Assembly: GCF_000374645.1 (NCBI RefSeq)
Contig: NZ_KB894803.1
Coordinates: forward strand, 1 to 64,000
Reading direction: 5' to 3'
DNA length: 64,000 nucleotides
Origin: Arhodomonas aquaeolei DSM 8974
GTDB lineage: Bacteria > Pseudomonadota > Gammaproteobacteria > Nitrococcales > Nitrococcaceae
Positions within the stretch are counted from its first letter, which is position 1, and each line of letters begins with the position of its first letter. The translations under genes and the position numbers were made by a program. The notes under the pieces are model-generated. The model made no database searches. It was not told the DNA's origin and saw only the letters and a list, made by a program, of their open reading frames with translations. Positions 1 through 64,000 of this stretch are shown piece after piece.

Positions 1-37
1 CGAAACCACACACAACAAGGAAAGGTGTGGCCGTGGA

Positions 38-784
38 ATGCTGACGGGGGGCATAGCACTGCCTTTGATCGGTCTCAACATACTTATGATCTATGCCTTT
101 TTCTTGCTAATTTCCCACCTTATTTCCGACCCGCAAAGGCTGTCTCTGTTTTTCCCGCTCGGGGTCATCGTGATCCTGGGAGGAGGAGTGGATCTTTTCG
201 CTCTATATTCCCCCCTGATGTACGACTGGTTCAACTACCGCCACGCCCCCATCCGCTTCAACCGCCGCACCCGACAGGTGCACGTGTTCTACACCCCCCG
301 CTTCGGCGGGCCCCGCAGCTACGACTGGGACGAAATAGCAGCACTGATCATCGAGGGTCGGGACAAGGGCCGTCAGGGGGGTCGGCCCGACTACCACGTG
401 CTCACCCTGATCGCCGTCACCCCGGACCAGAAGCACTATTACGACAGCGTCGAGATCGGCGATCAGATCGTGCTCTATGAATACTGTCTCGCCTGGTGGG
501 AGTACATCCGCCGCTTCATGGAGGAGGGGTCCGAGAGCATCCCCGAACCCGACTGGACCCTCTCCGAGCGGCTCTCGCTCAGGGAATCCTTCCTCCGCTG
601 GTTCCCCCTACGCGAGATGCGCCGTGATCACGCCAGCGGCCTGAACATCCGCCCGGCAATCGTCCGCATGGTCCTGATGTCGCCTTTCCTCACCCTTTTC
701 TCCATCGGCCACTTCATCTCCATGCTCACCAGCCGCCACGTGCAATGGCCACAGGAGATCCGCCAGGCCTGCGGCGAGGCGTGA
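38..784 (+). CDS. DUF6708-like membrane protein
   Basis: A 248-residue protein of unknown function. The N-terminus carries two hydrophobic segments (about residues 8-28 and 40-60), followed by a soluble part with the pattern RFNRRTRQVHVF and a nearby YDWDE motif, which resembles the DUF6708 family that often lies near type VI secretion or Rhs genes. No such genes are visible here, but the neighbourhood to the left is missing. The ATG at 38 was chosen because it is the first one; the frame is open to the window edge, so an upstream start cannot be excluded. A purine-rich AAGGAAAGG lies at about 17-25. It is convergent with the dehydrogenase gene. Family assignment is by remembered motif and is tentative. 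Confidence 0.6.
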   Translation: MLTGGIALPLIGLNILMIYAFFLLISHLISDPQRLSLFFPLGVIVILGGGVDLFALYSPLMYDWFNYRHAPIRFNRRTRQVHVFYTPRFGGPRSYDWDEIAALIIEGRDKGRQGGRPDYHVLTLIAVTPDQKHYYDSVEIGDQIVLYEYCLAWWEYIRRFMEEGSESIPEPDWTLSERLSLRESFLRWFPLREMRRDHASGLNIRPAIVRMVLMSPFLTLFSIGHFISMLTSRHVQWPQEIRQACGEA

Positions 785-803
785 GTTTCGAACAGCTCAC
801 GCC
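778..803. terminator. Hairpin across the convergent gene ends
   Basis: GGCGTGAG (778-785) and CTCACGCC (796-803) form an 8-bp perfect stem with a 10-nt loop, spanning the stop codons of the two converging genes. There is no T-tract on either side, so it is at best a weak or mRNA-end-stabilising structure. Confidence 0.35.
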
Positions 804-2200
804 CGCGGCGGTAGTACCTTGCCCGGGTTCATCAGCCCGAGGGGGTCGAGGGCGTCCTTGACCGCCTGCATCACGGACACGCCCTCGCCGTGCTCGCGGC
901 GCAGGTACGCGATCTTGCCCTGGCCGATGCCATGTTCGCCGGTGCAGGTGCCCTCCATGTCCTGGGCGCGGTAGACGATCCCCTCGTTGACGGCCTTGGC
1001 GCGGGCGAGCTCGTCCTCGCTGTCCGGGTCGCAGAGGATGATCACGTGGAAGTTGCCGTCGCCGACGTGGCCCAGGATGGTCGAGGGCATCGGCAGTGCC
1101 TCCAGGTCCCGCCGGGTCTCGCGGATGCACTCGGCGAGCCGCGAGATCGGCACGCACACGTCCGTGGTCAGCGGCCGGCAGCCGGGCCGCAGCTGCAGCG
1201 CCGCGGGGTAGGCGTCGTGACGCGCCTGCCACAGCCGGGAACGGTCCTCCTCGTAGACCGCCCAGGCGAAGTCGGCACCGCCGTTCTCCGCGGCGAGGGC
1301 CTGGACCAGCTCGGCCTGCTCGCGCACCCCGGACTCGCTGCCGTGGAACTCCAGGAAAAGGTGCGGGCGCTCGGGGTAGTCCAGGCCGCTGTAGGCGTTG
1401 GTCGCGCGCATCTGGAGCGCATCCATGAGCTCCATGCGCGCCATGTGCACGCCGCACTGGATGGTCTCGATCACGGTGCGCACCGCCGCGTCCTCGTCGG
1501 GGAAGGCGCAGATCGCCGCGGACGTGGCCTCGGGGAGCCCGTGCAGTCGCAGGGTGATCTCGGTGACCAGCCCGAGGGTGCCCTCGGCGCCGGTGAACAG
1601 GTGCGTGAGGTCGTAGCCGGCGGAGGACTTGCGCGCCCGCCCGCCGGTGCGCACGACCCGGCCGTCGACCAGCACCACGGTGAGCGAGAGCAGGTTGTCC
1701 GCCATGGTGCCGTAGCGCACGGCATTGGTGCCCGAGGCACGGGTGGAGACCATGCCGCCGATGGAGGCGTCCGCCCCCGGGTCCACGGGAAAGAACAGCC
1801 CGGTGTCGCGCAGCTCCGCGTTGAGCTGCTTGCGGGTCACGCCGGCCTCCACGGTGGCGTCCATGTCGTCCGTGGACACGCGCCGGACCCGGTTCATGCC
1901 GGAGAGGTCGACGGCGACGCCGCCGTGCAGGGCCTGCACATGGCCCTCCACCGCCGTGCCGGTGCCGTAGGGGATGATCGGCACACGGTGGGCGTGGCAG
2001 ATGCGGGCCACCTCGGCGACCTCCTCGGTGCTCTGCGGAAAGGCCACGGCGTCCGGGGGCATCACCGGCCAGCCGGACTCGTCGTGACCGTGGTGCTCGC
2101 GCACGGCGGTGGCGGTGGACAGGCGCTCGCCGAGCAGCTCGCGCAGCGCGTCGACGGCGGGCTCGACCGGCCCGAAGCTCAGGGGTTCTACAGCGCTCAT
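797..2200 (-). CDS. FAD-linked D-lactate/glycolate-type dehydrogenase
   Basis: A 467-residue FAD-binding oxidoreductase of the GlcD / cytochrome D-lactate dehydrogenase family, which oxidises D-2-hydroxyacids to 2-oxoacids and passes electrons to the respiratory chain. The PCMH-type FAD domain is seen as PYGTGTAVEGH (about 97-107) and DPGADASIGGMVSTRASG; the C-terminal substrate domain has GHVGDGNFH and, near the end, CTGEHGIGQGK. Length is normal for Dld-type enzymes. There is no signal peptide or Fe-S domain and no glcE/glcF partner, which favours a single-subunit D-lactate dehydrogenase over glycolate oxidase; substrate remains inferred. The start is the ATG at 2200, 30 bases after trmL, so the two are probably cotranscribed. 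Confidence 0.88.
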   Translation of the reverse strand: MSAVEPLSFGPVEPAVDALRELLGERLSTATAVREHHGHDESGWPVMPPDAVAFPQSTEEVAEVARICHAHRVPIIPYGTGTAVEGHVQALHGGVAVDLSGMNRVRRVSTDDMDATVEAGVTRKQLNAELRDTGLFFPVDPGADASIGGMVSTRASGTNAVRYGTMADNLLSLTVVLVDGRVVRTGGRARKSSAGYDLTHLFTGAEGTLGLVTEITLRLHGLPEATSAAICAFPDEDAAVRTVIETIQCGVHMARMELMDALQMRATNAYSGLDYPERPHLFLEFHGSESGVREQAELVQALAAENGGADFAWAVYEEDRSRLWQARHDAYPAALQLRPGCRPLTTDVCVPISRLAECIRETRRDLEALPMPSTILGHVGDGNFHVIILCDPDSEDELARAKAVNEGIVYRAQDMEGTCTGEHGIGQGKIAYLRREHGEGVSVMQAVKDALDPLGLMNPGKVLPPRA

Positions 2201-2230
2201 GACGGGGACACTCTCGTTGTCTCGGATCGT

Positions 2231-2695
2231 TTATTCCCCGCCAGCATAGCCGAGTTGGCGCCACGCCTCGAAGACCGTGACCGCCACGGCGTTGGACAGG
2301 TTGAGGCTGCGGTTGCCCGGCACCATGGGCAGGCGCAGGCGCTGCGACGGCGGCAGCCCGGCGAGGACGTCGTCGGGCAGACCGCGGGTCTCCGGGCCGA
2401 ACAGCAGCGCGTCGCCGGCGGCGAACGCCGGGGTGTCGAAGCGCGTCCCGGCCCGGCTGGACAGGGCGTAGACGCGGGGCGAGCCCAGCGCCTCGAGGCA
2501 GGCGCCGAGATCGGCATGGACGCGCACGCTCGCCCACTCGCGGTAGTCCAGGCCCGCACGGCGGAGCTTGGCGTCCTCCAGGGTGAAGCCCAGGGGCTCG
2601 ATCAGGTGGAGCCGGGCCCCGGTGTTGGCGCACAGCCGGATGACATTGCCGGTGTTGGGCGGGATCTCCGGCTGGTAGAGGATCACGTGGATCAT
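2231..2695 (-). CDS. trmL: tRNA (cytidine(34)-2'-O)-methyltransferase
   Basis: A 154-residue SPOUT-class methyltransferase that 2'-O-methylates the wobble base of tRNA-Leu isoacceptors using S-adenosylmethionine. All signature motifs are present: [15 protein letters not shown] near the N-terminus, GPETRGLP in the middle and the C-terminal knot segment [10 protein letters not shown]. The ATG at 2695 gives the canonical start [16 protein letters not shown]; longer in-frame extensions have no family resemblance. It sits between a membrane-protein gene and the FAD dehydrogenase on the same strand, with 67 and 30 bases between them. Confidence 0.95.
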
Positions 2696-2762
2696 CGGGG
2701 TTCCGTAACGGCGAAGGTCGGGTGAGGCGGGTGCCCCACGCGGATCAGGGCAATAGCGGCAC

Positions 2763-3437
2763 TCAGAAGAAGCGCCGCGCGAATACCACCCGCACGCCGT
2801 TCCAGGGGCCGGTAACCGCCTCGACGCCGACCCGGCCGCCCCCGCCGGTGTCCAGCGATATCCCGGCGTAGGCGCCGGCGGCGTGGTCGGTATCGAAGCC
2901 CTGGGTGTCGACGTCCTCGATCTCGCGCTCGCCATCGGTGAGCGTGTAGAGGAGGCCGCCAGAGAGGGTGCCGGCATCGAGGTCCGCGGCGAGCCCGGCA
3001 CGCAGATCGCCCTCGTGACGGCTGAGGGTGATGTCGCCGGTATCACGGCTCGCGCTCGCGCGGTAGTAGCGCCAGCCCGCCTCGCCGGTAACCGCCAGCG
3101 TCCGCGTCAGCGGCCACTCGCCACGGACCGCCAGGCCGCCGTAGCCGCCGGTGAGGTCCTCGCCCTCGGTGGCCGGATCGCCGTCCTGGGTGACCAGGTT
3201 CACGCCCAGGATCAGGCCACCGTCCACGTGGGCGCTCAGCGGCTCCCACAGGGAGACGCCGACGCGGGTCTCGCGGGTCTCTATCTCGCGGCCGTCATCG
3301 TAGTCGAGGTCGCTGCGCTGGTGGGCCACGTCCATGGAGAAGGACAGCGGGTCCGCGGCCACCGCGGGGGTGGTGCCGAGCACCGCGGCCAGGCCCGCGG
3401 CGGCGGCCAGGTGCCGGCGGGCGCGCACGGCCGTCAT
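2763..3437 (-). CDS. Predicted outer-membrane beta-barrel protein
   Basis: A 224-residue exported protein of unknown function. It begins with a typical Sec signal peptide (about residues 1-28, cleavage after AVAA) and continues with alternating polar/hydrophobic strands, several glycine-aspartate turns and a terminal phenylalanine (ARRFF), as expected of a small outer-membrane barrel. It recalls YfaZ-like proteins, but this is not certain. The ATG at 3437 follows a good GGAGGAGG ribosome site and overlaps the sseA stop as ATGA, so translation is coupled to the sulfurtransferase gene. Confidence 0.7.
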
Positions 3438-4285
3438 GCCTCCTCCCCGGTGGCGACCGGCCGGTTCGGATCGCGGATCCACTCGCTCCAGGAGCCCGGA
3501 TTGAGGGCGGCCTCCGCGAGGCCCGCGTGAGCTAGGGCGAGCACGTGATGGCAGGCGCTGACACCGGAGCCGCAGATCGCCACCACCGGCCGGCCGCTCG
3601 CCCGGTCGAGGATCTGGCTCCACTGACCGCGCAGCTCGGAGACCGGCAGGAACCGGCCGTCGTCGCCGAGATTGGCGCTGACCGGACGGGACAGGGCCCC
3701 GGGCACGTGCCCGGCCACCGGGTCGATGGGCTCGGCGTCACCGCGATAACGCTCGCGGCTGCGCGCGTCGACCACGCAGAACCCGTCCAGGGTGCCGGCC
3801 AGCGTCTCGGTACCGACCACGGGCATGGAGCCCGGGTGCGCGCGGTAGCGGCTGCGGTGGGACGGCTCTGGGGTCTCGTCGGTAAGCGCGCCGCCGGCGT
3901 CGCGCCAGGCGGCGAGGCCGCCGTCGAGCACGGCTACCGCCTCGTGGCCGAGCCAGCGCATCAGCCACCAGAACCGGGCCGCCATGGCGCCGGGACCGTC
4001 GTCATAGACGACGATCTGGGTCTCGTTGCCGATACCGTGACGCTCGAGCCAGGCGACCAGCGCATCCGGGTCCGGCAGCGGATGACGCCCGGTACTCCCG
4101 GTCACGGGCCCCGAGAGGTCGTGGTCGAGGTCGGCGTGGAAGGCACCGGGAATGTGCGCCCGCTGCCAGGCCCGCCGTCCGGCCTCCGGATCGGCGAGAT
4201 CGAAGCGGCAGTCCACCACGGCCCAGTCGCCCCGCGCCGGGGCGGCGAGGAGTTCGTCAGTGTCGATGAGGGTCGTCCAGCGCAT
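3434..4285 (-). CDS. sseA: 3-mercaptopyruvate/thiosulfate sulfurtransferase
   Basis: A 283-residue two-domain rhodanese that transfers sulfane sulfur from mercaptopyruvate or thiosulfate to a thiol or cyanide acceptor. The N-terminal inactive rhodanese domain covers about residues 5-130 (VVDCRFDL, HIPGAFHADLDHDL) and the C-terminal active domain about 155-280, with catalytic Cys238 in CGSGVSA, close to the CGSGVTA loop typical of mercaptopyruvate sulfurtransferases. The ATG at 4285 is preceded by GGAAGG; longer starts would run into the leader. It is the first gene of its minus-strand group, divergent from amiC. Confidence 0.92.
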   Translation of the reverse strand: MRWTTLIDTDELLAAPARGDWAVVDCRFDLADPEAGRRAWQRAHIPGAFHADLDHDLSGPVTGSTGRHPLPDPDALVAWLERHGIGNETQIVVYDDGPGAMAARFWWLMRWLGHEAVAVLDGGLAAWRDAGGALTDETPEPSHRSRYRAHPGSMPVVGTETLAGTLDGFCVVDARSRERYRGDAEPIDPVAGHVPGALSRPVSANLGDDGRFLPVSELRGQWSQILDRASGRPVVAICGSGVSACHHVLALAHAGLAEAALNPGSWSEWIRDPNRPVATGEEA

Positions 4286-4325
4286 GGCACCTTCCCGCAA
4301 AAAGCCCGGATTCAGCGATCCATTC

Positions 4326-4353
4326 AGGATATGCGCCCCCCGCCACGGTGCAA
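4326..4353 (-). promoter_or_regulatory. Candidate sigma70 promoter of sseA
   Basis: On the minus strand TTGCAC (4353-4348) and TATCCT (4331-4326) are separated by 16 bases, about 40 bases upstream of the sseA start. Both hexamers match consensus at four or more positions. No promoter this clear is seen for the divergent amiC; a TTGACT at 4366-4371 has no good partner. Confidence 0.4.
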
Positions 4354-4403
4354 GAGGGCGTCGTCTTGACTTATGACAATTGTTTGCCAAGCTTCCAGTC
4401 AAC

Positions 4404-4467
4404 GGTGCGATGCCCAACGGCGGGCAGCAATGCACCGAAGACACAGCATCCGGAGCAATGCAGCTCC
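4404..4467 (+). promoter_or_regulatory. ANTAR (AmiR) two-hairpin antiterminator before amiC
   Basis: Hairpin P1: TGCCC (4411-4415) pairs with GGGCA (4422-4426) around the hexaloop AACGGC; an outer stem GGTGC (4404-4408)/GCACC (4432-4436) extends it. Hairpin P2: GGAGC (4452-4456) pairs with GCTCC (4463-4467) around the hexaloop AATGCA. Both loops have A at position 1 and G at position 4, the hallmark of RNAs bound by ANTAR antiterminators. The 3' arm of P2 lies inside the 5' arm of the terminator at 4462-4520, so P2 and the terminator exclude each other. AmiR, encoded one gene downstream, is the obvious ligand. Confidence 0.8.
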
Positions 4468-4520
4468 TCGTCTGCTACGGCCGTTCACTGCGACGGTCGA
4501 TGACGGGGAGCTTTTTTTTT
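4462..4520 (+). terminator. Intrinsic terminator/attenuator before amiC
   Basis: AGCTCCTCGTC (4462-4472) pairs with GACGGGGAGCT (4502-4512) over 11 positions with one G-U wobble, and is followed by an unbroken T-run to 4520. The loop can fold further (CCGT/ACGG). The T-run directly abuts the GGGAGG ribosome site of amiC (4521-4526), so read-through is required to express amiC and amiR. Confidence 0.85.
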
Positions 4521-4538
4521 GGGAGGCACCACGAGGGA

Positions 4539-5714
4539 ATGAGCAGGGATATCCAGTCCGGGAAGCCCTGGCGGCTCGGGGTCCTGTTTTCGCAGACAGG
4601 CACGACTGCCGTCATTGAGCGAACCCAGCTCCGGGCGACGTTACTGGCGATCGAAGAGGTCAACGAGGCCGGCGGTGTCGACGGCCGCGAAATCGAGCCG
4701 GTCGTCTACGATCCGGGCTCCGTGATGGAGCGCTACGGCGAGCTGGCCGAGCGCCTGTTCACCGAGGACGACGTCGAGGTGATCATCGGCTGCTACACCT
4801 CGTCATCGCGCAAGGAGGTCCTGCCGGTCGTCGAGCGCCGCAACGCCCTGTTCTTCTACCCGACGCTCTACGAGGGATTCGAGTACTCCCCCAACGTCAT
4901 CTACGGAGGCGCCGCCCCCAACCAGAACAGCGTGCCCCTGGCCCGCTATCTGATGGAGAATTTCGGTGAGCGTTTCTGCTTCGTGGGCTCGGACTACATC
5001 TACCCCAGGGAGTCCAACCGGGTGATGCGCAACATCGTCCGGCAGGCCGGGGGGGAGGTGGTCGGCGAGTTCTACACCGAGCTCGACGCGGGCGCGGACG
5101 ACTTCCAGCCGATCCTCGCCGAGATCGAACGCCTCCGCCCCGACGTGATCTTCTCCACGGTGGTCGGCGACGCCACGGTACGCTTCTACCAGTCCTATCT
5201 CGCCTACGCGGGCGACGGGACCAGCGTGCCTATCGGCAGCCTGACCACCAGCGAGTCCGAGGTCGCGGCGATGGGGGCGGAGGCGGCGGCGGGCCACATT
5301 ACCGCAGCACCGTACTTCCAGAACCTGGAAACCGAGGCCAACCGTGCCTTCCTCAAGCGCTTCCGCGCACGCTACGGCGACGACACGGTCGTGACCAGCT
5401 GCGGTGAGGCGAGCTACTTCCAGGTCCACATGTTCGCCAATGCGCTGCGCATGGCCGGGAGTACCGATACCGACCGGCTCCGCGACGTGCTGCGGGGCTC
5501 GGAATTCGAGGCGCCGCAGGGCCGCGTGAAGATCGATCCCGACAACAACCACACCTACCTGCACTCCCGCATCGCCCGCGTGGACCGGACGGGCCAGTAC
5601 GTCGTCGAGCGGGAGCTCCCGCGCGCGATCAAGCCAGACCCTTACCTCGTGGTCCCCGCGCTCAACGACTGGAGCGTGGACATCACCCATCCGGGCCGTC
5701 GCCGACGCTCATGA
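4539..5714 (+). CDS. amiC: Amide-sensing negative regulator AmiC
   Basis: A 391-residue cytoplasmic homologue of type I periplasmic binding proteins that senses short amides and sequesters the antiterminator AmiR until inducer binds. Motifs shared with Pseudomonas aeruginosa AmiC include IIGCYTSSSRKEVLPVVERR, YPTLYEGFEYSPN, GGAAPNQNS, FVGSDYIYPRESN and SLTTSESEVAAM. There is no signal peptide, in contrast to its paralogue at 6954, which is what separates sensor from transporter component. The ATG at 4539 was chosen because it follows GGGAGG and gives the AmiC-like start; upstream in-frame ATGs lie within the RNA leader. It is 22 bases before amiR. Confidence 0.93.
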   Translation: MSRDIQSGKPWRLGVLFSQTGTTAVIERTQLRATLLAIEEVNEAGGVDGREIEPVVYDPGSVMERYGELAERLFTEDDVEVIIGCYTSSSRKEVLPVVERRNALFFYPTLYEGFEYSPNVIYGGAAPNQNSVPLARYLMENFGERFCFVGSDYIYPRESNRVMRNIVRQAGGEVVGEFYTELDAGADDFQPILAEIERLRPDVIFSTVVGDATVRFYQSYLAYAGDGTSVPIGSLTTSESEVAAMGAEAAAGHITAAPYFQNLETEANRAFLKRFRARYGDDTVVTSCGEASYFQVHMFANALRMAGSTDTDRLRDVLRGSEFEAPQGRVKIDPDNNHTYLHSRIARVDRTGQYVVERELPRAIKPDPYLVVPALNDWSVDITHPGRRRRS

Positions 5715-5736
5715 CAGCAACGAAGATGCGGAGTTG

Positions 5737-6369
5737 ATGGCAACGAGCAACATCATAAAGAGCATCCGTAATCTGCGCGTACTCGTACTCCACCCACGGG
5801 ACAGTCACGCGGAGCAGCTGCTGCAGCAGGTACGGCGGATCGGGTGCCAGGCCGAGGCGATATGGCCGTTGCCCGAGCGGTTGCCGGAGCACGCGGATCT
5901 CGTGTTCATCGAGGTGACCGAATCCCCGTCACGGGCCCTGCGCCAGCTGGTGGACAAGGATGTTGAACACCGCCCCACCGTGATCGGGGTGGTGAGCTAC
6001 GAGAACCCCTCGGTCCTCGAGGCCCTGCTGGAGATGCGCGCTGACGCGGTACTGACAAAGCCATTACGGCCCTCGGGCGTGCTTAGCAGCATGGTGCTCG
6101 CGCGCCGGATCTGGGACGACTTCCGGCGCTCACAACGCGCGCTGAGCAAGCTCAAGGCGAAGGTCAAGAACACCCAAACCGTGAGCCAGGCAAAATTCAT
6201 CCTGATGCGGCTTCACCAGATCCCGGAGGACGAGGCGTACTCGATCATCCGGAGCCAGGCGATGGCCAAGCGTGCGACCACGGTGGAGATCGCCCAGGCG
6301 ATCATCAACGCGGACGGCATCCTGGGCAATATCAGCGCCAAGACGGTGGACCTGGACAAGACCCGCTGA
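5737..6369 (+). CDS. amiR: ANTAR-domain antiterminator AmiR
   Basis: A 210-residue RNA-binding transcription antiterminator. Residues about 12-130 form a degenerate receiver-like domain (LRVLVLHPRD, no phospho-acceptor aspartate pair), a coiled coil follows (about 130-155) and the C-terminal ANTAR domain covers about 150-205, with the conserved pattern AKFILMRLHQIPEDEAYSII. Architecture and length match AmiR of Pseudomonas (196 residues). The ATG at 5737 lies three bases after GGAG; a TTG at 5734 is possible. Its predicted RNA targets are the two-hairpin elements at 4404-4467 and 6802-6850, and perhaps 6612-6652, so it would activate its own operon and the transporter-amidase operon. Confidence 0.92.
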   Translation: MATSNIIKSIRNLRVLVLHPRDSHAEQLLQQVRRIGCQAEAIWPLPERLPEHADLVFIEVTESPSRALRQLVDKDVEHRPTVIGVVSYENPSVLEALLEMRADAVLTKPLRPSGVLSSMVLARRIWDDFRRSQRALSKLKAKVKNTQTVSQAKFILMRLHQIPEDEAYSIIRSQAMAKRATTVEIAQAIINADGILGNISAKTVDLDKTR

Positions 6370-6611
6370 CCGCTTACCGGCGGCACCGGAACAAAATGGT
6401 CACCGGAAAACGGATATGGAATGCGTATGAAACGGTCACGGTTTCCATGAACGTCACGGCCATTCGCCGGGGAGGGTCGATTATTGCGGAAATTCGCAAT
6501 ACACGATCTAAAAACTGATTAAACGATATATCCCTGTACGGCCTGGGGAGCGGACCACCGGGCAATGACATCGAACCGCGGGTGATCAATTCGCAAGTCT
6601 TGATCATGCGG

Positions 6612-6657
6612 GGACGGCAACGGCGCCGTCCAGATGTCGGCCAGAGAAGGCCTTTTT
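6612..6657 (+). promoter_or_regulatory. Third ANTAR-like two-hairpin motif, 3' of amiR
   Basis: P1: GGACGGC (6612-6618) pairs with GCCGTCC (6625-6631) around the hexaloop AACGGC, the same loop as in the amiC leader. P2: GGCC (6639-6642) pairs with GGCC (6649-6652) around AGAGAA; both loops have A1 and G4. TTTTT follows at 6653-6657. No competing terminator that uses the P2 3' arm is visible, so it may be an end-of-transcript structure, a remnant or an AmiR-binding decoy. The rest of 6370-6760 is relatively AT-rich and no gene is credible in it. Confidence 0.5.
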
Positions 6658-6763
6658 CATGGAATCGGGAATCGGTTGATTTTTTCACGGGGCGAAATCC
6701 CCGGCGGTATCCTATTGCCATAATTTCTCCAAAAAAGAAATTTAATTCATACACAACAAGGGG

Positions 6764-6792
6764 TTGCGAAACCACACTCCTTGTGCTTTAAG
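6764..6792 (+). promoter_or_regulatory. Candidate promoter of the transporter-amidase operon
   Basis: TTGCGA (6764-6769), a 17-base spacer and TTTAAG (6787-6792), each four of six to consensus. A start near 6799 would place the first antiterminator hairpin (6802 or 6806) at the very 5' end of the transcript, as in other antitermination leaders. An imperfect inverted repeat, ACAAGG (6756-6761)/CCTTGT (6779-6784), spans it. Confidence 0.45.
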
Positions 6793-6801
6793 TAACTGTA
6801 A

Positions 6802-6850
6802 CCGACCCATCAATGCAGATGGGACGGCCTCCAGACGGGCAACGCGGCCC
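6802..6850 (+). promoter_or_regulatory. ANTAR (AmiR) two-hairpin antiterminator before fmdD
   Basis: P1: CCCATC (6806-6811) pairs with GATGGG (6818-6823) around the hexaloop AATGCA, extended by CCG/CGG (6802-6804 with 6825-6827) across an A-A mismatch. P2: GGGC (6837-6840) pairs with GCCC (6847-6850) around the hexaloop AACGCG. Both loops have A1 and G4. The 3' arm of P2 is the first four bases of the terminator's 5' arm, so formation of P2 blocks termination. Confidence 0.85.
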
Positions 6851-6894
6851 CTTGATACCGGCATTCGTTAATTGCCGATCAAGGGGCTTTTTTT
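6847..6894 (+). terminator. Intrinsic terminator/attenuator before fmdD
   Basis: GCCCCTTGAT (6847-6856) pairs perfectly with ATCAAGGGGC (6878-6887); inside it CGGCA (6859-6863) pairs with TGCCG (6873-6877). Seven T residues follow (6888-6894). This would stop transcription about 60 bases before fmdD unless AmiR stabilises the overlapping P2 hairpin. Confidence 0.9.
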
Positions 6895-6953
6895 GTGCCC
6901 GCCATTCCCGCTGGATCGGGATACGCGCAGGACGAAAAACCGGGAGTACCGAA

Positions 6954-8192
6954 ATGAAACGACGAAATTTCCTAAAGGGCGTGGCCGCCGCCGGTGCGGC
7001 CGGCGCCGCCGGCTTCCCCGGGATCTGGATCAAGGGCGAAGGCATGGCACACGCGGCCAACGGTGAGATCCCCGTAGGCGTGCTCTTCTCCCTGACCGGT
7101 CCGGTCGCCGTGGTCGAGAGCACGCTGCACGACGCGTGCATGCTCGCGATCGAGGAGATCAACGCCAACGGCGGCGTCAACGGCATGAAACTGCGGCCCT
7201 ACGTGGAGGATCCCGCCTCCGACCCGGCCACATTCGCCGACCGCGTACGGCGCCTGGTGATACGGGACAAGTGCGTGAGTGTGTTCGGCTCCTACACCTC
7301 GGCGAGCCGCCAGGCGGTACTCCCGGTGGTCGAGCAACGCAACAACCTCTACTGGTACCCGACCCTCTACGAGGGCCGAGAATGCTCGCGCAACGTCATG
7401 TACGGCGGCGCCGTGCCCAACCAGCAGCAGCAGGAATTCGTGCCCTGGCTCGCCGAGAAATTCGGCAAGCGCTTCTATCTCATCGGTAACAACTACGTCT
7501 ATCCCCGGGAGGAGAACAACGTCTGCAAGATCCTCCTGGACCGCCTCGGCGGCGAGGTCGCCAACGAGGAGTACGTGCCGCTGGGCCATTCGGACTTCGG
7601 ATCCGCGATCAACCGGATCCGGCGCGAAGAGCCGGACGTGATCTTCTGCACCCTGGTCGGCGATTCCGACGTGGCCTTCCAGCGCCAGCTCCACGCCGCG
7701 GGCTTCGACCCGGGGGAGATGCCGGTGGCGAGCCTCACGCGCTCGGAGATCGAGGTCAAGGCGATGGGCGGCGAGGCGGCCGCAGGGAATTTCTCCTCGG
7801 CACCGTACTTCATGGCCCACCAGTCCGCCGCGAACGAGCGTTTCGTCGAGGCCTATCTCAAACGCTACGGCAGCGACCAGGTCACGCACTTCGTCAGCGA
7901 GGCCGCCTACTTCCAGGTCTACCAGTTCAAGGCGGCGGTCGAGCAGCTCGCCAGGAGCGACATCGACCCGATCAGTATCCGCGACGCGGCGGTGGGCCTG
8001 CGAACCACGGCCCCCCAGGGCGAGATCGAGATTGATCCCAATCTCCACACCCACCTGTGGCCGAAGATCGGGCAGTGGCAGAGCGACGGTCAGGCCCGGG
8101 TCCTGGTCGAATCGGACAAGCGTGTGGCCCCGGAGCCGTACTGGGCCTACGACGGCCAGTCGTGCACCGCGGAGGGCCTCGTCAAGGGCTAA
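6954..8192 (+). CDS. fmdD: Amide/urea ABC transporter substrate-binding protein
   Basis: A 412-residue binding protein of the AmiC/FmdD/UrtA group that would capture short-chain amides or urea in the periplasm. It starts with a twin-arginine signal (MKRRNFLKG followed by a hydrophobic alanine-glycine stretch to about residue 34), then the type I binding fold with FSLTGPVAVVEST, FGSYTSASRQAVLPVVEQ, YPTLYEGRE, GGAVPNQQ and NYVYPREEN. It is a paralogue of the cytoplasmic AmiC encoded upstream. The ATG at 6954 follows GGGAG by seven bases. It is the first gene of the operon behind the terminator at 6847-6894; formamide/acetamide rather than urea is suggested by the linked amidase. Confidence 0.9.
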   Translation: MKRRNFLKGVAAAGAAGAAGFPGIWIKGEGMAHAANGEIPVGVLFSLTGPVAVVESTLHDACMLAIEEINANGGVNGMKLRPYVEDPASDPATFADRVRRLVIRDKCVSVFGSYTSASRQAVLPVVEQRNNLYWYPTLYEGRECSRNVMYGGAVPNQQQQEFVPWLAEKFGKRFYLIGNNYVYPREENNVCKILLDRLGGEVANEEYVPLGHSDFGSAINRIRREEPDVIFCTLVGDSDVAFQRQLHAAGFDPGEMPVASLTRSEIEVKAMGGEAAAGNFSSAPYFMAHQSAANERFVEAYLKRYGSDQVTHFVSEAAYFQVYQFKAAVEQLARSDIDPISIRDAAVGLRTTAPQGEIEIDPNLHTHLWPKIGQWQSDGQARVLVESDKRVAPEPYWAYDGQSCTAEGLVKG

Positions 8193-8246
8193 TGGCCGGA
8201 CGGGCGGGCGCCGGTGGCGCCCGCCTCCCGACCGGGGAATCGGACT

Positions 8247-9116
8247 ATGGACGTATTCTTCAATCAGGCCTTCACCGGTTTGAGCACCGCCTCCATTCTG
8301 CTGCTGGTCGCCCTGGGCCTGGCGATCATCTACGGCGCGATGGGGGTCATCAATCTCGCCCACGGCGAGTTCGTGATGCTCGGCGCCTATGCCGCCTGGT
8401 TCCTGCAGAGCTTTCTGGGTATTGGGCTGTTTCTCGGGCTGCCCCTGGTATTCGTATTCGTCGCACTGCTGGGGCTGGCCATCGAACGCGGCCTGGTCCG
8501 CTGGCTGTATCACCGGCCGCTGGACACCATCCTCGCCACCTGGGGCGTCGGTATCGTGCTCCAGCAGCTCGTGCGCATGATCGCGGGTCCCGACTCCCGC
8601 TACGTCGAGCGCCCCGCGATGCTGGACGGCAATCTGCGGATCGCCGACGTATACATGTCCAACTACCGGATTTTTCTTCTTTTCTTCTCGGTAGCCGTGC
8701 TCGTTGCCACCTGGTATCTGATGACGCGCACCGAGTTCGGGACCAAGCTGCGCGCGGTCATCCAGAACCGCGAGATCTCCGAGTGCTACGGCATACGGAC
8801 CGAGCGCGTGTATGCGCTGACGTTCGCATACGGCGCCGGACTCGCGGGCATCGCCGGCGCCCTCATCACACCGCTCGCCAGTGTCACCCCCGGCATGGGC
8901 ACCAATCTCGTGGTGGACGCCTTCCTGGTGGTGATCGTCGGCGGGGTGGGCAGCCTGCTGGGCACGGCGGCGGCCTCCGGGCTCGTGGGCGAGGCGACCG
9001 CGCTGTTCTCGTTCCTGCTCAACGACACCATCGGCCGGGTCGCCGTGCTGATGGCCATCATCGTTCTTATCCGGTTCTGGCCCCAGGGCCTGTTCGCCGA
9101 CCGGATCCGGCGATAG
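8247..9116 (+). CDS. fmdE: Amide/urea ABC transporter permease (LivH/UrtB type)
   Basis: A 289-residue inner-membrane permease with about eight hydrophobic segments, belonging to the branched-chain amino acid/urea permease family. The hallmark GVINLAHGEFVMLGAY occurs near residue 43, and FGTKLRAVIQNREISECYGI is the cytoplasmic loop that couples to the ATPases. The ATG at 8247 follows GGGGAA and yields MDVFFNQAFTGLS, a typical UrtB-like start; an upstream GTG gives only a non-conserved extension. It pairs with the next gene to form the membrane channel. Confidence 0.9.
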   Translation: MDVFFNQAFTGLSTASILLLVALGLAIIYGAMGVINLAHGEFVMLGAYAAWFLQSFLGIGLFLGLPLVFVFVALLGLAIERGLVRWLYHRPLDTILATWGVGIVLQQLVRMIAGPDSRYVERPAMLDGNLRIADVYMSNYRIFLLFFSVAVLVATWYLMTRTEFGTKLRAVIQNREISECYGIRTERVYALTFAYGAGLAGIAGALITPLASVTPGMGTNLVVDAFLVVIVGGVGSLLGTAAASGLVGEATALFSFLLNDTIGRVAVLMAIIVLIRFWPQGLFADRIRR

Positions 9117-9128
9117 GGGAGCCACGCT

Positions 9129-10265
9129 ATGAACCAGAATTTCCGCTTCGACTGCGTCGGATACGCACTGTTCGCCGCACTGGTGCTGCTCGCCGTGCCC
9201 TGGTACCTGTCCTTCGACGGATTCGAGCTCAACACCTTTGCGCGCTACCTCGCTCTCGGCATGGTGGCCATGGCGCTGGCGCTGTCCTGGGGCTACGCGG
9301 GGATCCTCAACCTCGGGCAGGCGGCGACCTTCGGCATCGGCGCCTACATCATGGCGATGCATCTCAAGCTCGGGGCGAGCGCGGCGAACCCGGGCGGCCT
9401 TCCCGACTTCATGGGCTGGACCAACGTCGAGACACTGCCGTGGTTCTGGGTCCCCTTCCACTCCCTGACGGTAACGTTGCTCGCCGGCGTTCTGCTCCCG
9501 GCGGCGGTCGCGGGCGTGATCGGCACGTTCATGTTCCGCGGCCGCATCACCGGGGTGTTCGTGGCGATCATCACCCTCGCACTGCTGGTCGCCATCCAGC
9601 TCGTGTTCGTCGAGTACCAGATGTACACGGGCGGCCAGAACGGCCTGACGGGGCTGGCGCCGCTGGTGCTCGCGGGCTGGACCGCGGACCCCTACAGCAC
9701 CGCCTTCTACTACTTCGTGGCCGGGTGCCTGCTCGTCGCGACGGCGGCGTGTGTGGCACTGACGCGCAGCAAGGTCGGACTCATCCTGCGCGCGATCAAA
9801 GAGAACCCGGACCGGGTGCGGTTCTTCGGCTACCACGTCTCGAGCTTCGAGACGGTGGTGTTCTGCATTTCCGCGATGATCGCCGGCTGGGCGGGAATGC
9901 TCTACGTCCTGGTGCTGGAGTTCGCCTCACCAACCTACATGGGGGTGCCGTTCAGCCTCGCGATCGTCATCTGGTGTGCGGTCGGCGGCCGTAACTCCCT
10001 GGTCGCGGCGGCGCTCGGCGGGATAGTGGTCAACATCCTCGAGGGACGGCTCTCGGACCTCTTCGTCGAGGGCTGGACGCTGTTCCTCGGCGTCACGTTC
10101 ATTCTCGTCGTGCTGTTCATGCCCGACGGCCTGTTCGGCGTATTCCGCAGAATTGCCACCAGGCTCCACGAGCGGCTGCGCCGTCACCGCAACAGCACGG
10201 GCAAGGCGCTCCCGACAGGCGCCGGCGCCGTGCCGGCCCGGGCCGGCGAGCAGGGGGGGCAGTAG
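9129..10265 (+). CDS. fmdF: Amide/urea ABC transporter permease (LivM/UrtC type)
   Basis: A 378-residue second permease subunit with multiple membrane segments. Recognisable motifs are YAGILNLGQAATFGIGAYIMAMHLK (read as the LivM loop, near residue 60), the GRITGVFVAIITLA segment and the coupling loop SKVGLILRAIKENPDRVRFFGY. The C-terminal tail after the last membrane segment is basic and disordered-looking (about residues 345-378). The gene begins 12 bases after fmdE and ends two bases before the first ATPase gene, consistent with tight cotranscription. Confidence 0.9.
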   Translation: MNQNFRFDCVGYALFAALVLLAVPWYLSFDGFELNTFARYLALGMVAMALALSWGYAGILNLGQAATFGIGAYIMAMHLKLGASAANPGGLPDFMGWTNVETLPWFWVPFHSLTVTLLAGVLLPAAVAGVIGTFMFRGRITGVFVAIITLALLVAIQLVFVEYQMYTGGQNGLTGLAPLVLAGWTADPYSTAFYYFVAGCLLVATAACVALTRSKVGLILRAIKENPDRVRFFGYHVSSFETVVFCISAMIAGWAGMLYVLVLEFASPTYMGVPFSLAIVIWCAVGGRNSLVAAALGGIVVNILEGRLSDLFVEGWTLFLGVTFILVVLFMPDGLFGVFRRIATRLHERLRRHRNSTGKALPTGAGAVPARAGEQGGQ

Positions 10266-10267
10266 TC

Positions 10268-11011
10268 ATGGCGCATCTCGAACTTAAGGAACTGGGCGTG
10301 CATTTCGGCGGGCTTCGCGCCGTGGACGGCCTGAACCTGTCCCTGAAGTTCGGCGAGCTGCGCTGCCTGCTCGGCCCGAACGGCGCGGGGAAGTCGACCA
10401 CGCTCGATCTGATCTGCGGCAAGACACTGCCAACCGCGGGCCGGGTAGTCTTCGATGACCGCGACATCACCGGCCTGAAGGAATACCAGCGTGCCCGCTG
10501 CGGCATCGGCCGCAAGTTCCAGACACCGGCAGTCTTCAGGGATCTAACGGTCTGCGAAAACCTCGAGGTGGCCCGGTCCCAGCACCCCGGCGTACTCAGC
10601 GCACTGGGTGTGTTCCGCTCACGGGTGCGCGGCCGCATGGCGGAGGTCCTCGAACTCGTGGAGCTGACCGGCGAGCTGCACACGCGCGCCGGCAACCTAT
10701 CCCACGGCCAGACCCAGTGGCTAGAGATCGCCATGCTGCTGATGCAGGACAGCCGGCTGATCCTCTTCGACGAGCCCACTGCCGGGATGACCATACAGGA
10801 GACCCACAAGACCGCGGGCATATTCAACGCCCTGAAGGGCAGTCACACGATGATCGTCGTCGAGCACGACATGGGGTTCGTGCGCGAGATCGCCGAGACG
10901 GTGACGGTCATGGACATGGGGACGCTGCTCGCCGAGGGCAGCATCGCCGATGTGGAGAACGACCCCGCCGTGCGCGAGGCGTACCTGGCAAACGGAGGCG
11001 ACGATGCTTGA
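10268..11011 (+). CDS. Amide/urea ABC transporter ATPase (LivG/UrtD type)
   Basis: A 247-residue ABC ATPase that powers the transporter. Walker A GPNGAGKST lies near residue 37, the Q-loop IGRKFQTPAVF near 80, the signature is the divergent LSHGQTQWLEIAM, and Walker B is LILFDEPTAGMT, followed by the H-loop VVEHDMGFVREIA. The signature SHGQ instead of SGGQ is usual in UrtD-type ATPases. The 3' end overlaps the start of the next ATPase gene by eight bases, implying coupled translation. Confidence 0.9.
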   Translation: MAHLELKELGVHFGGLRAVDGLNLSLKFGELRCLLGPNGAGKSTTLDLICGKTLPTAGRVVFDDRDITGLKEYQRARCGIGRKFQTPAVFRDLTVCENLEVARSQHPGVLSALGVFRSRVRGRMAEVLELVELTGELHTRAGNLSHGQTQWLEIAMLLMQDSRLILFDEPTAGMTIQETHKTAGIFNALKGSHTMIVVEHDMGFVREIAETVTVMDMGTLLAEGSIADVENDPAVREAYLANGGDDA

Positions 11012-11699
11012 GGCGCAGGCCCTGTATTCCTATTACGGCAAGAGTCCGATCGTCCAGGACGTGAGCTTCACGGTTCCCGAGGGGAGCTTCGTGAGCGTGC
11101 TCGGCCGCAACGGCGTGGGCAAGACCACGCTGTTGCGCACCGTCATGGGGCTGACCGACGGCATCTCCGGGCGGCTGTCGTTCCGCGGCGAGGACCTTGG
11201 CCGGCTGCCCACTCACGAACGGGCGCGCCGCGGCATCGGCTATATCCCCCAGGGCCGCGAGGTGATCCCGCGCTTCAGCGTGCGCGAGAACATCGTCATG
11301 GGGACCTACACCCGCAGGGACGGGCGCCGGGACCTCCCCGGACACATCCTGGAGCTGTTCCCCGTGCTCCGCGAATTCCTCGACCGCCGCGGCGGCGACC
11401 TGTCCGGCGGGCAGCAACAGCAGCTCGCGATCGCGCGGGCACTGGCCATGGACCCCAGGGTCCTCCTCCTCGACGAGCCCACCGAGGGTATCCAGCCGAA
11501 CATCGTCCATGAGATCGAGCAGGTACTGCTGCGGCTCAACCGGGAGTTCGGCATCACCGTCGTGCTGGTCGATCAGAACATCCCCTTCGCACGCAGGGCC
11601 TCGGACCACTTCATCGTCCTCGACAAGGGCCGTGTGGCCGTGGCGGGCCACGGCGAGGAGCTCACCGACGAGGTCGCGGAACGGTATCTCACCTTCTGA
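11004..11699 (+). CDS. Amide/urea ABC transporter ATPase (LivF/UrtE type)
   Basis: A 231-residue second ABC ATPase. Walker [10 protein letters not shown] is near residue 35, the Q-loop [10 protein letters not shown] near 80, the signature [15 protein letters not shown] near 135 and Walker [14 protein letters not shown] follows; IPQGR and EPTEGIQP are typical of UrtE. The ATG at 11004 has GGAGG six bases upstream and overlaps the previous stop. It completes a five-gene uptake system (one binding protein, two permeases, two ATPases) immediately upstream of the amidase gene. Confidence 0.91.
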
Positions 11700-11778
11700 A
11701 CCGCCCGGACACGGCGGAAAACGAACGGGCCGACGTGCCCAATCGCCTCCAAGCGCACCAAGAGAGAGGAGTGACAAC

Positions 11779-12819
11779 ATGCGTCACGGTGACATTTCCA
11801 GCAGCAAGGACACGGTCGGGGTCGCGGTCGTCAACTACAAGATGCCGCGGCTGCACACCCGGGCCGAGGTCCTGGAGAACGCCGAGAAGATCGCCGATAT
11901 GGTCGTCGGCATGAAGCAGGGCCTGCCCGGCATGGACCTGGTGATCTTCCCGGAATACAGCACCCACGGGATCATGTACGACCCGAAGGAGATGATGGAC
12001 ACGGCGAGCAGCGTCCCCGGCGAGGAGACCGAGATCTTCGCCAGGGCCTGCCGCAAGGCCAATACCTGGGGGGTGTTCTCGCTCACCGGCGAGCGCCATG
12101 AGGAGCATCCGAAGAAGAACCCGTACAACACCCTGATCCTCATGGACAACAAGGGCGAGATTGTCCAGAAGTACCGCAAGGTCATCCCCTGGTGCCCGAT
12201 CGAGGGCTGGTACCCCGGCGGCCAGACCTTCGTCAGCGAGGGTCCCAAGGGCCTGAAGGTCAGCCTGATCATCTGCGACGACGGCAACTACCCGGAGATC
12301 TGGCGCGACTGCGCCATGAAGGGCGCCGAGCTCATCGTCCGCTGCCAGGGCTACATGTACCCGGCGAAGGAGCAGCAGGTGATGATGTCCAAGACCATGG
12401 CCTGGGCCAACAACTCCTACGTCGCGGTGTCCAACGCCAGCGGCTTCGACGGGGTCTACAGCTACTTCGGCCATTCCGCGATCATCGGTTTCGACGGCCG
12501 TTCACTCGGCGAATGCGGCGAGGAGGAGATGGGCATCCAGTACGCCCAGCTCTCGGTGTCCGAGATCCGCGATGCGCGCGCGAACGACCAGTCCCAGAAC
12601 CACCTGTTCAAGATCCTGCACCGCGGCTACACCGGGATGCACGCCTCGGGTGACGGGGACAGGGGCGTCGCGGACTGTCCCTTCGAGTTCTACCGGACCT
12701 GGGTTAAGGACGCCGAGAAGGCCCGCGAGGACGTCGAGGCGATCACCCGGCGCAAGGCCGGCGTCGCCCAGTGCCCGGTCGGCAGTATCCCCTACGACGC
12801 CGAGGAAAAGGAGGCCTGA
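11779..12819 (+). CDS. amiE: Aliphatic amidase
   Basis: A 346-residue cytoplasmic nitrilase-superfamily amidase hydrolysing acetamide, propionamide and similar short amides to ammonia and the acid. Length equals Pseudomonas aeruginosa AmiE, and the N-terminal MRHGDISSS and long stretches throughout match it. The catalytic triad is in register: Glu59 (FPEYS), Lys134 (KYRK) and Cys166 (LIICDDGN). The ATG at 11779 is preceded by GAGAGGAG. It lies 79 bases after the transporter genes, so substrate uptake and hydrolysis would be induced together by the AmiR-controlled leader far upstream at 6802-6894. Confidence 0.97.
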
Positions 12820-12836
12820 CGAGGCCACCCCCGCGT

Positions 12837-12860
12837 GTTCCCGGCCTGCGGGCCGGGAAC
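12837..12860 (+). terminator. Hairpin between amiE and amiB
   Basis: GTTCCCGGCC (12837-12846) and GGCCGGGAAC (12851-12860) form a 10-bp perfect stem with a TGCG loop. No T-tract follows, so complete termination is unlikely; it could stabilise the amiE mRNA end and lower amiB expression. Confidence 0.45.
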
Positions 12861-12891
12861 CGTAATCCCGCAGGCACCAGGAGCCCCGCGC

Positions 12892-14013
12892 ATGCCGTTC
12901 ATCAATGACATGCTGGAGAACAGCCACCGGGAACAGGCCCAGCGCAGCGCGCTGAAAGCGGAGAACGCCGCCGGCGAGGACGTCGTACAGGCGCACCTGG
13001 CGAGTCAGTCCACGCTGGAGAGCCGCTTCCGTTTCGACGTCGACACGGTCATGGGCACCCTCCGGAACGAGATCATCGGCCAGGACGACGCCCTGCGCGC
13101 GGTGGAGGACATCCTAAAGGTGGTACGCGCCGACATAACCGACCCCCGCCGGCCGCTGTTCACCGCGCTGTTCCTCGGCCCGACCGGGGTGGGCAAGACG
13201 GAGGTGGTCCGGTCGCTGGCGCGCTCCCTGCACGGCGATGCCGACGCGTTCTGCCGGGTCGACATGAACACGCTCTCCCAGGAGCACTACGCGGCGGCCC
13301 TCACCGGCGCCCCTCCCGGTTACGTCGGGGCCAAGGAGGGCAACACGCTGCTGGATCAGGACCGTCTCGAGGGCGACCACGGCCGCCCGGGGATCGTGCT
13401 TTTCGACGAGCTGGAGAAGGCCAGCCCCGAGGTGCTCCAGGCGTTGCTCAACGTATTCGACAACGGCCTGCTCACGGTCGCCTCCGGCGAGCGGACCTAC
13501 AGCTTCCGTAACGCCCTGGTATTCATGACCAGCAACCTGGGGGCCCGGGAGATACAGCGCGACGAGCAGCGCCGGCAGAGTGGATTGCGGCGCTGGCTGC
13601 CTTCGAGCACACGGCGCCGGCATCGTCGGGTGGAGGAGATCGTCCGCGACAAGCTCCTGCGGGCCTTCACCCCGGAGTTCGTCAACCGGATCGACAACAT
13701 CACGGTGTTCAACTGGATCGAACCGGAGCTGGTGGAACGGCTGGTGGCACTCGAGGTCGAGCGACTCAACCGCCGGCTGCTCAAGCATCGCTGCCGTCTG
13801 GAGGCACGGCCGGCAGTACTGAGCCATGTCGCCCGCGCGGGATTCGACCGCCAGTTCGGCGCCCGTTCCCTGCGGCGGGCTGTCCGCCATCAGATCGAGG
13901 TGCCCTTCGCGGAATACCTGCTCAATCATCACCGGCCGGACGAGGACGCCCGGACACTGACCACCTACGTGGCCGAGCACGGCGACGGGGGCGTGCGTTT
14001 CCGGATGCCGTAG
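12892..14013 (+). CDS. amiB: AmiB, ClpB-like single-AAA chaperone
   Basis: A 373-residue AAA+ ATPase related to the second ATPase module of ClpA/ClpB, as encoded after amiE in Pseudomonas aeruginosa (371 residues). Walker A GPTGVGKTE lies near residue 98, the pore-type loop APPGYVGAKEG near 140, Walker B VLFDELEKA near 170, sensor 1 MTSNLGA near 210, the arginine finger in FTPEFVNRID near 265 and the small domain ends with FDRQFGARSLRRAV. There is no N-domain or first AAA module. The ATG at 12892 follows AGGAG by eight bases. Its cellular role is unknown; the link to ami genes suggests a part in amidase or transporter assembly. Confidence 0.85.
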   Translation: MPFINDMLENSHREQAQRSALKAENAAGEDVVQAHLASQSTLESRFRFDVDTVMGTLRNEIIGQDDALRAVEDILKVVRADITDPRRPLFTALFLGPTGVGKTEVVRSLARSLHGDADAFCRVDMNTLSQEHYAAALTGAPPGYVGAKEGNTLLDQDRLEGDHGRPGIVLFDELEKASPEVLQALLNVFDNGLLTVASGERTYSFRNALVFMTSNLGAREIQRDEQRRQSGLRRWLPSSTRRRHRRVEEIVRDKLLRAFTPEFVNRIDNITVFNWIEPELVERLVALEVERLNRRLLKHRCRLEARPAVLSHVARAGFDRQFGARSLRRAVRHQIEVPFAEYLLNHHRPDEDARTLTTYVAEHGDGGVRFRMP

Positions 14014-14077
14014 GCCCCGTTGGCGAAACGCCGCGCAGACGCCGGGACCCGGCCGCGGGAAGGGGCTCAGCGTTTCC

Positions 14078-15484
14078 CTAGAGTTCCAGGCCGTGCTCCT
14101 TGATCTTGCGGGTCAGGGTATTGCGGCCCCAGCCCAGCAGCCGTGCGGCCTCCTGGCGGTGGCCGGCGGTGTGCTCCAGCGCGGCGCGGATCATGACCTG
14201 CTCGAAGCGGTCGTGGGCCTGGGCGAGCGCCTCCGGCTCGGGGCCGGTGGCCACCGTCCGGGCCCAGGCGGTGAGCGCCTCCTCCCAGCTGCCGTACTGG
14301 CCGCCGGCGGTCTCGGCCACGCTCTCCTCGTTGAGGTCGCGGGGCAGGTCCTCTTCATGGATCTCGCGGCCGCTGGCCATCACGGTCAGCCAGCGGCAGG
14401 TGTTCTCCAGCTCGCGCACGTTGCCGGGCCAGGGCAGAGCGGCGAGCCGCCGCTCGACGGCGGGGGTCAGGACCTTGGGCTCGACGTTGAGCTCGCGCGC
14501 GCTGCGGGCGAGGAAATGACGCGCGAGAGAGGGGACGTCGGCGGCGCGCTCGCGCAGCGCCGGCACGTGCAGCCGGATCACGTTGAGGCGATGGAAGAGG
14601 TCTTCGCGGAATCGCCCCTGTTCGACCAGGCGCTCCAGGTTCTGGTGGGTCGCGGCGATGATGCGCACGTCCACGTGCATGGGGGTGTGGGCACCCACAC
14701 GGTAGAACTCGCCGTCGGCGAGGACCCGCAGCAGCCGCGTCTGCAGCTCGGCGGGCATGTCGCCGATCTCGTCGAGGAACAGCGTGCCCCCGTCCGCCTG
14801 CTCGAAGCGCCCGCGGCGCTGCTGGTGGGCACCGGTGAAGGCGCCGCGCTCGTGACCGAAGAGCTCGGACTCCATGAGGTCGCGGGGGATGGCGGCCATG
14901 TTCAGGGCGATAAAGGGCTTGTCCGCGCGCGGGCTGTGCCGGTGCAGGGCGCGGGCGACCAGCTCCTTGCCGGTCCCGGACTCGCCGTTGATGAGGACCG
15001 TGATATGCGAGCGCGACAGCCGGCCGATGGCGCGAAAGACCTCCTGCATCGCCGGCGCCTCGCCGATGATCTCCGGCACCGGCCCGGCGTCGTCCGCCCT
15101 CGGGGCACGTTCGCGGGCGGCGGCGAGGGCGCGGCGGACGAGCTCCACCGCCTCCTCGACGTCGAAGGGCTTGGGCAGGTACTCGAAGGCCCCGCCCTCG
15201 TACGAGGAGACCGCGGCGTCCAGGTCGCTGTGCGCGGTGATCACGATCACGGGCACCTCGGGGGCGACGCCGCGCAGGCGCTCCAGCAGTGCCAGGCCAT
15301 CCATGCCGGGCATCCGGATGTCGGTGACGATCACGTCCGGGCGACGGTGCTCGAGCGCGGCGAGGACCTCCTCGGCGCTGGCATAGCCCTCCGCCGCGAG
15401 GCCGTCGGCCTCCAGCGCGCGGGCGAGGACCCAGCGGATGGAGCGATCGTCGTCGGCGATCCAGATGCGTTCGGCGGCACTCAT
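14078..15484 (-). CDS. glnG: Nitrogen response regulator NtrC
   Basis: A 468-residue sigma54-dependent activator of nitrogen-scavenging genes. The receiver domain (about 5-120) has acidic residues DDD and phospho-acceptor Asp55 (VTDIRMPG); the AAA+ domain (about 140-380) has Walker A GESGTGKE, the sigma54-contact loop GAFTGA and Walker [13 protein letters not shown]; the C-terminal Fis-type helix-turn-helix ends with [20 protein letters not shown]. Start at the ATG of 15484 overlaps the glnL stop as ATGA. It is convergent with amiB. Predicted binding sites are seen at 16638-16654 and 18965-18979. Confidence 0.97.
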
Positions 15485-16527
15485 TCGGCGTCCTCCAGGG
15501 GCAGCCACACGGTGAACTCGGTGCGCCCGGGCACGCTGGAGCACTCGATGAGCCCGCCGTGCTGGGCCACCAGGTTCTGGGCGATGGGCAGACCGATCCC
15601 GGTCCCCTCGGGCCGGGAGGTGATCATGGGGTAGAAGATGCGCTCGATGAGGTCCGGGGGGATGCCCGGGCCGTTATCGATAATGTCCACACGTACCACC
15701 AGCCGATGGGGGACATCACCGATGGTGAAGCGCCGCTGGGTGCGGGTGCGCAGGGTGATCTGGCCGTGGTCGCCGACCGCCTGGAGCGCGTTGCGCACGA
15801 GGTTGAGCAGCGCCTGCAGGAGCTGGTCGCGGGCGGCGTCCAGCGGCGGGATCGACGGGTCGTAGTCGCGCACGAAGGTCACGCCCTCCGGCGCCTCGGC
15901 ACTGGCGAGGTGACGCACGCGCTCGAGGATCTCGTGGATGTTCACCGGGCTGCGCTGGGCCTGGGTATTGGGTCCGAGCAGGCCGTCGACCAGGCCGCGC
16001 AGGCGATCGGCCTCACTGATGATGACGTCCGTGTACTCGCGCAGTGCGTCGTCGTCGAGCTGGCGCCGGAGCAGCTGGGCGGCGCCGCGCAGGCCGCCGA
16101 GCGGGTTCTTGATCTCGTGGGCGAGACCGCGGATCAGCTCGCGGATCGCCCGGTTCTGGGAGATCAGCTGATGCTCGCGGCTGATGCGCAGGTGGCGGTC
16201 GAGCTGGGCGAGCTCCAGCAGCAGGCCGCCGTCGGGCAGCGGGGTCACGGAACAGTCCAGGGTCACCAGCTCACCGGCAAGCGCGATCTGGTGCTCGCGG
16301 TCGGTGAAGCTGGTGCCGCGCTCACGGGCCCGGGAGAGGGCCTCGGCGATGCCGTTCAGTCCCGGCAGCGCCTCGTCCACCCCCATCCCGCGGATCTGGC
16401 GTGCACTGATACGCAGCAGGCTTTCAGCCGCCGGGTTGATGTCGACGATGCGGTTACCGGCATCGAGCACCACGATGGCCGTGGTGAGGTACTCGACGAT
16501 GGGCTCCTGCGCCACTTTGGTCTCCAT
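15481..16527 (-). CDS. glnL: Nitrogen sensor kinase/phosphatase NtrB
   Basis: A 348-residue soluble histidine kinase that phosphorylates or dephosphorylates NtrC according to PII signalling. A PAS domain (about 12-120) precedes the dimerisation helix with the phospho-histidine motif GLAHEIKNPLGGLRGAAQLL, and the ATPase domain has NLVRNALQA (N box), DNGPGIP and GTGIGLPIAQNL (G boxes). The ATG at 16527 has AGGGA upstream and gives the usual NtrB N-terminus; a longer reading would extend into the leader that holds the terminator at 16573-16593. Confidence 0.96.
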   Translation of the reverse strand: METKVAQEPIVEYLTTAIVVLDAGNRIVDINPAAESLLRISARQIRGMGVDEALPGLNGIAEALSRARERGTSFTDREHQIALAGELVTLDCSVTPLPDGGLLLELAQLDRHLRISREHQLISQNRAIRELIRGLAHEIKNPLGGLRGAAQLLRRQLDDDALREYTDVIISEADRLRGLVDGLLGPNTQAQRSPVNIHEILERVRHLASAEAPEGVTFVRDYDPSIPPLDAARDQLLQALLNLVRNALQAVGDHGQITLRTRTQRRFTIGDVPHRLVVRVDIIDNGPGIPPDLIERIFYPMITSRPEGTGIGLPIAQNLVAQHGGLIECSSVPGRTEFTVWLPLEDAE

Positions 16528-16572
16528 GCATGTCCCTGTCTGCCCCGATACGGGTCCATCAAAGGGGGTAGC

Positions 16573-16593
16573 AAAAAACGCGCCGACCGGCGC
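16573..16593 (-). terminator. Intrinsic terminator/attenuator upstream of glnL
   Basis: On the minus strand a GGCGC/GCGCC stem (plus-strand positions 16580-16584 and 16589-16593, 4-nt loop, CG and GC closing) is followed one base later by six U residues (A-run at 16573-16578). It lies between the DUF4124 gene and glnL, about 45 bases before the glnL start, and would separate glnA-DUF4124 transcripts from glnLG. Confidence 0.6.
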
Positions 16594-16637
16594 AATCCCT
16601 TGCACGGCGGGGATTGGGCACCTGCGCGGCAGGCATA

Positions 16638-16654
16638 TGCACCATAATTGTGCA
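16638..16654 (-). promoter_or_regulatory. NtrC-type binding palindrome upstream of glnL
   Basis: TGCACCATAATTGTGCA (17 bases) matches the NtrC pattern TGCAC-N7-GTGCA exactly in its outer arms. It sits 111 bases upstream of the glnL start and upstream of the attenuator-like hairpin. By analogy with enterobacterial glnLp, NtrC bound here would repress a glnLG promoter; the promoter elements themselves are not clear. Confidence 0.65.
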
Positions 16655-16706
16655 CACCGATGCGGGATTCAAGGGCCGTGCCCCCGAATAAGGCGTGCGG
16701 GTCAGG

Positions 16707-17297
16707 TCAGCGGTTACGGAACAGCCGGGACGCCTGGTGCAGGTAGACGGTCACCGTCGAGCTGCGTGCGAGCACGCGCCCGTCGTCGTTCCGGAGCAGG
16801 ACCTGGAGCTCGTGGGCGCCCCGATCGAGGTCGGTGAGGGTGATGTCGCTGGCGGTGAACGGCCCCTGCTTGGAGGGGCTGCCGTCGACCAGGACCAGTA
16901 CGTGCTGATCGTCGGCCAGGCGGGGACGCACGTCCAGCACGAGCTGGATCCGGCCCCGGTTGTCCCGCACGGTGGCCTCGTCCGACGGCGCAGCGATGGC
17001 GATGTGCCACTGCGTCTGCGCCGCCGCGTCGCCGTCGCCGCCCGCATCGTCGTCATCGCCGGCATCCGCGCCGTCCTCCGAGGTCGCCGCCCCTTTGGGC
17101 GTCGGCAGCGACTCCACCACCGTGGGCTCGCCGACATCGACCGGATCGGCCCCCTCGTGGGGCTCGTCGCTGAAGTGGACCTGGCCCTGATCATCCACCC
17201 AGCGGTAGACGTCGGCTGCGGCGGGCGCCGCGACCGCCGCCATCAGGATGGCGGACAGGCAGAGAACGGACAGGCGGGAGACGGTTGGTACGCTCAT
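16707..17297 (-). CDS. DUF4124-domain exported protein
   Basis: A 196-residue exported protein. A Sec signal peptide covers about residues 1-28 (cleavage after APAAA), directly followed by the DUF4124 motif DVYRWVDDQGQVHFSDEP. A low-complexity acidic linker rich in Asp, Gly and Ala (about 60-92) leads to a C-terminal beta-sandwich-like part with SPSKQGPFTASDITLTDLDRG-type repeats found in gene neighbours of glnA. Function is unknown. Genes of this family commonly sit between glnA and glnL in gammaproteobacteria, exactly as here, so it is probably a nitrogen-locus member of the cell envelope. Confidence 0.82.
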   Translation of the reverse strand: MSVPTVSRLSVLCLSAILMAAVAAPAAADVYRWVDDQGQVHFSDEPHEGADPVDVGEPTVVESLPTPKGAATSEDGADAGDDDDAGGDGDAAAQTQWHIAIAAPSDEATVRDNRGRIQLVLDVRPRLADDQHVLVLVDGSPSKQGPFTASDITLTDLDRGAHELQVLLRNDDGRVLARSSTVTVYLHQASRLFRNR

Positions 17298-17356
17298 GGC
17301 GCCAATGTAGCGGCTTTGAACCCCGATGCGCCACCCGGGGGCACCCGGCGTAACGG

Positions 17357-17382
17357 CGACGGGCCGCCGGAGCGGCCCGTCG
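17357..17382 (-). terminator. Hairpin after glnA
   Basis: CGACGGGCCGC (17357-17367) pairs perfectly with GCGGCCCGTCG (17372-17382) around a four-base loop. It lies 17 bases beyond the glnA stop, between glnA and the DUF4124 gene. A T-tract is lacking, so it may be a partial terminator that lets glnA be expressed more strongly than the downstream genes. Confidence 0.5.
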
Positions 17383-17398
17383 CACAGGCAGACGCGGT

Positions 17399-18814
17399 TT
17401 ACACGCTGTAGTAGAGATCGAACTCCACCGGGTGCGTGGTCATGCGCAGCTGCTGGACCTCCTCGCCCTTGAGCTCGAGGTAGCCGTCGATGGCGTCGTC
17501 GGTGAACACGCCGCCCTTGGTGAGGAACGCGCGGTCCTTGTCGAGCGCCTCCAGCGCCTCCTCGAAGGAGAACGCCACCTTCGGGATCTCGGCCTCCTCC
17601 TCGGGGGGCAGGTCGTAGAGGTCCTTGTCCATGGCGTCGCCGGGGTGGATCTTGTTCTCGATCCCGTCCAGGCCGGCCATGAGCATCGCCGCGAAGGCGA
17701 GGTACGGATTCGCGGTGCTGTCCGGGAAACGGACCTCGATGCGCCGCGCCTTCGGGTTGGACACCCAGGGGATACGCACGGACGCCGAGCGGTTACGCGC
17801 GGAGTAGGCCAGCAGCACCGGCGCCTCGAAGCCCGGGACCAGACGCTTGTAGCTGTTGGTCGAGGCGTTGGCGAAGGCGTTGATCGCCTTGGCGTGCTTG
17901 ATGATGCCGCCGATGTAGTACAGCGCGGTCTCGGAGAGGCCGCCGTACTGGTCGCCGGCGAACAGCGCGTCACCGGTCTTGCCGATGGACTGGTGGACGT
18001 GCATGCCGTTGCCGTTGTCACCGACCAGCGGCTTGGGCATGAAGGTCGCGGTCTTGCCGAAGGCGTGGGCGACGTTGTGCACCACGTACTTCAGGGTCTG
18101 GACCTCGTCGGCCTTCTTCACCAGGGTGTTGAACTTGCTGCCGATCTCGCACTGGCCGGCGGTCGCCACCTCGTGGTGGTGAACCTCGGTGGTCTGGCCC
18201 ATCTCCTCGAGGGCGAGACACATGGCCGAGCGCATGTCATGAAGGCTGTCCACCGGCGGCACCGGGAAGTAGCCGCCCTTCACGCCCGGACGATGGCCCA
18301 TGTTGCCATCGGTGTAGACGCGCTCGGAGTTCCACTGGGCCTCCATGGAGTCGACCTTGTAGAAGTTGCCGCTCATGTCGGCGCCCCAGCGCACGTCGTC
18401 GAAGACGAAGAACTCGTTCTCCGGGCCGAACATCGCCACGTCGCCGACGCCGGTGGACTGGAGGTAGGCCTCGGCGCGGCGGGCGATGGAGCGCGGGTCG
18501 CGCTCGTAGCCCTGCATGGTGCTGGGCTCGATAATGTCGCAGACCAGGTTGACGGTCGGCTCCTCGTAGAAGGGGTCGATGACCGCGGTCTCCGGGTCCG
18601 GCAGCATGATCATGTCGGACTCGTTGATGCCCTTCCAGCCGGAGATGGACGAACCGTCGAACATCTTGCCGGACTCGAAGGTATCCTCCTCGATGGTGTG
18701 CGCGGGCACGGTGACGTGCTGCTGCTTGCCCTTCGAGTCGGTGAAGCGGAAGTCAACGAACTTGATGTCGTTGTCTTCGATCAGCTTGAGGACGTCCTCG
18801 GCGGTGCGGGACAT
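17399..18814 (-). CDS. glnA: Glutamine synthetase, type I
   Basis: A 471-residue GS-I enzyme making glutamine from glutamate, ammonia and ATP; the active form is a dodecamer. Motifs: [10 protein letters not shown] near residue 51, active-site FGPENEFF near 129, [10 protein letters not shown] near 268, [11 protein letters not shown] near 323 and NRSASVRIP near 341. Tyr400 in [10 protein letters not shown] is the adenylylation site, so activity would be controlled by GlnE. The ATG at 18814 follows GGAGG. Expression is predicted from the sigma54 promoter at 18857-18873 with NtrC bound at 18965-18979. It would assimilate ammonia released by the nearby amidase. Confidence 0.98.
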
Positions 18815-18856
18815 AGTCTTGCCTCCATGGTGCATACGTTTACCCGCGGTGAAGTT

Positions 18857-18873
18857 AGCAGAAATCGTGCCAG
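18857..18873 (-). promoter_or_regulatory. Sigma54 (-24/-12) promoter of glnA
   Basis: The minus strand reads CTGGCACGATTTCTGCT, matching the YTGGCACG-N4-TTGCW consensus at all but one position, with GG and GC twelve bases apart. Transcription would begin near 18846, about 30 bases before the glnA start. Confidence 0.85.
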
Positions 18874-18964
18874 AGGGCTTCACCACGGTGTCAGGGCATT
18901 CCAGCGCGGTTCACGGGCCGGTAGCGTGCATCACCACCAACCCGATTGCACCAAAACGATACAC

Positions 18965-18979
18965 GCACCTATGAGGTGC
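18965..18979 (-). promoter_or_regulatory. NtrC-binding site (enhancer) of glnA
   Basis: GCACC-TATGA-GGTGC is a perfect 5+5+5 palindrome of the NtrC type, centred about 125 bases upstream of the predicted glnA transcription start. A possible half-site TGCACC lies 17 bases closer to the promoter (18948-18953). The 18815-19127 gap between glnA and glyQ otherwise holds only the two divergent promoters. Confidence 0.8.
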
Positions 18980-19060
18980 GCCCAATAACAGTGCATAACC
19001 GGTCACGGGGCGCCCGTCCCGGCAATCGTACGCCACTGTCCCGCCCGTCGCAGCCCGCGG

Positions 19061-19066
19061 TATACT
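19061..19066 (+). promoter_or_regulatory. Candidate -10 element of glyQS
   Basis: TATACT, 62 bases before the glyQ start, is a five-of-six -10 hexamer, but no good -35 lies at the proper distance. It is the only plausible plus-strand promoter core in the divergent glnA-glyQ gap. Confidence 0.35.
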
Positions 19067-19127
19067 CTGCGATTTTCTCCCGGCCCCCGCCGGGGCCATC
19101 CACGGTACGGAGTCGGACGGCAACGCA

Positions 19128-20026
<899 letters not shown>

Positions 20027-20030
<4 letters not shown>

Positions 20031-22129
20031 CTGACGCGCGAGAGGACCTGCTCGTCGAGCTCGGCACCGAGGAGCTCCCGCCGGCGGCACTGCACGAGCT
20101 GATGACCCGCTTCGCCGACGAGGTCGCGGCGGGACTGGACCAGGCCGGCGTCGAGCGCGGCGCCCACCGCGCCTACGGCACCCCGCGCCGGCTCGCGGTG
20201 ACGATCGCCTCGGTGGCGGCCCGCCAGCCGGACCGCGCCATTGAGCGCGCCGGGCCCGCGATCGCCGCGGCCTTCGATGCCGAGGGCAATCCCACGAAGG
20301 CCGCGGAAGGGTTCGCACGCTCCTGCGGCGTGGCGGTGGAGGCACTCGAACGCATGGATACCGACAAGGGTGAGCGCCTGGGCTACCGCGGTGTCGAACC
20401 CGGCCGCGAGACCGCGGCGCTGCTGCCGGGGATCATCGATCAGGCCCTCGTGCGGCTGCCCATCCCCAAGCGCATGCGCTGGGGCGACAGCGACGCGGCC
20501 TTCGTGCGGCCGGTGCACTGGCTGGTGGTCCGGCTCGGCGACGCGGTGGTGCCGATGGAGGTGCTGGAGCTCGCCAGCGGCGGTGAGAGCCGTGGCCACC
20601 GCTTCCACCACCCGGACACGATACCGGTGACGGCGGCGGACTACGCCGAGCGCCTGCGCGATCCGGGCTACGTGATCGCGGACTTCGAGGCGCGGCGAGA
20701 CTACATCCGCGAGCAGGTGGAGGCCGCGGCTCGGGCGATCGGGGGCAGCGCGGAGGTGCGCGAGGACCTGCTCGAGGAGGTCGCAGCCCTCGTGGAGTGG
20801 CCGGTCGCCCTGGCGGGCAGCTTCGACGAGGCGTTCCTGCGGGTGCCCGAGGAGGCCCTGGTCTCCAGCATGGAGGGGCATCAGAAGTACTTCCCGGTCC
20901 GCGGCGAGAATGGCCGGCTGCTGCCGCGCTTCATCGCCGTGGCGAACATCGAAAGCCGCGATCCGTCGGCGGTGGTGGCGGGCAACGAGCGCGTGATCCG
21001 GCCGCGGCTCGCCGATGCGGCGTTCTTCTGGGACCAGGACCGGCGCACGCCGCTGGCGGACCGGGTGGACGACCTCGGCGCGGTGGTCTTCCAGAAGGCA
21101 CTGGGCACGCTCTACGACAAGAGCGCCCGGGTCGCCGCCCTGGCACGGCGTTTCGCCCCGGCCTTCGGTGCCGACGCGGCGCAGGCGGAGCGCGCCGCCT
21201 GGCTGGCGAAGACGGATCTGCTCACGGAGATGGTCGATGAGTTCCCGGAGCTCCAGGGCGTCATGGGCCGCTACTACGCCCGGGAGGACGGTGAAGCGGC
21301 GGCGGTCGCGGAGGCCCTGGACGAGGTCTATCAGCCCCGCGCGGCCGGCGACACGGTGGCCGCCTCCGCGCTGGGGCGACTGCTCGCGGTGTGCGAACGC
21401 GCGGACACGCTGGTCGGGATCTTCGCGGTGGGCAAGGCGCCCACCGGCGCCAAGGACCCGTTCGGGCTGCGCCGCGCGGCCCTGGGCCTGGTGCGCTCGC
21501 TGCTGGAGGGCGGACACGACGTTCCCCTGCACGCGCTCTTCGAGGCCGCCGCGGACAACCTCCCCGGGGGGCTCGACGGTGACGCCCAGGTCGCCCCGGT
21601 GGTCGATTTCTGTCTGGAACGCCTGCGGGCGCATTACCTCGACGACGGCGTGCCCGCGGAGGTCTTCGCCGCCGTGCGCACGGTCACCGGAGGCGCGGAG
21701 GCGACCGCCGGGATACCGGACTTCGACCGCCGGCTGCGCGCGTGCCAGGCGTTCCTGGCCCGGCCGGAGGCCGCGAGCCTGGCCGAGGCGAACAAGCGGA
21801 TCCGCAATATCCTGCGCAAGTCCGGCGAGGCGGCGGGTGCCCTGCCGGCACCGGATCCGGCGCGTTTCGAGCAGGCGGAGGAACGGGCACTCGACGAGGC
21901 GGTGGCCGAGGCGGAGACCGTCGTGGCCGGCCAGGTGGCGGCGGGGGACTATGCCGCCGCCCTGGCGCACCTGGCGGGGCTGAACGAGCCGGTCAACCGG
22001 TTCTTCGAGCACGTCATGGTGATGGCGGACGACGAGGCGGTACGCCGCAACCGCCTTGCGCTGCTGGACCGGCTGTCCGGTTCGTTCCTCCGCGTCGCCG
22101 ACGTCTCGCAGCTGCCGGGGAGCGCCTGA
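20027..22129 (+). CDS. glyS: Glycyl-tRNA synthetase beta subunit
   Basis: A 700-residue subunit that recognises tRNA-Gly and completes the tetrameric enzyme. The N-terminus [15 protein letters not shown] is diagnostic; other motifs are [19 protein letters not shown] (near 145), EGHQKYFPV (near 283), FFWDQDR (near 335) and [17 protein letters not shown] in the HD-like and anticodon-binding part. It overlaps glyQ by four bases and is followed after two bases by the GTG start of gmhB. Confidence 0.97.
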
Positions 22130-22131
22130 CG

Positions 22132-22680
22132 GTGACCAACCTCGTGATCCTCGACCGGGACGGCGTGATCAACGCCGACTCCGAGGCCTTCATCCGCACG
22201 GCGGCGCAGTGGCGGCCGCTCCCCGGCAGCCTGGAGGCGATCGCCCGGCTCAACCGCTGTGGCTTCGATGTGGTGGTCTGCACGAACCAGTCCGGGGTGG
22301 CGCGGGGACTGATCACGCCGGCGGACCTGGACGCGATACACGCGCGCATGCTGGAGGCGATCCGTGCCGCCGGCGGGGACCTTCGCGGCATCTTCGTCTG
22401 CCCCCACGGCCCGGATGACGGCTGCGACTGCCGCAAGCCCGCCCCGGGGCTGCTCCACCAGGTTGCACGCCGCCTCGGCCGGCCGGTGGCGGGTGCCCAC
22501 CTCGTCGGCGACAGCGCGCGCGATCTGGACGCGGCGCGCGCGGCGGACGCCCGGCCGATACTGGTCCGTACCGGCAAGGGTGAGACGACGGTCGCCGCGG
22601 GCGCGGCCGGTGACGCCCCGGTGTTCGACGACCTGGCATCGGCTGCGGAGGCGATCATCGCCTCGGGTGACGGCACATGA
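22132..22680 (+). CDS. gmhB: D-glycero-heptose-1,7-bisphosphate 7-phosphatase
   Basis: A 182-residue HAD-superfamily phosphatase in the ADP-heptose pathway for lipopolysaccharide inner core. The nucleophile motif LDRDGVIN is near residue 6, CTNQSGVARG is motif II, the zinc-loop cysteines and histidine lie in CPHGPDDGCDCRKPAPG, and HLVGDSARDLDAA is motif IV. A GTG at 22132 was chosen because it is two bases after glyS and gives the family N-terminus. The stop overlaps the acyltransferase start as ATGA, matching the common glyS-gmhB-plsC order. Confidence 0.93.
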   Translation: MTNLVILDRDGVINADSEAFIRTAAQWRPLPGSLEAIARLNRCGFDVVVCTNQSGVARGLITPADLDAIHARMLEAIRAAGGDLRGIFVCPHGPDDGCDCRKPAPGLLHQVARRLGRPVAGAHLVGDSARDLDAARAADARPILVRTGKGETTVAAGAAGDAPVFDDLASAAEAIIASGDGT

Positions 22681-23474
22681 CGGATAAAACGGCCACTCCC
22701 AAGCTCCTGCGGGGGATCATCTTCCGCAGTGGCGTGGTGATCTCGGTGGTGCTCTGGGGTCTGCTCAGCCTGTTCACGGCGGTGCTCCCGTTCCGCTGGC
22801 GCTACTGGTTCATCAGCCGGTGGTGCTGGTGGGTGCGCGTGTGGCTGCGCGTCAGCGCGGGTATTACCGAGGAGATCGAAGGGCGGGAAAACATCCCGTC
22901 GGAGCCCGGCGTGGTCATGGCCAAGCATCAGAGCGCCTGGGAGACGGTAGCGCTGGTACGGCTATTCTATCCGCAAACCTGGGTGGTCAAGCGCGAGCTC
23001 CTGTGGCTGCCGGTGTTCGGCTGGGCCTTCGGCCTGCTGCGGCCCATCGGTATAGACCGCGGGGCCGGGCGTGACGCCGTACGCCAGGTGGTCCGCAAGG
23101 GCAGTGCACGCCTCGCCGACGGCCAGTGGGTCATCGTCTATCCGGAGGGGACACGGGTGCCCGCCGGACACAAGGCACGCTACCGCGCGGGCGGCGCCAT
23201 CCTCGCCTGCGAGACCGGCAGCACGATCACACCGGTGGCCCACAACGCCGGCGAACACTGGCCCCGGGACGGCTGGCACATCCGTCCGGGCACGGTGCGC
23301 GTGCGTATCGGCCCGCCGATCGAGAGCGCGGGGCGAAAGCCGGACGAGGTCATGACGGAGGTGGAGGCGTGGATCGAGCGGGAGACCGCCGCGCTGTCCG
23401 CGCTGGGGTATCCCGGCACGCCCTACGAACGGCGCACGAAGGGCGCGACTGACACGGGTAAACAGAGTAAATAA
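22677..23474 (+). CDS. 1-acyl-glycerol-3-phosphate acyltransferase family protein
   Basis: A 265-residue membrane-associated PlsC-type acyltransferase that would acylate lysophosphatidate in phospholipid synthesis. A hydrophobic segment covers about residues 13-37. The catalytic block is KHQSAWETVAL (near 82), an HX4E form of the usual HX4D motif that is common in this subgroup; later blocks are FGLLRPIGIDRG and VIVYPEGTRVPAG. The tail after about 250 is polar. It terminates at the hairpin 23492-23511. Confidence 0.88.
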   Translation: MTDKTATPKLLRGIIFRSGVVISVVLWGLLSLFTAVLPFRWRYWFISRWCWWVRVWLRVSAGITEEIEGRENIPSEPGVVMAKHQSAWETVALVRLFYPQTWVVKRELLWLPVFGWAFGLLRPIGIDRGAGRDAVRQVVRKGSARLADGQWVIVYPEGTRVPAGHKARYRAGGAILACETGSTITPVAHNAGEHWPRDGWHIRPGTVRVRIGPPIESAGRKPDEVMTEVEAWIERETAALSALGYPGTPYERRTKGATDTGKQSK

Positions 23475-23491
23475 TTGATTTAAAACGAAAA

Positions 23492-23517
23492 CCCCGGCGC
23501 CAGCGCCGGGGTTTTTT
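23492..23517. terminator. Bidirectional intrinsic terminator
   Basis: CCCCGGCGC (23492-23500) pairs perfectly with GCGCCGGGG (23503-23511) and is followed by six T residues; an A-rich stretch on the other side makes it usable from the minus strand. It separates the plus-strand glyQS-gmhB-acyltransferase operon from the converging gyrB. Confidence 0.9.
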
Positions 23518-23600
23518 GATGTCTCCCGATCCGCGATAGGCGGACGGGACAGACGATGGCCGCGACGGCCGGGGGAAGGCCGCCCCCATTAACGCCGGTA

Positions 23601-27171
<3,571 letters not shown>

Positions 27172-27189
27172 TGGCCTCAATCGCCCAGT

Positions 27190-28290
27190 CTACAGACGCA
27201 TGGGCATGACGACGTAGCGGACCTGCGATTCACCCTCACCGCGAATCAACGCACTCGCGTTCGCATCGGTGACGAACATCTCGATGCTCGGCTGCTCGAT
27301 TGCCCCGACGGCGTCGAGCATATAGCCAGCGTTGAAACCGATTTCGAGGTCGTCCCCGCCGTATTCGGCACTCAACTCTTCCTCGGCCTGCTCCTGCTCC
27401 GGGTTTTCCGACCGGATGGTGACCGAATCCCCGCTGAGTACGACGCGGACGCCGCGGTATTTCTCGTTCGACAGGATCGATGCACGGACCAGGCCCTGGC
27501 GCAGTGACTCCCTGTCGATATGTACGCAGTTGCCGTCCGCCTCCGGGATAACCCGCTGATAGTCCGGGAAACGTCCATCGATAAGCTTCGACGTGAACCG
27601 CAGGTGCGGGAGCCGTGCCCGGATGTGGTTGTTACCGAGCTCGACACGTACCGGCTCATCGGAGTGCTCGAGCAGCCGGAGGATCTCCTGGATACCCTTG
27701 CGCGGCACTATGACCTGGCGCGGCTGTTCGAGGGCGATCTGCGCATTGAATTCGGCGAGGGCCAATCGGTGACCATCGGTCGCCACTGCCCGTAGGTGAT
27801 CGGGTTCCAGTTCGAGGAGCAGGCCATTGAGGTAGTAGCGCACGTCCTGCAGGGCCATCGCAAAGTGGGTCTTGTCGATCAGCCAGCGGAGGTTGGCCTG
27901 ACTCAGTTCGATCTCCTCGACATCCCCGATGTCCTCCACGCTGGGGAAGTCCCCGGCGGGAAGCGTCATAAGCCGGAACTGGCTGCGTCCGGACTGGATG
28001 ATTGCGCGGTCCTGTTCCACCCGAACGGTAAGACGGCTCTCATCCGGCAGGTTGCGCACGATGTCCAGGAGCTTGCGGGCCGGTACCGTGATCTGCCCGG
28101 GTTCCTCCACGGGCAGTGACAGATGCGCCTGTAGCTCGACCTCCAGGTCCGTACTCGTCAGGGACAGGCTGTTGCTGTCCGCTACGATCAGGATGTTGCT
28201 CAGAATCGGCAGTGTCTGCCGTCGCTCGACGACGCCGATAATCGACTGGAGGGGCTTGAGGAACGTTTCGCGGTCGATCTCGAAGTGCAT
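27190..28290 (-). CDS. dnaN: DNA polymerase III sliding clamp (beta)
   Basis: A 366-residue ring-forming clamp that tethers the polymerase to DNA. The three clamp domains are seen with hallmarks LPILSNILI (near 33), LPAGDFPSV (near 115), LLELEPDHLRAVATDGHRLAL (near 165) and the C-terminal YVVMPMRL ending, which forms the protein-binding pocket. The ATG at 28290 gives the standard MHFEIDRETFLKPLQ start; the extended frame reaches into the origin region. It ends 18 bases before the recF start. Confidence 0.98.
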   Translation of the reverse strand: MHFEIDRETFLKPLQSIIGVVERRQTLPILSNILIVADSNSLSLTSTDLEVELQAHLSLPVEEPGQITVPARKLLDIVRNLPDESRLTVRVEQDRAIIQSGRSQFRLMTLPAGDFPSVEDIGDVEEIELSQANLRWLIDKTHFAMALQDVRYYLNGLLLELEPDHLRAVATDGHRLALAEFNAQIALEQPRQVIVPRKGIQEILRLLEHSDEPVRVELGNNHIRARLPHLRFTSKLIDGRFPDYQRVIPEADGNCVHIDRESLRQGLVRASILSNEKYRGVRVVLSGDSVTIRSENPEQEQAEEELSAEYGGDDLEIGFNAGYMLDAVGAIEQPSIEMFVTDANASALIRGEGESQVRYVVMPMRL

Positions 28291-28517
28291 GGTCCCGGCG
28301 ACTCCCAATAGGATTCTGTGTATAAACCTTAAAGCCTGTTGTTGTTACTGCGGCCCGGCAATACCGTGGAAAACCCTGTTTTTCCTTTTTAAGTCAGTAG
28401 CCTGCTTCCAGGAAAATCTGTGGATAGAGCTTTCCCTGCGTGTGTCCACCGCTGTGTGGAAATTGTGGATAACTTTCGCCGCCGAGTTACCCCGTGCTTC
28501 CACACAGGTTATCCACA
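28291..28517. other. oriC: Predicted replication origin (oriC)
   Basis: The 227-base gap between dnaN and dnaA has two perfect DnaA boxes in opposite orientation, TGTGGATAA (28464-28472) and TTATCCACA (28509-28517), one single-mismatch box TGTGGATAG (28419-28427) and a weaker TGTGGAAAT (28455-28463). An AT-rich tract with T-runs (about 28315-28392) next to dnaN is a candidate unwinding element. The gene context and box cluster support an origin here; the dnaA-rpmH gap is a second candidate. Confidence 0.75.
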
Positions 28518-29870
28518 TCATGTCGTCAGTGTTCTCAACAGGTTGCCATAGTCCTCTTCCAGACGGTGGTCGCCTTCCCGCAGCTCAACGACCTTCCGGC
28601 AGGCATGGAGCACCGTGGTGTGGTCGCGCCCCCCGAAGGCGTCGCCGATCTCCGGTAGCGAGTGGCTGGTGAGCTCCTTCGCCAGCGCCATCGCGACCTG
28701 ACGCGGCCGGGTGATCGAGCGGCTCCGGCGCTTGGAGAGCAGGTCAGCGACGCGGATCTTGTAATAGTCCGCCACCGTTTTCTGTATGTTCTCTATAGTG
28801 ACCAGCTTGTCCTGGAGTGCGAGCAGGTCCCGCAGCGCGCCCTTGGTGAAGTCCACGGTGATTGGCTGGCCGGTGAACTGGGCGTTTGCCAGCACGCGCC
28901 GCAGCGCCCCCTCGAGCTCGCGGATGTTCGAGCGGATACGCTTGGCGATGAAGAAGGCGACCTCGTCCGGCAGCTCGACGCCCTCCTGGGCGGCCTTGCT
29001 CATGAGGATCGCCACCCGCGTCTCGAGCTCTGGTGGCTCGATGGCGATGGTCAGGCCCCAGCCGAAGCGGGACTTCAGTCGCTCTTCGAGACCGTTAACC
29101 TCTTTCGGGTAGCGGTCGCAGGTCATTACGATCTGCTGCTGGCCCTCAAGCAACGCGTTGAAGGTGTGGAAGAACTCCTCCTGGGAGCGTTCCTTGCCGG
29201 CGAAGAACTGGATGTCGTCGATGAGCAGGGCGTCGACGCTGCGGTAGTGGCGCTTGAACTCGTTGATCGCATTGTGCTGCAGCGCCTTGACCATGTCCGC
29301 GACGAAGCGCTCGGAGTGCAGGTACAGCACCTCGCCGCCGCTGCCGTTGGCGAGCAGGCGATTGCCGATGGCGTGCATCAGGTGGGTCTTGCCGAGGCCT
29401 ACGCCCCCGTAGATGAACAGCGGGTTGTAGGCACCGCCGGGGTTCTCGACCACCTGCACGCTCGCGGCACGGGCGAGCTGATTGGACTTGCCTTCAACGA
29501 AGGTGTCGAAGGTGAAATTAGGGTTGAGGCTGGACGCCGAGGGCTTCACCCCGCCACTCGCGGCCGGCGCCTGTGCCGGGGGGGCCTCGTTCTCCGCCGC
29601 CTCCGCTACCGCGGACGCCGCGGCGGCATTGGTCCCGATCTCCAGGCGCAGCGCCGGCGGTGCCTCCGGCTGTTGGCTGGCGAGCAGTTCCTCGATCCGC
29701 CCGGCGAAGTGTTCGCGGACCCAGTCGAGCACGAAGCGGTTGGGGGCATACAGCCAGAGCTGGTTCTCGTGCTCCCGGGCCTGAAGCGGCCTGATCCAGG
29801 TGTTGAGCTGCTGATCGGGGATCTCCCGCTCCAGCCGCCGCAGGCACCCCTTCCATAGCGATTCGGCCAC
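28518..29870 (-). CDS. dnaA: Chromosomal replication initiator DnaA
   Basis: A 450-residue AAA+ initiator that binds DnaA boxes and opens the origin. Domain I spans about 1-75, an alanine/proline-rich linker about 75-110, and the AAA+ core has [15 protein letters not shown], Walker [17 protein letters not shown] and Walker [10 protein letters not shown]. The C-terminal DNA-binding domain carries [20 protein letters not shown] and the signature [15 protein letters not shown]. The start is a GTG at 29870 with AGAGGT upstream. DnaA boxes on both sides of the gene suggest autoregulation. Confidence 0.97.
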
Positions 29871-29942
29871 GGACGTCCTACCTCTCGTGCATCGGGGATG
29901 GCGTGTAATGGTGACCGGGAAGTCTAATGGCTCATCCCCAGG

Positions 29943-29951
29943 TTATCCACA
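29943..29951 (+). promoter_or_regulatory. DnaA box in the dnaA-rpmH gap
   Basis: A perfect TTATCCACA between the divergent dnaA and rpmH genes, just upstream of the rpmH promoter candidate and about 73 bases upstream of the dnaA start. It probably serves dnaA autoregulation or acts as an outlying origin element. Confidence 0.75.
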
Positions 29952-29962
29952 GCGCGCCGGCA

Positions 29963-29991
29963 TTGACATGCCGGGGGGTTGCGGTTAACTT
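29963..29991 (+). promoter_or_regulatory. Candidate rpmH promoter
   Basis: A consensus -35 TTGACA (29963-29968), 17-base spacer and a poor -10 TAACTT (29986-29991), about 75 bases before rpmH. The adjacent DnaA box could link its activity to replication state. Confidence 0.45.
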
Positions 29992-30065
29992 CGCCGGCTC
30001 AGCAAATCCGCGGTGGACCCTGTCCGCCGTCATCCCGGACATCAGGACAAGAGTGGGATCACGTC

Positions 30066-30200
30066 ATGAAGCGGACGTTCCAACCCAGTGTCATTCGCCG
30101 CAAGCGCACCCACGGTTTCCGGGCGCGCATGGCGACCCGTAACGGCCGCAAGGTGCTGGCCCGCCGCCGTGCCAAGGGGCGCGCGCGCCTGACGCCGTAA
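30066..30200 (+). CDS. rpmH: 50S ribosomal protein L34
   Basis: A 44-residue, highly basic large-subunit protein with the invariant core [19 protein letters not shown] and [15 protein letters not shown]. The ATG at 30066 is preceded by a weak GGGAT-type site. It heads the rpmH-rnpA-yidD-yidC-mnmE cluster, divergent from dnaA, and the stop is one base before the rnpA start. Confidence 0.98.
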
Positions 30201-30201
30201 A

Positions 30202-30582
30202 TTGCGCCGGGACGCAGGGGCCGGGCGGGCAGCGTTTCCGCGTCACGCCCGGCTCACCGACTCCCGGGCGTTCTCCCGTGTTTTCGCCGATGCGACCCGG
30301 GTCGCGGACGCGCATTTCACCGTCCTCTTCCGGACGCAGCCGGAACCCGGCGAGGCCCGAGTCGGGCTGGCCGTCTCCCGGCGGGCCGCTCCCCGGGCGG
30401 TGGACCGAAACCGCATCAAGCGTATCGTCCGTGAATGTTTTCGCCGCGAACGTCACCACCTGCCCAATGTGGATATCGTGGTCATCGCCCGACCGAAGGC
30501 GCGCCACGTGAGCCGGGCCGTGCTGCACCGCTCGGTCTCGGCGCTGTTCGCGCGGGTTCAGCGGCGATGCGCCGGGTCCTGA
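30202..30582 (+). CDS. rnpA: Ribonuclease P protein component
   Basis: A 126-residue protein cofactor of RNase P, needed for 5' maturation of tRNAs. The conserved block [17 protein letters not shown] (about 66-82) is the RNR signature, and [17 protein letters not shown] is the usual N-terminal helix region. The likely start is the TTG at 30202, one base after the rpmH stop; no ATG or GTG gives the conserved N-terminus, and no separate ribosome site is seen, so translation is probably coupled. It overlaps yidD by 16 bases. Confidence 0.93.
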
Positions 30583-30806
30583 TCCTCTGTCTGCGCGGCT
30601 ACCAGTACCTGGTGAGCCCGGTACTCGGGCCGCGCTGCCGTTTCCTGCCCAGCTGCTCCAGCTACGCCGTCGAGGCGATCGAGCGCCACGGCCCCTGGCG
30701 GGGCACCATGCTCGCGCTGCGCCGGCTCGGCCGCTGCCACCCGGGTTGTCCCGGTGGGCTCGACCCGGTACCCGAACCCCAGGATAACCGCCCATGGAAA
30801 ACGTAA
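30567..30806 (+). CDS. yidD: Membrane protein insertion efficiency factor YidD
   Basis: A 79-residue member of the YidD family that assists YidC-dependent membrane insertion. The core [31 protein letters not shown] with its conserved cysteines and [13 protein letters not shown] is unmistakable. The ATG at 30567 lies inside the end of rnpA, and the 3' end overlaps the yidC start by 13 bases. Confidence 0.95.
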
Positions 30807-32488
30807 GGCTGTTTCTATTCGCCGCGCTCGGTGCGCTGCTGCTGCTGCTCTGGAACGCCTGGCAGCAGGAAAACGCACCACAGCAGCCCCAGCCGACCGC
30901 CACCGCGAGTGGTGAGCAGCAGGCATCGTCACCGTCGGGCGCCAGGCCTGCCGGCGCGGCCGGTTCGGAGCAGGCATCCACGGGCGGCGGCACCGGTGAC
31001 GAGGTGCCCGCGGACTCGCCGCGGACGGCAGACTCCGGGGACGGCGCGGACACCGCCGGACAGACGGTCCGTGTGCTTACCGACCTGCTTGACGTGCGCA
31101 TCGACACCGCCGGCGGCCGCGTCGTGTCCGCAGCGCTGCGCAAGCACTCGGTCACCCAGGGGGGCGACCAGCCCTTTCCGGTACTGAAGCCGGAGGATCC
31201 GTACTTCGTTGCCGAGGCGGGACTGATCGGCGACGACGCCCCGGCACCGGGTCGTGACGCCCGCTGGCAGGTGGGGCGTACGGAGTACCGCCTCGCCGAG
31301 GGGGACGACCGTATCGTTGTGCCCATGACCTGGACCGGGCCCAACGGGGTGAGCGTTACCCGCCGGTTCGTGTTCAGCCGCGACAGCTACGTCGTCGACG
31401 TCGAGCAGGCCGTCGACAACGGTGGCGACGCCCCCTACCGCGCCTATCAGTACGTTCAGCTGCGCCGCGACCGGCCCGAGAACGGCAGCTCATTCCTCGG
31501 TGGCCGCAGCTATACTGGTGCGGCGTTCTTCACGCCGGAGAACCGCTACCAGAAGTACGGTTTCGACGACATGGACGAGAAGCCGTTGTCCCAGGAGGTC
31601 ACCAACGGCTGGGTGTCCTTCGTCCAGCACTACTTCCTCGCCGCCTGGGTGCCGAGTCGGGACGTCACCGAGCGCTTCTATTCGCGGGTCCACAATAACC
31701 GTTACGCCATCGGCATGAGCTCGCCGTGGCAGACGGTGGCGCCGGGCGAGTCGACCACCTTCAGCAGCCGGCTGTTCGTCGGCCCGAAGGACCAGGACCG
31801 TCTCGCCGCGGTGGCCGACGGCCTGGAGCTCACCGTCGATTACGGCTGGCTGACCATCCTCTCCAAGCCGCTTTTCATCGCCCTGAGCTGGATCCACGGC
31901 GTGATCGGCAACTGGGGCTGGGCGATCATCATCCTGACCCTCGGCATCAAGGCCGCGTTCTACAAGCTCTCGGAGACGAGCTACCGCTCGATGGCGCGCA
32001 TGCGCAAGCTCCAGCCCCGCATGCAGCAGCTCAAGGAGCGTTTCGGCGATGATCGCCAGGGCATGAACCAGGAGCTGATGAAGCTCTACAAGGAGGAGAA
32101 GGTCAATCCGCTGGGCGGCTGCCTGCCCATCGTGATCCAGATCCCCGTGTTCATCGCGCTCTACTGGGTCCTGCTCGGCAGCGTCGAGCTGCGTCACGCG
32201 CCATGGATCCTGTGGATCCACGACCTCTCCGCGCCGGATCCGTACTACATCATGCCGCTGATCATGGGGGCGACCATGCTCCTGCAGCAACGGCTGAACC
32301 CGGCGCCCATGGACCCGGTGCAGAAGCGCGTCATGAGCTTCCTGCCGGTGGTGTTCACGGTCTTCTTCGTGTTCTTCCCGGCGGGCCTGGTGCTTTACTG
32401 GGTGACTAACAACAGCCTCTCGATCCTGCAGCAGTGGCTGATCACCCGGCGCATCGAGGCGGCCGACGGGCAGTCCCGCGGCGGCTGA
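30794..32488 (+). CDS. yidC: Membrane protein insertase YidC
   Basis: A 564-residue inner-membrane insertase and Sec partner. A first membrane helix (about 5-22) is followed by a Gln/Ala/Ser-rich linker (about 25-90), the large periplasmic beta-domain (about 90-345, with [23 protein letters not shown]) and the conserved core of five helices: [31 protein letters not shown] with [25 protein letters not shown] as the cytoplasmic coiled coil, and a basic tail. The conserved membrane arginine is in that core. Length agrees with gammaproteobacterial YidC. Confidence 0.97.
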
Positions 32489-32501
32489 CGGTGCACACAC
32501 C

Positions 32502-33857
32502 GTGACCGCGGCGACGGAGACGATCTGCGCGGTGGCGACACCGCCGGGACACGGTGGTATCGGCATCGTGCGCGTCTCCGGGCCCGCGGTACCGCACCTC
32601 GCCGAGGCGGTGCTCGGGCGCCTGCCGGCGCCCCGCCATGCCCGCCTCGGTGTCTTCCGCGACGCCGCCGGCGAGGTGCTCGACGAGGGCATCGCGCTGT
32701 ACTTCCCCGCCCCGAACTCGTTCACCGGCGAGGACGTCCTCGAGCTCCAGGGCCATGGCGGTCCAGTGGTGCTCGAGCGGGTGGTGCGCGCCCTCTGCGC
32801 CCTCGGCGCCCGCCGCGCCGAGCCTGGCGAGTTCTCCCGGCGCGCCTATCTCAACGACCGCATGGACCTCACCCGTGCCGAGGCCATCGCCGATCTCATC
32901 AACGCCCGCACCGAGGCCGGCGCGGGCGCCGCCATGCGCTCGCTCTCCGGCGCGTTCGCCGGACGCGTCGACGAGCTGGTGGAGGGCGTCACCGGCCTGC
33001 GTGCTTACGTGGAGGCGGCGATCGACTTCGCCGACGAGGAGATCGACTTCCTCGACGATCCAGCACTCTCCCGGCGGCTCGCCGCGCTGCGCGACACCCT
33101 CGCGGCGACCCTGACCGAGGCCCGCCGCGGGCGCACCCTCAACGAGGGCCTGGCGGTGGCCATCGTCGGCCGCCCGAACGCGGGCAAGTCGAGCCTCCTG
33201 AACCGCCTCGCCGGAAGCGACGCCGCTATCGTCACCGATATCCCCGGGACCACCCGCGATGTCCTCCGCGAGCGGGTCGCGATCGACGGGCTGCCGTTGC
33301 AGATCATGGACACGGCGGGCCTGCGCGACAGTGACGACCCGGTGGAGCAGGAGGGGGTGCGCCGTGCCCGCCGCGCCGTGAGCGAGGCAGAGCACGTGCT
33401 GCTAGTGGTCGACGATCGCGAGGGCATCACCGAGGCCGAACGCGCGCTCGCCGGCGAGCTGACCGCCGGCACCGCGCTCACCATCATCCGCAACAAGATC
33501 GACCTGAGCGGTGCGGTGCCGGGCGTCGAGCCCGCCGGCGAGCTGGGTCCCGAGGTGCGGCTGTCCGCGCGTACCGGTGCGGGCATGGACGTGCTCGCCA
33601 CGCACCTCCATGCCGCAGCGGGCCACGACGCGGCGCCCGCCTCCGCCTTTGCCGCCCGGGCCCGTCACGTGGACGCGCTGGAACGGGCAGACGCCGCCCT
33701 GGCCGCCGCCGCGGAACAGCTCGATGCCCACGCCGCCGGCGAGCTGGTGGCGGAGGAGCTGCGCGCGGTGCAGGAGGCCCTGGGCGGGATTACCGGCCGG
33801 GTGAGCAGCGAGGCGCTGCTCGGGCGAATCTTCGCGACCTTCTGCATCGGCAAGTAG
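32502..33857 (+). CDS. mnmE: tRNA modification GTPase MnmE
   Basis: A 451-residue GTPase that, with MnmG, adds the 5-aminomethyl or carboxymethylaminomethyl group to wobble uridine 34. The N-terminal tetrahydrofolate domain has PPGHGGIGIVRVSG; the inserted G domain has GRPNAGKSSL, DIPGTTRDV, DTAGLRD and NKID; the protein ends in the conserved FCIGK, whose cysteine is needed for modification. The start is a GTG at 32502, 13 bases after yidC. It is complete. Confidence 0.97.
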   Translation: MTAATETICAVATPPGHGGIGIVRVSGPAVPHLAEAVLGRLPAPRHARLGVFRDAAGEVLDEGIALYFPAPNSFTGEDVLELQGHGGPVVLERVVRALCALGARRAEPGEFSRRAYLNDRMDLTRAEAIADLINARTEAGAGAAMRSLSGAFAGRVDELVEGVTGLRAYVEAAIDFADEEIDFLDDPALSRRLAALRDTLAATLTEARRGRTLNEGLAVAIVGRPNAGKSSLLNRLAGSDAAIVTDIPGTTRDVLRERVAIDGLPLQIMDTAGLRDSDDPVEQEGVRRARRAVSEAEHVLLVVDDREGITEAERALAGELTAGTALTIIRNKIDLSGAVPGVEPAGELGPEVRLSARTGAGMDVLATHLHAAAGHDAAPASAFAARARHVDALERADAALAAAAEQLDAHAAGELVAEELRAVQEALGGITGRVSSEALLGRIFATFCIGK

Positions 33858-33977
33858 GCCCGGGGCCGTCCGGGACCGTGGGATTTTCACCTTGAGCGCA
33901 CGACGCGGCGCGGACTATTGTGTACGGTTACGCATCCGGTCGATCACGCCCGCATCATCATCGAGGTAGCAGCCGCC

Positions 33978-35867
33978 GTGGAATACGACCAGGCCTATGA
34001 CGTCATCGTCGTCGGTGGCGGTCACGCCGGCACCGAGGCCGCCGCGGCCGCCGCCCGCGGCGGCGCGCGCACGTTGCTTCTGACCCACAATGTCGAGACC
34101 GTCGGCCAGATGAGCTGCAACCCGGCCATCGGCGGTATCGGCAAGGGCCACCTGGTGCGCGAGATCGACGCCCTCGGCGGGATCATGGCGCAGGCCATTG
34201 ACCGCGGCGGCATCCAGTTCCGCACCCTGAACAGCCGCAAGGGCCCGGCGGTGCGCGCGACCCGCGCGCAGGCGGACCGCACGCTCTACCGCCGCGCCGT
34301 GCGTGGGGCGCTGGAGGCGGTGCCGGGACTCGAGCTGTTCCAGCAGGGGGTCGACGACCTCCTCGTCGAGGGTGACCGCGTCGCCGGTGTGGTCACCCAG
34401 ATGGGGCTCACGATCCGCGCCCCGCGGGTGGTGCTGACCGTGGGCACCTTCCTCGGCGGGCGCATCCACGTGGGCGAGCGCAGCCACGAGGGCGGCCGTG
34501 CGGGCGATCCGCCGGCGAACGCCCTGGCCCGGCGGCTGCGCGCGCTGCCGACCACCGTGGAGCGCCTGAAGACCGGCACGCCGCCGCGCCTCGACGGCCG
34601 CTCCATCGACTTCGATCGCCTCGCCGAGCAGCCCGGCGACAGCCCGGCGCCTTACTTCTCGCTGTGGAGCCGCGGCGACGAGCACCCGCGCCAGGTGCCG
34701 TGCCACATCACCCACACCAGCGCGGACACCCACGAGCTGATTCGCGGCGCGCTGGACCGATCGCCCATGTTCTCCGGCGAGATCGAGGGGGTCGGGCCGC
34801 GCTACTGCCCGTCCATCGAGGACAAGGTCGTGCGCTTCCCGGACCGGGACGGCCACCAGATCTTCCTGGAGCCGGAGGGGCTGGACACCCACGAGGTCTA
34901 TCCCAACGGCATCTCCACGAGCCTGCCCTTCGACGTGCAGGTCGCCCTGGTGCGCACCATCCCCGGGCTCGAGCGCGCCCACGTGACCCGTCCGGGCTAT
35001 GCGATCGAGTACGACTTCCTCGACCCGCGGGACCTGCTGCCGCACCTGGAGACGCGCTACCTGCCGGGGCTCTACCTCGCCGGCCAGATCAACGGCACCA
35101 CCGGCTACGAGGAGGCCGCCGCCCAGGGGCTGGTCGCCGGGATGAACGCCGCCGCGGACGCCGCCGGGCGCGAGCCCTGGTGCCCGCGCCGCGAGGAGGC
35201 CTACATCGGGGTGCTGATAGACGACCTGGTCACCCGCGGCACCCGGGAGCCCTATCGCATGTTCACCTCCCGCGCGGAGTACCGGCTGCACCTGCGCGAG
35301 GACAACGCGGACCTCCGCCTCGCCGGCATCGCCCGTGCCCACGGCCTCATCGACGAGGCCCGCTGGGCGGCCGTGGAACGCCATCGCGAGGCGGTGGAGC
35401 GCGAGCTCGAGCGCCTGCGCACGACCGTGCTCACCCCGGCGCGGGTGCCCGCGGCAACGGCCGGGCGCGTGCTCGGCGGCGAGCTCCGCCGGGATCAGAC
35501 CCTGCTCGACCTGCTGCGCCGCCCGGAGGTGGATTACGACGCCCTGCGCGCGCTCCCGGGCATGGAGGAGGCCCTGCCCGCCGGGCGCAGCGCCGCCCAG
35601 GTGGCGGTGCAGGCCAAGTACGCCGGCTACCTCGAACGCCAGCGCCGCCAGATCGACCGCGCCGCCGACCACGAGTCCGTCGCCCTGCCGGCGGACATGG
35701 ACTATGCGGCGGTCGTCGGCCTGTCCAGCGAGGTCCGGGAGAAGCTCCAGCGCCACCGTCCGGCGACGCTCGGTCAGGCCGGACGCATCGAGGGCATCAC
35801 CCCGGCGGCGGTGTCGCTGCTGCTGGTCCACCTCAAGCGCCAGGGGGCGTTGCGGCGCAGTGCCTGA
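33978..35867 (+). CDS. mnmG: tRNA uridine-5-carboxymethylaminomethyl modification enzyme MnmG
   Basis: A 629-residue FAD-dependent partner of MnmE. The dinucleotide fold [14 protein letters not shown] is near residue 10, [22 protein letters not shown] is the hallmark loop with the catalytic cysteine, and [20 protein letters not shown] and [17 protein letters not shown] are family signatures. The GTG at 33978, with GAGGT ten bases upstream, gives the same length as the Escherichia coli protein; the longer frame to 33918 has no conservation. It overlaps rsmG by eight bases. Confidence 0.96.
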
Positions 35868-36531
35868 GCCGGACAGCCGCGATCTCCGGCGCCGTCTCGA
35901 TGCCGGCCTCGAGGGCCTCGACCTCGATCTGCCCGAGTCCGCGCGCGACGGACTGATCGGCTACCTCGTGCTGCTGGCGCGCTGGAACCGGGCGTTCAAC
36001 CTCTCCGCCGTGCGCGAGCCGCGGGAAATGGTTGTGCGCCACCTCCTCGACAGCCTTGCCGTATTACCCCGGGTCGAGGGCGAGCGGCTGCTCGACCTCG
36101 GCACCGGCGCGGGGCTGCCGGGCATCCCGCTCGCCGTCGCGCGGCCGTCGCTGGCGGTGACGCTGCTGGACAGCAACGGCAAGAAGGCCCGCTTCCTGCG
36201 CCAGGCGGTGATGACCCTCGGCCTGGACAACTGCGAGGTGGTCCACGGCCGGGGCGAGCAGGCGGGGGGTACGTTCGACGCGGTGACCGCGCGGGCGTTC
36301 ACCAGCACCGCCGCCTTCTGGCGGCTTGCCGCACCCCGCCTCGCCGCCGGCGGGCACGCCTACGCCATGAAGGGCCGCTATCCCGCGGACGAGTTGTCGG
36401 AACTCGCGGCGTTGGGGGTATCATGGGCCGTCCGCGCGCTACGGGTGCCCGGCCTGGACGCCGAGCGCCACCTCATCGAGCTCACCGCCACCCCGGCGCA
36501 GGCGTCACAACGCGACAGGGCTGAGACATGA
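35860..36531 (+). CDS. rsmG: 16S rRNA (guanine(527)-N7)-methyltransferase
   Basis: A 223-residue SAM-dependent methyltransferase acting on G527 of 16S rRNA. Motifs: [26 protein letters not shown], the SAM-binding [17 protein letters not shown] and VTARAF. A GTG at 35860 overlapping the mnmG stop was chosen since no better start exists. Its stop overlaps the parA start as ATGA, tying rRNA modification genes to the partition genes, as in pseudomonads. Confidence 0.95.
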
Positions 36532-37310
36532 CACGCATCATCGCCGTCACCAACCAGAAGGGCGGGGTGGGCAAGACGACCACCTGCGTCAATCTCGCGG
36601 CCTCGCTGGCCGCCAACCGCAAGCGGGTCCTGCTCGTCGACCTCGACCCGCAGGGCAACGCCACCGTCGGCGCCGGCATCGACAAGGATGCGCTGACGAG
36701 CACGAACTACGAGCTGCTGATGGGCGAGGCCGAGGCACCGGAGGTGCGTGTCACCCTCGAGGACGGCGGCTTCGACGTCCTGCCCGCCAACGGCGACCTC
36801 ACCGCCGCAGAGGTGGCGCTGCTGGACAGCGAGGCCCGCGAGCGTCGGCTCGCCGCCGCGCTGGAGGGCGTGAGCGCGGATTACGATCACATCATCATCG
36901 ACTGCCCGCCGTCGCTGAACATCCTCACGGTGAACGCGCTGGTGGCCGCGAGCTGCGTGCTCATCCCCATCCAGTGCGAGTACTACGCCCTGGAGGGGTT
37001 GACCGCCCTGCTCAACACCATCCGCCGGGTACAGCAGACCGCCAACCCGGCACTCGAGATCGAGGGACTGCTGCGGACCATGTTCGACCCGCGCAACAAC
37101 CTGGCCAACCAGGTGGGCGCCCAGCTGATCACCCACTTCAACGAACAGGTCTACCGGACCCAGATCCCGCGCAATGTCCGCCTCGCCGAGGCCCCCAGCC
37201 ATGGCCGACCCGCGCTACAGTACGATCGCGCCTCCCGCGGTGCGATCGCCTATATGGCCCTGGCCTCCGAGCTGCTGCGCCGCGAACGCCGCGCCGCAGC
37301 GAGTGCCTGA
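36528..37310 (+). CDS. parA: Chromosome partitioning ATPase ParA
   Basis: A 260-residue deviant-Walker ATPase that moves ParB-parS complexes. KGGVGKTTTCVNLAA (deviant Walker A, near residue 11), DLDPQGNAT (A') and IIDCPPSLNILTVNAL (Walker B) are present. There is no N-terminal helix-turn-helix, marking it as a chromosomal type. It is coupled to rsmG upstream and to parB downstream, and acts with the parS pair in recF. Confidence 0.97.
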   Translation: MTRIIAVTNQKGGVGKTTTCVNLAASLAANRKRVLLVDLDPQGNATVGAGIDKDALTSTNYELLMGEAEAPEVRVTLEDGGFDVLPANGDLTAAEVALLDSEARERRLAAALEGVSADYDHIIIDCPPSLNILTVNALVAASCVLIPIQCEYYALEGLTALLNTIRRVQQTANPALEIEGLLRTMFDPRNNLANQVGAQLITHFNEQVYRTQIPRNVRLAEAPSHGRPALQYDRASRGAIAYMALASELLRRERRAAASA

Positions 37311-37327
37311 TGTCGGAGGACGAGCCC

Positions 37328-38188
37328 ATGAGCCAGAAACGTCGGGGACTGGGACGGGGGCTGGACGCCCTGCTCGGCGGCATGCCGGAGAACGCCGCCG
37401 AGGCGCAGGCCGCCCGCGGCGAACTGCGCCAGCTGCCCGTCGACCTGATCCAGCGCGGGCGCTACCAGCCGCGTACCGAGTTCGACCCCGCCGCGCTGCA
37501 GGAGCTCGCCGACTCCATCCGCGCCCAGGGCGTGGTCCAGCCGGTGGTGGTGCGTCCGTTGCCGGAGGAGCGCTTCGAGCTGATCGCCGGCGAGCGCCGC
37601 TGGCGCGCCGCCCAGCTTGCCGGCCTCACCGAGATCCCGGCGCTGGTGCGCGATGTCCCCGACGACACCGCCATCGCGGTGGCGCTGATCGAGAACATCC
37701 AGCGCGAGGACCTCAATCCGCTGGAGGAGGCCTCCGCGCTCAAGCGCCTGACCGAGGAGTTCGGCATGACCCACCAGGGCGTCGCCGATGCCGTCGGACG
37801 CTCCCGGGCCAGCGTCTCCAACCTGCTGCGCCTGCTCGAGCTCGCCCCGGAGGTGAAGGCGCTGATCGGCGACCGGCGCCTGGAGATGGGCCATGCCCGG
37901 GCCCTGCTCGGCCTGCCCATGGCGGACCAGGCACGGATCGCGCAGCAGGTCGCGGAGAAGGGGCTCAGCGTGCGCGAGACCGAGGCAATGGTGCGGCGCT
38001 ACACCGAGGGGACGCCCCGGCGGGAGACACCGGCTCCGGACCCGGACATCCGCCGCCTCCAGGACGACCTAAGCGGCCGCCTGGGCGCGAGCGTGGCGAT
38101 CCGCCACGCTCGCAGCGGCAAGGGTCGCGTGGTCATCGAGTACAACAGCCTCGACGAGCTGGACGGCATTCTCGAGCACATCCGGTAG
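37328..38188 (+). CDS. parB: Chromosome partitioning protein ParB
   Basis: A 286-residue CTP-dependent DNA clamp that loads at parS. The N-terminus RGLGRGLDALLGG is the ParA-stimulating segment; the CTPase part has GVVQPVVVRPL, GERRWRAAQLAG and ALIENIQREDLNPLEEA; the helix-turn-helix VADAVGRSRASVSNLLRLLEL recognises parS; a C-terminal dimer domain follows. The ATG at 37328 follows GGAGG by eight bases and is preferred over the ATG at 37310 that overlaps the parA stop. Confidence 0.96.
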   Translation: MSQKRRGLGRGLDALLGGMPENAAEAQAARGELRQLPVDLIQRGRYQPRTEFDPAALQELADSIRAQGVVQPVVVRPLPEERFELIAGERRWRAAQLAGLTEIPALVRDVPDDTAIAVALIENIQREDLNPLEEASALKRLTEEFGMTHQGVADAVGRSRASVSNLLRLLELAPEVKALIGDRRLEMGHARALLGLPMADQARIAQQVAEKGLSVRETEAMVRRYTEGTPRRETPAPDPDIRRLQDDLSGRLGASVAIRHARSGKGRVVIEYNSLDELDGILEHIR

Positions 38189-38215
38189 GTGTGCGTCGGC
38201 GAGCGGGAACCGGCG

Positions 38216-38244
38216 TTGAACCCTGTCGATCAGTTCTTTATACT
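38216..38244 (+). promoter_or_regulatory. Sigma70 promoter of the atp operon
   Basis: TTGAAC (38216-38221), exact 17-base spacer, TATACT (38239-38244), both five of six to consensus, ending 49 bases before atpI. This is one of the best sigma70 promoters in the window and fits a highly expressed operon. Confidence 0.75.
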
Positions 38245-38293
38245 TCGCACGCCTTGCCACGGTCGGGGGCATGAAGGGAGCTGCGTGCTTTAA

Positions 38294-38656
38294 ATGCGGG
38301 TCGCCATGAGAGTCGTCCTGATGCAGCTCGCCATCACCCTGGCCGCGGCATCGGTCTGGCTGTTTGCAGCAGGCGCCCGCGCCGGGCTCGCGGCAGCGGC
38401 GGGTGGAGGCATAAGCACTGTGCTGAGCCTGTACGTGGCCGTGAAGGTCTTCTTGCGCGAGCCGAGGGACAACCCCGGCGCAGCGCTGGCGGCCTTCTAT
38501 CGCGCCCAGGCGATGAAGCTGCTGCTCGCGGTCGTGCTGATCTCACTGGCGATCCTGGGGTTCCGGGACCACCCGATTCCCCTGGTCACGACGCTGGCGG
38601 CCACGCTGGGTGCGTACTGGCTGGCCCTGCTCGGCGACACGGACAAAACGACGTAA
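38294..38656 (+). CDS. atpI: ATP synthase assembly protein AtpI
   Basis: A 120-residue four-helix membrane protein that helps assemble the c-ring. Hydrophobic segments lie at about 8-27, 32-52, 73-90 and 96-113, with the loop YRAQAMKLLLAVVLI typical of the family. The ATG at 38294 was taken; the ATG at 38306 is also possible. It heads the atp operon. Confidence 0.9.
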   Translation: MRVAMRVVLMQLAITLAAASVWLFAAGARAGLAAAAGGGISTVLSLYVAVKVFLREPRDNPGAALAAFYRAQAMKLLLAVVLISLAILGFRDHPIPLVTTLAATLGAYWLALLGDTDKTT

Positions 38657-39439
<783 letters not shown>

Positions 39440-39447
39440 CTCCGTAA

Positions 39448-39759
<312 letters not shown>

Positions 39760-39812
39760 CCCGGGAAGCGCTCTTCGAACGCTAAACCAAGCAGCAACCG
39801 GGAGTTTCAGCC

Positions 39813-40283
39813 GTGGGCATCAATGCAACCCTGATCGGACAGATGATCACGTTCCTCGTGTTCATCCTGTTCACGATGAAGTTCGTCTGGCCGCCGATCC
39901 GGCAGGCCATGCATGACCGTGAAAAACGGATTGCCGACGGGTTGGCTTCCGCGGAGCGCGGCCAGCACGAGCTCGAGCTGGCGCAGAAGCGGGCGGCCGA
40001 GCAGATTCGTGAGGCCAAGCAGCAGGCCAGCGACATCATCGAGCAGGCCAACCGGCGTGCCAGCGAGATCGTCGACGAATCCCGCGAGGAAGCGCGGGAG
40101 GCGGCCCGGCGTGAGCACGCTGCAGCCGAGGCACGCATCGAGCAGGAGGTCGCCCAGGCCCGCTCGGAGCTGCGCAAGCAGGTGTCCGACCTGGCGATCC
40201 GGGGCGCCTCCCGCATCCTCGAGCGCGAGGTGGACGCCAAGGCTCACAACGCCATGCTCGAAGAGCTGGCCGACCAACTCTGA
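39813..40283 (+). CDS. atpF: F0F1 ATP synthase subunit b
   Basis: A 156-residue peripheral-stalk subunit with one N-terminal membrane helix (about 5-25, [20 protein letters not shown]) and a long charged coiled coil. The start is a GTG at 39813; no other start includes the membrane helix. Only one b-type gene is present. Confidence 0.95.
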
Positions 40284-40295
40284 GGCAAAGCCAAC

Positions 40296-40832
40296 ATGGC
40301 GGAGAGCACTACCGTCGCCCGGCCGTACGCCAAGGGCCTGTTCGACCTTGCCCGCGAGCAGGATGCGCTCGCGGCCTGGTCGGAGCAGCTTGAGCTGCTT
40401 GCCGGCGTCGTGGGCCATCCCGAGATGGCCCAGCTGCTCGGCAGTCCCAAACTGACCATCGAGCAGCGCGCCGACCTGGTCATCGGGGTGTGCGGCGAGG
40501 GGCTTACCGAACAGGGGCGCAACCTCGTCCATCTGCTCATCGACAACTCGCGCCTGCAGGTGCTGCCCGAGATCGCGGCACAGTATCGCGACCTGCGCGC
40601 CGACGCGGAGCGAACCGTCGAGGCACGGCTGGTTGCGGCACAGGCGGTGGACGAGGATGTCCGGGCCCGGCTCGAGTCGGCCCTGTCCAAGCGTCTCGAC
40701 CGTACGGTGACGCTGACCGCCGAGATCGACGAGTCGCTTCTCGGCGGCGCGGTGATCCGCGCGGGCGATCTGGTCATCGACGGTTCCGTGCAGGGCAGGC
40801 TCAAGCGTCTCGCCGGCGCAGTGAGCCGCTAA
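40296..40832 (+). CDS. atpH: F0F1 ATP synthase subunit delta
   Basis: A 178-residue subunit that connects the peripheral stalk to the top of F1. VARPYAKGLFDLA at the N-terminus and LDRTVTLTAEIDESLLGGAVIRAGDLVIDGS at the C-terminus are the family hallmarks. It is 12 bases after atpF and 15 before atpA. Confidence 0.96.
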   Translation: MAESTTVARPYAKGLFDLAREQDALAAWSEQLELLAGVVGHPEMAQLLGSPKLTIEQRADLVIGVCGEGLTEQGRNLVHLLIDNSRLQVLPEIAAQYRDLRADAERTVEARLVAAQAVDEDVRARLESALSKRLDRTVTLTAEIDESLLGGAVIRAGDLVIDGSVQGRLKRLAGAVSR

Positions 40833-40847
40833 GGGGAAGATTCAACG

Positions 40848-42389
<1,542 letters not shown>

Positions 42390-42407
42390 ACCGACGGCGG
42401 GGATCGT

Positions 42408-43271
42408 ATGTCCGGCGCTAAAGAGATCCGCACAAAGATCAAGAGCGTCCAGAACACGCAGAAGATCACGACCGCCATGGAGATGGTGGCGGCCTCGAAG
42501 ATGCGCAATGCCCAGCATCGCATGCAGGCCGCCCGCCCCTATGCGGACAAGATCCGGCGCGTGATCCGGCACCTCGCACAGGCCAACCCGGAGTACACCC
42601 ACCCGTTCCTTCAGGAGCGGGAGGTGAACCGGGTCGGCTACATCATCGTCTCCAGCGACCGCGGGCTGTGCGGCGGGTTGAACAACAACCTGTTCCGCTC
42701 CGTGGTGCGCTCGATGAAGGCGAGCGAGGACGCCGGCCGCGAGGTCTCGGTGGTGACCATCGGCTCGAAGGCCATCCAGTTCTTCGGCCGCCTGGGCGCC
42801 AACGTCGTCGCGGAGACGTCCCAGATCGGCGACCGGCCGCACCTCGACGACCTCGTGGGCGCGGTCAAGGTCATGCTCGACCGCTACGAGGCGGGCGAGA
42901 TCGACGAGCTCCACCTCTGCTACAACGAGTTCGTCAACACCATGACCCAGCGGCCCACCATCGAGCGCGTGCTGCCGCTGCCGGCCGCCGAGGAGGACGA
43001 GGAGCCGCGCCACAACTGGGACTACATCTACGAGCCCAATGCGGTCGAGGCGCTGGACCTGCTGTTGACGCGCTACGCCGAGGCGCTTGTCTACCAGTCG
43101 GTGGTTGAGAACATTGCCTGCGAGCAGGCGGCACGGATGGTGGCGATGAAGGCGGCGTCGGACAACGCCGGCAACCTCATCGATGACCTCCAGCTCGCCT
43201 ACAACAAGGCGCGCCAGGCCGCGATCACCAAGGAGCTCTCCGAGATCGTCTCCGGGGCGGAGGCGGTCTAG
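42408..43271 (+). CDS. atpG: F0F1 ATP synthase subunit gamma
   Basis: A 287-residue rotor shaft. The N-terminal helix [29 protein letters not shown] and the C-terminal [47 protein letters not shown] (both split here for brevity) are diagnostic coiled-coil parts. [10 protein letters not shown] occurs near residue 83. Confidence 0.97.
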
Positions 43272-44705
<1,434 letters not shown>

Positions 44706-44726
44706 ACAAAGGTTGCAGGTGAGCAT

Positions 44727-45158
44727 ATGGCCATGACCATGCACGTGGACATCGTAAGCGCGGAGGAATCGATCTTCTCGGGTACGGCGACCTTCGTGCT
44801 TGCCCGCGCCACGGATGGCGAGGTAGGCATCATGCCGCGGCACGTGCCGATGCTGGCCCAGCTCAAGCCGGGCGAGGTCATGGTGCGGGCCCAGGGCGGC
44901 GAGGAGACGCTGTACTACTGCTCCGGCGGGATGCTGGAGGTGCAGCCCCACGTGGTCACCGTGCTTGCCGACACGGCGGTACGGGCCCGCGACCTCGACG
45001 AGGCCGCCGCCAAGGAGGCCAAGCGCCGTGCCGAGGAGGCGATCTCCGAGCGCAGTGCCGAGATGGACTACGCCCGAGCCCAGGCTGAGCTTGCCGAGGC
45101 GGTGGCGAAGCTGCGGACCCTCGACAAGATTCGGCGGGGCCGCGGCAGCAACGCCTGA
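44727..45158 (+). CDS. atpC: F0F1 ATP synthase subunit epsilon
   Basis: A 143-residue subunit with the N-terminal beta-barrel (MHVDIVSAEESIFSG, GEVGIMPRHVPMLAQLKPGE) and a C-terminal helical hairpin rich in Ala and Glu that can inhibit ATP hydrolysis. The ATG at 44727 is used; the next ATG two codons on is also possible. The operon ends at the hairpin 45182-45211. Confidence 0.95.
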   Translation: MAMTMHVDIVSAEESIFSGTATFVLARATDGEVGIMPRHVPMLAQLKPGEVMVRAQGGEETLYYCSGGMLEVQPHVVTVLADTAVRARDLDEAAAKEAKRRAEEAISERSAEMDYARAQAELAEAVAKLRTLDKIRRGRGSNA

Positions 45159-45181
45159 CCGGTTGCCCGGACGGGCCATGG

Positions 45182-45216
45182 CGCGCGGTCACCCGCTCCG
45201 GGTGCCGCGCGTTTTT
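45182..45216 (+). terminator. Intrinsic terminator of the atp operon
   Basis: GCGCGG (45183-45188) with CCGCGC (45205-45210) and CACCCG (45190-45195) with CGGGTG (45199-45204) form a 12-bp stem with one bulged T, followed by five T residues. It separates atpC from glmU. Confidence 0.85.
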
Positions 45217-45239
45217 CGTTGTGCGGGAGGGACGAGACG

Positions 45240-46610
45240 ATGACCGCGCCGCTGTCGATTGTGATCCTCGCCGCGGGGGCTGGCACCCGCATGCGTTCCG
45301 CATTGCCCAAGGTGCTCCATCCGGTCGCCGGCCGGCCGATGCTGGCCCGGGTGATCGATGCCGCCGTCGCGCTGGGCCCGGACGATATCCATGTCATCTA
45401 CGGACACGGCGGCGAGCGCGTGCGTAACGCCCTCGCGAACGCCGACGTGCACTGGGTGGAGCAGGCGCAACGCCTCGGCACCGGGCACGCCGTGGGCCAG
45501 GCGATGCCGGATATCGACGACCGTCACCGCGTCCTGGTGCTGTGCGGCGACACGCCGCTGATCACCACGACCACCCTGCAGCGGCTCTGCGAGGCCGCGG
45601 GCGATGGTGCCGCGCTGCTCACCGCCCACCCGGCCGACCCGACCGGTTACGGGCGCATCCTCCGCGATGCGGACGGTGCCGTCGCCGGCATCGTCGAGGA
45701 GAAGGACGCGGACGCCGCCCAGCGGGCCATCGCCGAGGTGAATACCGGCGTCATGTGCCTGCCTGCCGGGCATCTGCGCGGCTGGCTCGACCGTCTCACC
45801 GCTGACAATGCCCAGGGCGAGTACTACCTCACCGACGTGATCGCCCTCGCCCGCGCCGACGGTGTGCCCGTCGCGGGGACCGCAACTGCCGACGACGGCG
45901 AGGTCCTGGGCGTGAACAGCCGCGCCCAGCTCGCCACGGTGGAGCGGCTGTGGCAGCGCCGCGAGGCCGACCGCCTGATGGCCGCGGGCGTGACCCTCCT
46001 CGACCCGGCACGCTTCGACGTGCGCGGCGAGCTGCGGTGCGGGCAGGACGTCACCATCGACGTGAACTGCCAGTTCATCGGCGAGGTGAGCCTCGGCAAC
46101 GGCACGGTCATAGGCCCCAACTGCACCATCACCGACAGCCAAATCGGCGAGGGCGTGGAGATCGCGGCGAACAGCGTGATCGAGGGCGCCGTGATCGCCG
46201 GTTCCGCCCATGTCGGCCCGTTCGCCCGCCTTCGCCCGGGCACGGTGCTGGCACGGGGGGCGAAGGTCGGCAACTTCGTCGAGACGAAGAACGCCGGGGT
46301 CGGCGAGGGCGCCAAGATCAATCACCTGTCGTATGTTGGCGACGCCGAGGTCGGCGCCGACGCCAACATCGGCGCCGGCACTATCACGTGCAACTACGAC
46401 GGCGCCAACAAGCACCGCACGGTCATCGGCGAGGATGCCTTCATCGGCTCGAACACGGCGCTGGTCGCCCCGGTGCGCATCGGTCGCGGCGCGACTATTG
46501 GCGCCGGCTCCGTGATCCGCGACGATGCACCCGAGGACAGCCTCACGCTCACCGGGATTCCCCAGAAGAGCGTGCCGGGCTGGCGCCGGCCGCGGCGGGA
46601 CGACGACTAG
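45240..46610 (+). CDS. glmU: Bifunctional N-acetylglucosamine-1-phosphate uridyltransferase/acetyltransferase
   Basis: A 456-residue enzyme making UDP-GlcNAc for peptidoglycan and lipopolysaccharide. The N-terminal nucleotidyltransferase has LAAGAGTRMRSALPKVLHPVAG, and the C-terminal half is a left-handed beta-helix of hexapeptide repeats with GAKVGNFVETKNA and NYDGANKH. The ATG at 45240 with GGGAGG upstream was chosen over an upstream start at 45219. It stands just before glmS, the preceding pathway step. Confidence 0.96.
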   Translation: MTAPLSIVILAAGAGTRMRSALPKVLHPVAGRPMLARVIDAAVALGPDDIHVIYGHGGERVRNALANADVHWVEQAQRLGTGHAVGQAMPDIDDRHRVLVLCGDTPLITTTTLQRLCEAAGDGAALLTAHPADPTGYGRILRDADGAVAGIVEEKDADAAQRAIAEVNTGVMCLPAGHLRGWLDRLTADNAQGEYYLTDVIALARADGVPVAGTATADDGEVLGVNSRAQLATVERLWQRREADRLMAAGVTLLDPARFDVRGELRCGQDVTIDVNCQFIGEVSLGNGTVIGPNCTITDSQIGEGVEIAANSVIEGAVIAGSAHVGPFARLRPGTVLARGAKVGNFVETKNAGVGEGAKINHLSYVGDAEVGADANIGAGTITCNYDGANKHRTVIGEDAFIGSNTALVAPVRIGRGATIGAGSVIRDDAPEDSLTLTGIPQKSVPGWRRPRRDDD

Positions 46611-46676
46611 CGCCGCGCCGGCCACTGTGCCACTTCACCGCGGGAGCCCGCGGCCACGGTCGAGGATCAGCAGCGC

Positions 46677-48509
46677 ATGTGTGGAATCGTAGGAGCGGTC
46701 GCCGAGCGTGACGTCACCCCCATCCTGATCGAGGGCCTGCGGCGGCTGGAGTACCGCGGCTACGATTCCGCCGGGCTTGCCGTGGTCGACGCCGGCGGGA
46801 CGCTCCTGCGTCACCGGGTGGTGGGCAAGGTCGCGGCGCTGGATCAGCGCCAGGCGGCCGAGCCCATCAACGGCACACTGGGCATCGCCCACACCCGGTG
46901 GGCCACCCACGGCGCGCCTACCGAGGCCAACGCCCATCCCCACGCCTCCTGCGGCCGAATCGCCCTGGTGCACAACGGCATCATCGAGAACCACGAGTCC
47001 ATGCGCCGGTCGCTGACCGAGCAGGGCTACACGTTCGGTTCCGAGACGGACACCGAGGTGGTGGTCAACGCCGTGCACGCCGCCACCGCCCGCGGCGAGG
47101 ACCTCCTCGGCGCGGTGCGCACCGCCGTGCGCACCCTGGACGGCGCCTACGCCCTGGGCGTGATCGACGCCGACGAGCCGGACCGCCTGATCGCCGCGCG
47201 CCAGGGCAGCCCGCTGGTGATCGGCGTCGGCATCGGCGAGCACTTCATCGCCTCGGACGTGGCTGCGCTGCTGCCCGTCACCCAGCAGTTCATCTTCCTC
47301 GAGGAGGGCGACGTCGCCGTGCTCACCCGTGAGGCGGTGACCGTCTACGACCGCGACGGCCGCGAGGTCCAGCGCCCGGTGCGCACCTCCGAGCTCTCCG
47401 CGGAGGCCGTGGAGCGCGGCAACTACCGCCACTTCATGGCCAAGGAGATCCACGAGCAGCCCCGTGCCATCGGCGACACCCTGGAGGGCCGGCTGACCGC
47501 CGAGCGGCTGCTGGTCGAGTCCCTGGGGCCGGAGGCCGGGCCGGTGCTCGCCGACGTCGAGCGCGTGCAGATCGTCGCCTGCGGCACGAGCTACCATGCC
47601 GGTCTGGTGGCACGGTACTGGTTCGAGAGCATTGCCGGCATCCCCTGCGAGGTGGAGGTCGCCAGCGAGTTCCGCTACCGCCGCCACGTGGTCGCGCCGG
47701 GGACGCTGTTCCTCACCATCTCCCAGTCCGGCGAGACCGCCGACACGCTTGCCGCCCTGCGCGAGGCGCGCAACCTCGGCTACATGGCGTCGCTGGCGAT
47801 CTGCAACGTCCCCGAGAGCTCGCTGGTGCGCGAGTCCGACCTCGTGCTCATGACCCACGCGGGCCCGGAGATTGGTGTCGCCTCCACCAAGGCCTTCACC
47901 ACCCAGCTCACCGCCCTCGCGCTGACCGTCATCGCCGCCGGCCGCCGCCATGGCCTCGACGCGGCGGCGGAGGCGGAGATGGTCGCCTCGCTGCGCCGGC
48001 TACCGGGGCAGGTGGAGTCCGCCCTGGCACTGGAGCCCGAGATCCGGCGCATCGCCGAGCAGTTCATCGACAAGCGCCACAGCCTCTTCCTTGGCCGCGG
48101 CGAGCACTACCCGATCGCCCTCGAAGGCGCGCTCAAGCTCAAGGAGATCTCCTACATCCACGCCGAGGCGTACCCGGCCGGCGAGCTCAAGCACGGGCCG
48201 CTGGCCCTGGTGGACGGCGAGATGCCGGTGGTCACCATCGCCCCCAACGACAGCCTGGTGGAGAAGCTGAAGTCCAACCTCCAGGAGGTTCGCGCCCGCG
48301 GCGGGCGGCTGTTCGTGTTCGCCGACGCCGCCGCCGCGCCGGAGCGTAGCGACGGCTGCGAGGTCATCACCCTGCCGGCCACCGACACCATCACCGCGCC
48401 GGTGGTCTACACCGTGCCGCTGCAGCTCCTCGCCTACCACGTCGCCGTGCTCAAGGGCACGGACGTCGACCAGCCCCGCAACCTGGCGAAGTCGGTGACC
48501 GTCGAGTAG
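46677..48509 (+). CDS. glmS: Glutamine-fructose-6-phosphate aminotransferase
   Basis: A 610-residue enzyme forming glucosamine-6-phosphate from fructose-6-phosphate and glutamine. The glutaminase domain starts with catalytic Cys2 (MCGIVGAVA) and has [12 protein letters not shown] and HTRWATHG; the two SIS domains carry CGTSYHAG and [14 protein letters not shown], and it ends with NLAKSVTVE. The 66-base gap to glmU shows no sign of the glmS ribozyme, which is a gram-positive feature. Confidence 0.97.
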
Positions 48510-48573
48510 GTACCGGGTCCGGCACGATTCGATGGAGTAACGCCGCCTGGCTATGAAGCCGGTCCGGAAATGG

Positions 48574-48595
48574 GCGCCCCGGATAGCCGGGGCGC
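48574..48595. terminator. Hairpin after glmS
   Basis: GCGCCCCGG (48574-48582) and CCGGGGCGC (48587-48595) form a 9-bp perfect stem with an ATAG loop in the 192-base convergent gap between glmS and the DUF2182 gene. No T-tract follows, so it is a weak terminator or RNA-end structure. Confidence 0.45.
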
Positions 48596-48701
48596 AACCT
48601 GGCCACGCGCCACGCCGGATTAAATGGGCGGGCGCCGCGACATGGGCGAAATCGACGTGGCGGCACGATCGGGATCGGTTTTGGCTTCCCTGTCCCGGGC
48701 C

Positions 48702-49490
48702 TCACCCCTGACCGATCATCAGTCCCGCCCCGACGACCACCAGTGCCACGCCGGTCAGCCGCCCGGCGAGCCGCCCGTGGCGGGCCAGCTTTTCGATGAA
48801 TACGAAGGCGGCGATCAGGGCTACCCAGAGCAGGTTCATGACCCCCGCCGTGAAAAGCAACAGCATCAGCGCCCAGCAGCAGCCCAGGCAGATCACCCCG
48901 TGCTCTGCGCCCATGCGGAATGCGCCGGCGACGCCGGGATGCCAGTGGAAGAGGAAGAACTGCAGGGGCGAACGGCAATTGCGAAGGCATGCCTCCTTAA
49001 CCGGGAGCCACTGGTAAACACCGGCGACTATCAGCAGGCTGCCGCTCATGACCGCGCTGGCCGATGCCATGACCGGTGTCAGCAGTCGGAGGGCCTCCAG
49101 CAGACCATGGAGGATGGTGGCTGCCAGGCTGAACGCCGTCCACACCGCCAGATACCCGGTAGCGAACACCCAGGTCACGGGTACCACCGAGCCGTCCGCC
49201 CCGTCCTTTCGGGCCATGGACGCGTAAAGAAGTATCGCCGGCGTGGCGCTGGGCAGCATCATGCCCACCATCATCACCGACCACATGACGAAGGTGAGCA
49301 GGAAAGTGCCGACCGACCAAGGGGGCGGAGTCGCCATGCCGGCCATGGCCATGCCGCCGTCGGACATGGACACCATCCGGCCTGCGTCGATCCAGAGATA
49401 GATCCACGCCAGCAGACTGACGCCGACGAGACCCGCCGCAGCGGCGAACCGCCCGTGACGCGGGTTAACGGGATCGACGCCGCCGGTCAT
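48702..49490 (-). CDS. DUF2182 family membrane protein
   Basis: A 262-residue integral membrane protein of the DUF2182 family (annotated as predicted metal-binding). About six or seven hydrophobic segments; the family motif MWSVMMVGMMLPSATPAILLY (residues near 80) is methionine-rich and HWHPG and CCWALMLLLF contain the conserved histidine and cysteine pair. Function is unknown; metal or redox involvement is suggested by those residues. The ATG at 49490 gives the expected N-terminus. It follows the DUF1326 gene by 22 bases, a pairing seen in many genomes. Confidence 0.8.
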   Translation of the reverse strand: MTGGVDPVNPRHGRFAAAAGLVGVSLLAWIYLWIDAGRMVSMSDGGMAMAGMATPPPWSVGTFLLTFVMWSVMMVGMMLPSATPAILLYASMARKDGADGSVVPVTWVFATGYLAVWTAFSLAATILHGLLEALRLLTPVMASASAVMSGSLLIVAGVYQWLPVKEACLRNCRSPLQFFLFHWHPGVAGAFRMGAEHGVICLGCCWALMLLLFTAGVMNLLWVALIAAFVFIEKLARHGRLAGRLTGVALVVVGAGLMIGQG

Positions 49491-49512
49491 CCGACCGCCC
49501 CGCCCTCCGCCG

Positions 49513-50127
49513 TCAGGCCGCCCAGCTAAACGGTGCGAAGTGGCCGTTCCGTGTGCCGCTGGTGTCGTCCCAATCCACGCCGAAGGCATGGAAATGGCTC
49601 ACCTGGGCATTGGCGAGGGCCAGGCGCGGGGTCACGGGGTGAGCGGTGTTTTCCAGGTAGATCGGCTCGCCCTCCTTCGAGGCGCTCGGTACGCCGACCG
49701 CGGACTGCTCGACGAGCTCACCGGCGGAGACCTTCCACGCCATGCCCTCGTTCTCGAAGCTGATCGGGCGCCGCTCGATGCCCGCGTTCTCGCTGATCAG
49801 TGGTGTGATCGCCGCCAGGGGCCCGCCAAACCTGCCGGATGTGATGTCCGCGATGGCCCGGGCCTGGCGCTCGTCGGCCCGCTCGTCCACGATCAGGCCC
49901 ACCTTGATGCCGCCGTCGGCCATCGGCCCCGGGGAGTGCATCAAGATGATGAAGCTCAGTCCGTCGAGAGACACGCCGTCCTTCTCCCCGTTGCCGATCC
50001 GCATGGCAACGGCCGCCTTGCAATCGCCTTCGGTAGGCCTCGCGGTGAGATTGGAGCCGATGCAGGGACAAATGAAGTCGCAGTTGCAGGTCTCCATGTA
50101 CTGCCCGTCGATATGCCAGCCCGCCAT
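49513..50127 (-). CDS. DUF1326 family protein
   Basis: A 204-residue soluble protein of the DUF1326 family, of unknown function. The N-terminal signature GQYMETCNCDFICPCIGSN contains three closely spaced cysteines and could bind metal; the rest has the usual beta-rich pattern with VDERADERQARAIADITSGRFGGP. The ATG at 50127 follows a good GGAGGT site. It is the first gene of a two-gene unit with the DUF2182 membrane protein, so the two may form a metal-handling pair. Confidence 0.82.
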   Translation of the reverse strand: MAGWHIDGQYMETCNCDFICPCIGSNLTARPTEGDCKAAVAMRIGNGEKDGVSLDGLSFIILMHSPGPMADGGIKVGLIVDERADERQARAIADITSGRFGGPLAAITPLISENAGIERRPISFENEGMAWKVSAGELVEQSAVGVPSASKEGEPIYLENTAHPVTPRLALANAQVSHFHAFGVDWDDTSGTRNGHFAPFSWAA

Positions 50128-50594
50128 GTTCGCTACCTCCAAGAGGCAGAGCGCGCGATCAAGTCGATCGCCCGGCCACCCCTGGTCCGTCCATCCACAC
50201 GAAAAATGCGCTGCGTCGGGAATACGCCGCGTTTGGCGAGAACCGCATCGAGCGCCCACGGAACAGGCCTTATCCAATGCCCCGATTATAGTCGACGGTG
50301 GCAGAACGTCCGGGCAGCCGGTAAAGCAAATGAATGAACGGTCCAGCGCGGTCGCGCCAGCGGAGATTCAGGAGATGAACGCGCTGGGTGACGTGCCGCG
50401 GGCGGAGAACCTGTAAGGCAATGACCTGGGGGTGAAATACGCCCCAAGGGGTGCCTTGCGATGTCAGATGGCCGGGACGGCCGCTTTCCGCCCGAATTCG
50501 CGTTTCCGGGAAGGAGCAGAGACCCTCGTGACCATGTTTGACATTCCGGCATTGCCGGTCGAAGGGGTTCACTGATCCTGGCGGGGCCAGGTCT
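50128..50594. other. Intergenic region, no gene seen
   Basis: About 467 bases between the DUF1326 gene and the downstream end of the FUSC gene. The only recognisable element is a minus-strand TATAAT (50285-50290) 158 bases before the DUF1326 start, without a good -35. Short open frames on both strands lack coding character. Confidence 0.5.
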
Positions 50595-52715
50595 TCAGCC
50601 GTCTTCCACGTTCCGATCGCCCTCCTCCAGCCAGGCGCCCGCCAGCGCGCGGGCGAGCAGTCCGGAGATGACGGCCAGGGCGACGCTCGGGTGTTCATCC
50701 TCCTGCACGGCGAGCCGACGGCGCGGGTCCTCGGGCAGCTCGACGTGGCCGCGGGCGTGCGGAGTGAGGAAGAACTGCTGCTCGGTGCGGCGGGTGCGCT
50801 CGATCTGGCGGGCGACCTCGCCGGCCAGGCGGTCGATGCGGGCGCCGTTCTCCGGATCGGCGGCGTCGCTCCGTGACACCCCGCGGGCGAGCGCCCTCGC
50901 CCAGTGGGTGCAGCCGGCGAGCAGGAGCAGCTTCTCGCGAACCTCGCCGAACCGGCGCACCACGGTCCAGGGACCGCTGAGCGGGCGGGCGGCGCCGGCG
51001 AGGTCGGCGTAGAGGCGGTCCAGTGTGCGCGAGAGCGCGAGCAGGTCCGCCTCCCGCTGGCGGCCGTGGGCGCGTTCCCGCGCGACCCCGACCAGCTCGT
51101 CGAGGGCGTTCAGGTAGGCGTCCAGCGCCGACGCCACCTGCGTTCGCGCCCGCCGCGGGAAGATCAGGAACGCCGCGAACACCCCGGATGCCGCGCCGAT
51201 GACGGTCTCCTCCAGCCGCACGACCAGCAGGTGCGGGCTGAACATGCCCATCAGCCCGTAGAGCAGGGCGATCGCGATGGTGATGAAGAAGATCATCAGC
51301 CCGTAGGAGGTCTGCAGGAAGTAGAAGGCGAGGAAGAACAGCACCAGGATGCCGCCGATCGAGGCGGCGACGTTGCCGTGCACGAGTGTCGCGACCACGG
51401 TGCCGGCGATGATGCCGCCGAACGTCCCCGCAGAGCGGCTGAACGCGCGCATGGCGGTGTCGGCGCGGGACTGGGTGTTGTTGAAGACGATGAACGCCGC
51501 GATCGCCGCCCAGTACCAGCGCGAGGAGGACAGCAGCAGCCCGCCGTAGATGGCGAGCCCGGAGGCGACGGTGACCTGGATCGGCACGTGCAGCGATGCC
51601 GGCACGAGCCCGCCCGCGGGCGGCGCGTCCGTCGACCCGCCGGTACTGTCGGCCTCCTCCGGCAGCGGCGTGGTGAAGGCCGGATGCGGCCGCTGCTCGA
51701 GGGTGGCCGCCAGCCGCTCCCGCGCCCGGTGGGCCCGTACGAGGACCTGCTGGACGGCGGTCTCGTTGTCCTCCGGGGCGTCACGCAACGCGCTGACCGC
51801 GCGCCGGATAGCCGGTTCGTCGGCATACAGCACCGCGCGGACCAGCGATACCGGCGGCAGGGCACGGAAGCTCGCGGCGACCAGCCGCTCCACCGCGAGC
51901 TGCAGGTCGAATACCGCCAGGGCGAGGTCCGACGCCGGCCCGCTGCCCGCGAGCGCACCGCCCCGGCCCTGGGGGATGAAGCCCTCTGCCATGAGTACGA
52001 TGTCCCGCAGCCGGGCGAGATGGCGCTGCAGCTCCCGGCGCCGCGCGTCCGTGGGCGCGTCGTCACGGGCGGCATCGCGCAGCTCGCGCAGGATGAGGTT
52101 CATCCGGCGGTCGATGGTGACGGCGGCCCGGCGAAAGTCCTGCTCGGGGTCGCCGGGGAGGACGACGGTGCACACGATCTGCGTCACCACCAGGGCCACC
52201 GTGGCCGCCAGCGCCACGCCGCCGCCATCGGCCAGCGTGGGGTGGAGGTAGTCGCCGATGAAGTAGGCCATGAAGGCCACCATCCCCACCATGAACCAGC
52301 GAGGGCCGAAGCGCCGGATATAGACGGCGGCGAATATCACCGCGAGGAAGACGAGCTCGGCCACCGGTGTCGGCGACAGCGCGCCCGCCCCCAGGATCAC
52401 GCCCACCGCGGTCACGCCCGCCGCGGCTCGGCTCCGCGCCTGGGCGGCGGGCGAGCGCTCGCGCACCGCGAGGGTGCCGAGGAAGGTGAGGATCATGGCG
52501 ATGCCGTAGGCGGCGAACGGCAGTGGCACCAGCGCGGCGGTCACGGCGGCCAGCACGGCGCCGGTGATCATCATCGACAGGATAGCCCGGGAGGCCAGCC
52601 GCAGCCGGGAGAACGCCGGGTCCGAGGCGGCGACGCGGTCGCGCACGCGGGCGAGTAACCGGCGCCGCCGGTCCGAGGCGGGCGGTGCTGTCGGGGTCCC
52701 GTCGAGTTCACTCAT
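50595..52715 (-). CDS. FUSC family (YccS/AaeB-like) inner-membrane transporter
   Basis: A 706-residue membrane protein with two blocks of about six helices (about residues 35-175 and 385-525), each followed by a long cytoplasmic helical region, the architecture of FUSC proteins such as AaeB and YccS. The second block contains YWAAIAAFIVFNNTQSRADTAMRAFSRSAGTFGGIIAGTV (the FUSC hallmark region, split over residues near 400-440). These proteins are linked to export of aromatic acids or other toxic compounds; the substrate here is unknown. The ATG at 52715 is inside the longer frame and gives a polar N-terminus. No membrane-fusion partner gene is adjacent. Confidence 0.83.
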   Translation of the reverse strand: MSELDGTPTAPPASDRRRRLLARVRDRVAASDPAFSRLRLASRAILSMMITGAVLAAVTAALVPLPFAAYGIAMILTFLGTLAVRERSPAAQARSRAAAGVTAVGVILGAGALSPTPVAELVFLAVIFAAVYIRRFGPRWFMVGMVAFMAYFIGDYLHPTLADGGGVALAATVALVVTQIVCTVVLPGDPEQDFRRAAVTIDRRMNLILRELRDAARDDAPTDARRRELQRHLARLRDIVLMAEGFIPQGRGGALAGSGPASDLALAVFDLQLAVERLVAASFRALPPVSLVRAVLYADEPAIRRAVSALRDAPEDNETAVQQVLVRAHRARERLAATLEQRPHPAFTTPLPEEADSTGGSTDAPPAGGLVPASLHVPIQVTVASGLAIYGGLLLSSSRWYWAAIAAFIVFNNTQSRADTAMRAFSRSAGTFGGIIAGTVVATLVHGNVAASIGGILVLFFLAFYFLQTSYGLMIFFITIAIALLYGLMGMFSPHLLVVRLEETVIGAASGVFAAFLIFPRRARTQVASALDAYLNALDELVGVARERAHGRQREADLLALSRTLDRLYADLAGAARPLSGPWTVVRRFGEVREKLLLLAGCTHWARALARGVSRSDAADPENGARIDRLAGEVARQIERTRRTEQQFFLTPHARGHVELPEDPRRRLAVQEDEHPSVALAVISGLLARALAGAWLEEGDRNVEDG

Positions 52716-52911
52716 CCGGTGGCCTGCATGGGCGTATGCACCTCCCGCCGTTGGCATCCCCGCCGGCTATCCCGCGATCCGCACCACCCCGGCACTCTAC
52801 CCCCGGGATGGCGGGACCGTGTAGGGGGGCTCGCGCGAGCGCCGGGGCGGCGCGGCAAACGGGAAAGGCGCCCCGCCGGCCAGCGCCGGCGGGCCACGGG
52901 AGCACCGGCGC

Positions 52912-53874
52912 TCAGTCCGCCGAGTAGTTAATGGGGTACCACTCGTAGCCGGGGTCATCCGCGCGGATGTGACCGATGCCCGGGAATGGCAGGTGTGCCC
53001 CTGCCACCAGTACGCCGGACTCCGCCGCCTCCTCGTAGGCCGCCTCGCGGCTCGCGATGGCCTGCTCCGGGTCGGAATCGAAGTCGATCGCCACGTCCGG
53101 GTGATCGAACTGCACGGCGGCCGCGTGCATCAGGTCCCCCCACAGCACCATCGTCTCGCCGTCGCTCTCCAGGCGGTAGGTGGTGTGGCCCGGCGTGTGG
53201 CCGGGGGCGGGCTGGGCGCGGATGCCGGGGGCGAGCTCGGTGCCGTCGTCGAACGGCTCGAAGGCGTCCGCTTCGCGGTACGGCTTGAGCGAGGCCATGG
53301 CGCCCTTGAACATGCCCTTCTTGCCCTCCGGGGCCTTTTCCATGTTCGCCGGGTCGAGCCAGTACGCGCTGTCGTCCCGGTCGGCGTGCACCACGGCGTT
53401 CGGGAACACACGCTCGCCGTCCCGGGTGAGGCCGCCGAGATGGTCCGGGTGCATGTGCGTCAGGTAGACCTCGTCCACCTGTGCCGGGCGATAGCCCGCG
53501 GCCTCCAGGCTGTCCACCAGGTTCCCGAGGGTCGGTCCGAACAGGCTGCCGGCCCCGGTGTCGACCAGCACCAGCTCATCGCCGGTGTTGATCAGGTAGC
53601 CGTTCACCGAGGTCTCCGTCGGTGCGCTGAGGAAATGCGCCTTCAGGGCCGCGCGGACCTCGTCCTCCGGGGCGTGGAGCAGCTTGTCCATCGGCAGCTC
53701 GACGGTGCCATCGGACAGGGCGGTGACCTGGAAGGCGCCCACCTGCACGTGATAGTACCCCGGGTTGCGCGTGTCCGGTGTCGGTGTCGCGGCGGGCGCC
53801 GCCTGGGCGAAGGCCAGCGGAATGATGGCGGCCAGGGCGAATGCCGTGGTCCGCAACAGATAGCCATGTCTCAT
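52912..53874 (-). CDS. Secreted metallo-beta-lactamase-fold hydrolase
   Basis: A 320-residue exported hydrolase. A signal peptide covers about residues 1-28 (ending AQAAPA), then the MBL fold with the zinc motif THMHPDHLGG (near residue 150), APGHTPGHT and the later LWGDLMH, all consistent with a two-metal site. The overall pattern resembles the glyoxalase II/quorum-quenching-type subgroup, but the substrate cannot be told. The ATG at 53874 follows GGAGGG. It stands between two transporter genes on the same strand. Confidence 0.88.
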   Translation of the reverse strand: MRHGYLLRTTAFALAAIIPLAFAQAAPAATPTPDTRNPGYYHVQVGAFQVTALSDGTVELPMDKLLHAPEDEVRAALKAHFLSAPTETSVNGYLINTGDELVLVDTGAGSLFGPTLGNLVDSLEAAGYRPAQVDEVYLTHMHPDHLGGLTRDGERVFPNAVVHADRDDSAYWLDPANMEKAPEGKKGMFKGAMASLKPYREADAFEPFDDGTELAPGIRAQPAPGHTPGHTTYRLESDGETMVLWGDLMHAAAVQFDHPDVAIDFDSDPEQAIASREAAYEEAAESGVLVAGAHLPFPGIGHIRADDPGYEWYPINYSAD

Positions 53875-54029
53875 GACAGCCCTCCTGATCGTCCAGAATG
53901 GTCGTGTTGTGCCGGGGCGGAGGCTAGTGTGCCCGGGGCGCCCCGGGAAAGCGGCCCCCCGAAATTCTGTGTTTCGTGCGCGGCCACTTGGCCGCGCTGG
54001 GCATCGCTGCAAGTGTAGACGGTGGGGCG

Positions 54030-55424
54030 CTACAGCCAGCCGAGCAGCGACCACCACAGGTAGGTCAGCGGTAGCAGCACCACCACCGTGATCGCAGCCA
54101 TCGTCAGCGTCAGGCGGGTCGCCTTGCCAACGGGTTCGCCCGCGAGCAGGCAGCCCGCCATCAGCGGCGGGACCTGGTAGGGCAGCAGCATGGTCGAGAA
54201 ACCGACCACCTGGGTCATCAGCACGGTCTCCAGCGGCAACCCGGAGGCGTGGGCGATGTCCCCCGCCAGCGGCGTGATCACCGCCACGAGGCCCGCCGCC
54301 GTGGTGAACGGGGCGATGGCGATGAAGCCCAGGGCGAGGACGACGAAGCTCTGCAGCGGGTTGCCGGGGTCCAGGGGCAGCAGCGGCAGGAGCGATTCGG
54401 CGGCGATGCGTCCGGCGCCGGAGTGGGCGAGCACCCCGCCGAGGCCGAGGACACCGGCGAGGTAGAAGAGGATCTCGTAGTTCACCCGGCCGTTGAGGGT
54501 GTCCTTCGGCGTGAGCCCGGCCCCCGGTATCAGGCAGACCAGCCCCGCGGTGAGGGCCACCCACGCCGCCGATATGCCGTGCAGCCAGTCCGTCGCCCAG
54601 AGTGCCACCGCCGCGGCCAGGATTACGCCGACGGCCCGTTCCGGCCGGGACAGTGGTGCCTCGGCCACGGCGTCCCTGACGGACTCGCTGCGCGGCCGAG
54701 GCCGGTCCGGGAAGAGCAGCAGGATCACCGCCACCAGCAGCGCAGCGCGCCCCAGCCCGAGCACGGGGAAGTGCAGCAGCAGGTACTCGCCGTAGGTGAA
54801 CGCCACGCCGTGGACGTGCTCGGCGAGGCCCATGAGGACGACGTTCGGCACGTTCGCGGTGAGGATCGAGAAGGCGGGCTGGTTGCTGCCGAGGATCACC
54901 GCTAGGATCATGCCGGTGCGCCCGCGCGTGCCCGGGGCGAATCCGAAGCGCGCCGCGATCTCGGTGGTGAGCGGCACCAGCAGCATGACCCGGGCCATGG
55001 ACGACGGGATCACGAACGACAGCGCCACGGCGATCCCCACCAGCCCGCCGATGATGAGCCCGTAGCCGCCGTGCAGGCGCTCACCCACCCGCCGTGCCAG
55101 GCGGGTCCCGAGGCCGGTGTGGTGCACGGCGATGCCGAGGATCAGTCCGCCGAAGACCAGCCAGAACGCCCTGGCCTCGAAGCCGCTGAACACGACGGAG
55201 GCGGGCGCGGCGTCGAGCAGCATCGCCAGGGCGAAGAATGCCAGGCTCGCCAGTCCGGCGGGCACCGCCGAGCTCGCCCACAGCCCGATGGCGAAGAGCG
55301 CCAGTCCCGCCGCCAGCGCCGCCTCGCGGGGCAGCCACAGCGGCCCTGCGACCACCAGTCCGGCGGCCAGTGCGGTGGTGGCGAGCGCGGCGATCGTCGG
55401 TGGTCTCGGCGAAAACGTTGTCAT
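54030..55424 (-). CDS. DASS/SLC13-type anion transporter
   Basis: A 464-residue inner-membrane transporter with about 11 to 12 hydrophobic segments, resembling the divalent anion:Na+ symporter family (dicarboxylates, sulfate). Recognisable parts are FWLVFGGLILGIAVHHTGLG, FVIPSSMARVMLLVPLT and GSNQPAFSILTANVPNVV, the last two corresponding to the SNT-type hairpin regions. Its exact substrate is uncertain. The ATG at 55424 follows GGAAGGGC. Confidence 0.82.
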   Translation of the reverse strand: MTTFSPRPPTIAALATTALAAGLVVAGPLWLPREAALAAGLALFAIGLWASSAVPAGLASLAFFALAMLLDAAPASVVFSGFEARAFWLVFGGLILGIAVHHTGLGTRLARRVGERLHGGYGLIIGGLVGIAVALSFVIPSSMARVMLLVPLTTEIAARFGFAPGTRGRTGMILAVILGSNQPAFSILTANVPNVVLMGLAEHVHGVAFTYGEYLLLHFPVLGLGRAALLVAVILLLFPDRPRPRSESVRDAVAEAPLSRPERAVGVILAAAVALWATDWLHGISAAWVALTAGLVCLIPGAGLTPKDTLNGRVNYEILFYLAGVLGLGGVLAHSGAGRIAAESLLPLLPLDPGNPLQSFVVLALGFIAIAPFTTAAGLVAVITPLAGDIAHASGLPLETVLMTQVVGFSTMLLPYQVPPLMAGCLLAGEPVGKATRLTLTMAAITVVVLLPLTYLWWSLLGWL

Positions 55425-55898
55425 GAGCCCTTCCAGGTTCGGACGTGTCGTGGGGCGTTGCCGCGCCCGGAACGCGTGATGGTACCGCGATCGCACCCCG
55501 GCGCCGGGGATGCCATTGCGCCGCCGCGCCGGAACGGCCGGGCGTCATCCCGGACAACGGGGTCATCGCACCTCGCCCGGAAAGGATCGCGGACGGTGAG
55601 CAGGGACGGTCGTGGCGCCGTCAGCCATGGACTGGTTCAGGGCCGCGATCACACCGGCATCGGGGGAATGTTGCACGCCTGCGGCGCACAACCTACGCGA
55701 GGCCCGGCGAGTCTGCGGTAGGTCGGGCACGGCCGTCAGGCCGTGTGCGACAGCCGTGGGGGCCGTCGCATCCAGTGCGGGCGTCGCTCCCACTGCTGTG
55801 TGAAAAATGCAGGGAAAGACCCTCGGGGGAGGGGTTTTGCGTTCGGCACCCGGGCCGGGACCGGCCCGGGTGCCCTTACCGTTACCGCACCCGGGGCG
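55425..55898. other. Intergenic region with a 14-bp inverted repeat
   Basis: About 474 bases. The main structure is a perfect inverted repeat of 14 bp (55845-55858 with 55861-55874, centre GA), 25 bases past the end of the permease gene, probably its transcript-end hairpin though it lacks a T-tract. The remainder shows no credible gene. Confidence 0.6.
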
Positions 55899-56906
55899 TC
55901 AGCCCTTGTGCCAGTAGTGGTCGACGATGACCGCGAAGACCAGCAGGGCGCCGGTGATGATCATCTGCAGGTAGGAGCTCACGCCCACCAGGTCCAGGCC
56001 GTTCTGCAGCAGTACGAGGAAGATCGCACCGAGGATGGCACCCCACAGCGAGCCCTGGCCGCCGCGCAGGGATATGCCACCCAGCACCGCCGCGGCGATG
56101 GACTGCAGCGCGAACGTCCCGCCCAGGTTGGGTTCGCCGGAGCCCACGCGGGCGGTGAGCATGACGCCGGCGATGCCCACCAGCACGCCTGCCGAGAGGT
56201 AGGCCAGAAACAGCGCGCGTTTCACCGGTACCCCGGCGATGTGGGCCGAGACGGGGTTGCCGCCGACGGCGTACCAGTTGCGCCCGAGACGGTGCCAGTA
56301 CAGGGCGATATAGGCGATACCGACCACCAGCAGAACCACCAGCCACGGCACCGGGACGCCGGCGAGATCCCCGGTGTAGAGGGTCTCCTTGAACAGCTGC
56401 GGCAGGTTGAAGATCGGCACACCGCCGGTGATGATCAGCGCCAGGCCGCTGACCACCGAGGCCATGCCCAGGGTGACGATCAGCGGTGAGACCCGGAACT
56501 GGGATATCAGCAGGCCGTTGGCGGCGCCCACCGAGGCCCCGGTAAGCATGCCGGCACCGGTGGCCAGCACGATCCCGCCCGCGCCGGGCACGGCGACGAT
56601 CACCGAGCTGGTGGTGATACTGGTCAGTGCCAGCGCGGCCCCCACCGACAGGTCGAAGCCGCCGGTGATCATGACGATGGCCTGGGCGATGACGACCAGG
56701 GTGAAGTACACCGACTGGGTGGCGATGGTCGACATGTTGCGGCCGCTGAGGAAGTGTTCGGAGGCCACCGAGAAGTAGATGGCCATGATCACGAACAGCG
56801 GCAGCAGCGCCCCGGTCTTGGTGAAGATGATCCGTGCGGCGTCGAGCACGGCATTGCCGCCCCCGTCGCCGGTCTCGCGCCCGCGTGTCTCTGCCATGGT
56901 GTTCAT
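55899..56906 (-). CDS. Ribose-type ABC transporter permease
   Basis: A 335-residue inner-membrane permease of the RbsC/BPD_transp_2 family with about eight to ten helices. ITGGFDLSVGAALALTSI (near residue 75) and VLGGISLRGGQGSLWGAILGA (near 285) are typical of this family. The start at 56906 overlaps the ATPase stop as ATGA. It is the last gene of the cluster that starts beyond the right edge; the imported compound may not be a sugar, given the carboxylase genes upstream. Confidence 0.9.
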   Translation of the reverse strand: MNTMAETRGRETGDGGGNAVLDAARIIFTKTGALLPLFVIMAIYFSVASEHFLSGRNMSTIATQSVYFTLVVIAQAIVMITGGFDLSVGAALALTSITTSSVIVAVPGAGGIVLATGAGMLTGASVGAANGLLISQFRVSPLIVTLGMASVVSGLALIITGGVPIFNLPQLFKETLYTGDLAGVPVPWLVVLLVVGIAYIALYWHRLGRNWYAVGGNPVSAHIAGVPVKRALFLAYLSAGVLVGIAGVMLTARVGSGEPNLGGTFALQSIAAAVLGGISLRGGQGSLWGAILGAIFLVLLQNGLDLVGVSSYLQMIITGALLVFAVIVDHYWHKG

Positions 56907-58420
56907 ACTGCCTCTCTGCTGTCCTGGGATCCGAAGTAGGCGCTGACCAGCTGCTCTTCGTCCGCCTCGCCCTGGGTGAACTCCCGGGACATCCGCCCCT
57001 GGCTTATGGCGATGATGCGGTGGCACACGGTCAGCAGCTCGCGTGTGTCGGTGGAGATGACGATCACCGCCGCGCCGGCCTCGGCGAGCTCGCGGGTGAC
57101 GGCGTAGATGTCCGCCTTGGAGCCGACGTCGACGCCCTGGGTGGGCTCCTCGAGGATGAACAGCTGCGGCTCGGTGAGCATGCCGCGGGCGAACAGCACC
57201 TTCTGCTGGTTGCCCCCCGAGAGCAGCTTGATGGGCTGGGCCGCGGAGGGTGTGCTCACGCGCAGGCGCTGCACGTAGTCCGCCACGGTGCGGCGTTCGT
57301 TGAGGCGGTGGAGGAAGCCCATCCGGCCGAGTGCGTCCAGTGAGGACAGGGTCGCGTTCTCCGAGACCGGGCGCACGTCGACGATGCCCTCGGACTGGCG
57401 GTCGCCGGGCAGGTAGAAGATGCCCTGGCGTGCGAGGCGGTGCGGACGCAGGTCCCGGGGCCGGAACGGGCGGCCGAGCAGCTCGATCTCGCCGCGGGTG
57501 ACCGGGTGCAGGCCGTAGAGCGCCCGGCCGATCTCCTCGACCCCGGAACCGGCGAGCCCGCCGAGGCCGACCACCTCACCGGCGCGCACGGCCATGGACA
57601 GGCCCTTGAGGCCGCCGGCGGTGTGCAGGTCGCTGATGACCAGGCGGTTCTCGCTGCCGATGTGTGCCGGGTCCGGGGCCTCGGAATCCGCGATCTGGCG
57701 GCCGGTCATCAGCCGGATGATCTCGTCACGCTCCAGCGACGCGGTCGGCCGGCTCTCCACGAAACGCCCGTCGCGCATCACCGTGACCTGGTCGGTGATC
57801 TGGTAGAGCTCCTCCAGCCGGTGGGTGATCCAGATCACCCCGCTGCCGGCGTCCTTCAGCGAGGCCACCAGGTCGAAGAGCACCGAGGTCTCGGCGGCGT
57901 TCAGTGCCGCAGTGGGCTCGTCGAGGATGATCAGCTTCGGGCGCTCCAGCATCGCCTTGGCGACCTCGACGAGGTACTTCTGGGAGGTGCTGAGCGTGTC
58001 CACCCGGGCCGAGGCCGGGATGTGCGCGAAGCCGAGCTCCTCGAGCAGGGTGCGGGCGCGCACGCCCATGTCCCGCCGGCGGATGAAGCCGAGGGCGCCG
58101 GCCATCTCGCGGCCGAGGAAGAGGTTGTCCGTGACCGACAGGTTGGGGATCAGGCTGAGGTGCTGGAAGACCACGCGGATGCCGCTCTGGTATGCCTCCT
58201 GGGGCGAGCGCGGGTGGTAGTCCTCGCCGAGGAAGCGCATCCGCCCGGTATCCGGCTGCACGGCCCCGCAGATGACGCCGACCAGCGTGGATTTGCCGGC
58301 ACCGTTCTCGCCCACGAGGGCGTGAACCTCGCCGGCGCGGACCATCAGGTGGGCGTCCGCCAGCGCGGTCACGCCGGGGAAGCGCTTGCGCACGCCGGAA
58401 ACGTCGAGAATCGTGTCCAT
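56903..58420 (-). CDS. Ribose-type ABC transporter ATPase (double)
   Basis: A 505-residue protein with two fused ABC domains, as in RbsA. The first has Walker A GENGAGKST (near 39), a signature region LSTSQKYLVEVAKAM and LIILDEPTAAL; the second has a degenerate P-loop GLGGLAGSGVEE, the signature LSGGNQQKVLFARG and LFILEEPTQGVDVG. This asymmetry is usual for the family. The ATG at 58420 is used, with the first 11 codons of the longer frame discarded. Confidence 0.92.
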   Translation of the reverse strand: MDTILDVSGVRKRFPGVTALADAHLMVRAGEVHALVGENGAGKSTLVGVICGAVQPDTGRMRFLGEDYHPRSPQEAYQSGIRVVFQHLSLIPNLSVTDNLFLGREMAGALGFIRRRDMGVRARTLLEELGFAHIPASARVDTLSTSQKYLVEVAKAMLERPKLIILDEPTAALNAAETSVLFDLVASLKDAGSGVIWITHRLEELYQITDQVTVMRDGRFVESRPTASLERDEIIRLMTGRQIADSEAPDPAHIGSENRLVISDLHTAGGLKGLSMAVRAGEVVGLGGLAGSGVEEIGRALYGLHPVTRGEIELLGRPFRPRDLRPHRLARQGIFYLPGDRQSEGIVDVRPVSENATLSSLDALGRMGFLHRLNERRTVADYVQRLRVSTPSAAQPIKLLSGGNQQKVLFARGMLTEPQLFILEEPTQGVDVGSKADIYAVTRELAEAGAAVIVISTDTRELLTVCHRIIAISQGRMSREFTQGEADEEQLVSAYFGSQDSREAV

Positions 58421-58508
58421 GAGCTGCTGCCGTCTGCGCCCGCTCTCGGGCATGTCGGGGTGGGTGACGGCGGTGAGGGCGGGGACCGGCGGCCCCCGCC
58501 CGACCGCG

Positions 58509-59627
58509 TTACTCCTTCGGCTCGACGGAGAACACCGGGCGCCAGTCGCGGGCGCCCAGCATGTCCTCGTAGTCGTACTGGTCGATGGTCTCCGGGGTCA
58601 GCGGCTGGATCTTCGGGCCGGCGCGGAAGGGGAAGTCCTCGCCGGGTTTCTCGCCGTTGAGGATGCGCACCATCGCGTCCACCGCCATGCGGCCCTGCAG
58701 CGCGGTGAAGTCCGTCGGCGCCACCGCGACCTCGCCGTTCTTGATCTTCTCGTAGAGCGGCGGGATCAGGAACGTGGAGACGATCTTGGGCTTGTTGTCG
58801 CGGTCGCGGAGCACGTCCGGGGCGGCGTCCGCGGCGACGGCGTTGCCGGCGAGGTAGTCGAGGTCCGGGTTGGCGTTCATGACGTTCTCGATGATCGAGG
58901 TCTGAACGCTCTTGCCGGTGTCACCCCACTTCACGGTGATGATGTCCACGCGCTCCTCGGCGTCGTGGTCGGCCAGCGCCTGCTTGAAGCCGTCCAGGGT
59001 GTCGGGCGCCCAGCCGGATCCCGCCGGGCCCGGCAGGAAGGCGACGCTGACCCGGTCCTTGCCCTCGGAGTCCTTGGCCACGTACTCGCCGGCGACGTAG
59101 CCCATGGTGTAGAACGACACCAGGGTCTTGGCCGCGATGGCCGGGGCCTGGATGTCGTTGATCACCTCGATCACCGGGATGTCGGCGCTCAGCGACTTCA
59201 CCAGCCCGTCCTGGGCGGTGTAGCTGATCGCCGCCAGGATCAGGCCGTCGACGCCGCGGTTGCGCAGGTTCTCGACCTGGGAGATCTGGCCGGTGATGTC
59301 CTCGTAGCCCTGGGCGGCGACCAGGTCGATGCCGACGCCGAGCTTGCGGGCCTCGTCGATGATGCCGTAGTTCACGGCGAGCCAGTACGGGTCCTTGAGG
59401 TGGGGGAAGGACACGCCGATGCGGTACGGCTTGTCCGGGGTCGGGGCCTTCCACTCCTCGCTCCGGGCCTCGCCGAGCGAGGTGGCGGGCCGGCCCGCCT
59501 TCTTGCCGGAGACGTCGTAGTTGCCGTAGTAGGCCTCCACGTCGAAGGCCTGCGCCGTGCTGGCGGCGAGCAGCAGGCCGCCGAACACGGCGGCGGAGCC
59601 GGCGCGCATGATCTGTCGTGCGTTCAT
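58509..59627 (-). CDS. Periplasmic substrate-binding protein (TorT/RbsB-like)
   Basis: A 372-residue exported binding protein. Signal peptide at about residues 1-27 (ending TAQA). The core starts YRIGVSFPHLKDPYWLAVNYGIIDEA, the pattern of type I sugar-binding proteins, and the overall layout with a long pre-core segment (about 28-68) resembles TorT-like proteins. It would deliver a ligand to the permease and ATPase encoded just downstream. The ligand is unknown. There is an 88-base gap to the ATPase gene. Confidence 0.87.
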   Translation of the reverse strand: MNARQIMRAGSAAVFGGLLLAASTAQAFDVEAYYGNYDVSGKKAGRPATSLGEARSEEWKAPTPDKPYRIGVSFPHLKDPYWLAVNYGIIDEARKLGVGIDLVAAQGYEDITGQISQVENLRNRGVDGLILAAISYTAQDGLVKSLSADIPVIEVINDIQAPAIAAKTLVSFYTMGYVAGEYVAKDSEGKDRVSVAFLPGPAGSGWAPDTLDGFKQALADHDAEERVDIITVKWGDTGKSVQTSIIENVMNANPDLDYLAGNAVAADAAPDVLRDRDNKPKIVSTFLIPPLYEKIKNGEVAVAPTDFTALQGRMAVDAMVRILNGEKPGEDFPFRAGPKIQPLTPETIDQYDYEDMLGARDWRPVFSVEPKE

Positions 59628-59652
59628 CGTTGGGTACTCCTGGGCAGTGGCG

Positions 59653-59898
59653 TCAGTTGGACTCGATGACGACGAGACCCTGGCCCGGGTCCACGTCGCC
59701 CTCGTTGTCCACCAGAAAGGACTTCACCGTGCCGGCCACGCCGGCCTTGATCTCGTGGTAGGACTTCATCAGCTCGATGAGCCCCACCGTGTCGTCGGCG
59801 GTGACGGTGTCCCCTTCGGCGACGAAGGGCTCGGCCTCCGGGCTGGGGCGGCGGTAGAAGACGCCCGGCAGCTGGGCTTCGACGGTGTGTTCGGCCAT
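59653..59898 (-). CDS. Biotin carboxyl carrier-like protein
   Basis: An 81-residue single-domain biotinyl/lipoyl protein. The target lysine is Lys45 in LIELMKSYHEI, a variant of the usual EAMKM motif; PGVFYRRPSPEAEPFV and GDVDPGQGLVVIE complete the fold. It would carry carboxylate between the biotin carboxylase encoded at 61835 and the carboxyltransferase-like pair at 59947-61813. It is far shorter than acetyl-CoA carboxylase AccB, as expected for a dedicated carrier. Confidence 0.88.
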   Translation of the reverse strand: MAEHTVEAQLPGVFYRRPSPEAEPFVAEGDTVTADDTVGLIELMKSYHEIKAGVAGTVKSFLVDNEGDVDPGQGLVVIESN

Positions 59899-59946
59899 TC
59901 CTGTCCTCCTTGCGGGACGTGTCGTTCGGGTTGCGGTCGGCGCCGG

Positions 59947-60930
59947 TCAGGCCGGGCGCAGGGATTCTCTGGAGCAGATACGGGTCATCTCGCGGGCCAG
60001 GCGCTGGGCCTCGTCCACGGAGATTGCGCGGAAGCGGATCACCTCGCCGGGCCGGACCTGGCCCAGCTTCCAGAAGCCGCTGGTGGGCACGGTGAAGGGG
60101 TTGATGAAACCCCCCATGCTCGGGCCGTCCTTGACCAGGATGATGGGCGTCAGCCCCGCCAGGTTGATGGCCCCGTTGGGGTAGCCCTGATCGATGATGT
60201 TGGACGGCTCGGAGCCGTGCTCCGGGCGCTTGTTGATCGCCTTGTCGGCGAAGGTGAGCCGGTCGCCGGGGCCCTCCAGGCGGTAGCCGGTACGGTCCGA
60301 CTTGGCGGAGAGCTTCCAGTCCGCCTCCAGGAAGGTGCGGACCCCGGCTTCGTCGAGCCAGTCGTCGTTGGGGCCGGCGACGACCTCGATCTCCCAGCGC
60401 TTGTCGGAGGGGAGCTCGGGCCGTGCCTCGGGGATCACCACCATGTCCGGCGTGCCGCCGGAGGCGTCGCCGGTGGGGATCTGCTGGCCGGCCTGGATCG
60501 CGCGGCCCTCGAAGCCGCCGACCCCGGCCTTGTGGAAGGTCGCGCGGGAGCCGAGCCAGGGCTCGGTGCGGATGGCCCCGGCGACGGCGATGTAGCCGCG
60601 GGCGCCGGTCTTCGCGTAGCTCAGCTTCAGCGTCTGGCCGGCCTTTACCGCGTAGCTGCGCCACAGCTCGATGGGCTCGCCGTCGATGTGCGGCTGCATG
60701 TCGCCGCCGGTGACCGCGACCACGGTGTCCTCGTGGAAACGCAGCTCCGGGCCGGTGAACTGGCACTCGAGCGCGGCGTCTCCGGGCTCGTTGCCCACCA
60801 GCACGTTGGCCAGGCGGAACGACCAGTGGTCCATCGGCCCGGAGGGCGGGAAGCCCTGGTTCCAGTAGCCGACGCGGCCGGGGTAGTCCTGGATGGCCGT
60901 CTCCAGCCCGGCGTTCATGACTTCGAACAT
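59947..60930 (-). CDS. Carboxyltransferase-like subunit (KipA/PxpC family)
   Basis: A 327-residue biotin-dependent carboxyltransferase-family protein (KipA/PxpC; AHS2 domain). The pattern IQDYPGRVGYWNQGFPPSGPMDHWSFRLAN at the N-terminus and the later PNGAINLAGLTPIILVKDGPSMGGF are close to the matching half of urea carboxylase. The ATG at 60930, 13 bases after the KipI-like gene, gives this N-terminus. With its partner it could form either a 5-oxoprolinase subunit or a split carboxyltransferase. Confidence 0.88.
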   Translation of the reverse strand: MFEVMNAGLETAIQDYPGRVGYWNQGFPPSGPMDHWSFRLANVLVGNEPGDAALECQFTGPELRFHEDTVVAVTGGDMQPHIDGEPIELWRSYAVKAGQTLKLSYAKTGARGYIAVAGAIRTEPWLGSRATFHKAGVGGFEGRAIQAGQQIPTGDASGGTPDMVVIPEARPELPSDKRWEIEVVAGPNDDWLDEAGVRTFLEADWKLSAKSDRTGYRLEGPGDRLTFADKAINKRPEHGSEPSNIIDQGYPNGAINLAGLTPIILVKDGPSMGGFINPFTVPTSGFWKLGQVRPGEVIRFRAISVDEAQRLAREMTRICSRESLRPA

Positions 60931-60943
60931 GTCCTCACCCCCT

Positions 60944-61813
60944 TCAGAACCGCTGGGTCTCGTCGATACCCGCCACCCACTCCTTGTACTGGGCGACCGA
61001 GAACTTCTGGTATTCGACGAGGTTGTACTGGTAGCTGCCGTCGGCGACCTGGGCCTCGACGTGCTCGAACTCCTCGATGGAGCAGGGCACGAAGCGGATG
61101 CGGTCGCCGGGGCGGAACAGGCAGATGCTGTTCTCGAACACGGGGAAGCGCTTCTCCGTGTCCCAGATCGGCACGGGGGTGCGGCCGAAGACCTGGTAGC
61201 CGCCCGGCAGGTGCTCGGGGTAGATGGCGGTGGACATGCCGCCCATGCCCACCGAGCCCTTGGGCGTCCAGGTGCGCGGCGGGTTGTACTTCGGCGCCAC
61301 CAGCCGGCAGCGCGGGTCCAGCGGCATGGTGAACGGCAGGCCGGGCCAGAATCCCAGGGAGGCCACCCAGTACTCCGTGCCCGAGTGCACGCGCACGAGC
61401 TGGTCCACGCCGGAGAGGCCGTTGAGCTCGGCGACATACTCCGGGTCCGGCGTCTTCTTCGCGATCTTGGCGATGTAGTCCTCGACGCACTCCTTCGTCC
61501 ACGGGTCCAGGTAGACCGTGGGGAAGTAGAACAGCCGGCTCGGCAGCTCGATGTCGTCGGCGGGCCGCAGGCCCTCGATCAGCGAGGCCATCTCCTTTTT
61601 CAGATCGGCGAAGCTGATCAGCTCCGGGTCGTAGTGGATCAGCGTGGACGCGAAGCAGGGTGCGGTCTCCAACACCCCCTTTGTCTTCTGCTCGGCGACG
61701 ACGTTGGCCAGGTCCTGCCCCCGGAAGTTCAGCTCGAGATTCATCTCGTCGCCGAACTCGATGAGCATGTAGCGGTCGCCGCCCGGCAGGAAGCGGGGTT
61801 CCTCATAGATCAT
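60944..61813 (-). CDS. Carboxyltransferase-like subunit (KipI/PxpB family)
   Basis: A 289-residue AHS1-domain protein. It is longer than Bacillus KipI (about 240) and carries PLDPRCRLVAPKYNPPRTWTP and GGYQVFGRTPVPIWDT, which resemble the corresponding segment of urea carboxylase more than the short PxpB proteins. The start MIYEEPRFLPGGDRYMLIEFGD also fits that enzyme. It should pair with the KipA-like subunit. The substrate is an open question. Confidence 0.88.
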   Translation of the reverse strand: MIYEEPRFLPGGDRYMLIEFGDEMNLELNFRGQDLANVVAEQKTKGVLETAPCFASTLIHYDPELISFADLKKEMASLIEGLRPADDIELPSRLFYFPTVYLDPWTKECVEDYIAKIAKKTPDPEYVAELNGLSGVDQLVRVHSGTEYWVASLGFWPGLPFTMPLDPRCRLVAPKYNPPRTWTPKGSVGMGGMSTAIYPEHLPGGYQVFGRTPVPIWDTEKRFPVFENSICLFRPGDRIRFVPCSIEEFEHVEAQVADGSYQYNLVEYQKFSVAQYKEWVAGIDETQRF

Positions 61814-61834
61814 TGCGTTCCTCCCCAGCGCTGG

Positions 61835-63205
61835 TTACTCGGTGTTGAGCAGCTCGGACTCGTAGTCCGCGATGAAAGACGTCAGGGTCTCGCCCCGCCG
61901 GAAGGCGTCGGTGCGCAGGACGTTGACCAGGAAAGGCAGGTTCGTTCGGATGCCCTCGATGCGGCTGTTGCGCAGCACCTCCAGTGCCCGCTCGCGGGTC
62001 TCGTCGCGGTCCGCACCGCGGACGATGACCTTCGCGATCAGCGGGTCGTAGTAGGGGTGAACCCGGCTGCCGTCGTCGTAGCCGGTGTCCACGCGCACGT
62101 GCTCGCCCGCGGGCACGTGCAACGTCTCGATCACGCCGGGCTGGGGCAGGAAGTTGTTGAATGGGTCCTCGGCGTAGAGTCGGAACTCCATGGCGTGGCC
62201 CCGGCTCTCGATCCCGGCCTGGCTGAGCCCGGACTCCTTGCCCGCGGCGATGCGGATCTGGTGGGCGACGATGTCCTCGCCGGTGATCATCTCCGTGACC
62301 GGGTGCTCCACCTGCACGCGGGTGTTCATCTCCAGGAAGTAGAACTCCCCGGTTTCGTCGTCGAGCACGAACTCCACCGTCCCGGCGCCGTGATAATCCT
62401 GGGCCTCGGCGAGGGACACCGCGGCGTGGGTCATGCGCTCCCGTACGGCCGCGTCCACCGCCGGCGAAGGGGCCTCCTCGATGATCTTCTGATAGCGCCG
62501 CTGGATGGAGCACTCGCGCTCGAACAGGTGCGCCGCCCGGCCGCCGCCGAGCCCGAGCACCTGCACCTCCACGTGGCGGGCACGCGGGACGAACTTCTCC
62601 AGGAACACCGCCTCGTCGCCGAAGTTGGACTTCGCGAGCCCCTGGGTGGACTGCACCACCTTGCGCAGGGCGGCGAGATCGTCGACCCGCTGCATGCCGA
62701 TGCCGCCGCCGCCGGCGGAGGCCTTCACGAGCACGGGCAGGCCGATCCGGCGTGCCTCCGTCTCCAGGTCGTCGAGGTCGTCGCTGGTGAAGCGCCGGCT
62801 GCCGGGCAGCACGGGCACGCCGGCCCGCTCGGCGATGTGGCGGGCCCGTGCCTTGTCCCCCATGTCGCGGATGCTGTCCGTGCGCGGGCCGATCCAGGTC
62901 ATGCCGGCGCCGGTGACCGCATCGGCGAGCCGGGTGCTCTCCGCGAGGAAGCCGTAGCCCGGGTGGACCGCGTCCGCCCCGGTCTCCGACGCCGCCTGCA
63001 TCAGCCGCTCGATGTTGAGGTAGCTGTGCTGGGCGCGGGCGGGGCCGACCACGCGGTGCTCGTCGGCGAGGCGCACGTGCAGGGCGTCCTCGTCCGCCTC
63101 GGAGCAGACCGCGACGCTGGCGATGCCCAGCGAGCGGCAGCTGCGCGCGATGCGGCAGGCGATCTCGCCACGGTTGGCGATCAGGACCTTGCTGATATCT
63201 CCCAT
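61835..63205 (-). CDS. Biotin carboxylase
   Basis: A 456-residue ATP-grasp enzyme that carboxylates biotin on the carrier protein. Motifs: VLIANRGEIACRIARSCR at the N-terminus, KASAGGGGIGMQ (glycine-rich loop, near 160) and EMNTRVQVEHPVTEMITG (near 290) with catalytic residues. It is a stand-alone AccC-like protein, not the housekeeping copy expected beside accB elsewhere. The ATG at 63205 follows GGGGAG; a GTG two codons upstream is the alternative. Confidence 0.93.
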   Translation of the reverse strand: MGDISKVLIANRGEIACRIARSCRSLGIASVAVCSEADEDALHVRLADEHRVVGPARAQHSYLNIERLMQAASETGADAVHPGYGFLAESTRLADAVTGAGMTWIGPRTDSIRDMGDKARARHIAERAGVPVLPGSRRFTSDDLDDLETEARRIGLPVLVKASAGGGGIGMQRVDDLAALRKVVQSTQGLAKSNFGDEAVFLEKFVPRARHVEVQVLGLGGGRAAHLFERECSIQRRYQKIIEEAPSPAVDAAVRERMTHAAVSLAEAQDYHGAGTVEFVLDDETGEFYFLEMNTRVQVEHPVTEMITGEDIVAHQIRIAAGKESGLSQAGIESRGHAMEFRLYAEDPFNNFLPQPGVIETLHVPAGEHVRVDTGYDDGSRVHPYYDPLIAKVIVRGADRDETRERALEVLRNSRIEGIRTNLPFLVNVLRTDAFRRGETLTSFIADYESELLNTE

Positions 63206-63219
63206 CGTCACTCCCCGGC

Positions 63220-63945
63220 TCAGGCGGCGGTGGCGCCGAGGGCGTCGCGTACGGCGCGGGCCACGTCGAGCGCGTTGGGCGTGTCGGAGTGCACGCAGAC
63301 GGTGTCGGCGCGGACCTTCAGGGTGTGGCCGTTCACCGACTCGGTCTCGCCCTGCTCCACCGCGCGGACGACCCGCTCGGCCGCCCTGGCCGGATCCACC
63401 GCGGCGTGCTCGCGGGTGATGATCAGCTTGCCGTCGTCGTCGTAGTCGAGGTCGGCGAAGTACTCCGCGAGGAAGGTGTGGCCGCGCCGGGTGTAGACCG
63501 TCTCGTGGCAGGTCCCGGACAGGCCCATGAGCGGTACGCCGAAGACATCGGCGGCATCGCAGACGGCGTCGGCCACCGCCTCGTCACGGGCGGCCATGCC
63601 GTAGAGCGCGCCGTGGGGCTTGATGTGGTTCAGTGCCATGCCGGCGCCGTCCAGGAAGCCCTTCAGCGCGCCCACCTGGTAGATGAGGATGTTGGCCAGC
63701 TCCTCGCGGGGGATCTTCATCTCGCGCCGGCCGAAGCCCTGGAGGTCCGGCAGCGAGGGGTGGGCGCCGACACGCACGCCGTGGGACCGGGCGAGCTCCA
63801 CGGTCTTGCGCATGTGGTTGGGATCGGAGCCGTGAAAGCCGCAGGCCACGTTCGCGGCCGAGATGAAAGGCATCATCCCGGCGTCGTCACCCATGCGATA
63901 CAGGGAGAAGCTCTCCCCCATGTCGCAGTTGATCGTCGTTTGCAT
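63220..63945 (-). CDS. pxpA: PxpA (LamB/YcsF) family protein
   Basis: A 241-residue member of the LamB/YcsF family, whose PxpA proteins work with PxpB and PxpC in ATP-dependent opening of 5-oxoproline. The start INCDMGESFS, then NVACGFHGSDPNHMRKTVELA and GAHPSLPDLQGFGRREM and KPHGALYG are diagnostic. It lies 14 bases before the biotin carboxylase gene in the same direction, so it is part of the same operon. Confidence 0.93.
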   Translation of the reverse strand: MQTTINCDMGESFSLYRMGDDAGMMPFISAANVACGFHGSDPNHMRKTVELARSHGVRVGAHPSLPDLQGFGRREMKIPREELANILIYQVGALKGFLDGAGMALNHIKPHGALYGMAARDEAVADAVCDAADVFGVPLMGLSGTCHETVYTRRGHTFLAEYFADLDYDDDGKLIITREHAAVDPARAAERVVRAVEQGETESVNGHTLKVRADTVCVHSDTPNALDVARAVRDALGATAA

Positions 63946-63949
63946 TGCG

Positions 63950-64000
63950 CTACTCCACTTGGTTCTGGAAGGCGGACAGCATCAAGCGTGCCAACGGCGA
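63950..64000 (-). CDS. C-terminal end of an upstream gene (partial)
   Basis: On the minus strand an open frame enters from the right edge and ends with a TAG at 63952-63950, four bases before the pxpA start. The 16 visible residues end AFQNQVE. Tight spacing suggests the first part of the same operon, but the protein cannot be identified. Confidence 0.4.
   Translation of the reverse strand, partial: SPLARLMLSAFQNQVE

Follow-up and report, generated by a model that had tools for sequence, protein, structure and literature searches.

In Pseudomonas aeruginosa, the amidase operon is amiEBCRS, and freed AmiR permits transcription of the whole operon, amiR included (PMC5259723). The target of AmiR is a leader upstream of amiE, in which paired hexaloop hairpins precede a terminator, and amiR lies within the operon (PMC3369931, PMC3369936). 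Because amiR sits behind the amiE leader, a positive loop through read-through is already part of the known circuit. The EutV leaders of E. faecalis (eutP, eutG, eutS, and eutA) also carry paired hairpins, P1 and P2, and EutV is phosphorylated. Their P1-P2 linkers measure 5 to 12 nt; changing that of eutP to 3 or 14 nt drastically cut induction in vivo (PMC3369931), and extending a linker by 20 nt abolished antitermination in vitro (PMC8934654). In Paracoccus denitrificans, the NasT/NasS regulator pair lies upstream, and the hairpin leader of nasA stands between this pair and the structural operon (PMC5424462). ANTAR-linked genes found by covariance search among nitrogen genes already include urea transporters (Ramesh et al., PMC3369931).

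Here, we analyze the first 64,000 nucleotides of contig NZ_KB894803.1 of Arhodomonas aquaeolei DSM 8974 (the window). As in P. aeruginosa, its amidase locus combines AmiC and AmiR with an aliphatic amidase and with paired hexaloop hairpins before a terminator. The wiring is different: P. aeruginosa has one leader before amiE and amiCR later in the same operon, whereas here amiCR come first with a leader of their own, and a second leader precedes urtABCDE-amiE-amiB. With the EutV leaders, the locus shares A1/G4 hexaloops in P1 and P2, overlap of P2 and terminator, and several leaders per locus, and the P2 of the amiC leader matches 12 of the 13 positions of the published eut consensus AGCAANGRRGCUY in our own comparison. 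Unlike EutV, AmiR is held by AmiC, and the linkers here are 25 and 13 nt. The Paracoccus arrangement of regulator pair, leader, and structural operon is similar, but the available portion of that account describes no attenuator before the regulator pair. The ANTAR-target RNAs of PMC3369931 share the motif, and one target gene is of the same kind as that of the urtA leader; section 10 of that paper names no AmiC-AmiR-like sensor/regulator pair as a target, although its tables may list an amiC leader. A literature search whose reach stopped short of those tables found no amiC leader of this kind. As far as could be seen, what is new is a separate attenuator on a regulators-first amiC-amiR unit, common to ten genomes. 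From the sequence, we consider it highly likely that an AmiR-responsive ANTAR antiterminator controls amiC-amiR itself and that the same event at the urtA leader turns on urtABCDE-amiE-amiB.

Results

The amidase locus

The genes of the locus are as follows.

4539 to 5714, plus strand: amiC, amide sensor (Peripla_BP_5; best PDB match AmiC, 1pea/1qo0, E 4e-111)
5737 to 6369, plus strand: amiR, ANTAR antiterminator protein (AmiR_N and ANTAR; PDB 1qo0 AmiR, E 1e-26)
6954 to 8192, plus strand: urtA-like amide/urea-binding protein with a TAT signal (profile matches)
8247 to 11699, plus strand: urtB, urtC, urtD, and urtE transporter genes (all four above the NCBIfam cut-off)
11776 to 12819, plus strand: amiE, aliphatic amidase (NF009802, 714.6 bits)
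12886 to 14013, plus strand: amiB-like AAA ATPase, ClpB-like (AAA_2 and ClpB_D2-small)

AmiC, whose structure matches also include 1qnl, is a Peripla_BP_5 sensor that adjoins amiR and shows no export signal; a TAT signal was reported for the urtA-like protein only, by profile matches rather than by a signal-peptide predictor. AmiR has a pseudo-receiver N-terminal domain and an ANTAR domain (PF21332, 134 bits; PF03861, 51.2 bits; both above cut-off). The last gene is presumably amiB, a name that we take from gene position. Upstream of the amiC leader, the gene at 3434-4285, rhodanese-like by reading, is divergent, so the terminator at 4462-4520 serves no upstream gene and should act only on transcripts that start in the divergent gap. 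Elsewhere in this genome, contig 14 (L004) carries a second AmiC-like/AmiR-like pair, side by side.

Competing structures ahead of amiC

Two leaders flank the amiC-amiR unit.

4366 to 4371, plus strand: TTGACT, candidate -35 box for amiC (TTGAC at similar spacing in 6 of 9 amiC leaders)
4403 to 4437, plus strand: extended P1, outer helix 4403-4408/4432-4437 enclosing the P1 core (minimum-energy fold)
4411 to 4426, plus strand: ANTAR hairpin P1, tgccc-AACGGC-gggca, hexaloop AACGGC (sequence, strict scan, covariance-model match)
4452 to 4467, plus strand: ANTAR hairpin P2, the antiterminator, ggagc-AATGCA-gctcc, hexaloop AATGCA (strict scan, model, three-way pattern with the terminator)
4462 to 4520, plus strand: intrinsic terminator, arms 4462-4472/4502-4512, T-run 4512-4520 (sequence, folding, strict scan)
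4521 to 4526, plus strand: putative ribosome site GGGAGG of amiC, 12 nt before the ATG at 4539 (sequence)
6806 to 6850, plus strand: second full ANTAR element, P1 6806-6823 (AATGCA) and P2 6837-6850 (AACGCG) (strict scan; model R2, 31.3 bits)
6846 to 6894, plus strand: terminator of the urtA leader, arms 6846-6856/6878-6888, then a T-run (sequence, strict scan, folding)

A first-pass annotation had placed two A1/G4 hexaloop hairpins in the amiC leader, the 3' arm of the second lying inside an 11-bp terminator whose T-run ends at the amiC ribosome site. The hairpins are there in the sequence, and the overlap is borne out by sequence, folding, and scan. One of the 11 terminator pairs is G-U, and the run that ends at the ribosome site is nine T long. 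Since the P2 3' arm (4463-4467) falls within the terminator 5' arm (4462-4472), the two structures are mutually exclusive. Folded alone, 4400-4470 forms both P1 and P2 (z -3.25), and 4400-4525 forms the terminator and no P2 (z -3.80); 0 of 200 shuffles were as stable in either case. The predicted energies are -7.3 kcal/mol for P2 and -30.4 kcal/mol for the terminator, so termination is the expected default without a helper. Extended P1 (4403-4440) reaches -19.1 kcal/mol in the minimum-energy fold. A1 and G4 are present in both hexaloops of 4411-4467 and of 6806-6850.

Between the five-pair cores of P1 and P2, the window's amiC leader has a linker of 25 nt, whereas linkers in the 15 other leaders compared span 6 to 18 nt. 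In the predicted fold, pairing of the outer P1 helix cuts the unpaired stretch ahead of P2 to 14 nt. This is near the 13 nt of the window's urtA leader, a figure counted from its P1 core, which its own flanking pairs may shorten. Ahead of P1, TTGAC stands 40 to 45 nt before the core in six of nine amiC leaders (window 45, L016 44, L017 42, L019 42, L020 40, and L021 42); L018 has TTGAC at 65, L083 has TTGAT at 32, and L060 has none. A tenth leader, in L089, has TTGACA 43 nt before its P1. A sigma-70 consensus scan of 4200-7000 returned no promoter-like site.

Occurrence in the genome and in related loci

Our strict scan required a pair of hairpins, each with an A..G.. hexaloop and a stem of 4 pairs or more, a linker of 2 to 35 nt, and a terminator 5' arm overlapping the P2 3' arm. 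On both strands of the 64 kb, it found two elements, at 4411 and 6806; a third row was an overlapping variant of the second. No such element appeared in 60 dinucleotide shuffles (30 under the same rule and 30 under a stricter one, with a terminator stem of at least 8). Rfam 15 gave no match anywhere in the 64 kb and, with the threshold relaxed to E ≤ 5, nothing relevant in 4300-7000; note that Rfam may hold no ANTAR family. We therefore built covariance models of our own.

Model R1 was built from 16 leaders, two of them from the window. In the 72 relatives' loci, it gave 23 matches at E ≤ 1, 14 of which were its own rows. Six others (L016, L017, L019, L027, L060, and L065; E 0.0023 to 0.13) lie upstream of urtA or amiE, as placed at the AmiR locus by the gene map or, for L016 and L019, by reading; the remaining three (L043, L044, and L082) are weaker, with E 0.64 to 0.97. 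Model R2 comprised 17 matches from relatives and excluded the window, although its underlying alignment was fitted with R1, which included it. The first-pass annotation had suggested a covariance-model search of the amiC leader and of its counterparts in relatives. Run with R2 on the organism's own genome (3.96 Mb; 150 of 1958 first-look candidates scored), this search had the urtA leader as its best match (31.3 bits, E 9e-4), ahead of the amiC leader at 4411-4467 (24.7 bits, E 0.03) and of a third match with 19.7 bits. A locus in neither model, L089, was matched at both leaders (urtA 37.2 bits, amiC 32.4 bits). A further match in the own genome, at C2:470277, scored 19.4 bits. Model matches at C8:46708 and C8:68795, which look coding by eye, and at C9:55682, which by eye spans a gene end, were rejected as leaders.

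The relatives were sampled through AmiR homologues, which gave 72 loci, and 10 further loci were added (82 scanned). The strict scan returned plus-strand matches in 6 of the 72 and one minus-strand match in L065, and none in the 10 further loci. It missed close relatives because their hairpins carry a mismatch or a G1 loop; these were read by eye, then by a relaxed rule, then with the covariance model. Nine other genomes have an amiC leader in which a terminator accompanies ANTAR-like hairpins (L016-L021, L060, L083 by reading, and L089). All ten amiC leaders but those of L021 and L060 are gammaproteobacterial, as judged from names or from relatedness to the window.

Gene order varies among the loci. 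The regulators come first, followed by urtA-E, amiE, and amiB, in the window, L017, L018, L020, and L021; L083 has the same order up to amiE, with amiB not detected, and in L016 and L019 the regulators are first and the sequence ends inside urtA. They come last, behind urtA-E, amiE, and amiB, in L022 (Marinobacter), L023 and L024 (both Aquisalimonas), and L026, and behind amiE and amiB in L027. Most other loci have urtA or amiE after amiC-amiR. On plasmids of Caballeronia and Klebsiella, the homologous amiCR genes come after urtA-E and an amidase gene, and R2 found no convincing leader in these plasmid loci. On a quickly made AmiR tree with many open forks, lacking L089, the amiC-leader label requires two changes.

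In a search of 200 nt (150 nt for the window), 14 of 69 loci have a terminator with six pairs or more upstream of amiC; 55 of 59 have one in the gap between amiR and the gene after it, a count favored by the longer stretch searched (up to 500 nt vs 200 nt). An attenuator-like terminator is therefore common before urtA or amiE and a minority feature before amiC. A first anchored test for P2 found none for L016, L018, and L020. A second rule found an overlapping P2 at nine of the 14 amiC-upstream terminators (window, L016-L019, L021, L060, L081, and L083) and none at L020, L029, and L086. Single loci are weak evidence in this test because the shuffle fractions range from 0.006 to 0.173; L081, at 0.125, was not counted as an amiC leader.

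Three details were seen by eye between amiR and the next gene. In L030, L031, and L037, a terminator is present and the hairpins upstream of it lack the A1/G4 hexaloop pair, and AmiR recognition may differ there. L083 has a tandem pair of terminators between amiR and urtA (10600-10780), each preceded by hexaloop hairpins that follow the A1/G4 rule only in part. In L017, a stretch of ~270 nt with inverted-repeat ends (10740-11010) looks like an inserted palindromic element between amiR and urtA.

Paired changes among leaders

The first-pass annotation had staked its reading on covariation of the stems among relatives, which the scores and the three-way changes given here display. Across 16 leaders, 92.3% of cells pair, and across 24 leaders 91.1%, percentages that are inflated and partly built in because model rows were chosen or aligned by their hairpins. 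The covariation score is 0.535 for the 16 leaders, against 0.183 when shuffled and at most 0.169 with slid partners; for the 24 leaders it is 0.524, against 0.169 and 0.171 for shuffles and slid partners.

At the third position from the loop, 12 of 22 leaders have G-C-G in the P2 5' arm, the P2 3' arm, and the terminator 3' arm, 8 have A-T-A, and 2 have A-T-G, the terminator register having been picked for best pairing among five. In each of the 22, the terminator also pairs all five positions of the P2 3' arm, again in the best of five registers. The three-way split tracks amiC leaders (10) versus urtA leaders (12), so the pattern may stand for few evolutionary events. The L021 amiC leader has an additional A-T-A at the fourth position. 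Within P2 itself, pairing is 5/5 in seven leaders, 4/5 in 14, and 3/5 in one (the urtA leader of L018). Exceptions to the loop rule are the P1 loop of L016 and both P2 loops of L020, which begin with G, and the P1 loops of the L026 and L021 urtA leaders, from which G4 is absent. The stems carry one mismatch each in L017 P1, L018 P2, and L019 P2.

The region behind amiR

A further ANTAR-like element lies between amiR and the urtA leader.

6612 to 6657, plus strand: third, partial element, hairpin 6612-6631 (AACGGC), hairpin 6639-6652 (AGAGAA), T-run 6653-6657 (R2 match, shuffles)

A seven-pair hairpin with loop AACGGC is followed by ggcc-AGAGAA-ggcc and five T. R2 matches 6614-6653 with 18.7 bits (E 0.014 for the window), and in shuffles of 6370-6800 a dual hairpin appeared in 0.35%, while none of 2000 had one with a T-run. 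All six close relatives examined have the first hairpin after amiR (L016 3068, L017 11039, L018 10799, L019 10804, L020 10881, and L089 6554), with compensatory changes, in rows that were picked by motif. It has the form GGC-AAYGNN-GCC in the window and five relatives and is a compensated AGC..GCT variant in L020. Its distance is 802 to 884 nt from the start of amiR, or ~170 to 250 nt from the gene's end; in L017, with its insertion, the distance is greater (1042 nt from the start). No linked terminator switch was detected. The second hairpin has a counterpart in L020 only. The bare hairpin motif is not specific because it also occurs elsewhere in the loci (once each in L017, L018, and L020, and before amiC in L089) and because the organism's own genome has 8 copies of CGGCAAYGGYGCCG versus 4 of the reversed control. 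In L089, a hairpin with an AACGGC loop (4363-4378) stands directly 5' of the -35 of the amiC promoter.

The hairpin at 6612-6631 may act as a decoy or as a DNA site, or may have some other role. EutX is an earlier example of an ANTAR site that lacks a terminator (PMC5821096). We hold it doubtful, though conceivable, that a decoy for AmiR is built into the amiC-amiR message. As with the EutX/Rli55 sponge of EutV, such a hairpin would bind AmiR while controlling no separate terminator, and it would add a negative arm to the positive loop.

The same gap (6369-6530) contains a GGAGG-type ribosome site followed by an open reading frame of 6 to 12 codons, in the window as in L016-L020 and L089, without evident sequence conservation. 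The start codon is ATG in L018, L019, L020, and L089 and GTG or TTG in L016, L017, and the window. This short frame is a possible leader peptide or relic start.

Discussion

The sequences themselves establish the two alternative structures, show that these recur and covary in relatives, and give the identities and order of the genes. By most sequence tests, the amiC leader is very probably an ANTAR-type antiterminator, set against a linker of 25 nt compared with the 5 to 12 nt of EutV. If AmiR binds this leader, self-control of amiC-amiR follows because the genes behind it encode AmiC and AmiR.

We propose the following mechanism. A transcript would start a few bases before P1, the 11-pair terminator would fold by default, and transcription would stop at ~4513-4520. 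When AmiC binds a short amide, AmiR would be released, and an AmiR dimer would hold P1 and P2. P2 would then capture the terminator 5' arm and polymerase would continue into amiC-amiR. AmiR would also act on the leader at 6806-6894, so that urtABCDE-amiE-amiB would be induced separately. The result would be positive autoregulation of amiC-amiR, for which basal read-through must supply the first AmiC and AmiR. Counting against the proposal, besides the linker, are the modest R2 value of the amiC leader (E 0.03 for the genome), the negative promoter scan, and the relatives that depart from the loop and stem rules.

A real ANTAR antiterminator could also be worked mainly by another ANTAR protein, either from the AmiC-AmiR-like pair on contig 14 or NasT-like, giving cross-regulation in place of a self loop. 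The genome does have four ANTAR proteins, AmiR and three others, one of them AmiR-like; the AmiC-like and AmiR-like proteins of L004 adjoin, and in L001 a NasT-like protein lies beside a NasS-like one (by eye). However, the leader lies directly 5' of amiC-amiR in ten genomes, the other strong site belongs to the next operon of the same locus, and in 18-kb regions around the other three ANTAR genes no R1 match exceeded 13.8 bits. We regard cross-regulation as improbable.

We think it more improbable still that the terminator is a fixed attenuator that constantly lowers amiC-amiR, with P1 and P2 as relics that AmiR no longer uses across too long a linker. The linker, beyond what EutV tolerates, is in our analysis the main doubt about the function of the amiC leader; its length is extreme among the 16 leaders and exceeds the EutV spacing limits (PMC3369931, PMC8934654). 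Furthermore, R2 scores this leader below the nine other amiC leaders (24.7 versus 27 to 38.4 bits), eight of which are themselves R2 rows. Against decay, both loops, the C-G pairs that close them, and the overlap of P2 with the terminator are preserved, and the outer P1 helix would bring the unpaired distance close to that of the urtA leader. That hairpins and terminator arose by chance and have no regulatory role has a negligible probability: high G+C DNA readily forms hairpins and single ones are unremarkable, but the shuffles gave no such element and the arrangement recurs and covaries in relatives.

A self-controlled ANTAR leader, as the first-pass annotation had it, is supported by its ANTAR-type structure, by the AmiC and AmiR genes behind it, and by similar leaders in nine other genomes. 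The annotation's further claim, that the positive loop is foreign to the textbook Pseudomonas circuit, finds no support, since amiEBCRS has amiR behind the amiE leader (PMC5259723, PMC3369936). The arrangement extends rather than breaks the known ANTAR/AmiR picture.

Our findings suggest that the wiring of AmiC-AmiR varies, from one leader over a whole amidase operon with the regulators at its tail to a regulators-first unit that has an attenuator of its own, with a second one ahead of the transporter and enzyme genes. For the latter, the predicted behavior is amide-dependent positive autoregulation with a basal leak, and the amiC-amiR message itself may carry a decoy site. The natural linker variants, from 6 to 25 nt, offer material for a spacing rule of ANTAR RNAs.
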